Assembly (NCBI GenBank): GCA_021780615.1
Contig: JAJXYJ010000008.1
Span: 1 to 42,796 of the forward strand
Source: a bacterium
GTDB lineage: Bacteria > Patescibacteriota > Minisyncoccia > UBA6257 > JAGOQP01
Direction: 5' to 3'
DNA: 42,796 nucleotides
Below, one piece after another: positions 1 through 42,796 of this stretch. Numbering within the stretch: position 1 is the first letter of the stretch; each line of letters begins with the position of its first letter. The translations under genes and the position numbers were made by a program. The notes under the pieces are model-generated. The model made no database searches. It saw nothing but the letters and a program-made list of their open reading frames with translations, and had not been told where the DNA came from.

Positions 1-2
1 AA

Positions 3-1181
3 GATTACGAAGAAGCTCTCAAATTAGTTGAAGGCTTAATGAGTCGTGATCCCGATCCGGATTCTGCCGAAGGAGAACAACTCACGCTTCTTACCGCTCT
101 CATCCAAGATTACGAAGCCAAACTATTTCCGGAAACTCTTCCCGATCCGATAGAGGCGATTAAATTTCGAATGGAACAAGCCGATCTAAAACCGGCCGAC
201 CTTATCCCTTACATCGGAAGCAGAAGCCGAGTATCAGAAATTTTATCTGGAAAACGCCAACTTACTCTTGATATGGTCAGAGCATTGTCTGATGGACTTG
301 GAATACCTGCAAAAGTTCTTGTACGAAAGCCAGACTTGGAAAATTCTCAGTATGAAAACTGGGACCCTGCACTATTGAAAGAGATGGACTCACGGGGTTA
401 TTTCGGTAGTACCTCTTTTAAGAAAAATAGCGCATCGACGCTCCTCGATGACTTTTTCTCAATAATCGGAAACCAAACCCAATTAGTTGGGATGTTGCGA
501 AAGACCAGCTATCGATCTTCTCCTCTTACCGATAGACGCGCGCTTACAGCATGGTCAACTCGAATATTGCAAAAAGCTAAAAAAATCAAACCATCCAAAA
601 AATATCAACATGGCACGGTCAATCTTGCTTTTATGCAAGATCTCGCAAGGTTAAGCGTGGAAGATGATGGCCCAATCCGCGCACAGGAATTTTTAAAGAA
701 ACACGGCATTATCCTTGTAGTAGAACCTCACTTTCAAAAAACATACTTGGATGGCGCAGTGCTCTTGCTCAATAAAAACAATCCTATTATCGGATTGACT
801 CTGAGGCATGACCGTCTCGATAACTTTTGGTTTACCTTGATACACGAACTTGCACACATATCTCTGCATTATAACGAGGGTATCAGCTTGTTCTTCGACG
901 AGATAGAAGGCATCAAGGCAGTAAACCTTGACGAAAAAGAGCGTGAAGCCGATGCAATGGCGGAAGAAGCTATTCTCCCTAAAGCAAAATGGGAAGTAAG
1001 TCCGGCCCGGCTGATACCCTCAGCTATGGCCGCTAATAGTCTGGCCAAAGAACTCGGAGTCCATGCCGCGCTTATTGCCGGCCAGATCCGGTACAAGGGT
1101 GGCAAGTATGTTTACCTCAATAAAATTGTTAGCGAAGCTAAAGTCCGGAAATATTTCCCAAATGAAAAGTGGAAAAAATAA
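3..1181 (+). CDS. HigA-like XRE regulator fused to ImmA/IrrE metallopeptidase (5' partial)
   Basis: The reading frame is already open at the window edge, so the true start lies upstream. The first ~100 visible codons match the HigA-type antitoxin layout: a DYEAKLFPE-like linker, DPIEAIKFRMEQ, then an HTH with SRSRVSEILSGKRQLT. The C-terminal half carries the zinc-peptidase motif HELAH (about nt 843-857) followed by a downstream acidic segment (EREADAMAEEAILP), typical of ImmA/IrrE proteins. Members of this fused family act as DNA-binding repressors that may be inactivated by, or carry out, proteolysis, and often sit beside toxins or in phage/defence islands. A toxin gene could lie just upstream, outside the window. 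The next gene starts 1 nt after the stop, suggesting co-transcription. The family call is firm; the regulatory target is unknown. Confidence 0.88.
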   Translation, partial: DYEEALKLVEGLMSRDPDPDSAEGEQLTLLTALIQDYEAKLFPETLPDPIEAIKFRMEQADLKPADLIPYIGSRSRVSEILSGKRQLTLDMVRALSDGLGIPAKVLVRKPDLENSQYENWDPALLKEMDSRGYFGSTSFKKNSASTLLDDFFSIIGNQTQLVGMLRKTSYRSSPLTDRRALTAWSTRILQKAKKIKPSKKYQHGTVNLAFMQDLARLSVEDDGPIRAQEFLKKHGIILVVEPHFQKTYLDGAVLLLNKNNPIIGLTLRHDRLDNFWFTLIHELAHISLHYNEGISLFFDEIEGIKAVNLDEKEREADAMAEEAILPKAKWEVSPARLIPSAMAANSLAKELGVHAALIAGQIRYKGGKYVYLNKIVSEAKVRKYFPNEKWKK

Positions 1182-1182
1182 T

Positions 1183-2268
1183 ATGCTTACCTATAAACAC
1201 TACATACCAATACTTAAGTGGAAAGGGGCGGAACAGGGCGCGCTTAAAGAACTTGATGAAGAAAGAAAAAAGAGCATAACCCCGCTTATTCAATTTGTAA
1301 TGCCACGACAGAAACCAAACGAACAACTTGAAGATGTTGTTCGCCGTTTTGAAGAACAGATTGAAAAGATGCCGGAAAAAATTCTCGATGTTTGGGGTGC
1401 TTCACCTGCCTTCGTTGATTTTAGCCTGCTATACACCACCGAACTTAAAGCAAAAAGCATCGAGAGTCTCTTATCAAAGAGCCCACAGTACGGCATCCGA
1501 TTAATTCCTACGGTACATCTCGGTGACGATGCACAAATACATCGTGCGGCGAGCTCCGTTGCTAAAAAGAATAACTCTGGCATTTGTCTGCGTCTTATTT
1601 GCTCTGATTTCAAAGATGTCAGCGAGTTAAACAAAAGGGTTGATGATTTTTTGACCAGCTACAAGTTATCACCCGATGAGGTGGACCTGCTAGTGGACAT
1701 AAAAGAAATCGAGGAAAATGGAACAAAATATAATCAATATCTATCTATAAGCCAAAGCATTGTCAATCTTTCAGAATGGAGGGGTTTTATCTTTGCCGCC
1801 GGCGCTTTTCCAAAAGATCTGACAAACTGCAAGCTCGACGAAGAGAACTTGCTTCCGCGCTTAGATTGGCAAAATTGGCTTAAGGAATTAAAAAATAGAT
1901 TGGCTAGAAAACCAGCTTTTTCTGACTACACTATTCAACACCCGATCTATGAGGAGTCGTCTCAATTCTTTCACCCAACCACAAGTATTAAATACAGCTT
2001 GGAAAATGATTGGCTGATCATGAAAGGAAAAAAGCAAAAATATAATCTTTATCTTGCCAATGCAAAACTGCTATCGCAAGACAGCCGTTTCTCAGGAGAA
2101 AACTTCAGCAACGGCGATAAATATATCGCTGATCGTGCACGTCATTATGATAAATACATCAAAAATCCTGAAAAAGAAAAAGGTACCGGTAATGCTAAGA
2201 CGTGGATTGAAGCTGGTATAAACCACCATCTGTCATTAGTGGCGCATCAAGTCGCCACTCTGGCCTAA
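1183..2268 (+). CDS. Beta-protein family (T4 beta protein / sce7725-like) protein
   Basis: A 361-residue protein starting MLTYKHYIPILKWKGAEQGAL, the characteristic opening of the Beta-protein family (PF14350-like, recalled by pattern). Family members begin with Y-x-P-I-L-K-x-K-x-x-E and carry repeated TIM-barrel-like D/L-I strands; here VDFSLL, RLICSDF and VDLLVDI fit. I chose the ATG at 1183 because it follows the upstream stop by 1 nt; an in-frame ATG at 1162 would overlap that gene. The biochemical function of the family is unknown; members occur in phages and accessory islands. The 3' end overlaps the convergent sce7726-like gene by 74 bp. In other genomes, Beta/sce7725-type and sce7726-type genes are often neighbours, which supports both calls. 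Confidence 0.75.
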   Translation: MLTYKHYIPILKWKGAEQGALKELDEERKKSITPLIQFVMPRQKPNEQLEDVVRRFEEQIEKMPEKILDVWGASPAFVDFSLLYTTELKAKSIESLLSKSPQYGIRLIPTVHLGDDAQIHRAASSVAKKNNSGICLRLICSDFKDVSELNKRVDDFLTSYKLSPDEVDLLVDIKEIEENGTKYNQYLSISQSIVNLSEWRGFIFAAGAFPKDLTNCKLDEENLLPRLDWQNWLKELKNRLARKPAFSDYTIQHPIYEESSQFFHPTTSIKYSLENDWLIMKGKKQKYNLYLANAKLLSQDSRFSGENFSNGDKYIADRARHYDKYIKNPEKEKGTGNAKTWIEAGINHHLSLVAHQVATLA

Positions 2269-2953
2269 AGAATATAGTTTCTCTGACCTTGGCACCTAGA
2301 GTTTCTTGATCTAAGACGGTCGATAGTTTTTGATAAATGCAATTTCTGGGTTTTGAATAAAATCCTCGCGCTTCGCCGGCCTCCTCTAAAATTTTCAGTG
2401 CCTCTTCTCTCCAAAGAAGTCTTGCTATCGATACGCAATCTTGCTCGCTATTTTTTTCTCCCTCTCTGATTACATTAAAAATAACCGATCCATCCTGATC
2501 AGCTTTGGCAACAATAATACCCCACCAATCGGGTATTATTTTTATTGCATCGTACAGATGAGTTTTGCCTACCACCAAGGTGACTTTATCAAATACTGCA
2601 TTAAATATATTCATTTGTTCTGGCAATCTTTGGAGTGTATCTTGATCGCTTTTAATTTCGTAGCCATGCATGATGCCGTTTACTACAGCGATATCAATTC
2701 TTGCAGTACCATGACTGACGCCCAGCTCCTCGATGATGCGAAGTTTTTTATCTTTCGAATGCTGTTTTTCCAAGTCTTCCTTTAAGGCTGATCGTATGAT
2801 CAGATCGTTTGTTAAAATAATTTTTTGAGTTTGTGTCTCCATAAAAATATAAGGAAGTATCCTATACAATATTTTATCACAAATCGGAATATTTAAGAAA
2901 TAATTTATGCCCAGTTTGACGTATGGATCGGTTTTCTCTTGCTTTTGCGTCAT
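2195..2953 (-). CDS. sce7726 family protein, nuclease-like
   Basis: A 252-residue protein recognised by pattern as sce7726-like. It has an N-terminal LIIRSALKEDL segment, then RIIEELGVSHGTARIDIAVV followed by GYEIKSDQDTLQRLPEQ. The D-I-A-V...Y-E-I-K-S-D core is the classic PD-(D/E)XK spacing (Asp, then Glu-x-Lys), so a nuclease-like fold is inferred. The segment after it (VTLVVG...WWGIIVA) also suits this fold. The upstream small gene overlaps its start by 4 nt, indicating a two-gene minus-strand unit. Its 3' end runs under the last 74 bp of the convergent Beta-protein gene. The start may be internal (METQTQK, about nt 2842), because the first ~38 residues look less conserved. Function is unproven; an accessory or defence role is plausible. 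Confidence 0.75.
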   Translation of the reverse strand: MTQKQEKTDPYVKLGINYFLNIPICDKILYRILPYIFMETQTQKIILTNDLIIRSALKEDLEKQHSKDKKLRIIEELGVSHGTARIDIAVVNGIMHGYEIKSDQDTLQRLPEQMNIFNAVFDKVTLVVGKTHLYDAIKIIPDWWGIIVAKADQDGSVIFNVIREGEKNSEQDCVSIARLLWREEALKILEEAGEARGFYSKPRNCIYQKLSTVLDQETLGAKVRETIFFRPEWRLDAPLMTDGGLYQLQSTS

Positions 2954-3255
2954 TCAATTAGCTTAAATTGGCGTATTTCCTCTATTGCTGTTTCCATATC
3001 ATCAAGTACTTTCTGATAGATCGTTTTGGTCTTTGCTGATTTCGGGTTCGCCTCGGCAAATTTAACATCATCATCGTCTACAAATCCGGCCAGTGAGATA
3101 TAAGCACCGGCAAGAAGTCTAATCCGATCCTTGATTGCTTGTTTGATCTTGGCTTTAGGTTCCGGAAGCGAGGATAGCGGATTCATTGATCCGCGTTGGT
3201 GTGGTAATCGTACATTTTTTGCGTCCCGGAGGACGGCTTCGATGTCCTCGTTCAT
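2950..3255 (-). CDS. small hypothetical partner of the sce7726-like gene
   Basis: A 101-residue soluble, mostly helical and charged protein with no family I recognise. The ATG at 3255 is preferred over the in-frame TTG two codons upstream. A GGCAAGC/GCTTGCC inverted repeat (3257-3280) sits right at the start and could limit ribosome access. The gene ends inside the start of the sce7726-like gene with a 4-nt overlap, so the two are probably translated as a pair. It could be a regulator or accessory subunit of the sce7726-like protein; nothing in the sequence shows which. Confidence 0.6.
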   Translation of the reverse strand: MNEDIEAVLRDAKNVRLPHQRGSMNPLSSLPEPKAKIKQAIKDRIRLLAGAYISLAGFVDDDDVKFAEANPKSAKTKTIYQKVLDDMETAIEEIRQFKLIE

Positions 3256-3307
3256 AGGCAAGCAAGAACATACGCTTGCCCTCGGAACAAGTCCAGCGAG
3301 GAGTCAT

Positions 3308-3338
3308 ATTTGCTTAACTTTTGAAAAGTTAAGCAAAT
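3308..3338. repeat. 31-nt perfect inverted repeat (15-bp arms, 1-nt centre)
   Basis: The left arm 3308-3322 (ATTTGCTTAACTTTT) and right arm 3324-3338 are exact reverse complements around a single G. It lies about 50 bp upstream of the minus-strand sce7726 unit, where an operator or promoter-proximal hairpin could be. There is no U-tract, so it is not a typical terminator. Confidence 0.8.
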
Positions 3339-3565
3339 CGCATTACGGTCTCGAAAATGGTTTACGTTCGGTTCAGGGTTTCTGATCGGTGCAAATCTCT
3401 CACTTCGTCTCAACCGCTCGCCACAGGGGTAAACAAGTGGCAAATTGGGGTTATCCTTCTTTGCATTCGGCCAGCAGTTGGTTCATTTGTGAGAGAACGA
3501 CGGTCGGATACTTGTATTCATCCGCCCAGTCAAACGTTCGAAACTTGCTGAGTAGGGCGAGCACA

Positions 3566-3602
3566 CAACATAAAATACCCCCAGACGGGGTATTTTATGT
3601 TG
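3566..3602. repeat. hairpin A of the GGGGTATTT hairpin cluster
   Basis: A 16-bp perfect stem (3566-3581 with 3587-3602) and a 5-nt loop, with arms ending in TACCCC/GGGGTA. It is the first of three hairpins within ~220 bp that share the GGGGTATTT arm. The stretch 3339-3817 otherwise holds no gene I can support. Confidence 0.75.
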
Positions 3603-3640
3603 GTGAGCTTTGCAGTAGAGGGGTCGAATCTTTGGGGGTC

Positions 3641-3660
3641 GGGGTATTTGTAAATACCCC
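3641..3660. repeat. hairpin B of the GGGGTATTT cluster
   Basis: A 20-nt near-palindrome, GGGGTATTTG then TAAATACCCC: nine base pairs with only the central pair mismatched. It reuses the arm sequence of hairpins A and C. Confidence 0.7.
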
Positions 3661-3747
3661 GTGTCGGAAATTATTCAAAACCGAGGGTTTTGAAAACGCA
3701 GTCCTGAGTCTGTCGAAGGACGAAGTTGTGAGATTCCTACCTGCGGA

Positions 3748-3789
3748 GCAAAATGAAAATATCCCCCAAAGGGGTATTTTTATTTTGCT
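3748..3789. repeat. hairpin C of the GGGGTATTT cluster
   Basis: An imperfect stem: the left arm (AGCAAAATGAAAATATCCCC) pairs with a right arm running from GGGGTATTTTT to TTTTGCT around a CAAA loop. It ends 30 nt before the promoter at 3818 and could act as a weak upstream terminator. Confidence 0.65.
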
Positions 3790-3817
3790 TGGTACGGACT
3801 CGAACCTTCCGGAAGGG

Positions 3818-3845
3818 TTGACGTACTGCCAAAAAGCTGTACAAT
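3818..3845 (+). promoter_or_regulatory. sigma-70-like promoter
   Basis: TTGACG (3818-3823), a 16-bp spacer, then TACAAT (3840-3845). It would start transcription near 3852 and give a leader of about 110 nt before the gene at 3964. Confidence 0.7.
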
Positions 3846-3890
3846 ATGTGCAGTCTTTTGATAATACAAATTTCTTTTCTTAAGAAAGGT

Positions 3891-3938
3891 TTATTAGTTA
3901 GTTTTTGTTTCTTTATGGAGGTAAAAACTAACTAATAA
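3891..3938 (+). promoter_or_regulatory. leader hairpin with an SD-like loop
   Basis: Perfect 16-bp arms (3891-3906 TTATTAGTTAGTTTTT with 3923-3938) enclose a 16-nt loop containing ATGGAGGT, which looks like both a start codon and an SD. It lies in the predicted 5' leader of the gene at 3964, just upstream of that gene's own SD (AAAGGAAAG). A cis-acting RNA or protein-binding element is inferred. Confidence 0.6.
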
Positions 3939-3963
3939 ATAAAAATATATAAAGGAAAGAGAA

Positions 3964-4569
3964 ATGAAAAGAATTATCTCCGAGCAAACAACCATAAATG
4001 CGGGGTGGTTTTCCATAAAGCCGGATGACATTGTTATTATTGACATAATCAAAAATATTCACACCCTGGGCGATTATCTCAATTTTACCAAGGTAGGATT
4101 ATCTGAATCAATCTCCAACGCTGATATGATCGGCGAACTTAAATCTAAAGGGATCTGGGTGGATGGTAAGATAGAAAGGCTTATTCAATCAGGTTTTTTT
4201 AAAGAAGGTTTAAGCGATTCACACCATGGAATTTATGACCAAGTGGCAATCATAAAAGGAAGAACGACATATTGCCGACACCCCTCTGTTCTGATAAGAG
4301 ATGGTTTTCCAGAAGACCTTTATTTGGTGCCACCAGACGTCACATTCCAAGTGGCATATATCATATCTCATTTTGTCACCAAAACATTCCTCAATATTCA
4401 TAATATGGATAGAGTTTTCATTATGAGTGAGCCATTGGAAAAACTGAATGAGGAAGATGACAACCTGATCATCGAATGGGATCCTTCCTATGGTCATTGT
4501 ATTACCACTGCCTTGTACTCAAATCCGTATAGCGGGGACACCAACGCGGGGTATTTGTTCTTTATTTAA
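3964..4569 (+). CDS. hypothetical protein, 201 aa
   Basis: I do not recognise a family. The protein is soluble with no signal peptide or membrane helix. The N-terminal half includes WFSIKPDDIVIIDIIKNI and a TLGDYL helix; the C-terminal half has PPDVTFQVAYIISHFVT and ends in an aromatic, glycine-containing tail. It is well isolated as a single-gene unit: consensus promoter at 3818, structured leader, SD AAAGGAAAGAGAA just before the ATG, and an intrinsic terminator immediately after the stop. That arrangement makes it a real, separately controlled gene even without a known homologue. Confidence 0.75.
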   Translation: MKRIISEQTTINAGWFSIKPDDIVIIDIIKNIHTLGDYLNFTKVGLSESISNADMIGELKSKGIWVDGKIERLIQSGFFKEGLSDSHHGIYDQVAIIKGRTTYCRHPSVLIRDGFPEDLYLVPPDVTFQVAYIISHFVTKTFLNIHNMDRVFIMSEPLEKLNEEDDNLIIEWDPSYGHCITTALYSNPYSGDTNAGYLFFI

Positions 4570-4607
4570 AAAAGAGCAGTGAATACCACTGCTCTTTTAT
4601 TTTTTTC
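4570..4607 (+). terminator. intrinsic terminator
   Basis: An 11-bp stem AAAAGAGCAGT (4570-4580) with ACTGCTCTTTT (4588-4598), followed by a T-rich tail. It begins directly after the TAA stop of the 201-aa gene. Confidence 0.85.
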
Positions 4608-4644
4608 AAAAAATTCTCAGTACCATCTAATAAAATAACAATCA

Positions 4645-4673
4645 TTGACTAGTGTTTCAAATAGTTGTATTTT
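4645..4673 (+). promoter_or_regulatory. sigma-70-like promoter
   Basis: TTGACT (4645-4650), a 17-bp spacer, TATTTT (4668-4673), placed about 50 nt before the ATG at 4729. Confidence 0.65.
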
Positions 4674-4728
4674 CACTTCAGGTGAGTTCACATAAGAACT
4701 CTTTACAAATTAATAACGGAGGTAAGTC

Positions 4729-5151
4729 ATGGCTAAAGCAGTAGTCGAGGGAGGGTCGAACAATGTTTCGGCTTCCCAGTTGAAAGATTTTTTTCGTAAG
4801 ATAGATGAAGGGAGTATTACGAAACACACTCTTCAGATTTTTCTGGAAAATGGAATCTTAAAAAACAAGGATGTCATTGATTTATTAAAAAAGCTTGCCG
4901 AGCAAGACAAATATATCGAAGATTTGAGGGATGTTTTAAGGTTCTGTGCTCGCGACGATGTTGGTACGTATTACCAACAACAGTCGGCTCTGAATATGCT
5001 CAAGGGAACCAAAGTGGCGTGGGATAGACACAATCCGGATGGTACATTCACACAAAAAGAACTTAATTGGATACGATCCTGTGGTGGGGATGAAGCCGTT
5101 ATCAAGGTTCTTAATTATGAAAAAGAACTTCTTTCTTTGAGAAAGAAGTAG
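4729..5151 (+). CDS. hypothetical protein, 140 aa (recurring Patescibacteria-type family)
   Basis: The protein starts MAKAVVEGGSNNVSASQLK after a strong SD (CGGAGGT, 7-nt spacing). It is helical and soluble. The SASQLKDFFRKIDEGSI...LQIFLENG segment resembles an N-terminal module I have seen in many short hypothetical proteins of Parcubacteria, where it precedes variable C-termini; this is recall, not a search. The C-terminal part (HNPDGTFTQKELNWIRSCGG) ends in a coiled KELLSLRKK tail. It has its own promoter and a downstream hairpin. Function is unknown. Confidence 0.75.
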   Translation: MAKAVVEGGSNNVSASQLKDFFRKIDEGSITKHTLQIFLENGILKNKDVIDLLKKLAEQDKYIEDLRDVLRFCARDDVGTYYQQQSALNMLKGTKVAWDRHNPDGTFTQKELNWIRSCGGDEAVIKVLNYEKELLSLRKK

Positions 5152-5284
5152 TTCATTTACTCACCATAGGTCCCGTAATTTAAATTTGCGGGACTTTGCG
5201 GGTCTCTGGAGTTTCTTTTTGGTTGGGTATGTGCAGGAGCAGATAGAGGGGATTCACTGATGCCCCAGCATGACTGACGTAGTT

Positions 5285-5311
5285 AATCCCGGATTATTTC
5301 CGGGATTTTTA
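5285..5311 (+). terminator. intrinsic terminator
   Basis: Stem AATCCCGG (5285-5292) with CCGGGATT (5300-5307), then a T-run. The same stem recurs at 28285. A weaker hairpin (GTCCCG...CGGGAC, about 5169-5194) lies nearer the stop of the 140-aa gene. The rest of 5152-5432 shows no gene; it includes the 12-bp palindrome TGTACTAGTACA near 5405. Confidence 0.75.
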
Positions 5312-5335
5312 TTTTCCCAAAAAGTTTTTAATATT
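5307..5335 (+). repeat. 29-bp direct repeat, copy 1
   Basis: An exact 29-nt match to 7548-7576 (TTTTATTTTCCCAAAAAGTT...AATATT). Both copies begin in the T-tract of an intrinsic terminator. Confidence 0.85.
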
Positions 5336-5432
5336 ATTGAACAACGAGAGCAATATAAAATGTAGAAAACATGTTGATACACATGAGGTCAAAAATTTAA
5401 AATCTTGTACTAGTACATAAAGCTTGAGCTTT

Positions 5433-6086
5433 TTACCTCTGACCATTCCACTCAGCAAGGAATTGTTCAAGATATTTTTTCATATATGCATTTCTTTTTT
5501 CTGCAATTTTTTTTGCCGTCTTAGTATGCATTAGATCTTTTAAAAGTAAAAGCTTTTCTTCAAAATGATGAAAGGTGGAACTGTTGAGCTTTTGATAGTT
5601 TTTTGTAGAGTTTATTTTCTGTGCTTTTTTTGTTGGATTATACAGAGGTCTTTCTTTGCTTCCGCCATACGCAAACGCACGAGCAATACCAATGGCACCA
5701 ATGGCGTCCAATCTATCTGCGTCTTGAACCACATAAAATTCTTTGGATGCATTATCTCTCTTGTTATTGAGGGATTTACTAAAAGACATATTTTTAATGA
5801 TAAACATCACATGCTTAATGACTTCATTGGAAATTTTTTGCTTTTTGAGAAAGTTTTCTGCGATGGTGTAATCATCTTCTTCCTGTTTTATAACTTTACG
5901 ATCTCCGATGTCGTGAAGGAGTAGTGCAAGTTCAATGACAAAAGTGTCAGCTTTTTCGGTTTTGTTTATTAATCGAGCATTATTAATGACCCGCTCAATG
6001 TGCCACCAATCGTGCCCGGTACCTTCACCCGTAAGAGCTTTCTTAACAAAGTTTTCTGTCTTTTTAAGGATGAGTTCCCTTTTCAT
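5433..6086 (-). CDS. HD-domain phosphohydrolase, YpgQ/YedJ-like
   Basis: A 217-residue protein with the full HD signature: GHDWWHIERV (H25, H29), LLLHDIGD (H58-D59) and the later metal ligand segment QDADRLDAIGAIGIARAF (D122, D124, D127). Length and motif order match the YpgQ/YedJ family, whose studied members hydrolyse nucleoside triphosphates in a metal-dependent way; a housecleaning phosphohydrolase is the likely role. The conserved YGG-rich stretch AFAYGGSKERPLYNP after the last Asp is also typical. It is transcribed alone on the minus strand, opposite to its neighbours. A short AAAGCT/AGCTTT hairpin follows the stop and may act as a weak terminator. No clear SD is seen. Confidence 0.85.
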   Translation of the reverse strand: MKRELILKKTENFVKKALTGEGTGHDWWHIERVINNARLINKTEKADTFVIELALLLHDIGDRKVIKQEEDDYTIAENFLKKQKISNEVIKHVMFIIKNMSFSKSLNNKRDNASKEFYVVQDADRLDAIGAIGIARAFAYGGSKERPLYNPTKKAQKINSTKNYQKLNSSTFHHFEEKLLLLKDLMHTKTAKKIAEKRNAYMKKYLEQFLAEWNGQR

Positions 6087-6190
6087 ATATTACATTATAT
6101 AAAAATTACTCAGCTGAAGCCACTACGCTTACTGTTCAATGGTATTTAGAATTGGGATACGCAGTGGTCTAGTTAAAAGTATCGAAATAC

Positions 6191-6219
6191 TTGACTTATA
6201 TTTACTATTATTATATAAT
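6191..6219 (+). promoter_or_regulatory. near-consensus sigma-70 promoter
   Basis: TTGACT (6191-6196), a 17-bp spacer, TATAAT (6214-6219), 47 bp before the ATG at 6266. It is the best promoter match in the window. Confidence 0.75.
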
Positions 6220-6265
6220 ATAATTTCAATATAAACGAAATTTGATAACTAAATAGGAGGTTGCT

Positions 6266-7513
6266 ATGAAAGAGCTCGGTTCGCCAGAAGTAAAGCTGGT
6301 TTTAAATGGGGGAAAGAACATTCTTGATAGTGCCACTGTTCCAGTAGAGTGGCATTTTTCGGACGACATTAATAATCACAATCCTCAAAAGATTGTCGTT
6401 ATTGATATTTCTGAATCTCAGGAAGAAATGATGGAAGACGATTATATACATATACCGACTAAAAATTATTTGTTGATAAAACCAACGGAATTAGTCAGTT
6501 ATATACAGATACAAAAGCCTGGGGTTCATAATCTCATCTTCATTGTATCTTGTGGGCCAGATCCCAAAATAGCGTCGGCGGTCATTAGGAAATGTCTTGG
6601 GAGTATATATCTGTATCCTAAAGACATAGAAGTAGGCAGGATAAGTTCCGATTTCTATGGGTATTCTATTTATTTTAAAATAGTAGAATTTGAAATTCCC
6701 AAGGAATTATTTGCCAAAAGATCGGAAACACCTTTTGGAAATTTTGTATGGAGGTGGACTAATCGATGGTATAGCAAAGAACCCGCCGATCAATGTGCCT
6801 ATCGTAAACGAAAATTTTTTGCGTTTACCGCACAGCCAATTCTTTTGATTATTGGTAGGCTTATTACTGGCATCTTTGGAACGGTCTATGGAATAGTCCT
6901 TAGTATCATTCTTCTTCTTACTGGCTTTCGACCCATTCTTCCTCATAAATTTCTCTACGGAGCATGGATCAATCTTGATGAATTTAAATGGAGCATAACA
7001 GAATATGAGTGGTATAGTCTTAAGACCAATTGGAGATGGTGGGGACTATCGGGAAATGGATCAACAAGGAAGTACATGCCTATATATTGTGTCCCCATAT
7101 TTATTCCCTCTGAGATTCTGATGGGGATATCTTTCTACAAAGGAGTAATTGGATTTATACACTTTGGGATGATTAATCCCTTTGTAATCCTCGAATGGAT
7201 GGCATTAGTAATTTCATCCGTTATTATTCTCATGCTAGTAAGGAAGGTCTCTAAAGGGGTAAAGGAATATAGGAAACGCAGGCCTGCTCCTGTGGGGGAT
7301 GTTCAAGTTGTAAAAGCTTCTAAAAAAGTTTTGTCGCTGCGAGAGCGCAGAACGATAGATAAAATAAACTTTTTAAAAGCAAATGCGTCCATACATCAGG
7401 TGCCAAACAAAGTGGATGTTAACGAAATATTAAAAAAGGTTAATATCCGTACTCAGTTTAAGCTGAGCTTCTGGGCAACAAAAGCGAAGGTGTGTAGGCC
7501 CTTCGCGCGATAA
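6266..7513 (+). CDS. hypothetical membrane protein, 415 aa
   Basis: No family recognised. The soluble N-terminal ~185 residues are followed by a strong membrane segment (about 190-220, PILLIIGRLITGIFG... to LLLTG), an aromatic-rich stretch (WSITEYEWYSLKTNWRWWGL), and two further hydrophobic helices near 270-295 and 305-335. The C-terminal ~80 residues are basic and soluble (RKVSKGVKEYRKRR; KASKKVLSLRERR). It has a near-perfect promoter, SD AGGAGG with 7-nt spacing and an intrinsic terminator, so it is a self-contained single-gene unit. The large soluble N-terminus and positively charged tail suggest a cytoplasmic-facing sensor or scaffold; that is only inference. Confidence 0.75.
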   Translation: MKELGSPEVKLVLNGGKNILDSATVPVEWHFSDDINNHNPQKIVVIDISESQEEMMEDDYIHIPTKNYLLIKPTELVSYIQIQKPGVHNLIFIVSCGPDPKIASAVIRKCLGSIYLYPKDIEVGRISSDFYGYSIYFKIVEFEIPKELFAKRSETPFGNFVWRWTNRWYSKEPADQCAYRKRKFFAFTAQPILLIIGRLITGIFGTVYGIVLSIILLLTGFRPILPHKFLYGAWINLDEFKWSITEYEWYSLKTNWRWWGLSGNGSTRKYMPIYCVPIFIPSEILMGISFYKGVIGFIHFGMINPFVILEWMALVISSVIILMLVRKVSKGVKEYRKRRPAPVGDVQVVKASKKVLSLRERRTIDKINFLKANASIHQVPNKVDVNEILKKVNIRTQFKLSFWATKAKVCRPFAR

Positions 7514-7519
7514 TTCTTT

Positions 7520-7552
7520 AAGGTTCACATGATATGTTATGTGAACCTTTTA
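7520..7552 (+). terminator. intrinsic terminator
   Basis: Stem AAGGTTCACAT (7520-7530) with ATGTGAACCTT (7539-7549) and a T-rich tail, 6 nt after the 415-aa gene's stop. Confidence 0.85.
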
Positions 7553-7576
7553 TTTTCCCAAAAAGTTTTTAATATT
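7548..7576 (+). repeat. 29-bp direct repeat, copy 2
   Basis: Identical to 5307-5335, again fused to the tail of a terminator whose stem is different. After it, 7577-7720 shows no gene; an 8-bp inverted repeat (GTATTCAT/ATGAATAC) lies about 20-50 nt before the next ATG. Confidence 0.85.
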
Positions 7577-7720
7577 GTTCAATAACCTCAATATTTCTTC
7601 GCAAGTGCGAGTTATGCACAGAGGGCGGTATGACAAGATGACTGATACGTGCTAATCTTGAAAGAGAATTGTATTCATATATTCAAATAGAATGAATACT
7701 TATATTTTCTTTAATATACT

Positions 7721-9334
7721 ATGCATAAAAAATCTTTTTTAGCGAAGTCTCTTAAAAAGTCGGTGTGGGGGTTTTCCCTTATGGAGGTTACTATCTACAT
7801 TGGGATTTTAGGAGTCGTTGGTGGATTATTTACGGGAATATTATTGAGCATCACCAAAACCCAGGTCAATGAATTTTCCCAAAACGAACTATCGGGACAG
7901 CTTAATTTTTCAATGCAGACCATACAACAGCTGGTGGAAAATTCCAGCCTCATTGATAACGATCTGGGCGTGCCTAGTTCCACTCTTTCGCTGGAAATGC
8001 CTGCTGTATCTCAAGATCCCACGCTCATTTATATAAAAGATAATCAAATATTTTTACAGCGAGGCTCCAGCGCGCCGCAAGCCATTACGAACAATCACGT
8101 ATCGGCGGATTCGTTGCGGTTTAATAGAATATCCCAGCCTGGCGCCAAGGATTTGGTGCAAATCGACATTGCTCTGTCGCAGATGCAGCCATCATCCGGG
8201 CAAAACATTACTCGCACGCTTTCTTCTTCTATTTTGCGGACACATGCAGCAACGTTTGATGATAATTTAAATCCCAATGCGGATAACAGCTACAGCATAG
8301 GCACATGGCCAACACTTCGTTGGAAAGACGCGGCATTCTCCGGCAGTGTTCGGGCAAACAACATCTGTTTTGGCAGTGATTGCAGAAATTCATGGGCATC
8401 GACGGCGGGAATCACCGGAACCGGCAGTGCCGGATATCTTGTCGCCTGGACGGGCGCTTCAACCGCCGGATCGTCCATGATCTATGACAGTGGAAGCGGT
8501 TTGGGGATTAATGTTCTTTCTCCGCAGGATCTTTTGCACATCAAGCAAAAATCAATCGGACAAAATATTATCGGATTAGAAGCATCAGCATCGGCATCGC
8601 GATATGATATCGGCATCGATGCTTCTGGAAATCTGACTATTAAAAACGGATCGGGAAATCCATTTATAATGAACTCCAGCGGACAGGTGGGGGTTAATAC
8701 TGCTTCGCTAGACACCAACTATTCTTTTACTGTGGCAAATGGCGGTATTAAAGTAACGAATGCATCAGCAAATCCCGCGGCATATTTTTCGAATACCGGC
8801 GATGGCTATGCTCTGCAGGTAACAGGAATGTCTACGTTCTCAGGAAACGCCATTACTAATGTAGGTACCCCCATCGCATCAACTGATGTGGCAACAAAAG
8901 CCTACGTGGACGCGGCGAGCGGAGGAGGGTTGAAAGTATATAAAAGTGACGGGACGACTCTTTTGGGGCCGCTTTTACCATTTACAAATGCAACAATTAG
9001 CGCATGTAATGGATGGGGGTATGTTACACCAGCTGGTACCTTTTATTTTCTAACTAATAGCGATTGTAAACCATCTACTATTCCGCTTGGTATAATTTAC
9101 TATGGTGGTTCTAATTGTACAGGATCCGCATATATTGGAGGTGGTGGCAATACATGGTTAAGTGATGGAGTGAATACATTCTTTTTTAGTTCGTCACCCA
9201 TTACGGTGTTTTTAGCTTCATATAGACAAAATGGAGGGTCCTGCACTGTTTATGGTAGTAATGTTAGTGGTATGTATCTTGGCGCATCTCCTTCCTTGGC
9301 GTGTGGTAGTGTTGGAAATTGTATTGTTAAATAA
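7721..9334 (+). CDS. type IV prepilin-like protein with tail-fibre-like stalk and Cys-rich C-terminal head
   Basis: The N-terminus has a prepilin peptidase site G17|FSLMEV with Glu at +5 and a hydrophobic helix (TIYIGILGVVGGLFTGILLSI), so it should enter a type IV pilus or pseudopilus, perhaps as a minor pilin. Residues ~150-410 are Gly/Ser/Thr/Asn-rich, with phrases common in phage tail fibres (YSFTVANGGIKV, AAYFSNTGDGYALQV, STDVATKAYVDAASGGG). The last ~120 residues form a Cys-containing globular head (CNGWGY, NSDCKP, SNCTGSAY, GSCTVYG, LACGSVGNC). At 537 residues it is far longer than an ordinary pilin. No SD is seen. It overlaps the signal peptidase gene by 1 nt. An adhesive pilus-tip protein is inferred. 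Confidence 0.8.
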   Translation: MHKKSFLAKSLKKSVWGFSLMEVTIYIGILGVVGGLFTGILLSITKTQVNEFSQNELSGQLNFSMQTIQQLVENSSLIDNDLGVPSSTLSLEMPAVSQDPTLIYIKDNQIFLQRGSSAPQAITNNHVSADSLRFNRISQPGAKDLVQIDIALSQMQPSSGQNITRTLSSSILRTHAATFDDNLNPNADNSYSIGTWPTLRWKDAAFSGSVRANNICFGSDCRNSWASTAGITGTGSAGYLVAWTGASTAGSSMIYDSGSGLGINVLSPQDLLHIKQKSIGQNIIGLEASASASRYDIGIDASGNLTIKNGSGNPFIMNSSGQVGVNTASLDTNYSFTVANGGIKVTNASANPAAYFSNTGDGYALQVTGMSTFSGNAITNVGTPIASTDVATKAYVDAASGGGLKVYKSDGTTLLGPLLPFTNATISACNGWGYVTPAGTFYFLTNSDCKPSTIPLGIIYYGGSNCTGSAYIGGGGNTWLSDGVNTFFFSSSPITVFLASYRQNGGSCTVYGSNVSGMYLGASPSLACGSVGNCIVK

Positions 9335-9957
9335 TGAACTTTTACAATAACAGGAAAAAAAATGTAATTATCATCATCTGTGGTGCCATTTTTTTGCTCT
9401 GTGTTGTTGTAGTTGTTGTTCTTTTTATTTCGTACCAATATGTAGGTGCGCCAGTAAATATAGCAGCAAAAAAAATTGAAAAGACTTTTCAGGAAGGAAA
9501 CTGTCCCGTACAATCAAAACAGTTCACCGTGAATGGTGGATCGATGGCGCCCTTTATAAAATCAGGAGAAATTATCCAAGGACTTTTAGGTTATTATAAT
9601 TGCCATGCAATCCAGCGAGGGGATGTTGTCCTTATTCATTACGCAGGTGATGCGTATCCGCTTATCAAATTCGTGCGCGGTGTTCCCGGGGATTTGTTCT
9701 CACTTGAACAAATTGGAAATTCGTACGCTTTAAAGATAAACGGCAAAGTGGTTGTGAATTCAGACAATCTTCCTTATCGCATTAATGACAGCGGGTACAA
9801 TATGCTTTCATTGTATGCCAATGGTTATCACCACAGTATACCGGCGCAGGCGTATCTCATATTAGGGGACGATCCAAACGGATCACTGGACAGCGAGCGC
9901 TTCGGTTTAGTTGGAGAGTCGGATATTCTTGGTAAAGCGGTTGTTCCTCATCAATAA
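9334..9957 (+). CDS. lepB: signal peptidase I (S26 family)
   Basis: A 207-residue membrane-anchored serine peptidase. An N-terminal helix (residues ~10-33) precedes the catalytic Ser70 in NGGSMAPF, the general-base Lys112 in LIKFVRGVPGD, and box E at ~178-191 (GDDPNGSLDSERFG). All residues needed for the Ser-Lys dyad are present. The ATG shares its A with the TAA of the prepilin gene (TAATG), so the two are translationally coupled and the peptidase may be dedicated to that protein or to co-expressed secreted proteins. Prepilins are normally cut by a different enzyme (PilD), so its substrate could instead be other exported proteins. The gene symbol is a family assignment, not proof of being the sole housekeeping LepB. 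Confidence 0.88.
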   Translation: MNFYNNRKKNVIIIICGAIFLLCVVVVVVLFISYQYVGAPVNIAAKKIEKTFQEGNCPVQSKQFTVNGGSMAPFIKSGEIIQGLLGYYNCHAIQRGDVVLIHYAGDAYPLIKFVRGVPGDLFSLEQIGNSYALKINGKVVVNSDNLPYRINDSGYNMLSLYANGYHHSIPAQAYLILGDDPNGSLDSERFGLVGESDILGKAVVPHQ

Positions 9958-10020
9958 AAAATAAATAAACAGACTCCCTTCATAGTCCCGGCATTTATTA
10001 TGGATGGAGAAGGGGATACA

Positions 10021-10656
10021 ATGATGACACACGATTCTGAGATTCAGTATATCGTGGAGCCCATCATCACTATGATTATATTCTATTGGATTATTATTAT
10101 GTCATGGCTTGCCTTTCTGGGGTATTGGGCAATCGCCGCCATTGGCATAAAGAAAGACGTTACCAAGGGCATATGGTGGGGCAACCAAGTGTATATTATC
10201 AGAATCAGGCTGATTGCCGCGGTGATTGTTATTTTGTTGGTCATTGCTCGCTTTTCCAGCATCAATCATTTCTTTGCATATAGACCAGGCGCAATGGGGA
10301 ATGTTGTGGCAGAAATTGGCGCCATGTTATGTGCTTTGGGAATTGCTCTTGCTATTTGGGCACGTTTTCATTTGGGTAAAAACTGGAGCAGTCATCCGGC
10401 TTTAAAAGAAAATCATGAATTGATTACGTCCGGACCCTACCGTTTCGTTCGTCATCCAATTTATACCGGCATTTTGTTTGCCGAGCTAGGCACCATGTTG
10501 GCTATTGGATACGTGTGGCTCATTCCATTAATTTTTGGGGTGATTGTTTTTGTGCGAAGAGTTTCAATCGAAGAGCGCATGATGATGAATCAGTTTCCGA
10601 ACACGTATCCGGCATACAAAAGGCACACAAAGGCATTGATTCCGTTTGTGTGGTAG
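10021..10656 (+). CDS. isoprenylcysteine carboxyl methyltransferase (ICMT)-like membrane protein
   Basis: A polytopic membrane protein (211 residues from this start) with the ICMT/PEMT-family signature in its C-terminal half: HLGKNWSSHPALKENHELI, then SGPYRFVRHPIYTGILF and a final EERMMMNQFPNTYPAYKRHT. The RHP-x-Y-T-G motif and the closing E-E...F...Y-x-x-Y segment bind S-adenosylmethionine in the family. Bacterial members methylate lipids or unknown small substrates; there is no prenylated-protein pathway evidence here. I chose the ATG at 10021 (SD GGAGAAGGGG just upstream) over the in-frame ATG at 10000. It is followed after 11 nt by a small membrane protein gene, likely co-transcribed. Confidence 0.85.
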   Translation: MMTHDSEIQYIVEPIITMIIFYWIIIMSWLAFLGYWAIAAIGIKKDVTKGIWWGNQVYIIRIRLIAAVIVILLVIARFSSINHFFAYRPGAMGNVVAEIGAMLCALGIALAIWARFHLGKNWSSHPALKENHELITSGPYRFVRHPIYTGILFAELGTMLAIGYVWLIPLIFGVIVFVRRVSIEERMMMNQFPNTYPAYKRHTKALIPFVW

Positions 10657-10667
10657 AATAAATACCT

Positions 10668-10952
10668 ATGATCAAAGAATACATACAATATCTAAAAGAT
10701 AACCCGCAGGGCTACTGGTTTAAGCGCAAACTGTACGGTTGGGGGTGGACGCCCGTGAAATGGGAGGGGTGGTTGGTGATACTTATTGGCGTAGCATTTT
10801 TTGTGGCGGGTATGTACGTGGCAGAAACTGATGATGCGCCGGGTGTGGCGGTATTGGGTTTTGTGATAATGATTACGCTCATATTATTTTTTGGCTTTTG
10901 GAAAGGAGAAAAACCGCGCTGGCAGTGGGGGGTGCCCAACAAAGACAAGTAG
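10668..10952 (+). CDS. small two-helix membrane protein, paralogue of 32965-33270
   Basis: A 94-residue protein. Its N-terminus (MIKEYIQYLKDNPQGYWFKR, then KLYGWGWTPVKWEGWL) and C-terminus (FWKGEKPRWQWG) are nearly the same as in the second copy 22 kb away, while the two hydrophobic helices between them differ. The aromatic Gly/Trp-rich N-terminus looks like a membrane-interface segment, with both ends probably cytoplasmic. I have seen this phrase in many Parcubacteria proteins but know of no function. It is probably co-transcribed with the ICMT-like gene; the terminator at 10987 follows. Confidence 0.8.
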   Translation: MIKEYIQYLKDNPQGYWFKRKLYGWGWTPVKWEGWLVILIGVAFFVAGMYVAETDDAPGVAVLGFVIMITLILFFGFWKGEKPRWQWGVPNKDK

Positions 10953-10986
10953 GGATGTGTGATTATTGTCTCCTTGATGTTGCCAC

Positions 10987-11023
10987 AAAAGAAAAACCGA
11001 TGAAGACACCGGTTTTTCTTTTG
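10987..11023. terminator. bidirectional intrinsic terminator
   Basis: Stem AAAAGAAAAACCG...CGGTTTTTCTTTT between convergent genes. A-rich and T-rich flanks allow function in both directions. Confidence 0.8.
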
Positions 11024-11025
11024 CT

Positions 11026-11412
11026 CTATAAGGATGTTGCTGAGTTGACATAAATGACGCCACTGTATTGAGCCAGATTCAAAGCTGTATTCAAAGCTTC
11101 GGTCGGGCTTGAGGCATTCATGCTTCCAATATTTCCAGATGTGTTTACAAACTGGTAGAAATAAGCGCCATTTTCGCCTAAGGGGTTAATGGGATCCCCA
11201 CCGCCAACGCCGCCAAGAAGTATGACACCGCTAGCAGAAGTCCTATTTTCAGCAAGCAGTATGGCTTGTGTAGGACTCTCAGCAATAATAGTCTGCACGT
11301 TTCCTGAGGTATTTACATATTGATACGCCTGTTGTGCTGATACGGTGGTTCCTAGAAAAAGGGCCACAAATGCAATGGCTGTTATCGATGTGGAAAGATT
11401 TCTTACCATCAT
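11026..11412 (-). CDS. secreted protein with two tandem repeats
   Basis: A 128-residue protein with a clear Sec signal peptide (hydrophobic AIAFVALFLGTT, cut predicted after TVSA). The mature part is two copies of a ~40-residue unit: YQYVNTSGNVQTIIAESPTQ and YQFVNTSGNIGSMNASSPTE, each followed by a hydrophobic strand (GVILL / GVIYV), separated by a Gly/Asp/Pro-rich linker. No known domain is recognised; the repeat may be a small beta-alpha surface module. It is transcribed alone. The upstream gap 11413-11626 holds no gene but has a long-range 9-bp inverted repeat (ACACAATAT/ATATTGTGT) that might be part of its leader. Confidence 0.75.
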   Translation of the reverse strand: MMVRNLSTSITAIAFVALFLGTTVSAQQAYQYVNTSGNVQTIIAESPTQAILLAENRTSASGVILLGGVGGGDPINPLGENGAYFYQFVNTSGNIGSMNASSPTEALNTALNLAQYSGVIYVNSATSL

Positions 11413-11626
11413 ATATTTTTTGTTATATTATTTTAAAGTGTGGAGATAATATTGCCGACTACACAATATCTCTTCCTTACCTATAAGCTGTGGGAGGAGG
11501 TTTCTTTCATATTGTGTATGTGTAGGTAATCCCCACAATCAGAGTCACATAACCAGTCTTCTTATTCTTGGGTGTATCGCATATATGTTTTTTAATAGAC
11601 CCAAGCGCCACAATCGTTAATGAAAA

Positions 11627-12943
11627 TCAATACTGCTTAAAGAGCGCAAGTGATATGTAGGAAAAAAGTTTTGAGAAAAAGCCATATTCTTTTTGCCAAT
11701 CGGCGAGGGTGATTTGTTTTGATTGAGATAGGTCGTTTGCAAAAACGACATTGAGTTGCGCGTTAAAGAGGGGGTCAGCAATACCCATAAGGTTTTCGGT
11801 ATTTAATTCATACGATCGGTTATCAATATCAGCGGATCCAACAACAGACCATACATCGTCGGCAAGCATCATCTTTGCGTGAATCATACTGGGTTGGTAT
11901 TCGTACAATTTAACTCCTGCCTCAAGCAGTTGTGTATAATCCGCATGCCATGCGGAAAGAATAAAAGGAGAGATAACGGTGCCGGGAGAAAGAATGCGAA
12001 CATCGACTCCATCGCGTGCCTTTGCCTCGAGTATGGCAAGAAAATTTTTATCGGGAATAATGACGGTATTGAGAATGTATAATTTCTTTTGTGCCGACAG
12101 GGCGGTAAGCATAAAGGTATCGCGGATAGGGTTGGTGTTTTGAGGCGGAAAACTGGGAATTGAGATGAGAGTGTTTATTTTTGTGGTGGTAGCGGTGGAG
12201 GATGATAATGTATTTTTTTTCGTTGATGGCAGGGGAGGATAAAAGACGTGGCCAGTGAGAAATTCTCCGGTAACTTCCCTCCATAGTTCGGCAAATATCT
12301 CTTGGACAGATTGGGCGGCGGTATTGTTGACTTCAACCATAAAATCGTTGTACTGATTGTATTGATTGGTATTCATAATCCAACGATCTTCAATACCCAC
12401 GGATCCGACAAAAGCAGTGGTGCCATCGATAATAAACGTACGCACGTGGTTACGTTCATCAAATTGCATAGGGTTGAGTATTAAAAAGGGATGGTACCAG
12501 GCAACGATGCCCCCGGCTTTTTTGAGTGTGGCGATGTGTTGCCCGGACACGGAAGAACCGCCAAACGAATCAAGAATAACTCGCACCGTAACGCCACGTT
12601 GTGCGGCGACAGTGAGTGCGGTAAAAATCTGATCACTAAAAGAACCATTTTGCCACGGATAGTCGGCAATATTGATTGATGTGGAGGCGTGATTAATGGT
12701 TGCAAGCAATGTTGGTAAGAATGCGGTATCAGAAATCATGGTTGCCGCATCGTCGTGGTTGAGGGCGTTGCCGGTAAGATGAGAGAGTGTTGTAAGAAAT
12801 TCGGCCGAACCAACGGGGGCAGGAGGGCTGGTGAGGGTAAAGGGGGCGGCGTTTTGTGGGTCTGGAATAAAAATACTCTGTACCACTATTGCCGTGAGTA
12901 TGAGTCCAAGAAATCCAAAGATAATATAATGAGCGCGAGACAT
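11627..12943 (-). CDS. phospholipase D / cardiolipin synthase-like protein
   Basis: A 438-residue protein with an N-terminal membrane anchor (IIFGFLGLILTAIVVQSIF) and two PLD half-domains. The first HKD-type motif reads HVRTFIIDGTTAFVGSVG, with Arg in place of the usual Lys; the second is canonical, HAKMMLADDVWSVVGSADID followed by NRSYELNTE. The second motif and the NRSYELN segment are typical of cardiolipin synthases (Cls), which join phosphatidylglycerols at the membrane. A PLD-family nuclease is the alternative, but the membrane anchor favours a lipid enzyme. The Lys-to-Arg change might weaken the first site. A 7-bp inverted repeat with a long loop (11567-11605) follows the stop but is not a convincing terminator. 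Confidence 0.85.
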   Translation of the reverse strand: MSRAHYIIFGFLGLILTAIVVQSIFIPDPQNAAPFTLTSPPAPVGSAEFLTTLSHLTGNALNHDDAATMISDTAFLPTLLATINHASTSINIADYPWQNGSFSDQIFTALTVAAQRGVTVRVILDSFGGSSVSGQHIATLKKAGGIVAWYHPFLILNPMQFDERNHVRTFIIDGTTAFVGSVGIEDRWIMNTNQYNQYNDFMVEVNNTAAQSVQEIFAELWREVTGEFLTGHVFYPPLPSTKKNTLSSSTATTTKINTLISIPSFPPQNTNPIRDTFMLTALSAQKKLYILNTVIIPDKNFLAILEAKARDGVDVRILSPGTVISPFILSAWHADYTQLLEAGVKLYEYQPSMIHAKMMLADDVWSVVGSADIDNRSYELNTENLMGIADPLFNAQLNVVFANDLSQSKQITLADWQKEYGFFSKLFSYISLALFKQY

Positions 12944-13170
12944 TGTTTTAGTATATCATTAATACAACGCTTTTATTCATATGAGATACACGGGGTGTAA
13001 CAAAATTTATGAACGACAGCATATCATATTCTCTATATACATCCCATAGTAATTCTTTCTCCTTATATTTTTTTAATAATATACACAGAGGTGTTTTTAA
13101 AGAAAACATGGTCGGCTACATTTTTATTATTGTTGTATAGGGTTTTTATAAATCTTAATAGCAAAAGAAT

Positions 13171-13214
13171 AAAATTATCTCAATTTTTACGATCGTAAAA
13201 ATTGAGATAATTTT
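13171..13214. repeat. 44-bp perfect palindrome centred on CGATCG
   Basis: Positions 13171-13192 are the exact reverse complement of 13193-13214, with no spacer. It lies in the divergent gap (12944-13397) between the PLD-like gene and the aminotransferase gene. Arms are AT-rich (AAAATTATCTCAATTTTTAC). The rest of the gap has a possible TTGACA at 13231 without a good -10, and no gene. Confidence 0.9.
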
Positions 13215-13397
13215 TACTATAAGGTTACTGTTGACAGTATGTGTGCGAGTAAGGAATGAATGTGTTATTATTTGTATGGTCAGTGTATGCTTATCATTAT
13301 GTAGAGTGATTAAATGACATACGGATAAGATGGTGTAAGATATAAAATAAAATCCATTATTATCTGGTCATGTACTATTACATATTAATGAATTATT

Positions 13398-14327
13398 ATG
13401 GCACACGTATACGAGAATGCATATTTTAAAGACAAAGTTGTGCCCATCACAGACGCGCAGGTAAGCGTTGCAAGTTCGGCGGTATTGTATGGTTTGAGTG
13501 TATACACTGTGTTTAGGGTTTCTCATACCCCCAAAGGTCTTGCGGCGTTTCGTTTGGGCGATCATTATCGGCGACTAGTTAACTCAGCTCGCATTATTGG
13601 TCTTGATACATTCGAGCCGGCATGGAGTTATCAAAAATTTGAAGATGCGGTTCATGCAGTGTTAAATGCCAATACAATTCTTGGTGATGTGTTTGTACGG
13701 GCAACGGTGCACGCATCTGATATGGTACCCGGTACGCGTTCTCGCGGGGTAGCGACTACGGTGAGTATATTCATATATGATGCCACCCCCATTCTTTCCG
13801 GGGAGGGTGTACGGCTTAAAACGAGTGTGTGGCGGCGAGTCCCTGATTATGCTATTCCGTCTCGTGCCAAGGTAAATGGTGCCTACGTTAATTCGGTTCT
13901 TGCAAAACAGGATGCATTGGATAGTGGCTACGATGACTGTATATTTTTGGATGCCGCGGGGCACGTGTGTGAATTAAGTGCGGCAAATATTTTTATGGTG
14001 CGTGATGGCGTACTCATTACCCCCGACACTACCAGTGACTTACTTGAGGGTATTACCCGCCGCACGGTGTTGGAGCTTGCCTCCGTTATGGGTATAAAGG
14101 TTATAGAACGAGGCATAGATTTGACGGAGTTATATATTGCCGATGAAGTTTTTGCATCAGGTACATCAGCGCTCATTGCGCCTATTAGCGTAGTTGATGC
14201 GCGGGTTATTGGCACAGGTACCGTTGGCCCGATTACCGCACGTATTCGTGAAGTATATATGTATAGTATGCAGGGAGATGATTCGATGTACGAACACTAC
14301 CTGACGTATATGTCTCATAATATGTAG
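13398..14327 (+). CDS. ilvE: class IV (branched-chain/D-amino acid-type) aminotransferase
   Basis: A 309-residue PLP enzyme of fold type IV. The Schiff-base lysine is K158 in PSRAKVNGAYVNS; the cofactor-phosphate loops are CELSAANIF and FASGTSALIAPI; LEGITRRTVLELA is also conserved. Length and the KvNGaYvNS segment fit branched-chain aminotransferases (IlvE), which transfer amino groups between Val/Leu/Ile and 2-oxoglutarate. Patescibacteria usually lack full branched-chain synthesis, so salvage or a D-amino-acid-type role is possible. The usual V-x-E-x-x-x-x-N pattern is altered (CELSAANIF keeps E and N). No SD is seen before the ATG. No other amino-acid gene is adjacent. Confidence 0.85.
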   Translation: MAHVYENAYFKDKVVPITDAQVSVASSAVLYGLSVYTVFRVSHTPKGLAAFRLGDHYRRLVNSARIIGLDTFEPAWSYQKFEDAVHAVLNANTILGDVFVRATVHASDMVPGTRSRGVATTVSIFIYDATPILSGEGVRLKTSVWRRVPDYAIPSRAKVNGAYVNSVLAKQDALDSGYDDCIFLDAAGHVCELSAANIFMVRDGVLITPDTTSDLLEGITRRTVLELASVMGIKVIERGIDLTELYIADEVFASGTSALIAPISVVDARVIGTGTVGPITARIREVYMYSMQGDDSMYEHYLTYMSHNM

Positions 14328-14535
14328 GGAATGGGCTTATGTTCATCCTTTTTATCTTTCTTATAGTGGGAAGTTTTTGTGTGTTTAAATTATATACCCA
14401 AAAATATGAAATGAGTTTTTAAAAACTACACTAATAGATTGATCGTATGTAGGAATAGAAAATCATTGGAAATAACTGCGTCATAGTGATATATTTAAAA
14501 AAGTAACATTTTTAATTAAATTAAAGGAGGTTTTT

Positions 14536-14703
14536 GTGGAAAGAATAGAACCTACTTTTAATAGAGGAAGGATAACCGTCGTGCAATATCCCATGCGGAC
14601 AGTGATGGGACGATGGTTTGGATACCTTGTCCGCACCTGTTCGGCAAAGTGTGTTGCCGGGTGTGAAAAGATATTTCATTCCTCAAGAAATCACCTTATG
14701 TAA
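14536..14703 (+). CDS. 55-aa Cys-containing small protein, GTG start
   Basis: The start is decided by a perfect SD (AAAGGAGG, 6 nt before GTG at 14536). The product is basic, and its second half has three evenly spaced cysteines (CSAKCVAGC, C-x3-C-x3-C). The stop lies in the loop of an intrinsic terminator (14688-14718), and a possible promoter (TTGGAA at 14466, TATATT near 14490) precedes it, so it is a complete single-gene unit despite its size. No homologue is known to me; metal binding is a guess from the cysteines. Confidence 0.6.
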   Translation: MERIEPTFNRGRITVVQYPMRTVMGRWFGYLVRTCSAKCVAGCEKIFHSSRNHLM

Positions 14704-14718
14704 GTAAGGTGATTTTTA
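14688..14718 (+). terminator. intrinsic terminator enclosing a stop codon
   Basis: Stem AAATCACCTTA (14688-14698) with TAAGGTGATTT (14705-14715) and a T-rich tail. The TAA stop of the 55-aa gene (14701-14703) is in the 6-nt loop. Confidence 0.8.
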
Positions 14719-14785
14719 TATACGCGAGCAATATTTTTTTGAGTAAATATGCGCTATACTTTATGGAGTAATACCATATACATCT

Positions 14786-15187
14786 ATGATAAAAGAATTT
14801 AAACAATTTTTACTTCGAGGAAATGTCGTTGACTTGGCGGTCGGGGTCGTCATCGGCGCCGCATTTGGAGCGGTAGTTACCGCGCTCGTAGCCGATATTC
14901 TTACGCCGTTCATTGCGGCAATCGCCAAGGTGCCGGATTTTTCTGGCATTGTATTCACCATCAATGGCAGTAAATTTATGGTAGGCCATTTTATCAATGT
15001 ACTTATTTCTTTTGTGCTTGTGGCGGCTGCCATTTTCTTTTTTGTCATTAAGCCCATGAACATGCTCATTGCGCGTGCTCGCAAGGGAGCACCGATGGAT
15101 CCGACTACCAAAAAATGCAAAGAGTGTTTGAGCGACATTCCTGTAGACGCTACTCGTTGCGCCCATTGTGCGCAGATCGTTTCGTGA
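14786..15187 (+). CDS. mscL: large-conductance mechanosensitive channel MscL
   Basis: A 133-residue inner-membrane channel that opens under membrane tension to release solutes. It has the N-terminal amphipathic helix MIKEFKQFLLRGNVVDLAVG, TM1 (VVIGAAFGAVVTALVADIL), a periplasmic loop with the short FTING segment, and TM2 (HFINVLISFVLVAAAIFFFVI) followed by KPMN. The C-terminal helix is extended by a zinc-ribbon-like tail (CKEC...CAHC, residues ~111-130), a variant seen in some MscL proteins. It overlaps no neighbour; a bidirectional terminator at 15221 separates it from the convergent zinc-ribbon gene. Confidence 0.95.
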   Translation: MIKEFKQFLLRGNVVDLAVGVVIGAAFGAVVTALVADILTPFIAAIAKVPDFSGIVFTINGSKFMVGHFINVLISFVLVAAAIFFFVIKPMNMLIARARKGAPMDPTTKKCKECLSDIPVDATRCAHCAQIVS

Positions 15188-15220
15188 AGTTATCATGCTA
15201 TTCACTGTGTTGTGCTTTAT

Positions 15221-15258
15221 AAAAAACGCCGGAGCTTGAAGATTCAAGACGGCGCTTT
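15221..15258. terminator. bidirectional intrinsic terminator
   Basis: Stem AAAACGCCG / CGGCGCTTT around a loop with its own CTTGAA/TTCAAG inverted repeat. It serves mscL (plus) and the zinc-ribbon gene (minus), whose stop codon at 15244-15246 is in the loop. Confidence 0.75.
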
Positions 15259-15447
15259 CAGTGGAAATGTGTTTTGGGAATGATAATGGATATTTTTATT
15301 CCTTTGGGGAAGAATATTAAACAGCCATCGATGACCGCATGCAGTGCACACGCAGAATACCTCGCCGTTTTCATTCATCTTTTCCAGATGGACATGATCC
15401 ATTGACCCCAAACAGTTGGGACACATTTCCTTACCCTTCTGTTCCAT
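15244..15447 (-). CDS. small zinc-ribbon protein, 67 aa
   Basis: The ATG at 15447 is chosen over longer in-frame starts because a strong SD (AGAGGAGG, 5-nt spacing) lies immediately before it. The product has a treble/ribbon Cys pattern: CPNC near the N-terminus, then CVCTACGHRW about 25 residues later, expected to bind one zinc. The C-terminal ~30 residues are polar and unstructured. Similar tiny zinc-ribbon proteins occur widely without known function; a DNA/RNA-binding or chaperone accessory role is possible. Its stop codon lies in the terminator shared with mscL. Confidence 0.65.
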   Translation of the reverse strand: MEQKGKEMCPNCLGSMDHVHLEKMNENGEVFCVCTACGHRWLFNILPQRNKNIHYHSQNTFPLKAPS

Positions 15448-15602
15448 AGAGCCTCCTCTATAAGTGGTGATACAAAAAGTACGTACCATATAGTGTACTC
15501 CAATATCAATAAAACAAACAGTGCAAAACAACGTACGCGTTTACGTTTGTGTCATTCATTTGAAGATATACTTGTGCTGGAGCAATCCAGCCGGCTTTTT
15601 TA

Positions 15603-15634
15603 TATAAAAAAACACCCGGTAGTTCCCCGAGTGT
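15603..15634 (-). terminator. minus-strand intrinsic terminator
   Basis: On the minus strand, ACACTCGG pairs with CCGGGTGT (one wobble) and is followed by TTTTTTTATA. It would end the unit of tiny minus-strand ORFs at 15730-15916. I see no gene in 15448-15729. Confidence 0.65.
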
Positions 15635-15729
15635 GTCGACCTACTTTACCTGGTCTATATAGGCCAACGTTAATTAAACGCCTGTTTGTTTATCGTCGGA
15701 CACAGCAGGCTCCGACTAGGGAAAGCGAT

Positions 15730-15897
15730 TTACGAACGCTTTGGCTTGCCGCCGGTGGGGACCCGTACCATTTTCCGTTCGAAAACGAACTGTTGGTACG
15801 AAACCTTTTCACTGCGGTGGCTGCCGTCGCGTCCAAAACCGTTTGACCGAAGTAGTTTATCGGCTTCCCGGGAAAGACTTTTTGCAGATGGTTTCAT
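15730..15897 (-). CDS. 55-aa basic small protein
   Basis: ATG at 15897, 55 codons, product rich in Arg/Lys (SREADKLLRSNGF; FERKMVRVPTGGKPKRS). It overlaps the preceding 19-codon ORF in another frame. It has no SD of its own, so translation would rely on coupling or on a +1 frameshift from that ORF. A minus-strand terminator lies downstream at 15603-15634, which supports a real minus-strand transcript. No family recognised. Confidence 0.4.
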   Translation of the reverse strand: MKPSAKSLSREADKLLRSNGFGRDGSHRSEKVSYQQFVFERKMVRVPTGGKPKRS

Positions 15898-15916
15898 AGG
15901 CTTCGATGTGTTTCAT
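15857..15916 (-). CDS. 19-aa leader ORF with strong SD
   Basis: GGAGG lies 5 nt before the ATG at 15916, giving a 19-residue peptide (MKHIEAYETICKKSFPGSR). It overlaps the 55-aa ORF by 41 nt. It is either a leader peptide driving translation of that ORF, or the first part of one gene broken by a frameshift. Upstream, 15917-16127 shows no further gene. Confidence 0.4.
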   Translation of the reverse strand: MKHIEAYETICKKSFPGSR

Positions 15917-16127
15917 ACGAACCTCCATTCTTTTGTGACTAGATGTTGTTTTTCTTGTTCGTTTCCGAACGCGCTGTTCTATTGTGAAACCATCCTTTGC
16001 CTGCAAAAATTCTTTCTTGTAGAAAACTAAAAATACCATAGCATTCCGAACTGATTATGTCAAATGTATAAATATCGATGAATATAGCTTGTTTCTATTT
16101 AGTTTCGGATTTATGCTGTGCACATCT

Positions 16128-17834
16128 ATGACCCAACAGGAAGCCTTGGACATTTTAAAAAGCGGAGCAAACGTGTTCCTGACCGGCGAGCCCGGCTCGG
16201 GTAAAACGCACACAATCAACGAATACATTGGTTACCTGCATGACCATGGCATCAGTCCGGCAATCACGGCTTCCACAGGCATTGCGGCAACGCACATTAA
16301 CGGCATGACCATCCATTCATGGAGCGGCATAGGGATACAAAAAGTGTTTTCGGAAGATGATGTGGCGGCAATCGCGGGGCGCAAAAAAATTGCGTCGCGC
16401 ATCGCCAAAAACCGCATTCTGATCATTGACGAAATCTCAATGCTGGATGCGCAGACGCTGGATGCCGTTGAAACGGTGTGCCGGGCAGTCAAGCAGAGCG
16501 GCTTGCCGTGGGGCGGCATGCAAGTGGTGTTTGTGGGCGATTTTTTCCAACTGCCGCCTGTGTCCCGTGCCGGCGATCCGCCGCGGCAATTTGCATACCA
16601 ATCAAACGCCTGGCAGGATGCCCGTCCGGTTGTCTGTTATCTGAGCGAACAACACCGGCAGGATGATGCCACATTTCTTTCAATCCTTTCGTCAATTCGC
16701 ACGGGAGATATTGTGGAAGAAATCCACCATGTTCTTTCCCAAAAAGTGCGTGCGCCCAAAGGCAGCGGAGAGCACACAAGAATATACTCACATAACATGA
16801 ATGTCGACCGGGTCAATGATGATCGGCTGCGAGCATTGGATGGCAAAGAAAGGACGTTCGCCATGGGATCGCGCGGTCCCGAAGACTTGGTCAAGCAGCT
16901 CAAAAAAGGATGCCTTTCTCCCGAACTGTTGCGGTTGAAGGTCGGAGCAAAGGTGATGTTTACCAAAAATGATACTGAACACCAATTCGTGAACGGCACC
17001 ATCGGCACTGTGGAAGGATTTTCCAAAGAAGACGGTTCGCCCATTGTGCGCACGGAGCGCGGCTATGCCGTTGAGGTAGCCCAAGAAGAATGGTCTATCG
17101 TGGACGGCGAACGGACGCTGGCAAAAATTTTCCAATTGCCGCTGCGTTTGGCATGGGCGATTACGGTGCACAAGAGCCAGGGCATGACGCTCGATTCGGC
17201 AATCATGGACTTGTCTGATGCGTTTGAGTACGGGCAAGGATATGTGGCCTTGTCCCGCGTACGGGCCTTGGACGGCCTGCATTTAATTGGGTACAACGCG
17301 CGGGCGTTGGAAGTGCACCCCGACGTGCTGGAAGCGGACGTGGCATTCAGGCAGCAGTCGCTCGCAGCGCAACAAGAATTTTTGGCAATGTCTGATGCCG
17401 ACAAACTGCAAAGCCAAAAAGCATTCATAGTCCGCTGTGGCGGTGCGACACAAAAAGGAGAGAAAGGGAAAAAAGTAAAAAAGCACAAAGACCTTTCCGC
17501 CCGCCGCACGGGAGACAAAGAAAACACCCGTGACAAAACGGTGGCGTTGTGGCGGGAAGGCAAGGACGCCAAAGAAATCGCGCGCCTGCGCGGACTTGCA
17601 GAAGGCACGATTGTGGCGCACCTGGAAGAGTCATACATGAATGGCAGCATGGACATCGGCGAATTGCGGCGGCTGGCATCGCCGCGTTTGGTGCAGGCGC
17701 TACCCCAAATAGAAGCCGCATTCAAAGAACTCGGCATGGCAAAACTTTCCCCTGTGTTTGAAAAGCTGAAAGGGGAGTATTCCTACGACGACCTCCGCCT
17801 CGCCCGCATTCTTTTGAGCGCCACACCGCAGTGA
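16128..17834 (+). CDS. Pif1/RecD2-like DNA helicase with C-terminal helix-turn-helix domain
   Basis: A 568-residue superfamily 1B (5'-3') helicase. Motif I is FLTGEPGSGKTHT, motif Ia ASTGIAATHI, motif II ILIIDEISMLD, motif III VVFVGDFFQLPPV, and the C-terminal motifs are WAITVHKSQGMTLD and GYVALSRVRALDGL; the set and order are those of the Pif1 family. After ~residue 440 comes a basic linker, then a helicase-C-terminal HTH module (DKTVALWREGKDAKEIARLRGLAEGTIVAHL) like that of some RecQ/UvrD relatives. Likely roles are unwinding of G-quadruplexes or replication restart. The ATG at 16128 starts right before the conserved MTQQEAL; no SD. The gene is visibly richer in GC than the AT-rich cluster that follows, suggesting different histories. 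Confidence 0.92.
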   Translation: MTQQEALDILKSGANVFLTGEPGSGKTHTINEYIGYLHDHGISPAITASTGIAATHINGMTIHSWSGIGIQKVFSEDDVAAIAGRKKIASRIAKNRILIIDEISMLDAQTLDAVETVCRAVKQSGLPWGGMQVVFVGDFFQLPPVSRAGDPPRQFAYQSNAWQDARPVVCYLSEQHRQDDATFLSILSSIRTGDIVEEIHHVLSQKVRAPKGSGEHTRIYSHNMNVDRVNDDRLRALDGKERTFAMGSRGPEDLVKQLKKGCLSPELLRLKVGAKVMFTKNDTEHQFVNGTIGTVEGFSKEDGSPIVRTERGYAVEVAQEEWSIVDGERTLAKIFQLPLRLAWAITVHKSQGMTLDSAIMDLSDAFEYGQGYVALSRVRALDGLHLIGYNARALEVHPDVLEADVAFRQQSLAAQQEFLAMSDADKLQSQKAFIVRCGGATQKGEKGKKVKKHKDLSARRTGDKENTRDKTVALWREGKDAKEIARLRGLAEGTIVAHLEESYMNGSMDIGELRRLASPRLVQALPQIEAAFKELGMAKLSPVFEKLKGEYSYDDLRLARILLSATPQ

Positions 17835-17924
17835 TTCCTTTACGCCCCTCCTGGCGAGGGGTATACTTCATGCATCTGTATGAAGATTAAGGAATCGTTT
17901 AAAATCACTAAAAAAGGGTGAGGT

Positions 17925-17999
17925 ATGCAAGAGGAAATAGCCAAACAAATAAGATTTGCCACACTTATTATAAAAAATGAGATGCTTTGGTATTTGTAA
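17925..17999 (+). CDS. 24-aa ORF upstream of the helicase cluster
   Basis: GGGTGAGGT precedes an ATG at 17925 that opens 24 codons (MQEEIAKQIRFATLIIKNEM, then LWYL). The stop falls 5 nt before the helicase ATG at 18005, in a different frame. It could be a leader peptide that couples translation into the helicase gene. It is too short to judge from composition. Confidence 0.3.
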   Translation: MQEEIAKQIRFATLIIKNEMLWYL

Positions 18000-18004
18000 A
18001 ATTT

Positions 18005-21000
18005 ATGTCCTATAGAACTAGAAAATTTGATGCGAGGAAATATTGGGCTAACAAGTCTTACTGTATCATTTGTAAAGAACATAAAGTTAAGAATGGTCAG
18101 ATTTGTGGAGAATGCGAAAAGAAAGGTGATTTTAAAGAAGGAACGACCGAGATAAATATAGGTAAGATAACTGACGAAAATTTAATTGCTCAATTCACAG
18201 CTCAGGAACAAGAACGGACACAAGCCCCTGAACGAGTCGTTTCTCTTGTGGGTTATTTGAAAGATTGCGCTCAAGCGATCATGAGGTCAGTTGCGCTTAC
18301 CAATATAACAACAGGTGAAATTGAATTTATACCTCTTGAGCCGGATGCACTCCAACAATTAGCTGATGGACAAATCAAGATAAAAGGCAAAGAGGCTCTT
18401 GATATGCTTTACAAGGTTAGAGCCCAAGCTTCAGAGTTCGAGATTATTTTAGGGACTCTCTTTGTGAAAGGATATAAAGGCAATGGTAATCGAATAAGTA
18501 AGATTAACGCACCTCTTCTATATTTAAAAATCGATGCTGAAAAGACCGATGACGATGATGTGATTTTTACCCTTAAAGATGACGATACTGTTCACCTCAA
18601 TCAATCTCTTATTGCAGGAATAACAAGTGCTAAAAATGATGAGGAACTCGAAGTGCGTTTTCAAGACCTTTATTCTGCTATTCCCGAATGGCCACTTACT
18701 CTTGATTCAATTCGCAAATTTTTCAGTAGTTTAACCAATTATTTCCCCGAGGTTTTCAAGGAGGGTGATTTTTCTAATTTTATAGAATTTAACGAAAACG
18801 ACGCGGACAAAGAAGGATATAAACTTTGCCCTTCGCATTGCATCATTCTTGCACCACGACAGGAGGGAGAAGGTACGGTAGTGGAGGAGTTGGGTGGCAT
18901 ACTTTCAGACACAAAAGATAAAACAGCATTAGATTTTCTATTGCTTGAAAATCCATTGACTGCTGGTAACCCGGTTTCATCGGTGGATAATAAAACTGCT
19001 AGCGGATTTTCTGAACCAGCTTCATCCGAGGATGCCAACTGGCATAATCTTTTCCCTTTCGATTTAAGCGACACCCAGAAGAAAATTGTATTGAATGCCA
19101 GAAAAAATAATCTCACTGTTGTTTCGGGGCCTCCGGGTACTGGGAAATCATACACAATCGCGGCAATAATTTTAGACCATCTTCTCGGTGGCAAGAGAGT
19201 GCTCTTTGTATCAAGGATGGATAAAGCTGTCGATGTAGTTTCGTCCTGGCTTGAAGAATTTGTTGGGCCCTACTCAGTAGCTCGTTCGGGAGCACGTAAA
19301 GCACAAAGAGCTCTTTCCGATAAACTCGATGCTATTACTGGACCCAATAGTCCTGTAAGTCCTTATAACAAGAAACAAATAGAAGATGCGATTAAAGAAC
19401 ACGAGAAGGCACAGAAAAAACTAGCGGAGCTCGAAGAAGAATTTACTGATGCGATTACCAATGAACGCAGTTGGGCTGGAGTACAAGAAAAAATTGAGGA
19501 TATAAATTCTCGACTTAGTATTGATTTTGAGTCAGATGGTCTTTCGATAAAAAAAGCAAAGGCATCAAAGCTTAAGGAGAAAATCAAAGGTGCCGACGCT
19601 TTGTTGAGAAATAAAGGATTTTTTATACAGACTTGGTGGGGTAACCGAACTATAAAGAGCATACGTTCTCGACTTGGTGCTCCCGAAAACACAACGGCTC
19701 AAGATTTAATTTTAATGGCAGAGCGAATTGAGAACGAAAGAGTTAAAGAAGAATTAGAAAACGAAATCGCTAAATTTGACGCCGTCGATAAGATTTGGAC
19801 AGAGATTCAAGCCCTCAAGATTCAACTGCGAACACTTGCGCTCAATAATCTCAAGGCGCGCCTTCTCGGCAATCTTCATCTCATTGTCCATAACTACGAA
19901 AAGAGAGTGGAACTAAAAAAGTTTGTTAAATCCTTGAGAACCGCCAATATCCGAGAGAAGCTTGCTCTACTTAAGCAAGTCAAAACTGAAACACTTCTTG
20001 TCTCTTTTCCATGTTGGGCAAGTACTACTTACCACCTATCGCAGATTTTACCTATCCAGCCCGGTATGTTCGACCTTGTTATTTTTGATGAGGCAAGTCA
20101 ATGTGATCTAGCTTCTGCAATACCAGCACTTTATCGTGCCAATAGAGCGTTAATTGTTGGGGACCCGAAACAACTCAACCATGTAGTTTTTCTCGGTAAA
20201 CAAGCAGAGTATTCCTCGTTCGCAAAAAATAATGTGTCACCTGATATACAGGCGAATTATCGATATTCAACAAACAGTCTTTTTGATGTAGCTGAAAATC
20301 TTGTGCCCCAAGCAAACTACTTTATGCTGGATGAACATTTCCGTTCCGATCCTCATATCATTGGATTTTCAAACAAGATGTTTTATGAAGATCAAATTCG
20401 CATAATGACACATAAGCCGAAAATGGGACTGATCGACCAAGAGGCACCTATTCAACTCGATTATGTAAAAGGTAAAAGAAGTGAAGGAGCCGCAAATCCG
20501 ACAGAAATTGAGGCTATATTTAAGCATGTCAGACAAATTATTGATCAATCTCCAAGTGATAAGCCAACCACTATAGGAATCCTTTCTCCATTCAGAGATC
20601 AAGTAAATGCGATAACAAAAGCACTTCCAGGATATCTTTCGCTTACTGAAGTAGAACGACACAAGATTGTGGTAGGTACTGCACATAGTTTGCAAGGTGA
20701 CGAAAAAGATATTGTAATTCTTTCTCTATCGCTTGATCCAAAATTTCATCACGGTACACTTAATTTTTTGGAGAAACCAAATGTTTTCAATGTTTCTATT
20801 ACGCGTGCAAAAAAGCGACTTATTGTCGTGTCGTCTGTAAAAACCGATGACTTACCAAACGGATTATTAAAGGAATTTCTTATTCATGCATCTCAAGTCC
20901 CAGCTTCTGAAATACCCCGAGGAATATTTGATTCAAAGTTTGAAGAACAAGTCTCCCAAGCTTTAGAGAGGACAGGTCTAAAGGTTTGGCCACAATATCA

Positions 21001-21241
21001 AGCGGCAGGATTTTATATTGATTTAGTTGTCGGAGACGGAAAGAGTTGGATTGCAGTTGAATGTGATGGACCCACGCACTTTGATATGAAGGAAGGCCAA
21101 AATTTTTACGATGTGTGGAGACAGAACATTCTTGAAAGGGCTGGCTGGAGATTTATTCGCATTTCTCATAGAGATTGGGAACGTGATTCTAATAGTCAAA
21201 TTGAAAAGGTCAAACAAGCATTAATATCAATAAATATTTAA
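18005..21241 (+). CDS. Upf1/COG1112-type SF1 helicase with N-terminal zinc ribbon and C-terminal DUF559/Vsr-like nuclease
   Basis: A 1078-residue multidomain protein. Residues ~20-37 hold a zinc ribbon (CIICKEHKVKNGQICGEC). The helicase core begins near 365: Walker A SGPPGTGKSYT, then a ~250-residue insertion predicted as coiled coil (KEHEKAQKKLAELEEEF), Walker B LVIFDEASQCD (~692), GDPKQL (~719), and motifs V/VI HSLQGDEKDIVILS and NVSITRAKKRL (~893-935). The C-terminal ~100 residues contain the PD-(D/E)XK-type core FYIDLVVG...IAVECDGPTH, as in DUF559/Vsr domains. Related helicase-nuclease fusions occur in several anti-phage systems. ATG 18005 follows a 24-codon ORF by 5 nt; the next gene starts 5 nt after its stop. 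The insertion and N-terminal ~300 residues are unassigned. Confidence 0.88.
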   Translation: MSYRTRKFDARKYWANKSYCIICKEHKVKNGQICGECEKKGDFKEGTTEINIGKITDENLIAQFTAQEQERTQAPERVVSLVGYLKDCAQAIMRSVALTNITTGEIEFIPLEPDALQQLADGQIKIKGKEALDMLYKVRAQASEFEIILGTLFVKGYKGNGNRISKINAPLLYLKIDAEKTDDDDVIFTLKDDDTVHLNQSLIAGITSAKNDEELEVRFQDLYSAIPEWPLTLDSIRKFFSSLTNYFPEVFKEGDFSNFIEFNENDADKEGYKLCPSHCIILAPRQEGEGTVVEELGGILSDTKDKTALDFLLLENPLTAGNPVSSVDNKTASGFSEPASSEDANWHNLFPFDLSDTQKKIVLNARKNNLTVVSGPPGTGKSYTIAAIILDHLLGGKRVLFVSRMDKAVDVVSSWLEEFVGPYSVARSGARKAQRALSDKLDAITGPNSPVSPYNKKQIEDAIKEHEKAQKKLAELEEEFTDAITNERSWAGVQEKIEDINSRLSIDFESDGLSIKKAKASKLKEKIKGADALLRNKGFFIQTWWGNRTIKSIRSRLGAPENTTAQDLILMAERIENERVKEELENEIAKFDAVDKIWTEIQALKIQLRTLALNNLKARLLGNLHLIVHNYEKRVELKKFVKSLRTANIREKLALLKQVKTETLLVSFPCWASTTYHLSQILPIQPGMFDLVIFDEASQCDLASAIPALYRANRALIVGDPKQLNHVVFLGKQAEYSSFAKNNVSPDIQANYRYSTNSLFDVAENLVPQANYFMLDEHFRSDPHIIGFSNKMFYEDQIRIMTHKPKMGLIDQEAPIQLDYVKGKRSEGAANPTEIEAIFKHVRQIIDQSPSDKPTTIGILSPFRDQVNAITKALPGYLSLTEVERHKIVVGTAHSLQGDEKDIVILSLSLDPKFHHGTLNFLEKPNVFNVSITRAKKRLIVVSSVKTDDLPNGLLKEFLIHASQVPASEIPRGIFDSKFEEQVSQALERTGLKVWPQYQAAGFYIDLVVGDGKSWIAVECDGPTHFDMKEGQNFYDVWRQNILERAGWRFIRISHRDWERDSNSQIEKVKQALISINI

Positions 21242-21246
21242 AAAAT

Positions 21247-22191
21247 ATGAAGATAGAAATTTTTGAAGAAGACGGAGATAATACACTTTCATTTGGCGAT
21301 AAATACGCAGATTTTACGATCGATGTATTTCCAGACTCAAAAACATATCAATCCAGGATGAGTTTAAAGGATGATGTTTACTACCGTACCGAAAAATTTG
21401 AGTATCGTATTCAAGCTAATCCCCTAAAAGTAGAAACTCGACTAACCGAACGAGTAGATGAGCCACCAGAACGATATTGCGTAAAAGACGGTATTGTTTT
21501 AGAGTCCGATATTTTAGCGGATAGAAAAGAAATGGCCTCAATGAGTTCAATGACCAAAGAGTTTATTGATGGTCTTAAAAAAGAAGTTGAATGGCATGAG
21601 GACTGGGCGGGCAATCCTGTGTCTATGTATATACTTTCTAAACATTCTGAAATAATTTCTCCGGATGATTATCGTCGTCATTTGCGACAGTTCTCCGAAA
21701 AAATAAAAATCGCAACACATAAAATTGAGAAAATTCTCGCATCAGATTCAACGGGATTAAAAGTTACCGATAAATATACTGATTCGGGGCGAGCGATTTG
21801 GTATCCAAAAGAAAAACAGGACAGCATGTCAGAGGAGGAAACTAAAAAAGCCATTGAGCATGCACATAAAATCCAAGAGAAACTATTTGATCAAAAATCG
21901 AAAGAATATGTTGGCATTTCAGAGAGCGAGTTTAGATCAACTAAAGATATTCTGGAAAATATCGAGACATTTCTAAATAAAAAACCTGTTTCTGCTAAAA
22001 AAGAATTAGAACCAAAAATATCAAAAACGAAAGGATTTATCATATCTTTGCTTCTGACTTTATTCCTTTCGTGGATTGTAAGTTGGTTTGTAGATATAAA
22101 CCCATTTTTGATTTTTATTATTGTGCAGGTTGTTGCCTTTGCGCAAAGCATAATCGGCGGATGGCTGGGAAGATTACTTGAACAAAAATAA
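21247..22191 (+). CDS. membrane-anchored hypothetical protein of the helicase cluster
   Basis: A 314-residue protein with no recognised family. The N-terminal ~115 residues look beta-rich, the middle is helical and charged (for example KKAIEHAHKIQEKLFDQKSK), and the C-terminus has two adjacent membrane helices (GFIISLLLTLFLSWIVSWFV and FLIFIIVQVVAFAQSIIGGW) separated by DINP. The soluble part would face the cytoplasm. It starts 5 nt after the helicase stop and ends 9 nt before rmuC, so it is translated within the same operon. A C-terminally membrane-tethered partner of nucleases recalls membrane-associated effectors of defence systems, but the sequence shows no catalytic motif. Confidence 0.7.
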   Translation: MKIEIFEEDGDNTLSFGDKYADFTIDVFPDSKTYQSRMSLKDDVYYRTEKFEYRIQANPLKVETRLTERVDEPPERYCVKDGIVLESDILADRKEMASMSSMTKEFIDGLKKEVEWHEDWAGNPVSMYILSKHSEIISPDDYRRHLRQFSEKIKIATHKIEKILASDSTGLKVTDKYTDSGRAIWYPKEKQDSMSEEETKKAIEHAHKIQEKLFDQKSKEYVGISESEFRSTKDILENIETFLNKKPVSAKKELEPKISKTKGFIISLLLTLFLSWIVSWFVDINPFLIFIIVQVVAFAQSIIGGWLGRLLEQK

Positions 22192-22200
22192 ATTAATGGT

Positions 22201-23517
22201 ATGACACAAATTTTATTAATCCTAAATACGATAGGAATCAGCGTAATAATTTTTCTTTTGATTAAGAACAAAGGTGTTGATTATGTGGCTAAAATTTCAA
22301 CGCTATTCGATAACTTCTCTGAAAAGAATGGTAGTGCTTTAAAGGATGAAATGACTCGAAATAGGCAGGAAGTCGCCGAATCTGAAAAAAGATTAAGACA
22401 AGAAATTGCTACTCTTTTTAAGAGTTTTGGTGATCCCGTAGAAAGACGCATGGCTGATCTCTCAACTACGCAAAATAAAAATTTTGAGGGATTTTCTAGT
22501 AAGCTCACTGAGCTGATTGATAAAAATGAGGCTAAAATAGATAAAGTTAAAGAAGTGGTAGAGAAAAAGCTTGAAGGAATTCAAAAAGATAATGGCGAAA
22601 AACTTGACGCTATGCGAGTGACCGTTGACGAAAAATTGCATGCCACGCTAGAAAAAAGATTCGGCGAATCATTCAAGGTTGTTAGTGATAGACTTGAGGC
22701 AGTCCATAAGGGACTTGGTGAAATGCAGGCGCTTGCATTAGGAGTCGGTGATCTTAAAAAAGTGCTTAGCAATGTAAAATCTAGGGGCACTTGGGGTGAA
22801 GCACAGCTAAGTAATTTGATAGAGGAAATTCTTACTCCTGAACAATACGAAAAGAATGTTAAAACTAAAAAATCCAGCAAAGATGTTGTTGAATATGCCA
22901 TTAAGCTACCCGGAAATGATGAGGATATAAAGCAAGTTTGGCTACCTATTGATGCAAAATTTCCATTGGAGGACTACCAACGTTTAATTGAGGCTCAGGA
23001 ACAAGGGGATCTACTTTTGATTGAAAAATTAAGTAAGTCGTTGGAAACCAGAATTAAATCTGAAGCCAAAGATATACGAGACAAGTATCTTAACCCTCCA
23101 TACACAACTGACTTTGGAATTCTATTTGTGCCTATAGAAAGTTTGTATGCTGAAGTTTTAAGACGACCCGGATTATTTGAACAAATACGTCGAGAATATC
23201 GGGTAATTATTGCTGGACCGACAACGACACAAGTTATCTTGAATAGTCTCCAGATGGGTTTTAGAACGCTTACTATTCAAAAGCGATCTAGTGAAGTTTG
23301 GACACTACTTGGGGCAGTAAAAACCGAATTTAGTAAATTTGGTGATTTGTTAGAAAAAACCCACAAGAAAATGCAAGAAGCAAGTAACACTATTGAGGAT
23401 GCCGTTACTAAAACTAGGACTATTGAGAGAAAATTAAACAAGGTGCAAAATCTGCCCGTTGCAGAAGCCGAAAAATTAATTTTAGAGGCACAAGAGGAGG
23501 ATGTTGCCCAATCTTAA
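22201..23517 (+). CDS. rmuC: RmuC family DNA recombination/nuclease-like protein
   Basis: A 438-residue protein with the classic RmuC plan: an N-terminal membrane anchor (ILLILNTIGISVIIFLLI), a long coiled coil (~35-190), then the RmuC domain with SRGTWGEAQLSNLIEEIL, VWLPIDAKFPLEDYQRL, YTTDFGILFVPIESLYAEVL and the IIAGPTTTQVILNSL segment. The D-A-K-F-P-L-E core belongs to a divergent PD-(D/E)XK-like fold. RmuC limits recombination at inverted repeats in E. coli. It is unusual as the middle gene of a cluster with a helicase and two more nuclease-like proteins; there it may be a dedicated component, not a housekeeping copy. Whether another rmuC exists elsewhere in the genome cannot be seen. Confidence 0.92.
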   Translation: MTQILLILNTIGISVIIFLLIKNKGVDYVAKISTLFDNFSEKNGSALKDEMTRNRQEVAESEKRLRQEIATLFKSFGDPVERRMADLSTTQNKNFEGFSSKLTELIDKNEAKIDKVKEVVEKKLEGIQKDNGEKLDAMRVTVDEKLHATLEKRFGESFKVVSDRLEAVHKGLGEMQALALGVGDLKKVLSNVKSRGTWGEAQLSNLIEEILTPEQYEKNVKTKKSSKDVVEYAIKLPGNDEDIKQVWLPIDAKFPLEDYQRLIEAQEQGDLLLIEKLSKSLETRIKSEAKDIRDKYLNPPYTTDFGILFVPIESLYAEVLRRPGLFEQIRREYRVIIAGPTTTQVILNSLQMGFRTLTIQKRSSEVWTLLGAVKTEFSKFGDLLEKTHKKMQEASNTIEDAVTKTRTIERKLNKVQNLPVAEAEKLILEAQEEDVAQS

Positions 23518-23529
23518 CTTAGCCAGTGT

Positions 23530-25023
23530 ATGAAATTATCAAAAACTAATTTTCTAATATGTCTCGATTGTGCTAAGAATGCTTGGCTTAAAATTCACAA
23601 ACCAGAGATATATAAGAAAAAACAACTGTCTTCTTTTGAATTAAATATCATTGATACTGGCAATCAAATTGACGAACTTGCTCATGGCCTTTTTCCCAAC
23701 GGAACGCTTGTAGAATCTCGCGACGATACAGAACTTACAAAGAAACTTATAGCCGATAAGACACCGGTTATTTATCAGCCGGTTTTTTCTACTGATAAAT
23801 ATATTACAGCTTCTGATATTTTTGTTTGGAATTCAGATACAAATATCTATGATCTGTATGAAGTAAAATCATCAACAGCTTCCGAAGAAGATGGTGGAAG
23901 AAAGACTGAAGACTATTTGATAGACATGGCTTTCCAAAAGAATGTTTTGAATTATTTAGGTATTCAGGTTGGTACACTTAATTTAATTAGACTTAATAAA
24001 GAGTATGTTCGCACCGGAGACATTAATTTGAAAGAATTATTTTTAATTGAAAATTTAACCGAACAAGTAAATAAAAACCTTGAGGATATTAGACAAAAAA
24101 TGGAAGGTGCTCACGAACTGTTGTCTAAGGAAGCCGAGCCTCATGGACATTGTGATTGTATGTTAAAGGGACGGAATTCCCACTGTACAACTTCGTGGTA
24201 TTCAAATTCAGATCTCCCAGAATATCCCGTGCACGCGATTGCACGAATTCACAAGAAAAAACTGACGGAGTTGGTAGATAATAATATTTTTAGTATCTAT
24301 GATGTTCCGGATGATTTTGAATTATCTGATAACCAACGAAGACAAGTAAATACCGCACAATCTGGAAAAGAGTATATTGATAAAAAAGGCATTTCAGAAT
24401 TTTTAAAGACAATGAAATACCCCTTAGCTTTTCTTGATTACGAAACGTATCCTTCTGCGATACCAAAATATAATGGATATCGACCGTACCAGCAGATTCC
24501 ATTTCAGTTTTCACTCCATGTGATTGAATCTCTAGAAAGCGAATCCGTCCATTATGACTTTATTTATACAAATCAAGACTGTCCAGATGAATATTTTTCG
24601 GAAGCACTAAAAAAATATCTTCCAAAAACAGGAAGTGTTATCGTTTGGAGCCAAAAGTTTGAGCAAGGCATTAATAAACAGCTTGGCGAACGTCTGCCTG
24701 AATATAAAGATTTTATGCAAAATGTTAACAATCGAGTTGTTGACCTAATGATTCCATTTTTTGGTAAAACAACAATGTATGATCATCCTAAATTTAAGGG
24801 CAGTGCGTCAATCAAGTATGTTTTACCGGCTCTTGTACCACATCTATCATATAAAAATATGCATATCCAAGAAGGAGGTACCGCATCAGATACATGGAAT
24901 CGTATTGTGTCCGGAGAATATTCTGAGGATGATAAAAATATGAAAATACAAGCATTAAAGGATTACTGTCACCTTGATACTTTGGCGATGGTTGAAATTT
25001 GGAGAGTTTTAAGATCGGTATAA
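23530..25023 (+). CDS. DUF2779 protein: Cas4/RecB-like nuclease fused to DEDD exonuclease-like domain
   Basis: A 497-residue protein. Its N-terminal half fits a Cas4/RecB-like nuclease: CLDC near residue 11, ITASDIFVW and YDLYEVKSST (D...E-V-K core, ~97-117), then a CDC...C group (~207-217) that could complete an Fe-S cluster with the first cysteines. The second half opens with LAFLDYETYPSAIPKYNGYR (D-x-E at ~302-304), continues with PYQQIPFQFSLH, VIVWSQKFEQGI and VVDLMIPFF, and ends with YCHLDTLAMVEIW (~477), the order of motifs in a DEDD 3'-5' exonuclease. This combination is the DUF2779 family (PF11074-like). It follows rmuC by 12 nt and is clearly co-transcribed. Biological function is not established. 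Confidence 0.85.
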   Translation: MKLSKTNFLICLDCAKNAWLKIHKPEIYKKKQLSSFELNIIDTGNQIDELAHGLFPNGTLVESRDDTELTKKLIADKTPVIYQPVFSTDKYITASDIFVWNSDTNIYDLYEVKSSTASEEDGGRKTEDYLIDMAFQKNVLNYLGIQVGTLNLIRLNKEYVRTGDINLKELFLIENLTEQVNKNLEDIRQKMEGAHELLSKEAEPHGHCDCMLKGRNSHCTTSWYSNSDLPEYPVHAIARIHKKKLTELVDNNIFSIYDVPDDFELSDNQRRQVNTAQSGKEYIDKKGISEFLKTMKYPLAFLDYETYPSAIPKYNGYRPYQQIPFQFSLHVIESLESESVHYDFIYTNQDCPDEYFSEALKKYLPKTGSVIVWSQKFEQGINKQLGERLPEYKDFMQNVNNRVVDLMIPFFGKTTMYDHPKFKGSASIKYVLPALVPHLSYKNMHIQEGGTASDTWNRIVSGEYSEDDKNMKIQALKDYCHLDTLAMVEIWRVLRSV

Positions 25024-25110
25024 TTATGCAAACTGAATCAAAAAAATTCCATAGCAAAGCAAACTCATGATGAGGTGTACAAAATCGATGAAAAATTAAC
25101 AAAATAAAAT

Positions 25111-25653
25111 ATGGCTATTAAAAATTTATGGTCTCTTAATGTAGATGAATTGCTGGTAGCTGACGAATTAAAGCAGTACTTTGCAAAAGATCATTACGAG
25201 ATTCTTTTTCCACTTAATGCTCAAATGAAGGATGTCGACCTTGTTCTATTTGAATTAAAAAAGAATAAGGCAACTTCAATACAAGTCAAAGGAAGTCGGA
25301 CATACACCCTAAGAAAATCGGAGATAAGAGAATTAGGGGATGGGAGCTCTGCTTTATTTCGTATTGCTAAAAAGTCCATATTTACTCCTCAAAATAAAGT
25401 AGATTATTTTGTATTTGTTTTGCATCATTTTAAAGATGGGGAACTTAAAAAAAGAATAGAAGTTGATCATTTAGTTATACCTATTGATGATCTAAAAGGT
25501 GTCTGCAAAAAGAAGATTTTGAGGAAAGGAGGGTATTACTTTTTTACAATTTGGCTTAGTTCTGATGGAAAAAAGATTCGTGATTTTAATAATCCGAAGT
25601 TTCATACTATTTCCCTTTCAAAATATCTTAATAACTGGAAGCTCCTAAAATAA
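25111..25653 (+). CDS. small PD-(D/E)XK-like protein of the helicase cluster
   Basis: A 180-residue protein. The segment DELLVADELKQYF, then ILFPLNAQMKDVDLVLFEL followed ~10 residues later by SIQVKGSRTY, matches the layout of small restriction-like nuclease domains: a conserved helix, Asp, and Gln-x-Lys on the next strand. In these families Glu-x-Lys is often replaced by Gln-x-Lys. The rest (YFVFVLHH, VIPIDDL) continues the alternating strands. It lies 87 nt downstream of the DUF2779 gene on the same strand with no terminator between, so membership of the operon is likely but less tight than for the four genes before it. Confidence 0.65.
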   Translation: MAIKNLWSLNVDELLVADELKQYFAKDHYEILFPLNAQMKDVDLVLFELKKNKATSIQVKGSRTYTLRKSEIRELGDGSSALFRIAKKSIFTPQNKVDYFVFVLHHFKDGELKKRIEVDHLVIPIDDLKGVCKKKILRKGGYYFFTIWLSSDGKKIRDFNNPKFHTISLSKYLNNWKLLK

Positions 25654-25679
25654 ACTATGGCTCAAAATAAACAAAATTT

Positions 25680-26174
25680 ATGATCAATCTTAATCAAAAT
25701 TATAAAATTTCTTCAAAAGCAAAAACATACGTATTTATCAGGTTATGTATCATTTTGGGGATTATATCTTGTGTAGTATTATTTCAGGGATTATCTGCAT
25801 GGCTTAATACATTTATTTCGCTATGGTTGATTGTTGGAATTTGGATATATCTAGCAATGTATTTGATATACAAAAATATCTCATATCAAATAGATGATTA
25901 TAAAATAGCAATTAATTCTGGCGTCTTCACTAAACGATCAAAGGCAATTTCTTTTGATATGATTCAGAATGTTGATGTTCTTTCTGGTGTAGTAATGAGA
26001 TGGTTTAATCTGTCCCGTGTCTCAATCTGGACTGCTTCTCCCGGACAAATTAATATACCAAGCAGTAATCAGCAAAATGCCGGGACATCTCACACACCCG
26101 ATGGATCACTCCTACTTTTGTCTGAAGATGCTGAGTGGTTAAAAAATTTTATAACAGATCACCATTCAAAATAA
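25680..26174 (+). CDS. bacterial PH domain (bPH2/YdbT-like) membrane protein
   Basis: A 164-residue protein with two N-terminal membrane helices (VFIRLCIILGIISCVVLFQ; FISLWLIVGIWIYLAMYLIY) followed by a bPH2 domain (YQIDDYKIAINSGVFTKRSK, AISFDMIQNVDVLSGVVMRW), the DUF304/YdbT-type arrangement. Such proteins are membrane-facing scaffolds of unknown role. Its ATG overlaps the stop of an 8-codon ORF (25657-25683), so translation may be coupled to the preceding gene. It is AT-rich like the helicase cluster and may mark its end. Confidence 0.8.
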   Translation: MINLNQNYKISSKAKTYVFIRLCIILGIISCVVLFQGLSAWLNTFISLWLIVGIWIYLAMYLIYKNISYQIDDYKIAINSGVFTKRSKAISFDMIQNVDVLSGVVMRWFNLSRVSIWTASPGQINIPSSNQQNAGTSHTPDGSLLLLSEDAEWLKNFITDHHSK

Positions 26175-26213
26175 TATTTTACTTCTTTTGATATTTAATC
26201 TTTATTATGGACT

Positions 26214-26762
26214 ATGCATATGAAAAATATTTTTAAACTTATTATTTCCATCGTCGTTTCCGAATGTGCTGGGGTGGTTGGGGCCATTTTTACTACGTCA
26301 TCTATCACCGGGTGGTATGTAGGGCTTGTTAAACCCACACTCAATCCGCCGGCGTGGGTGTTTGGGCCGGTGTGGACGACACTCTATGCGCTTATCGGTA
26401 TTGCATTGTTTTTGGTATGGAAGAACGACTGGAAGGTGGTGCATCATTTGTTTGCAGAAAAGCACAAGGCGTGGAATAAGTTGTCGCAGCGCCTGTGGAC
26501 AGGGGATTTACAGAAGGCAAACATTGTTGCACTGTTTTGGATACAGCTGGGACTCAATGTGTTATGGTCGATTCTTTTCTTTGGACTACATGCGCCCGGT
26601 GTCGCATTTTTTGAGATCATGGCGCTGTGGTTTTCTATACTCTATGTGATGGTTAATTTTTATCGCGTATCCAAAACGGCAGCGTGGCTGTTGGTGCCGT
26701 ACATTGCATGGGTCAGCTTTGCAGCGTATCTAAATTTTGCTATCTGGTTGTTGAATTACTAA
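26214..26762 (+). CDS. tspO: TspO/MBR family protein
   Basis: A 182-residue protein with five hydrophobic segments and the TspO hallmarks: GWYVGLVKPTLNPPAWVFGPVWTTLY in loop 1/helix 2, a helical WKNDWK region, then ALFWIQLGLNVLWSILFFGL and WLLVPYIAWVSFAAYLNFAIW. TspO proteins bind porphyrins/tetrapyrroles and respond to stress; most are ~150-160 residues, so this copy has a ~20-residue insertion in the first cytoplasmic loop (HHLFAEKHKAWNKLSQRLW). An in-frame ATG at 26220 is an equally good start; neither has an SD. Confidence 0.92.
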   Translation: MHMKNIFKLIISIVVSECAGVVGAIFTTSSITGWYVGLVKPTLNPPAWVFGPVWTTLYALIGIALFLVWKNDWKVVHHLFAEKHKAWNKLSQRLWTGDLQKANIVALFWIQLGLNVLWSILFFGLHAPGVAFFEIMALWFSILYVMVNFYRVSKTAAWLLVPYIAWVSFAAYLNFAIWLLNY

Positions 26763-26781
26763 TTTCCTGGATTTTGGGAAT

Positions 26782-26955
26782 ATGAATGAAACGGATTTCT
26801 TGATAGTTCGTTGTCATATGCATACGAATACTATGATGCAAAAAGGTTATCGCCATATGAATACGGCACATAATCAGACCCTGGGGGGCTGGTTTGTTAT
26901 TGCCCCTACAACGGGCAGGCTTATATTCAGTCGCGATACCTATCATGTGATATAG
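26782..26955 (+). CDS. possible 57-aa small protein
   Basis: An open frame of 57 codons from ATG 26782. The second half (LGGWFVIAPTTGRLIFSRDT) looks like a beta-hairpin, and an intrinsic terminator lies 33 nt after the stop. There is no SD and the start could be internal (26818). A competing minus-strand frame covers the same DNA. Low confidence. Confidence 0.3.
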   Translation: MNETDFLIVRCHMHTNTMMQKGYRHMNTAHNQTLGGWFVIAPTTGRLIFSRDTYHVI

Positions 26956-26987
26956 AATTCCTTCCTTTAATTCCTCACGATCGTATT

Positions 26988-27018
26988 ATCCCGACTGAAT
27001 GAAAGTCGGGATTTTTTT
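26988..27018 (+). terminator. intrinsic terminator
   Basis: Stem ATCCCGACT (26988-26996) with AGTCGGGAT (27004-27012), then seven T. Confidence 0.85.
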
Positions 27019-27079
27019 GCTTTCCATTCAGTATCAGCTCATTACAATTTCATACATCAATATCATAAGGAGGTGCGTC

Positions 27080-28297
27080 ATGCATCAACAAGAAGTCCGC
27101 AGGAACATATTCCTGTATCGTATGTTTGTGTTATTCAGTGAACCCCTTTTCTGGGGACCGGTGCTTATCGTATCACTGCAGAAGCTGGGACATATGTCTC
27201 TGCCTGATATCTATTTTTTGGAATCGGCGGCAGTGGCGGTTTCGGTGGTGTTGGACATTCCCGCGGGAGCATTAGCGGATGTGGTTGGCAAGAAAGCTAT
27301 ACTGATTGTAGGGCGCGTGTTCTTGTTTGCCAGCATATGCGGTTTTGCGCTCATGTCATCGCCAGTGTGGGCATGGGTGGCAAATATGTTTTGGGCGATC
27401 GGTTTTGCGTTTCAATCAGGAACCGATGTGTCGCTTATCTATGGCAATTTAAAAAGCGGGGGATACCAAAAGCTTTTTAGAAAGATTGAAGGGCGTGCAA
27501 CGGGAGGGCGTTTTATGCTTATGGCATTAGGCGCTTTGGCAGTCAGCGGACTTGCCGGTATACAGCTCCGTCTGCCGGTTATGTTGTGCGTACCATTTGC
27601 GATTGTGCCACTTGTTATTTCGTTCAAATTTAGCGAACCGGTTAAGACGGAAACATATGGTGTGTCAAAACAAGTACAAACATTAAAGGACGGCATGCAA
27701 TACGCGATACATAGTCCGCAGGTGAGATGGGTGGTATTGTTTTATGCATTCATCGCCGGCACATCAAAAATATGGTTTTTTACCTATAATCCATATTTTG
27801 AAACGGTGGGCATATCCATTGCATGGTACGGGTTCATATTTTTTCTTTTGAATATAGTGGCATGGTCCGTAAGTTTCTATGCGCATACTATTGCAAAAAA
27901 AGTGCATGAAAAAACGTCGATTGTGTTGATGAGTTTATGCATTGGCGTGCCGATTCTTTTAATGGGACTCATACCGCTGTGGCCGCTGGCATATCTGGTG
28001 CTTTTCCAAAACGTCGTGCGGGGATTTATGAGACCGTTTCTAGGAGACTTGCTCAACAGGCACATTGCTTCCGAGCGCGTGCGTACGACGGTGCTTTCCG
28101 TGCAGTCGTCCACGACCAATGTAGTTTCCATAGGCGCTTTGGCGTGGTTTGGATTTATGACCAAACAGTTCAGCCTCCTGCCGTCGCTAAGCATACTTGG
28201 CGCGCTGGCGCTTATCTTGGGAACTTTGCAAGTCTTTAGGTATCGAAAACTTTTTTTGGTCAGAGTGAGAAAGAAAAAGGAATCAATCCCGGTGTAA
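27080..28297 (+). CDS. MFS transporter
   Basis: A 405-residue protein with about 12 hydrophobic helices. The MFS loop 2-3 signature is present as DIPAGALADVVGKKAILIVGR (D-x-x-x-G-x-x-x-D-x-x-G-R/K-K). The central loop (GVSKQVQTLKDGMQYAIHSP) and second-half helices follow the usual 6+6 pattern. The ATG at 27080 is chosen for its SD (AAGGAGG, 7 nt upstream), rejecting a longer in-frame start at 26999. No substrate can be read from the sequence; it resembles multidrug/sugar-efflux type members. The stop codon lies in the loop of the terminator at 28285. Confidence 0.88.
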   Translation: MHQQEVRRNIFLYRMFVLFSEPLFWGPVLIVSLQKLGHMSLPDIYFLESAAVAVSVVLDIPAGALADVVGKKAILIVGRVFLFASICGFALMSSPVWAWVANMFWAIGFAFQSGTDVSLIYGNLKSGGYQKLFRKIEGRATGGRFMLMALGALAVSGLAGIQLRLPVMLCVPFAIVPLVISFKFSEPVKTETYGVSKQVQTLKDGMQYAIHSPQVRWVVLFYAFIAGTSKIWFFTYNPYFETVGISIAWYGFIFFLLNIVAWSVSFYAHTIAKKVHEKTSIVLMSLCIGVPILLMGLIPLWPLAYLVLFQNVVRGFMRPFLGDLLNRHIASERVRTTVLSVQSSTTNVVSIGALAWFGFMTKQFSLLPSLSILGALALILGTLQVFRYRKLFLVRVRKKKESIPV

Positions 28298-28312
28298 TGC
28301 CGGGATTTTTAT
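28285..28312 (+). terminator. intrinsic terminator enclosing the MFS stop codon
   Basis: Stem AATCCCGG (28285-28292) with CCGGGATT (28300-28307) and a T tail. The TAA (28295-28297) is in the loop. The stem is identical to that at 5285. Confidence 0.85.
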
Positions 28313-28398
28313 ATGGAGGCAAACGGATTATATGCCATGGTGGAATATTTGAAATGCATAGGTGTATGTAACTATATGTATTATTAACCTACCATAGT

Positions 28399-28887
28399 AT
28401 GCTTACTGCACATGATCTTTTGGAAGAATTTAACGAAGAAGTTTCCGGCACACGCAAAATGCTGGAACGTATTCCTTTTGATAAGCTTGATTTCAAGCCG
28501 AGTCCCACATCGATGCCGTTGGGGCAACTGGCATTTATGATTGCCCGCATGCCAAACTGGCTTTTGGATATTATCACTAAAGATTTTCTTGAGATGTCGG
28601 AGTATCCGATGCCGCCAGCTCCCCATGATGTGCGGGAATTGATGAAAGAATTTGATGAGCATGTGAGCACCGTGCAAAAGGCGCTGACTGATATGCCGGA
28701 TGCGGATCTGGGGAAGTTGTGGGCTTTGAAAATGAAAGGGCAGGTGATGATGGAGCTTTCCAAAGGAGTTACCTTGCGTCAGACCATCAACCACTGGGTG
28801 CATCATCGGGCACAGTTGGGGGTGTATTTGAAAATGAACGGTGTCCCGCACCCGGCAGTGTACGGACCCTCGGGAGATGAGCAATAA
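28399..28887 (+). CDS. DinB-like protein
   Basis: A 162-residue four-helix protein resembling the DinB/YfiT superfamily: LLEEFNEEVSGTRKMLERIP, then KLDFKPSPTSMPLGQLA, and the C-terminal INHWVHHRAQLGVYLKMNG, where the H-x-x-x-H(R) pair supplies metal ligands. The first usual metal His (H-L-x-x-x in helix 2, here PLGQLAFMIARM) is missing, so metal binding may be incomplete. Family members include thiol-dependent transferases and many unknowns. It stands alone, with a terminator (28960) after it. Confidence 0.85.
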   Translation: MLTAHDLLEEFNEEVSGTRKMLERIPFDKLDFKPSPTSMPLGQLAFMIARMPNWLLDIITKDFLEMSEYPMPPAPHDVRELMKEFDEHVSTVQKALTDMPDADLGKLWALKMKGQVMMELSKGVTLRQTINHWVHHRAQLGVYLKMNGVPHPAVYGPSGDEQ

Positions 28888-28959
28888 AAAATGATCGCAA
28901 AGAAGAGGGCGACATTTTAAAAACTACATACGTGCATATTCGTGAATACACTATATGCG

Positions 28960-28994
28960 AAGGGTTCTGTTCGGTTATCCACAGAACCCTTTTT
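28960..28994 (+). terminator. intrinsic terminator
   Basis: Stem AAGGGTTCTGT (28960-28970) with ACAGAACCCTT (28981-28991), then T-run. Confidence 0.85.
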
Positions 28995-29043
28995 GGTGAA
29001 ATGATATACTTACAAGACCAAAGCAATATATTAATGACAACAT

Positions 29044-29325
29044 ATGCAAAAGAATATTATTGTGCTTATTCTTGTGGTTATTGTGTTGCTTGCCATTGGC
29101 TGGTATGTACTTTCGCGGCCGTCGAGCGCCCCTGTGGCGCAGACATCGCCGGTGTCCGCCACCATACCGTCTTCAACATCGACCGCATCCGCGGCCGTTT
29201 TTGTATCACCAACGCCAACCGCAGGCACACAGATAACACCATCACCGTCGACATCGGCAACGCCGACGCCCAATCCCATCAGTAACATGAATCCGATTCA
29301 GGGCGTATATAAAAACCCATTTTAA
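29044..29325 (+). CDS. single-helix membrane protein with Ser/Thr/Pro-rich tail
   Basis: A 93-residue protein: an N-terminal anchor helix (IIVLILVVIVLLAIGWYVL) and an extracytoplasmic low-complexity tail rich in Ser, Thr, Pro and Ala. It ends 4 nt before the secreted Cys-rich gene, so they are probably one operon and it may be an envelope companion of that protein. No enzymatic domain. Similar anchor-plus-STP-linker proteins occur at 34068 and 41623 in this window. Confidence 0.7.
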   Translation: MQKNIIVLILVVIVLLAIGWYVLSRPSSAPVAQTSPVSATIPSSTSTASAAVFVSPTPTAGTQITPSPSTSATPTPNPISNMNPIQGVYKNPF

Positions 29326-29329
29326 TACT

Positions 29330-30616
29330 ATGCGATTACATACCATCATAACAAAAGCGGCGGCAATCGCGGGTATCGCGGTTGTGGGTATCGCAATGGC
29401 GGCAACGTATGCCGTTGCCCAAACAGAAGGATCGTCTTCTCAAAATATGACATTTCCCATTTCTGAATTGGGAAATTGTGCGGATCAAAATGCATGCCAT
29501 GCGTATTGTAATGTGGCGGCGCACATGCAGGCATGCACGACGTTTGCGCAAAATCACGGGCTTGAGAGCGCGGGTGATGCCCACAAGGCGGAACAATTTG
29601 CCCAGCTGTTGGCGCAGGGCGCCGGGCCGGGTGGATGCAACAGTCCCGATGCATGCGATGCATACTGCACGACCATCAGTCATTTAAATACCTGTGTGGC
29701 GTTTGCCAAGGCACACAACTTTACCGACCAAAATTTGGCGCAAGGAGAGCGGGTGGCAACATACCTGCAATCGGGTGGACATACGCCGGGCAACTGCACA
29801 TCCAAAGATACCTGCGAAGCATATTGCCAAGACCAAAGTCATCAGCAGGAGTGTATGCAATTTGCGCAAGCAGTGGGCATGCAGGGGGGTATGGGCGGTT
29901 CAGACCACGGTCAACAGACGTCTCCGGAAATGCAGCAGAAGTTTTCGGCATTATTACAGAGCGGCAAAACGCCGGGGGGATGCACCACCTTGCAGGCATG
30001 CGAAACGTATTGCAGTGATCCGAGTCACGGAAGTGCGTGCGGCGATTTTGGTGCGGCAATGGGAGGTGTACAGGGCAATCAGAGGGTGACACAACCGGGC
30101 CCCGGCGGATGCACGTCGGACGCCACGTGCAAAGCATATTGTGCAGATCCGACACACGCACAAGAATGTGCACAGTTTGCGCATCAATCGAATTACAAAG
30201 AAAATGTGCAAAGCCCCGGCGGATGCACGTCGGACGCCACGTGCAAAGCATATTGTGCAGATCCTGCGCATGCACAAGAATGCGCACAGTTTTCCCATCA
30301 ATCAAACTACGTACAAGGAAATGATAAGGGATATGGCTTACCGGAAGGACAGCGATGCGGATCCGATCAGTATTTCAATGGTACTGTATGCGTGCAATCC
30401 GGCGCTCCGTGTCAGGCTGGCTCGCCCTGTGTACCTCCGTCATGCCCTCCGGGTCAGACGTGCAATACCGACCTGCAGCAGGGTGGACAAATGCCTCCGC
30501 AGGGGCAATCGCCGATGCCGGGGCCTTCTTCAAGCACCGACCAACAGCAGGGGAATGTGTTGGGAATTTTTGGAGGGTTTTTGAAAAGCGTTGAGCAAAC
30601 TCTTTTGGGGCATTAA
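29330..30616 (+). CDS. secreted Cys-rich repeat protein (six C-x5-C-x3-C units)
   Basis: A 428-residue exported protein: Sec signal peptide (AIAGIAVVGIAMAATYAVA|QTE) then six Cys-repeat units of ~36-50 residues. Each unit follows G-G/N-C-x5-C-x-x-Y-C-x8-9-C-x-x-F (for example GGCTSDATCKAYCADP...ECAQF). The last two units are almost identical, with a 114-nt spacing at DNA level (from 30099 and 30213), pointing to recent duplication. After the repeats comes a second Cys-rich section (GQRCGSDQYFNGTVC; CQAGSPCVPPSCPPGQTC) and a Pro/Gln-rich tail ending in a short hydrophobic helix. Four Cys per unit suggest two disulfides each. The repeat is familiar from Patescibacteria exported proteins; its function is unknown, likely surface or host contact. 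Confidence 0.85.
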   Translation: MRLHTIITKAAAIAGIAVVGIAMAATYAVAQTEGSSSQNMTFPISELGNCADQNACHAYCNVAAHMQACTTFAQNHGLESAGDAHKAEQFAQLLAQGAGPGGCNSPDACDAYCTTISHLNTCVAFAKAHNFTDQNLAQGERVATYLQSGGHTPGNCTSKDTCEAYCQDQSHQQECMQFAQAVGMQGGMGGSDHGQQTSPEMQQKFSALLQSGKTPGGCTTLQACETYCSDPSHGSACGDFGAAMGGVQGNQRVTQPGPGGCTSDATCKAYCADPTHAQECAQFAHQSNYKENVQSPGGCTSDATCKAYCADPAHAQECAQFSHQSNYVQGNDKGYGLPEGQRCGSDQYFNGTVCVQSGAPCQAGSPCVPPSCPPGQTCNTDLQQGGQMPPQGQSPMPGPSSSTDQQQGNVLGIFGGFLKSVEQTLLGH

Positions 30617-30641
30617 TGTGTGAAAGAAAATATAAAATAAG

Positions 30642-30676
30642 ATAAAGCCAGATCTGGATAACCTGGCTTTATTATT
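30642..30676 (+). terminator. intrinsic terminator
   Basis: Stem ATAAAGCCAG (30642-30651) with CTGGCTTTAT (30663-30672); it ends the Cys-rich operon. Confidence 0.8.
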
Positions 30677-30704
30677 GACAAACACCGAATAAATGTTGTA
30701 TTAT
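30675..30704 (+). promoter_or_regulatory. sigma-70-like promoter
   Basis: Consensus TTGACA (30675-30680), an 18-bp spacer, TATTAT (30699-30704), directly after the upstream terminator and ~49 nt before the ATG at 30753. Confidence 0.7.
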
Positions 30705-30752
30705 ATATTCAGTTAATTGATTTTTTTATAATCTTATTTATAGGAGGTGTGC

Positions 30753-31394
30753 ATGGGTGCGAGTGGTATTTTTAGAAAAAAGAGACACCATAAATCATTC
30801 AAGGAGCGATTGAATAATAAACTTGAAACTATATTCAAGAGTACGCTCCTTCTTGTTTGGCCGACATTTTTTGCTGCCTTAGTTGCATGTGGGTGGTATT
30901 TTTTCCTTTTTAAACACGACATTCACTTTAATGATGGAGTAAATGATATTATTGCTACGGCATGGGTGGGAGTCTTTGGGATACTATACAGCTTACTGGC
31001 GACCATGGCATTAAATACGGTATGGTCGGAATACAAATCCATTAGAACGGCAGTTAAAAGAGGTGATCTTGATACATTTGTGGATTTGAAAGATGAAGAA
31101 TTGTCGCCTTTGATGTATGTGCTCGTTTCTGTGGTATCGATCGCAGTGTTGGGAGGATTTGTTTTTCTCAAATATCCCGATGCTATCAGTGGAGGCATTA
31201 TTGTGTATGGAGTTTCTTTTCTTTTAATTCTATTGCTTCTCGTCGTCGCTGAAATTGATGATCCATGCGCAGGATTATGGTTCATCAAAAATATTCCTGA
31301 TGAATGGCTCAAAGTTGACCCAAGGGAATTTAGAAAAAGACGGGCAGATAAAGGGGAAGAAATATCAACGCAGAAATTAAAATACATTACATAA
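30753..31394 (+). CDS. hypothetical membrane protein, 213 aa
   Basis: Four predicted membrane helices: LLLVWPTFFAALVACGWYFFLF, DIIATAWVGVFGILYSLLATMAL, LSPLMYVLVSVVSIAVLGGFVFL and AISGGIIVYGVSFLLILLLLVVA. The N-terminus is basic, and a basic segment also closes the protein. ATG 30753 is chosen because AGGAGG lies 7 nt upstream. It has a consensus promoter and its own terminator. The layout partly resembles bestrophin-like/DUF4239-type membrane proteins, but I cannot assign it. Confidence 0.75.
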   Translation: MGASGIFRKKRHHKSFKERLNNKLETIFKSTLLLVWPTFFAALVACGWYFFLFKHDIHFNDGVNDIIATAWVGVFGILYSLLATMALNTVWSEYKSIRTAVKRGDLDTFVDLKDEELSPLMYVLVSVVSIAVLGGFVFLKYPDAISGGIIVYGVSFLLILLLLVVAEIDDPCAGLWFIKNIPDEWLKVDPREFRKRRADKGEEISTQKLKYIT

Positions 31395-31411
31395 CATAGT
31401 ATAAAGTTTTT

Positions 31412-31440
31412 AAAACTGTGACAGTATCCACAGTTTTTTT
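31412..31440 (+). terminator. intrinsic terminator
   Basis: Stem AAAACTGTG (31412-31420) with CACAGTTTT (31429-31437), then further T. Confidence 0.8.
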
Positions 31441-31551
31441 ATATACCATTATTTTATTTACAATCAACCAAAGATAGATAGCTGCCAAAATGTATATTTT
31501 ATACATACATACATAATGATGCTTATATATTATAGTAACAACATTTGAGCT

Positions 31552-31609
31552 TTATCTCCCTGCTCCCCTTTCCGTCCCGATCGGGACGGAAAGGGGAGCA
31601 GGGAGATAA
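31552..31609. repeat. 58-bp perfect palindrome centred on CGATCG
   Basis: 31552-31580 is the exact reverse complement of 31581-31609, with no spacer. The arms are GC-rich (CCCTGCTCCCCTTTCCGTCC) in a very AT-rich intergenic region (31441-31703), which holds no other feature. No U-tract follows, so it is not a standard terminator. Confidence 0.92.
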
Positions 31610-31703
31610 GACGGTAATAAAGTGAGTGTTGAACATAAAAGGTATTTTAAAATATGTTTGGTGCAAAGGTTATTTTGGTGTATGGTATAACGATATATAT
31701 TGT

Positions 31704-32957
31704 ATGAAAACAAAGAACAACGGGGTATGGGATGTTATTGTTATTGGCGGCGGGCCGGCAGGAATGATGGCGGCGGGCCGTGCGGCACAAGAAGGTAAGT
31801 CGGTGCTTTTGCTTGAAAAAAATCAATCACTGGGGAAAAAACTGCTCATCACGGGCGGCGGGCGGTGCAATGTGACCAACAACAAACAGAATGTACGCAT
31901 GATGGCAACGCAGTACAAAGGTAGTGATCAATTTTTGATGTCGGCATTTGCGCAGTTTGATGTGTCTAAAACATTGGCATTCTTTCATCGCCACGGCATG
32001 AAGACAAAAGAAGAAGCGGAGGGAAGAATATTTCCAGCTTCAAACACGGCGCAGTCGGTACTGGATGTGCTGTTAAACTATATGCGCGCCGGAGAAGTTA
32101 CCGTGCACACGCACGTGGAGGTAGTGGGTTTTTTGCGCAATCAGGAGGAGGAAGTGTTTGTGATACAACCTAAAAAAGGAAAAGCGCTCCGCGCGCACAC
32201 ATGCATTGTGGCTACCGGCGGTACGTCGCGTCCCGATACTGGATCTACTGGTGAAGGATTTGCATGGCTTAAGGCATTGGGACACACCATTACAGAAAAC
32301 AATATGGCACTGGTGCCCATTGCCATAAAAAATGGTTGGGTGAAGCGCATGGCGGGAATCACCTTACGTGACATAAAACTCACCGTATTGCAAAATGGCA
32401 TGCGGCAATTTGTTCAGAAGGGGAAACTTCTTTTCACGCACGTGGGCATCAGCGGACCAACGGTACTCAATATGAGCAAGGATGTGGGAGAGCTGTTGTC
32501 ACATGGAGACGTGGTTATCGAACTTGATTTGTTTCCGCACTATGATGCAGGAACGCTTCGAGGGCGATTGCAGGCACTGCTTACGGATGAACACAATAAA
32601 AAACTTAAAAATACTTTACCTGCATTTATGACGGCAGCATTGGTGCCGGAGTTGCTTGCCTTGGCGGGAGTTGATGGTGAAACGGCTAATCACAGCGTAC
32701 GGCACGAGGATCGTCTAAAACTAGTGACGTGTATGAAGGCAATGCCAATGCATGTGAAGGGGCTCTTGGGCGCGCATAAGGCAATTGTGTCTGATGGCGG
32801 TGTCGCACTCAAAGAAGTCGATTTTAAAACAATGCAATCACGCGTGGTCCCGGGGTTATATCTTATCGGCGACGTGCTTAATATTAGTCGTCCTTCGGGA
32901 GGGTATAGTTTGCAATTATGTTGGACGACTGGGTTTGTGGCGGGAAGCCATGTATAA
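31704..32957 (+). CDS. NAD(P)/FAD-dependent oxidoreductase, BaiN/HI0933 family
   Basis: A 417-residue flavoprotein. The N-terminal Rossmann motif is VIVIGGGPAGMMAAGRAA; the family hallmark LGKKLLITGGGRCNVTN follows, then TKEEAEGRIFPAS, VATGGTSRPDTGSTGEGFAWLKALGH, LLFTHVGISGPTVLNMS, and the C-terminal LYLIGDVLNISRPSGGYSLQLCWTTG. This is the HI0933/YhiN/BaiN-type family; studied members reduce a steroid intermediate, but most are uncharacterised redox enzymes. ATG 31704 gives the canonical start; longer in-frame ATGs fall between the palindrome and this point. The next gene starts 7 nt downstream, so it is co-transcribed with the small membrane protein. Confidence 0.9.
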   Translation: MKTKNNGVWDVIVIGGGPAGMMAAGRAAQEGKSVLLLEKNQSLGKKLLITGGGRCNVTNNKQNVRMMATQYKGSDQFLMSAFAQFDVSKTLAFFHRHGMKTKEEAEGRIFPASNTAQSVLDVLLNYMRAGEVTVHTHVEVVGFLRNQEEEVFVIQPKKGKALRAHTCIVATGGTSRPDTGSTGEGFAWLKALGHTITENNMALVPIAIKNGWVKRMAGITLRDIKLTVLQNGMRQFVQKGKLLFTHVGISGPTVLNMSKDVGELLSHGDVVIELDLFPHYDAGTLRGRLQALLTDEHNKKLKNTLPAFMTAALVPELLALAGVDGETANHSVRHEDRLKLVTCMKAMPMHVKGLLGAHKAIVSDGGVALKEVDFKTMQSRVVPGLYLIGDVLNISRPSGGYSLQLCWTTGFVAGSHV

Positions 32958-32964
32958 TACATAT

Positions 32965-33270
32965 ATGATTAAAGAATATATCGCCTACATTAAAGATAAT
33001 CCGCAGGGGTATTGGTTCAAGCGAAAACTCTATGGGTGGGGCTGGACACCGGCAACATGGCAGGGGTGGCTTATTACGCTTGTCTTTATTGGTGCTATAG
33101 TATATGACACGGTGAGTTTTGAGACACTGACTAATCCGACGAATGATGCGATCATTAGTTTCTTACTGGAGATTGTGGCACTTATTGCGGTATTTATCGC
33201 CATTTGTTGGAAGAAAGGAGAAGAACCCCGTTGGCAATGGGGATTAAAAAAGAAAGATGATACCAAATAG
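32965..33270 (+). CDS. small two-helix membrane protein, paralogue of 10668-10952
   Basis: A 101-residue protein starting at ATG 32965. Its first ~35 residues (MIKEYIAYIKDNPQGYWFKR, then KLYGWGWTPATWQGWL) and last ~15 (KKGEEPRWQWG) closely match the copy at 10668, but its two hydrophobic helices are different in sequence. It follows the BaiN-like gene by 7 nt. Each copy sits directly after a membrane or flavin enzyme, perhaps acting as an accessory of different partners. Confidence 0.8.
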   Translation: MIKEYIAYIKDNPQGYWFKRKLYGWGWTPATWQGWLITLVFIGAIVYDTVSFETLTNPTNDAIISFLLEIVALIAVFIAICWKKGEEPRWQWGLKKKDDTK

Positions 33271-33373
33271 GGGAAGTAGGATACCGCTCATGGGACATGG
33301 GGGTTGATTTTGAAAACGATTTTTTATTCGCAAAAAATATATTAAAGTATTAAAGTATGTGTGCTGATGTTTT

Positions 33374-34066
33374 ATGAATGAAGAAAAAAAGATAACTGTA
33401 TTAAAACTGCTTTCATCGCATGATGAGGTCGGCGATGTACGTACATTCGTATTTGATGCGAATGGTCTTGTGTGGCTAGCAGGTCAAAGCCAAGGATATA
33501 TATTGCCACAAGCGGGAGACAGCGAAGCGGAGAATCAGCGATGGTTTACTATTGCTTCTGCGCCGAGTGAGAAAGTTATCCACATTGCAACCCGTGTTTC
33601 ATCAAGTACATTTAAGCAAACATTAAACACTCTTAAACCGGGAGATAGTATCCAATCCTATGATCTGGGAGGTGATTTTACTTGGGAAGAGGTAAGTGAT
33701 GTATCGGTGGTGCTGGTTGCTGGGGGTATTGGTATTACACCCTTTAGAAGTATGCTAGTGGAACGAGCATCACAAGGAAAACCACTTAATGCCACCGTGT
33801 TGTATTTTAATCGTACGGATGCGGTGCCCTTTAGAGTAGAGTTAGAAGCGCTTGCTGCTATACATCCAGAACTACATCTACACATTATTATTGGTCAGCA
33901 CATCAGCGCAGAAACAATTCTTGCGTCCGAACCGCAGGCACAGCAACGAACCGTGTATATATCTGGTCCGGAGGCGATGGTTGAAAGTGTCGGTACGGCA
34001 TTGCGTAATTACGGTATATCAATTAAACAAGATTGGTTTCCGGGATATACTGAAAAAAATTATTAA
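33374..34066 (+). CDS. FNR-type FAD/NAD(P)-binding oxidoreductase
   Basis: A 230-residue ferredoxin-NADP reductase-like protein: FAD-binding beta barrel with RWFTIASAP (R56-P64) and the isoalloxazine/phosphate-binding region, then the NAD(P) domain with VLVAGGIGITPFRSML (~114-127), VLYFNRTDAVPF and VYISGPEAMVESV. It ends in the usual aromatic tail (DWFPGY). No [2Fe-2S] domain is attached, so it acts with a separate acceptor. The following anchored protein starts 1 nt after its stop. Confidence 0.9.
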   Translation: MNEEKKITVLKLLSSHDEVGDVRTFVFDANGLVWLAGQSQGYILPQAGDSEAENQRWFTIASAPSEKVIHIATRVSSSTFKQTLNTLKPGDSIQSYDLGGDFTWEEVSDVSVVLVAGGIGITPFRSMLVERASQGKPLNATVLYFNRTDAVPFRVELEALAAIHPELHLHIIIGQHISAETILASEPQAQQRTVYISGPEAMVESVGTALRNYGISIKQDWFPGYTEKNY

Positions 34067-34067
34067 T

Positions 34068-34784
34068 ATGGCATTAAAAACATTTTTTATTGGGTTGGGT
34101 ATTATTCTTATTATCACGGGAATGTGGTACGTGATTATTTTTCAAAAAACATCAACACAGGGGAATGGGGTGGTATCACCAATGACTTCAATGACTCCTC
34201 TTGCGTCTTCTGCGTCAACAACAACATCAACATCAACATCACAAGAAACACCGTCTATTTATGCTCAGTGGAAAGTCTTTACAAGTCCTTCGGCGCACAT
34301 ATCTTTTGAGGCTCCTCTTCAAGGGGAGGTGGTGCAAACATACGGAGGAAATCAGGATGTGCACGTGCGCATCGGTCCCGCATATTATCAAACGCTCGGT
34401 ATTACCGGAACAACGTCTATTATGTTGGATGTCGCAGCAGGCACTGATAACGCATCAACAGCGATAGCATCAACATCATGTGATACAACGAGCATGAGCG
34501 CTCGAACGGGAGCGGCTTCGAGTACATTAGTTATAGTAGGAGGACAACCGTTTTATGATGTGCAAAGTTCTGATGAGGGTATGAGTCAATACATTCAGGA
34601 TGATCGATATGTACAAATACATACTAATGGATCATGTCGATTTATTGATATGCGAATTGATACAACGGATCCCGGAGTTTACACAGCGGATCAGGCAGGG
34701 ATAGCGGCAATAACCCATAATAATGAGAGGGTGCATATGAACGCTCTCAAGCAACTTATTTTTGATAGCATACGTGTAGAGTAG
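34068..34784 (+). CDS. membrane-anchored secreted hypothetical protein
   Basis: A 238-residue protein: N-terminal helix (FFIGLGIILIITGMWYVIIF), a Ser/Thr-rich linker, then an extracytoplasmic domain of ~170 residues with repeated beta-like segments (AHISFEAPLQGEVVQTYGG; GPAYYQTLGITGTTSIMLD; PFYDVQSSDEG) and two Cys that could pair (SCDT, GSCRF). No family recognised. Translationally linked to the FNR-type gene (1-nt gap). A shared terminator follows. Confidence 0.7.
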   Translation: MALKTFFIGLGIILIITGMWYVIIFQKTSTQGNGVVSPMTSMTPLASSASTTTSTSTSQETPSIYAQWKVFTSPSAHISFEAPLQGEVVQTYGGNQDVHVRIGPAYYQTLGITGTTSIMLDVAAGTDNASTAIASTSCDTTSMSARTGAASSTLVIVGGQPFYDVQSSDEGMSQYIQDDRYVQIHTNGSCRFIDMRIDTTDPGVYTADQAGIAAITHNNERVHMNALKQLIFDSIRVE

Positions 34785-34820
34785 GGGGGAATATATTTTT
34801 ATTAATGTGAATAATAATAC

Positions 34821-34858
34821 AAAAACAGCGCGTCCTATATGGATCGCGCTGTTTTTAT
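34821..34858. terminator. bidirectional intrinsic terminator
   Basis: Stem AAAAACAGCGCG (34821-34832) with CGCGCTGTTTTT (34845-34856) between convergent genes. Confidence 0.88.
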
Positions 34859-34924
34859 GGGGTTTTTATCGGCGCAGTGTAGAAAATAACATGTAAAGAT
34901 TTTATTTTTACATTTTTGACACGG

Positions 34925-36220
34925 TTATTGCGTGGTGAGTGATGATTGGCTTGAAGTTGCGGTATTGCCAAGTGCATCAACTGATGAGACGATGAAGTAG
35001 TATACGGTTGCTGGAGAAAGGCCGGGGATAGATAACAAGTGACTAGTTACTAACGCCGGGAAGGAAGCGTAGGCTGTTGAGGTGCTCGTGGTAACAATGG
35101 GGCTTGAGGTGCCATACCAGATATTACTCGTCGCTGGATAATTTGTGAGCCAGCTGATATTTGCGGTTGTGGCGTTTGTAGTTGTTGCGTTGAAGTTCGT
35201 TATCACTACCGGTCCTCGCGTTGTAAATGAAAATTCGTTTGATGTGGTTGTGTTATCTCCTGCGTCCGTCGCGGTGATGATGCTGTAGTATGTCGTTGAG
35301 GCAGTAAGGCCATTAAGGGTCACTGTGTGGCTCGTGCCAAGAACGTTTGATGAGGCGTTGAGCGTGGAAGATGTTGCACTTACCGGACTTGATGTGCTGT
35401 ACCATGCGGTGCCCGTCGTTTGCACGTTAGTTGCCCAATTAAGAGTGACTGATGTGGTACTGTTGTTGGTAACTGCTATGGATGAAATAATTGGTGTTAT
35501 AGGGGCGGATGCCGTGGTAGTAAAGGTGTACTGAGAAGATGTCGCTGTGCTTCCCAGGGTATTTGTTGAAGAAACGGTAAAGTAATAGGTGGTCTGAGGG
35601 GTAAGGTTTTGCAGAGTAAGACTGTGGTATTTAGTCATTACTGACGAGCTGATTGTCGGACTCGCGGAAGTAGCAGGGGAGCTGGTGCTGTAGAACACAT
35701 TGCTATTGGAAAAATTATTAGTTATCCAAGTGATCGTTGCCGATGAGGTTGCTACATTCGTGGCGCTCACCGACGAAATGATAGAGGTGGTGGTAGCATT
35801 GTTATGTATGTTGTTCCAGCAAGGCGTGCTGGTGGCATTGAGACATTGTTGCCAGTTCCAATTCCAATTCCAGTCAATACGATGGAGCCCATTTTCATAG
35901 GCGTCATTGTCGTTATTGTTGTTCTTGTTTTCATACTGCCACTGCCATTGATTATCGGAAAGTTTTTTAAGATGCCCGGGACTGTATGCGGATGCACCGT
36001 TATTTTTATTATCATTGTCATTACTGTTATTAGCAAGATTTTGTGTGGCAACTTGTGCATGGATGTTGGCGTGAGTATATATGCCGACGCCAGCGTGTGC
36101 CGCGACTGAAGCGTTGGAACGTCCATGTTCTTGTTCTTTTGCAAACGCGGGAAGTGTTGTACTACTGCTTATGAGCGCAATGCCAATAATGGCAATAAGA
36201 GAAAATATTTTTGTTTTCAT
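34925..36220 (-). CDS. secreted protein with three fibronectin type III-like domains
   Basis: A 431-residue exported protein. ATG 36220 gives a good signal peptide (IFSLIAIIGIALISSSTTLPAFA|KEQ); a longer in-frame start is rejected. The mature N-terminus is Asn/Asp/Lys- and Trp-rich low complexity (NDNDNKNNG, WNWNWNWQQ). Three FN3/purple-acid-phosphatase-like beta domains follow, each with S-A-T-I-T/S-W...T-N near its start, Y-S/G-T-S-S-P in the middle and the terminal YYF/I-x-V/I...TSSQ/NE-F-T-T pattern. Such domains bind surfaces or space other domains; no catalytic domain follows. It is likely an exposed or adhesive cell-surface protein. Confidence 0.82.
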   Translation of the reverse strand: MKTKIFSLIAIIGIALISSSTTLPAFAKEQEHGRSNASVAAHAGVGIYTHANIHAQVATQNLANNSNDNDNKNNGASAYSPGHLKKLSDNQWQWQYENKNNNNDNDAYENGLHRIDWNWNWNWQQCLNATSTPCWNNIHNNATTTSIISSVSATNVATSSATITWITNNFSNSNVFYSTSSPATSASPTISSSVMTKYHSLTLQNLTPQTTYYFTVSSTNTLGSTATSSQYTFTTTASAPITPIISSIAVTNNSTTSVTLNWATNVQTTGTAWYSTSSPVSATSSTLNASSNVLGTSHTVTLNGLTASTTYYSIITATDAGDNTTTSNEFSFTTRGPVVITNFNATTTNATTANISWLTNYPATSNIWYGTSSPIVTTSTSTAYASFPALVTSHLLSIPGLSPATVYYFIVSSVDALGNTATSSQSSLTTQ

Positions 36221-36440
36221 AGTATGGTATACACAATCTATATTTTTTATGTAAAGCATGTACCGTGACAAGCGGATGTGCTTTGTTTGTGTATAGGATA
36301 GACGCTTTGATGTGCAATTTCTTACAATGTGTACTTATGCCAGTGGGGTTTTAAAAGGCAGTGGTGCATGGTTTATATGACTTTTCTACGCGCATACCTT
36401 GCAATAAAACCGTATTCGTTTCACTATATGTTTATATACC

Positions 36441-37415
36441 ATGATGCATCAAAAAAAATGGCTGATATATATCGTTATAGGACTTATAGTGAGCATGGGG
36501 GGAGTTGCATATTTTCTTTTATGCACGGCACCCGGAGGAAATACCATAGCGCGACAATTTACCATTCCGTTGGGAGAGACTCGTGTGAGTGTTGTTGCCA
36601 GATCATTGTATGATGATGGATTTATAAAAAATGCGGGAGCTTTCAGGATAGTTTTTTCTATGCGCGGAGGGGCTATAGAGCCGGGAGGATACCTGCTTTC
36701 TTCCGGGGATACTGTATGGGAAATTGCCCACATTCTATCATTGCCACCAACGCAAAAATGGGTAGTAATTCCTGAGGGGCTTCGCAAAGAAGAAATAGCT
36801 GTCATTCTTGCTCATACGTTTTTGTGGAGTAGTACCACCACACAGGAATGGATTACTTATGATACTGCTCAAAACCCGGACTATACTGAGGGCGTCTATT
36901 TTCCTGACACATATTTAATTCCTCTCACTGAATCGCCAACACAAATTGCTAAACGATTTATTGCAAAATTTGAAGAAGAATTTGCACCCTATGCCACCGA
37001 AGCGTTGACACAAAATATCAAGTGGACGACAGTTATAAAGCTCGCTTCCATTGTGCAACGGGAAGCGGCGGGCAAAAACGATATGCCTCTTGTAGCCGGC
37101 ATTTTGTGAAATAGATTGTTGCACAATATGAAATTGCAAGTTGATTCGACGATACAATATGCACGGGGAAATACCGGCAAGGGGTGGTGGGCACCCATAA
37201 CCGTGGCAGATGAAAAAATAGATTCTCCCTATAACACATACCTTTATACCGGATTGCCGCCGCATCCGATTGATAATCCGGGACTTGATGCGATTAACGC
37301 GGTCCTCAATCCCGCAAAAACTAATTGTATGTATTATTTACATGACACATCTGGCAATATTCATTGTTCAGCGACGTATCAGGGACATCTCCAAAACATA
37401 CAAACGTATTTATAA
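36441..37415 (+). CDS. mltG: endolytic transglycosylase MltG, interrupted by an in-frame TGA
   Basis: The frame encodes a full-length MltG-like protein (YceG domain) of ~324 codons: N-terminal anchor helix (LIYIVIGLIVSMGGVAYFLL), LysM-like ETRVSVVARSLYDDGFI region, VVIPEGLRKEEIA, EGVYFPDTYLIP, and the catalytic ASIVQREA segment. At 37107-37109 a TGA interrupts DMPLVAGIL[TGA]NRLLHNMKLQ. The frame then continues correctly with QVDSTIQYA, YNTYLYTGLPPHPIDNPGLDAI and YYLHDTSGNIH. Homologues have Trp here (VAGILWNRL), so this is a TGG-to-TGA change. Alternatives are a recent nonsense mutation, leaky readthrough, or a base-call error. MltG cuts nascent peptidoglycan strands and sets glycan length. 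The fragment before the TGA lacks the C-terminal part of the catalytic domain. Confidence 0.85.
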
Positions 37416-37491
37416 GAAGTAATAAAAAATCAAATTGTTTTTTTACGATAGTGATGATACATTGAATTCATATTTTAAAATTTTATTCCCT

Positions 37492-37806
37492 ATGAAAGAT
37501 GTTCAAAAACAAGTTGATGAATGGGTAACACAATACAAGGTTGGCTATTTTAAGCCTTTAGAAATTATTGCGCGCCTCGCCGAAGAAACAGGAGAACTTG
37601 CTCGGGAAATAAACCATCGTTTTGGTCCCAAGAAGAAAAAGGCGACTGAAGATACAAAAGAAATAGAAGAGGAGATGGCGGATGTTATATTTACACTTGC
37701 ATGCTTAGCAAATTCTCTTGATTTGGATATGGATCGAGGCTTTGCGAAAGTTATGGATAAATGTTATGGACGGGATAAGGATCGGTGGGAGAAAAAAGAT
37801 GCATAA
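37492..37806 (+). CDS. MazG-like nucleotide pyrophosphohydrolase
   Basis: A 104-residue MazG-fold protein. The metal-binding pattern is ARLAEETGELAREIN (E-E-x-x-E) and KEIEEEMADVIFTLACLAN (E-x-x-D), as in the YpjD-like dNTP pyrophosphatases that remove non-canonical nucleotides. ATG 37492 gives the expected length and starts MKDVQKQVDEWV; the longer in-frame start is rejected. It lies 76 nt after mltG and stands alone. Confidence 0.9.
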   Translation: MKDVQKQVDEWVTQYKVGYFKPLEIIARLAEETGELAREINHRFGPKKKKATEDTKEIEEEMADVIFTLACLANSLDLDMDRGFAKVMDKCYGRDKDRWEKKDA

Positions 37807-37832
37807 AATCTCGCTGTATATTTTTATAAATA

Positions 37833-37861
37833 TTGACCGAATAGTGATAATGATGTACAAT
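37833..37861 (+). promoter_or_regulatory. sigma-70-like promoter
   Basis: TTGACC (37833-37838), a 17-bp spacer, TACAAT (37856-37861), ~55 nt before the ATG at 37917. Confidence 0.75.
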
Positions 37862-37887
37862 GTATGTACTCAATAAATACATTGTAC
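37855..37887 (+). promoter_or_regulatory. operator-like inverted repeat over the -10 and start site
   Basis: GTACAATGTAT (37855-37865) and its exact complement ATACATTGTAC (37877-37887) flank 11 nt. The left arm contains the -10 box, so a bound dimer would block RNA polymerase; as RNA only the right part would be transcribed. Operator function is inferred. Confidence 0.6.
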
Positions 37888-37916
37888 CTTAATAAAAATA
37901 AGGAGGGACCTGACCT

Positions 37917-38198
37917 ATGTCTCTTGATTTTGATGAAATTATGCATCTTCTAGAAGAAGGAGATGCGTATCCGTCTCGATTATCTTTGTTAGATGAGTTA
38001 GGGCAGTTGGCCCTAAAAGATAAAGAGGCGGAAAATAAATTGTATGAATTTGCCGCAGTAGAAACAGGAATTCAGGAGCGTAAGATTATTGCAAACTATC
38101 TTATTGAACTGAGTGAAAAATCATTAAAGGCGGCAATTATCCTGGGGGAAGAGAAATTTTCTCCTTATATGAACCGTTTAAGAAAAACCCTTTTATGA
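37917..38198 (+). CDS. small helical hypothetical protein, 93 aa
   Basis: An acidic, all-helical soluble protein (MSLDFDEIMHLLEEGDAY; LLDELGQLALKDKEAENKL) with HEAT-like repeated Leu spacing. Strong SD (AAGGAGGG, 12 nt before ATG), consensus promoter with a palindromic operator, and a terminator whose loop contains the TGA stop. No family recognised. The tight control elements suggest a regulated single gene, possibly autoregulated or stress-responsive. Confidence 0.72.
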   Translation: MSLDFDEIMHLLEEGDAYPSRLSLLDELGQLALKDKEAENKLYEFAAVETGIQERKIIANYLIELSEKSLKAAIILGEEKFSPYMNRLRKTLL

Positions 38199-38217
38199 TA
38201 TAAAGGGTTTTTTTATG
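38183..38217 (+). terminator. intrinsic terminator enclosing a stop codon
   Basis: Stem AAAAACCCTT (38183-38192) with AAGGGTTTTT (38203-38212) and a T-run; the TGA at 38196-38198 is in the loop. 38218-38455 shows no gene. Confidence 0.82.
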
Positions 38218-38455
38218 CATATATTTTATGCATATAGTTGAGCCATTTTTTATGAAACTTTATCTCTTTTTGTGTGTAGTACATAGCAGGAGATACGGTA
38301 CAGTCGACCGTGTCGGACAGTAGCGAGAGATAGTGAGCGGACGATGAAATATATGTTGCAGGTGACGATGATCAAGCTATGTTCTTGACTCGTTTAATCC
38401 TCTCATATTACCAATGTCCGTTCTCATCTCTCAATTTTATTGAGTAAAGAGCGCC

Positions 38456-38477
38456 AAACGCGATGGGGCGTTTTTTT
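38456..38477 (+). terminator. short intrinsic terminator
   Basis: AAACGC (38456-38461) with GCGTTT (38468-38473) and further T. No obvious gene precedes it; it may end a short transcript starting in 38218-38455. Confidence 0.55.
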
Positions 38478-38539
38478 AATAATAGTATGAAGTATATTTC
38501 TAGTGAAATCTTTTTTATGTGATGGTGTAGTGAATAGAG

Positions 38540-38744
38540 TAATGTGCGGTGTTGGTCGCCCGCACTCATAAGTGGAGGAATTGCGCCTGTAGTACAGGAG
38601 CATCACAATTACATAGAAAGGATAATACATACACCATAAGGTGTATAACAGGTGCCGCAGTGGCATAAAACCGTCGCTCTTTTTCTGCGTTCGGAGAGGT
38701 AGTAATTATGAAGCATCCTATTATGGGGAGGATGCTTCTTTTTA
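38540..38744 (+). ncRNA. candidate structured non-coding RNA with terminator
   Basis: There is no convincing ORF, but a run of short stems: GTGCGG/CCGCAC (38544-38565), CCTGT/ACAGG (38586-38598), ATACACC/GGTGTAT (38629-38646), then a 9-bp terminator AAGCATCCT/AGGATGCTT with T-tail (38711-38744). The terminator has no upstream gene to serve except this segment. It does not match SRP RNA, tmRNA, RNase P or 6S by eye. No clear promoter. Confidence 0.3.
38711..38744 (+). terminator. intrinsic terminator
   Basis: Stem AAGCATCCT (38711-38719) with AGGATGCTT (38729-38737), then CTTTTT. It insulates rarA from upstream transcription. Confidence 0.8.
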
Positions 38745-38827
38745 GTTAAATGTGTATATGGCTGCTTATTTGTAGTATGGACGCTGGTCACTGTATACTT
38801 TATAGATTCTCCTTTATACTCATGTCC

Positions 38828-40003
38828 ATGGAACCACTTGCGTCAAAAATACGTCCACAATCATTGACTGATTTTGTTGGTCAAGAACATTTAGTGGGCA
38901 AAGGAAAGCCACTGGCCACCGCGATAGCAAAAAAACATCTTTTCTCATTTGTATTGTGGGGGCCTCCGGGGTGTGGCAAGACAACATTGGCGCGAATATA
39001 CGCCCAGAGTCTTAATGCTGAACTATATGAGTTGTCGGCAGTATCGGCGGGTAAAGACGATATTAAACACATTATTGAGGATGGAGCATTTGGCAGGCAA
39101 AAAGTGCTTTTTCTTGACGAAATCCACCGCTTTAATAAAGCTCAGCAAGATTTTTTATTGCCTTACGTTGAACGGGGGACGCTTGTGTTAGTGGGGGCAA
39201 CGACTGAAAATCCCAGTTTTGAGATTATTCCCGCACTCCTTTCTCGTTGTAGAGTTTTTGTTTTGCATGAATTGTCCGATGCTGATATAAAAAAAATTAT
39301 TGCCCGTACCGCCGTGCCCATGGATGAGGCGGCGGTGGCATGGATCTGTGCGATGGCACACGGTGATGCGCGTCAAGCAATTGCAGTCATTGAACATACC
39401 CAGCAACTGTATAAAAAAGTAACCGTAGAAACACTGACACAAACTCTGCAGTCAACCTTTATTCGGTATGACAAAAAAGGAGAAGAGCACTATGACACTA
39501 TCAGTGCGTTTATTAAAAGCATGCGCGCAAGTCAACCTGATGCGGCGCTATACTATGTAGCACGGATGATTGAAGCCGGTGAAGATCCGAAGTTCATTGC
39601 ACGGCGCATGGTGATATTTGCCAGTGAGGATATTGGTATGGCACAGCCCACCGCACTGGTCATTGCCAATGATGTGTTTCGTGCAGTGGAAACGATTGGA
39701 CTTCCTGAATGCGGCATCAATTTGGCTCACGGGGTGGTATATTTAGCGTTGTGTAAGAAAGATCGCAGCGCGTATAACGCATACCAAGAGGCGCTAGCTG
39801 ATGTCAAGGCGTTTGGCAATCTGCCCATTCCGATGGCTGTTCGCAATGCGCCGACAAAACTCATGAAAGAATTGGGGTATGGCAAGGGATACGAACATTA
39901 CAGCAAAGAAAGTTTCCTTCCTGCGAAACTGCGCACTAAAAAATATTTTAATCCATCAAAAGAAAAAAAGGACCCGCGGCATGATGCGTCATCAGCCGCA
40001 TGA
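38828..40003 (+). CDS. rarA: replication-associated recombination protein RarA/MgsA (AAA+ ATPase)
   Basis: A 391-residue clamp-loader-like ATPase. It starts MEPLASKIRPQSLTDFVGQEHLVG, with Walker A VLWGPPGCGKTTLARI, Walker B VLFLDEIHRFNKAQQD, sensor 1 LVGATTENPSFEI and arginine finger ALLSRCRVF, followed by the MgsA C-terminal region (YDTISAFIKSMRASQPDAALY, ASEDIGMAQP, YLALCKKDRSAYNAY) and the closing IPMAVRNAPTKLMKELGYGK. All functional motifs are intact. RarA acts at stalled replication forks. ATG 38828 or 38822 are equivalent starts. The C-terminus ends in a basic/His tail. Confidence 0.95.
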   Translation: MEPLASKIRPQSLTDFVGQEHLVGKGKPLATAIAKKHLFSFVLWGPPGCGKTTLARIYAQSLNAELYELSAVSAGKDDIKHIIEDGAFGRQKVLFLDEIHRFNKAQQDFLLPYVERGTLVLVGATTENPSFEIIPALLSRCRVFVLHELSDADIKKIIARTAVPMDEAAVAWICAMAHGDARQAIAVIEHTQQLYKKVTVETLTQTLQSTFIRYDKKGEEHYDTISAFIKSMRASQPDAALYYVARMIEAGEDPKFIARRMVIFASEDIGMAQPTALVIANDVFRAVETIGLPECGINLAHGVVYLALCKKDRSAYNAYQEALADVKAFGNLPIPMAVRNAPTKLMKELGYGKGYEHYSKESFLPAKLRTKKYFNPSKEKKDPRHDASSAA

Positions 40004-40072
40004 AATAAAAAGAGTTCGATATTGTACTAATAAACGCATTGCGTAAAAAAAACGTATGCGATAAAATTGGAG

Positions 40073-40330
40073 ATGCACCGTGATGTGTGCGCTATTATGA
40101 CTATACTTTTTGGCAATGATTTAGTGTGGTGGACAGGGATGGCTGGTGGTCTTTTTTCATTTCTGCTCTTAGGTACCGCAATCGTTAAGCAATATAACTG
40201 GAATATATTTATGCGGTGGCAAATCCCGCTCACACCGCTCCACCATTGGTTTGGATGGTTGGCGGTCGGATTCCTTTCAATCCATGTGCTTCTTGCTGTC
40301 TTTCAATTTAATTTTCATGTCAGTTTTTAG
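40073..40330 (+). CDS. mini ferric-reductase-like transmembrane protein
   Basis: About 85 residues with two hydrophobic helices (DLVWWTGMAGGLFSFLLLGT and a second one). The second carries LHHWFGWLAVGFLSIHVLLAVF, very like the His-containing helix of ferric reductase/NOX-type membrane domains (L-H-r-x-x-G...H). With only two helices it would hold at most part of a heme site, unless it works as an oligomer. The start is uncertain (ATG 40073 or 40097). Its last 14 nt overlap the next gene, an FNR-type reductase, so the pair mimics a split flavocytochrome. Confidence 0.65.
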   Translation: MHRDVCAIMTILFGNDLVWWTGMAGGLFSFLLLGTAIVKQYNWNIFMRWQIPLTPLHHWFGWLAVGFLSIHVLLAVFQFNFHVSF

Positions 40331-41039
40331 TACATTCATCAAAAAATTGGAAGCACCCACGACGGATATGATGATTACCGCCTCGCAACGGGTGGGGTCA
40401 CATATACAACGAGTGACGCTTACGTTGCCTCAGGGGCAGATGAAAGAATTTTCCATCGGGTCATATATTCAACCGATGGTTGGAGGTGTGGTGCCGAGAG
40501 CTTACTCCATTGCCGAAACCGATAATCGTTCGTGTACGATTATCGTAAGTTTTAGTGGTGGGGGTGTTGGGGGGAGATTTTTTCGAGATGCACGGGTGGG
40601 AGATGTAGTCAGCATATATGGGCCCTTTGATGATTTTCCCTATCACTATAGCACCGGTCGGCCAAAAATTTTTATGGCAACGGGAACGGGAGTCGCTCCA
40701 TTTGTACGCATGGTACCGGAAGCAATGAATGAACATCGGTCAACCGTGTTGGTGTTAGGCGTGCCGCATCGCGAAGATATTCCGTATGCATCATATTTTT
40801 ATGATGTGGCAAAGAAAAACGGATCAATCTTTGCATTTGTGCCCGTCCTTTCCGCTCCCGATGCGGCATGGGAAGGAGAACGGGGATACGTGACTGATAT
40901 TTGGCAGGGGAGAGAAAAAATGCTTTTGCAGAGTGATGTGTATATCTGTGGCGTGCCGCCGATGGTTGCCGGAGCGGAGGAATTTCTTAAACATATCGGC
41001 ATGGATCCGTCCCATACCTTTATCCAAAAGTTTGGTTGA
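40317..41039 (+). CDS. FNR-type FAD/NAD(P)-binding oxidoreductase of the redox cluster
   Basis: A 240-residue ferredoxin reductase-like protein: FAD motif RAYSIAET (61-68), phosphate-binding SGGGVGGRFF, NAD(P) motif FMATGTGVAPFVRM (~119-132), and C-terminal VYICGVPPMVAGAEEFL, ending FIQKFG. ATG 40317 is chosen; it overlaps the upstream membrane protein by 14 nt, indicating coupled translation. It should pass electrons from NAD(P)H via FAD to a membrane or extracytoplasmic acceptor; the neighbouring FMN-binding protein and ApbE suggest a flavin chain. Confidence 0.9.
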   Translation: MSVFSTFIKKLEAPTTDMMITASQRVGSHIQRVTLTLPQGQMKEFSIGSYIQPMVGGVVPRAYSIAETDNRSCTIIVSFSGGGVGGRFFRDARVGDVVSIYGPFDDFPYHYSTGRPKIFMATGTGVAPFVRMVPEAMNEHRSTVLVLGVPHREDIPYASYFYDVAKKNGSIFAFVPVLSAPDAAWEGERGYVTDIWQGREKMLLQSDVYICGVPPMVAGAEEFLKHIGMDPSHTFIQKFG

Positions 41040-41103
41040 TGTATTATTATACCGTATCACTATGAATTTTCCCGTATCACATCATAAAGGAGAGCAGGTC
41101 CAT

Positions 41104-41565
41104 ATGGAACGAACACTGCATCACGTTAAAGAAATGCTCGTTTCTCTGTTGGCGGTATTATTATTAATGCATATCGTGGCTTTCTTTATTTTTTCTTTCG
41201 TAGAATCAAATGAGGTCCGTCACGCAATGATGCTTTTTGAACAATCATTAACTCAAACAGGGCAAGATCAGGATGACGCGCTTTTGGCGCAAGGAGGTAT
41301 TCGATATGATGATGGATACGCCATTATTCCCGCAATAAATGTACCAGTGGGATTCTATGATGTTCGTATGAATGGCGTTCCCTATGTTGCCTACCACGGC
41401 ACAGGAGTTTCTTTTAGTGTGGCACAGCGCAAGGAAGTGTTGGATGCGGAGGCTCGCCGATTTGCCTATGCGCTGGCGGTATTATTTGCAGGAGAGATTT
41501 TTGTGATGGGAATGTGGTGGTTTGTTGTCCGCCGTTCCGTGCATGATTTATTTATAGTGCACTGA
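41104..41565 (+). CDS. two-helix membrane protein of the redox cluster
   Basis: A 153-residue protein: TM1 LVSLLAVLLLMHIVAFFIF, an extracytoplasmic section of ~85 residues (including GIRYDDGYAIIPAINVPVGF and VPYVAYHGTGVSF), and TM2 FAYALAVLFAGEIFVMGMWW. ATG 41104 has an SD (AAAGGAGAGCAGG) upstream and is preferred over in-frame 41062. The layout resembles the sensor part of a histidine kinase without the kinase. It sits between the FNR and FMN-binding genes; its function in the cluster is unknown. Confidence 0.7.
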   Translation: MERTLHHVKEMLVSLLAVLLLMHIVAFFIFSFVESNEVRHAMMLFEQSLTQTGQDQDDALLAQGGIRYDDGYAIIPAINVPVGFYDVRMNGVPYVAYHGTGVSFSVAQRKEVLDAEARRFAYALAVLFAGEIFVMGMWWFVVRRSVHDLFIVH

Positions 41566-41622
41566 GCAGCGGTTATCGGCAAAAATATATACTCGGTAGT
41601 TTATTTTCGTCACTCTTTTACT

Positions 41623-42141
41623 ATGTCTAAAAAATCATTACAAACATTTCTTACGTTCTTTTTTGTTGTCGCTTTTGTCATCATTTTTATTGATGGTTTT
41701 ATTCGTGCGCGAAACACATCCATACAGAGCAGTATTGTTCCCGTGAGTTCAAGCCAGACAGGAAACACCGTTCCTTTGCCTCAACAAACATCATCAACGC
41801 CGCCGCCCACAACGCCCGTGGCGTCCCGCAGTGCGCATGCAACGCCAACACCAGCGCCCACGCGTACGCCTCAGCCCAGCGTGCGTACGGCAACAGGGGA
41901 TGCCTATCAGGTTCCCTGGGGCATTGTACAAGTTTCGGTAACAGTGAATGGTGGTGTGTTACGTGATGTGCAAACACCGCAATACCCCGAATCATTTCCA
42001 AGTCAGAATGCTCAACCTTACCTGATACAAGAAGCATTGTCTGCTGGATCGGCAAATATTCAAGGAGTATCAGGAGCGACGTATACCAGTATTGCATTTC
42101 AAAAATCTTTGGAGAGCGCCTTGGTTAAGGCGGGGATGTAG
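41623..42141 (+). CDS. exported FMN-binding domain protein
   Basis: A 172-residue protein: N-terminal anchor (FLTFFFVVAFVIIFIDGFI), a Ser/Thr/Pro-rich linker (~40-90), and a C-terminal FMN-binding domain like those of NqrC/RnfG. The flavin attachment motif is VSGATYTS (150-156), where T155 would carry FMN through a phosphodiester bond. The ApbE-type transferase that makes this bond is encoded just downstream. It is thus an extracytoplasmic covalent flavoprotein, likely receiving electrons from the membrane. Confidence 0.9.
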   Translation: MSKKSLQTFLTFFFVVAFVIIFIDGFIRARNTSIQSSIVPVSSSQTGNTVPLPQQTSSTPPPTTPVASRSAHATPTPAPTRTPQPSVRTATGDAYQVPWGIVQVSVTVNGGVLRDVQTPQYPESFPSQNAQPYLIQEALSAGSANIQGVSGATYTSIAFQKSLESALVKAGM

Positions 42142-42324
42142 AGTGGGAACATGATTCATTCATTTTCAATTTTGTAATTTTATAAATAAATCTTAATGTT
42201 TTAAATATTCCTCTATTGGCAGGCAGGAAAAATTAGATCTTATTTAAAAATTGACTTCAAATTATCCCATACGCCCATATCTCATTGGTTATGAGATGGT
42301 AGTTATTCAATACTTTTCAAACCC

Positions 42325-42796
42325 ATGCCTTCTCACATCCTCTTTCATACCATGGGGATTCCTGTGCACGTGACGCTTGCGGGGAATAATTCCTCTTCTC
42401 AACAACATGCCGTGCGTGAGACTTTGTATGCGGTTTTTGATGCATGGGACAAGCGTTTCAGTCGTTTTCGGTTGGATAGCGAATTGCACTATATTAATGA
42501 ACACAGTGGATCGTCTATACCAGTAAGTCTGGAAATGTTTTCGGTGCTTGTTCGGTGCAGAGAGCTTTCTTTGGAAACGAATGGTGTTTTTGATGCGAGT
42601 GTGGGAGCATACTTGGCGGCGGCCGGATACGGTCTTCCAAATCACTACATACTTCCTAAAAAAGTTCCCACGTATAAGGATATGGTGTTAGATGAGACAA
42701 CACATACGGTAACGTGTGCGCGGGGGCAGGTGCTTGAGCCGGCGGGTATTGTGAAGGGGATGGCGATTGATGCGGCAGGGCAGACGCTTATGGAGA
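42325..42796 (+). CDS. apbE: FAD:protein FMN transferase ApbE (3' partial)
   Basis: The frame from ATG 42325 is open to the window end (157 codons visible). It starts MPSHILFHTMGIPVHVTL and shows the ApbE signatures: FDAWDKRFSRFRLDSELHYI (S-R-F...D-S-E-L), TNGVFDASVGAYL, and EPAGIVKGMAIDAAG (G-x-x-K-G-x-A-x-D). ApbE attaches FMN to Thr/Ser in FMN-binding domains, matching the SGATYT site of the gene just upstream. Usual length is ~300-350 residues. No signal peptide or lipobox is seen, so it may act before export or be a cytoplasmic form. 42142-42324 holds no gene. Confidence 0.92.
   Translation, partial: MPSHILFHTMGIPVHVTLAGNNSSSQQHAVRETLYAVFDAWDKRFSRFRLDSELHYINEHSGSSIPVSLEMFSVLVRCRELSLETNGVFDASVGAYLAAAGYGLPNHYILPKKVPTYKDMVLDETTHTVTCARGQVLEPAGIVKGMAIDAAGQTLME

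Follow-up and report, generated by a model that had tools for sequence, protein, structure and literature searches.

Results

The window, the whole stretch of 42,796 nucleotides that was analysed, carries an mltG/yceG gene whose frame runs from an ATG at 36441 to a TAA at 37415 (324 codons plus the TAA). As the preliminary description had stated, this frame holds an in-frame TGA, and the TGA is its sole interruption. The features of the locus are as follows.

36441..37415, forward strand: mltG/yceG paralogue of the type found in the window (W-type); PF02618 at 229.5 bits when the frame is translated across the stop; intact orthologues 50–66% identical
37107..37109, forward strand: codon 223, a TGA in frame where Trp is expected; read from the sequence, with Trp (TGG) in all 31 aligned copies from relatives
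36441..37106, forward strand: N-terminal 222 amino acids, with membrane anchor, N-terminal domain and Glu208; Pfam profile positions 2–178 and alignment to 4iiw and 2r1f
37110..37412, forward strand: C-terminal 101 amino acids of the MltG domain past the stop; Pfam profile positions 181–274, with 24 of 24 invariant columns retained

The entire frame matches the Pfam YceG profile (PF02618) from position 2 to 274 with an E-value of 7e-68, and its score compares with a cut-off of 32.4 bits. Residues 1–222 alone match profile positions 2–178 (E = 1.3e-28) and the 101 residues past the TGA match positions 181–274 (E = 5.5e-32). The two halves are thus in register with the stop alone between them, which rules out a frameshift or a missing segment. 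At the sequence level the protein also matches the solved MltG structures 4iiw, 2r1f and 8yq7. Glu208, in the motif QREAAG, aligns with a conserved Glu of 4iiw and 2r1f, which we take to be the catalytic residue of MltG. In place of the uninterrupted frame of an MltG/YceG gene, the window gene has a TGA at codon 223. The 222-amino-acid product of normal termination would retain the membrane anchor and Glu208, the putative catalytic residue, and lack the last third of the domain, and it should be inactive. A split enzyme made by restart at one of the start codons just past the stop (TTG, TTG and ATG) was considered and judged unlikely to work; such a piece would carry neither the anchor nor the Glu. 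A MazG-like pyrophosphohydrolase lies after mltG at 37435–37806, and a similar-looking ORF, judged by look only, follows the orthologue in L091 (2470–2802). In L017 the MltG orthologue is immediately preceded by an ORF with a Pif1-like look.

A search of 244 order-level genomes found orthologues that are approximately 50–66% identical to the window gene. None of the matches listed has an internal stop, and the window gene is the only stopped one. A scan of genome contigs added two further relatives, from other lineages. In the alignment, which comprises 31 copies from 30 relatives (47–66% identical; two copies come from one locus), the position of codon 223 is Trp encoded by TGG in all 31, and TGA at this site is absent from every other genome examined. 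The earlier expectation of Trp at this position, and of one TGG-to-TGA change as the origin of the stop, therefore holds, since with TGG in all relatives a single transition accounts for the codon. Conservation continues past the stop. Compared with 29 relatives, the window gene keeps 24 of 24 invariant columns and all 38 columns with at least 90% conservation. Ranked by the gap between mean identity after and before the stop, the window gene is seventh from the largest among 30 sequences, so that divergence past the stop is not raised.

The genome has a second MltG of 331 amino acids, uninterrupted, on contig C22. This copy groups with the type that most members of the family carry as their sole MltG, and the window mltG falls in a separate, well-supported clade (98/99). 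The MltG content of the family is patchy. Two genomes that are 99–100% complete have the window type only (G005:C10 and G006:C14; loci L005 and L006), others have the other type only, one genome besides the present one has both (G007), and one has neither (G004).

In-frame stops elsewhere in the genome were surveyed by comparing proteins of relatives (368 ORFs, 121 with a match) with 20 stretches plus the window, together 410 kb of 612 kb. Across the 32,009 codons of this genome that aligned to relatives, no convincing in-frame stop occurs apart from the TGA of mltG, and the search for other UGA codons at Trp positions that had been proposed gave no second convincing case in these 410 kb. Two further flagged stops are artefacts: one, at L055:1544, lies inside a 23S rRNA gene, and the other, at L060:323, lies in an unaligned end with a flank identity of 24–32%. 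The assembly is a draft of 22 contigs with an estimated completeness of 96% and an estimated contamination of 0.36%. With a single convincing stop in 32,009 codons, errors are not widespread in the assembly.

UGA is a stop codon in this genome and the code is standard. Both release factors are intact, RF1 (L047) and RF2 with its SPF motif (L048, contig C6). At positions with Trp in relatives there are 209 TGG and one TGA, the latter being codon 223 of mltG. The 284 ORFs of at least 150 amino acids end in TAA (176), TAG (67) or TGA (41). At conserved gene ends, defined as those within five codons of the end of the relative's protein, 6 of 62 stops are TGA, and in 3 of these 6 the next base is A, as it is after codon 223. 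The three window genes that had been named as ending in UGA all do so: mscL (15185), identified from its sequence only, and rarA (38750–40003) and the Pif1-like gene (16089–17834), both with domain support. A whole-genome search found 28 tRNAs with one tRNA-Trp, anticodon CCA; the tRNA with a UCA anticodon that the preliminary description had proposed to look for was not found in this incomplete set, in agreement with ARAGORN on the 20 stretches. Together, the release factors, the tRNA-Trp with CCA, the TGA gene ends and the codon counts at Trp positions establish UGA as a stop, as had been argued from the window. tRNAs for Met, Asn, Asp and Cys were not seen among the 28 despite the completeness estimate, and therefore the absence of any tRNA from the assembly is weak evidence alone.

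Two other regions of the window were noted. The Pif1-like helicase gene begins a nearly consecutive series at 16089–25023, followed by a large SF1 helicase with an MTES_1575 endonuclease domain, RmuC and a DUF2779 protein. At 39–2268, a gene for an IrrE/M78-like peptidase overlaps in its coordinates a gene of the 'Beta protein' family (PF14350); the two look like a mobile or defence-related pair.

Discussion

Our data very probably reflect a one-base change from TGG to TGA that places a premature UGA stop, read by the standard code, in the W-type second MltG. Either a nonsense mutation would have arisen very recently, whether fixed or confined to a minority strain, or the change would be a consensus or base error. 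In this proposal, a TGG codon of the W-type MltG of an uncultured, small-genome, Paceibacterota/Minisyncoccota-like bacterium would have become TGA, through a very recent mutation in the sampled population or through an error in the assembly. If the stop is real, termination at codon 223 would leave an inactive fragment of 222 amino acids, and the C22 MltG would take over. The C22 copy probably covers the function of the window gene, and since MltG content varies within the family, loss of one of two copies should be tolerable. A long-lost 3' part of a gene should show decay. The lack of decay past the stop implies that the stop is young, is present in a minority of cells or is not real, or that the downstream part is still translated; we infer that the event is recent and that any real loss is very young. 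Full conservation past the stop is, however, also expected of a translated gene. Within the preferred explanation, a recent mutation or strain variant has about an even chance and a base error a slightly smaller one, and one event cannot tell mutation and error apart. The preliminary description had rightly listed mutation, readthrough, strain mixture and base error as options; the second MltG paralogue and the absent decay past the stop were missing from that account.

A special case of the same explanation, whose probability overlaps with it, is that the base is polymorphic and that a minority strain with the stop was sampled or joined by the assembly. A draft of 22 contigs leaves room for this, and the absent decay past the stop would fit a segregating variant, but the low estimated contamination speaks against it, and we consider this case rather unlikely.

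An unlikely explanation is tolerated or functional readthrough, in which low-rate decoding of the UGA by tRNA-Trp(CCA) yields some full-length MltG and keeps the gene under selection. The lack of decay past the stop agrees with it. Among the stop codons, TGA leaks most in E. coli reporters, where it is decoded mostly as Trp (PMC11126739). The tRNA-Trp here has a U11-A24 pair, and A24 is also what the Hirsh UGA suppressor of E. coli carries, a tRNA-Trp in which the G24A change promotes UGA reading (PMC13092985). However, A24 is common to the four other family members inspected, and two of these four (G005 and G007) have the gene without the stop. The tRNA also has a full 5-bp anticodon stem and an A at position 9, so that the routes through a 4-bp stem or A9C do not apply. 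In addition, the three conserved genes that end in TGA followed by A terminate where their orthologues do or close to it, and the codon 223 TGA has no counterpart in any other genome examined. The tRNA-Trp(CCA) gene lies at 29689–29760 of contig C5 (L115), and those of the four other family members (L116–L119) likewise have A24 paired with U11 and a 5-bp stem. Low-level readthrough as at any UGA is possible, with nothing specific to codon 223 and no sign of a dedicated mechanism. A stronger version, in which the A24-type tRNA-Trp sustains low, termination-limited production of the second MltG while UGA otherwise remains a stop, as an early single-gene step to recoding, would be quite improbable.

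Reassignment of UGA to Trp throughout the organism is known from another Minisyncoccia family of Patescibacteriota, JAKLIH01, in which RF2 and terminal UGA stops are absent (PMC13092985). In contrast, RF2 of the present genome is intact and retains the SPF motif, genes end in TGA, Trp positions are TGG with one exception, and a UCA tRNA was not found in the incomplete tRNA set; the release factor and codon evidence refute reassignment, to which we give almost no weight. Even less credible is selenocysteine at codon 223, for which the in-frame UGA is the sole point in favour. Within what the assembly covers, it is refuted: relatives have Trp rather than Cys, the best SelB match reaches 199 bits where the curated cut-off is 242.25 and is probably a different elongation factor, and no tRNA-Sec exceeds the gathering score.

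As it stands, a single premature stop in a duplicated cell-wall enzyme gene of a draft genome is of small significance; it is an ordinary one-base nonsense change, real or artefactual, in a redundant gene. If the stop were real and read through, it would be a single-gene intermediate informative on how recoding begins, given that a different family within this broad group has reassigned UGA to Trp (PMC13092985).

The window gene resembles the MltG/YceG endolytic murein transglycosylases (PF02618; 2r1f, 4iiw, 8yq7) in the whole domain in register, the conserved Glu and the LQVDST and SPYNTY-GLPP motifs, and differs from them by one TGA after residue 222. With the JAKLIH01 code (PMC13092985) it has in common that UGA stands at a Trp position and that the bacterial group is broadly the same, but here a UCA tRNA was not found, the UGA is at a single site, RF2 is kept and UGA serves as a stop. 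Although the window mltG is so far without the further decay of an ordinary young pseudogene, it resembles a nonsense allele or young pseudogene of a duplicated gene in its single premature stop and in the intact paralogue elsewhere in the genome.
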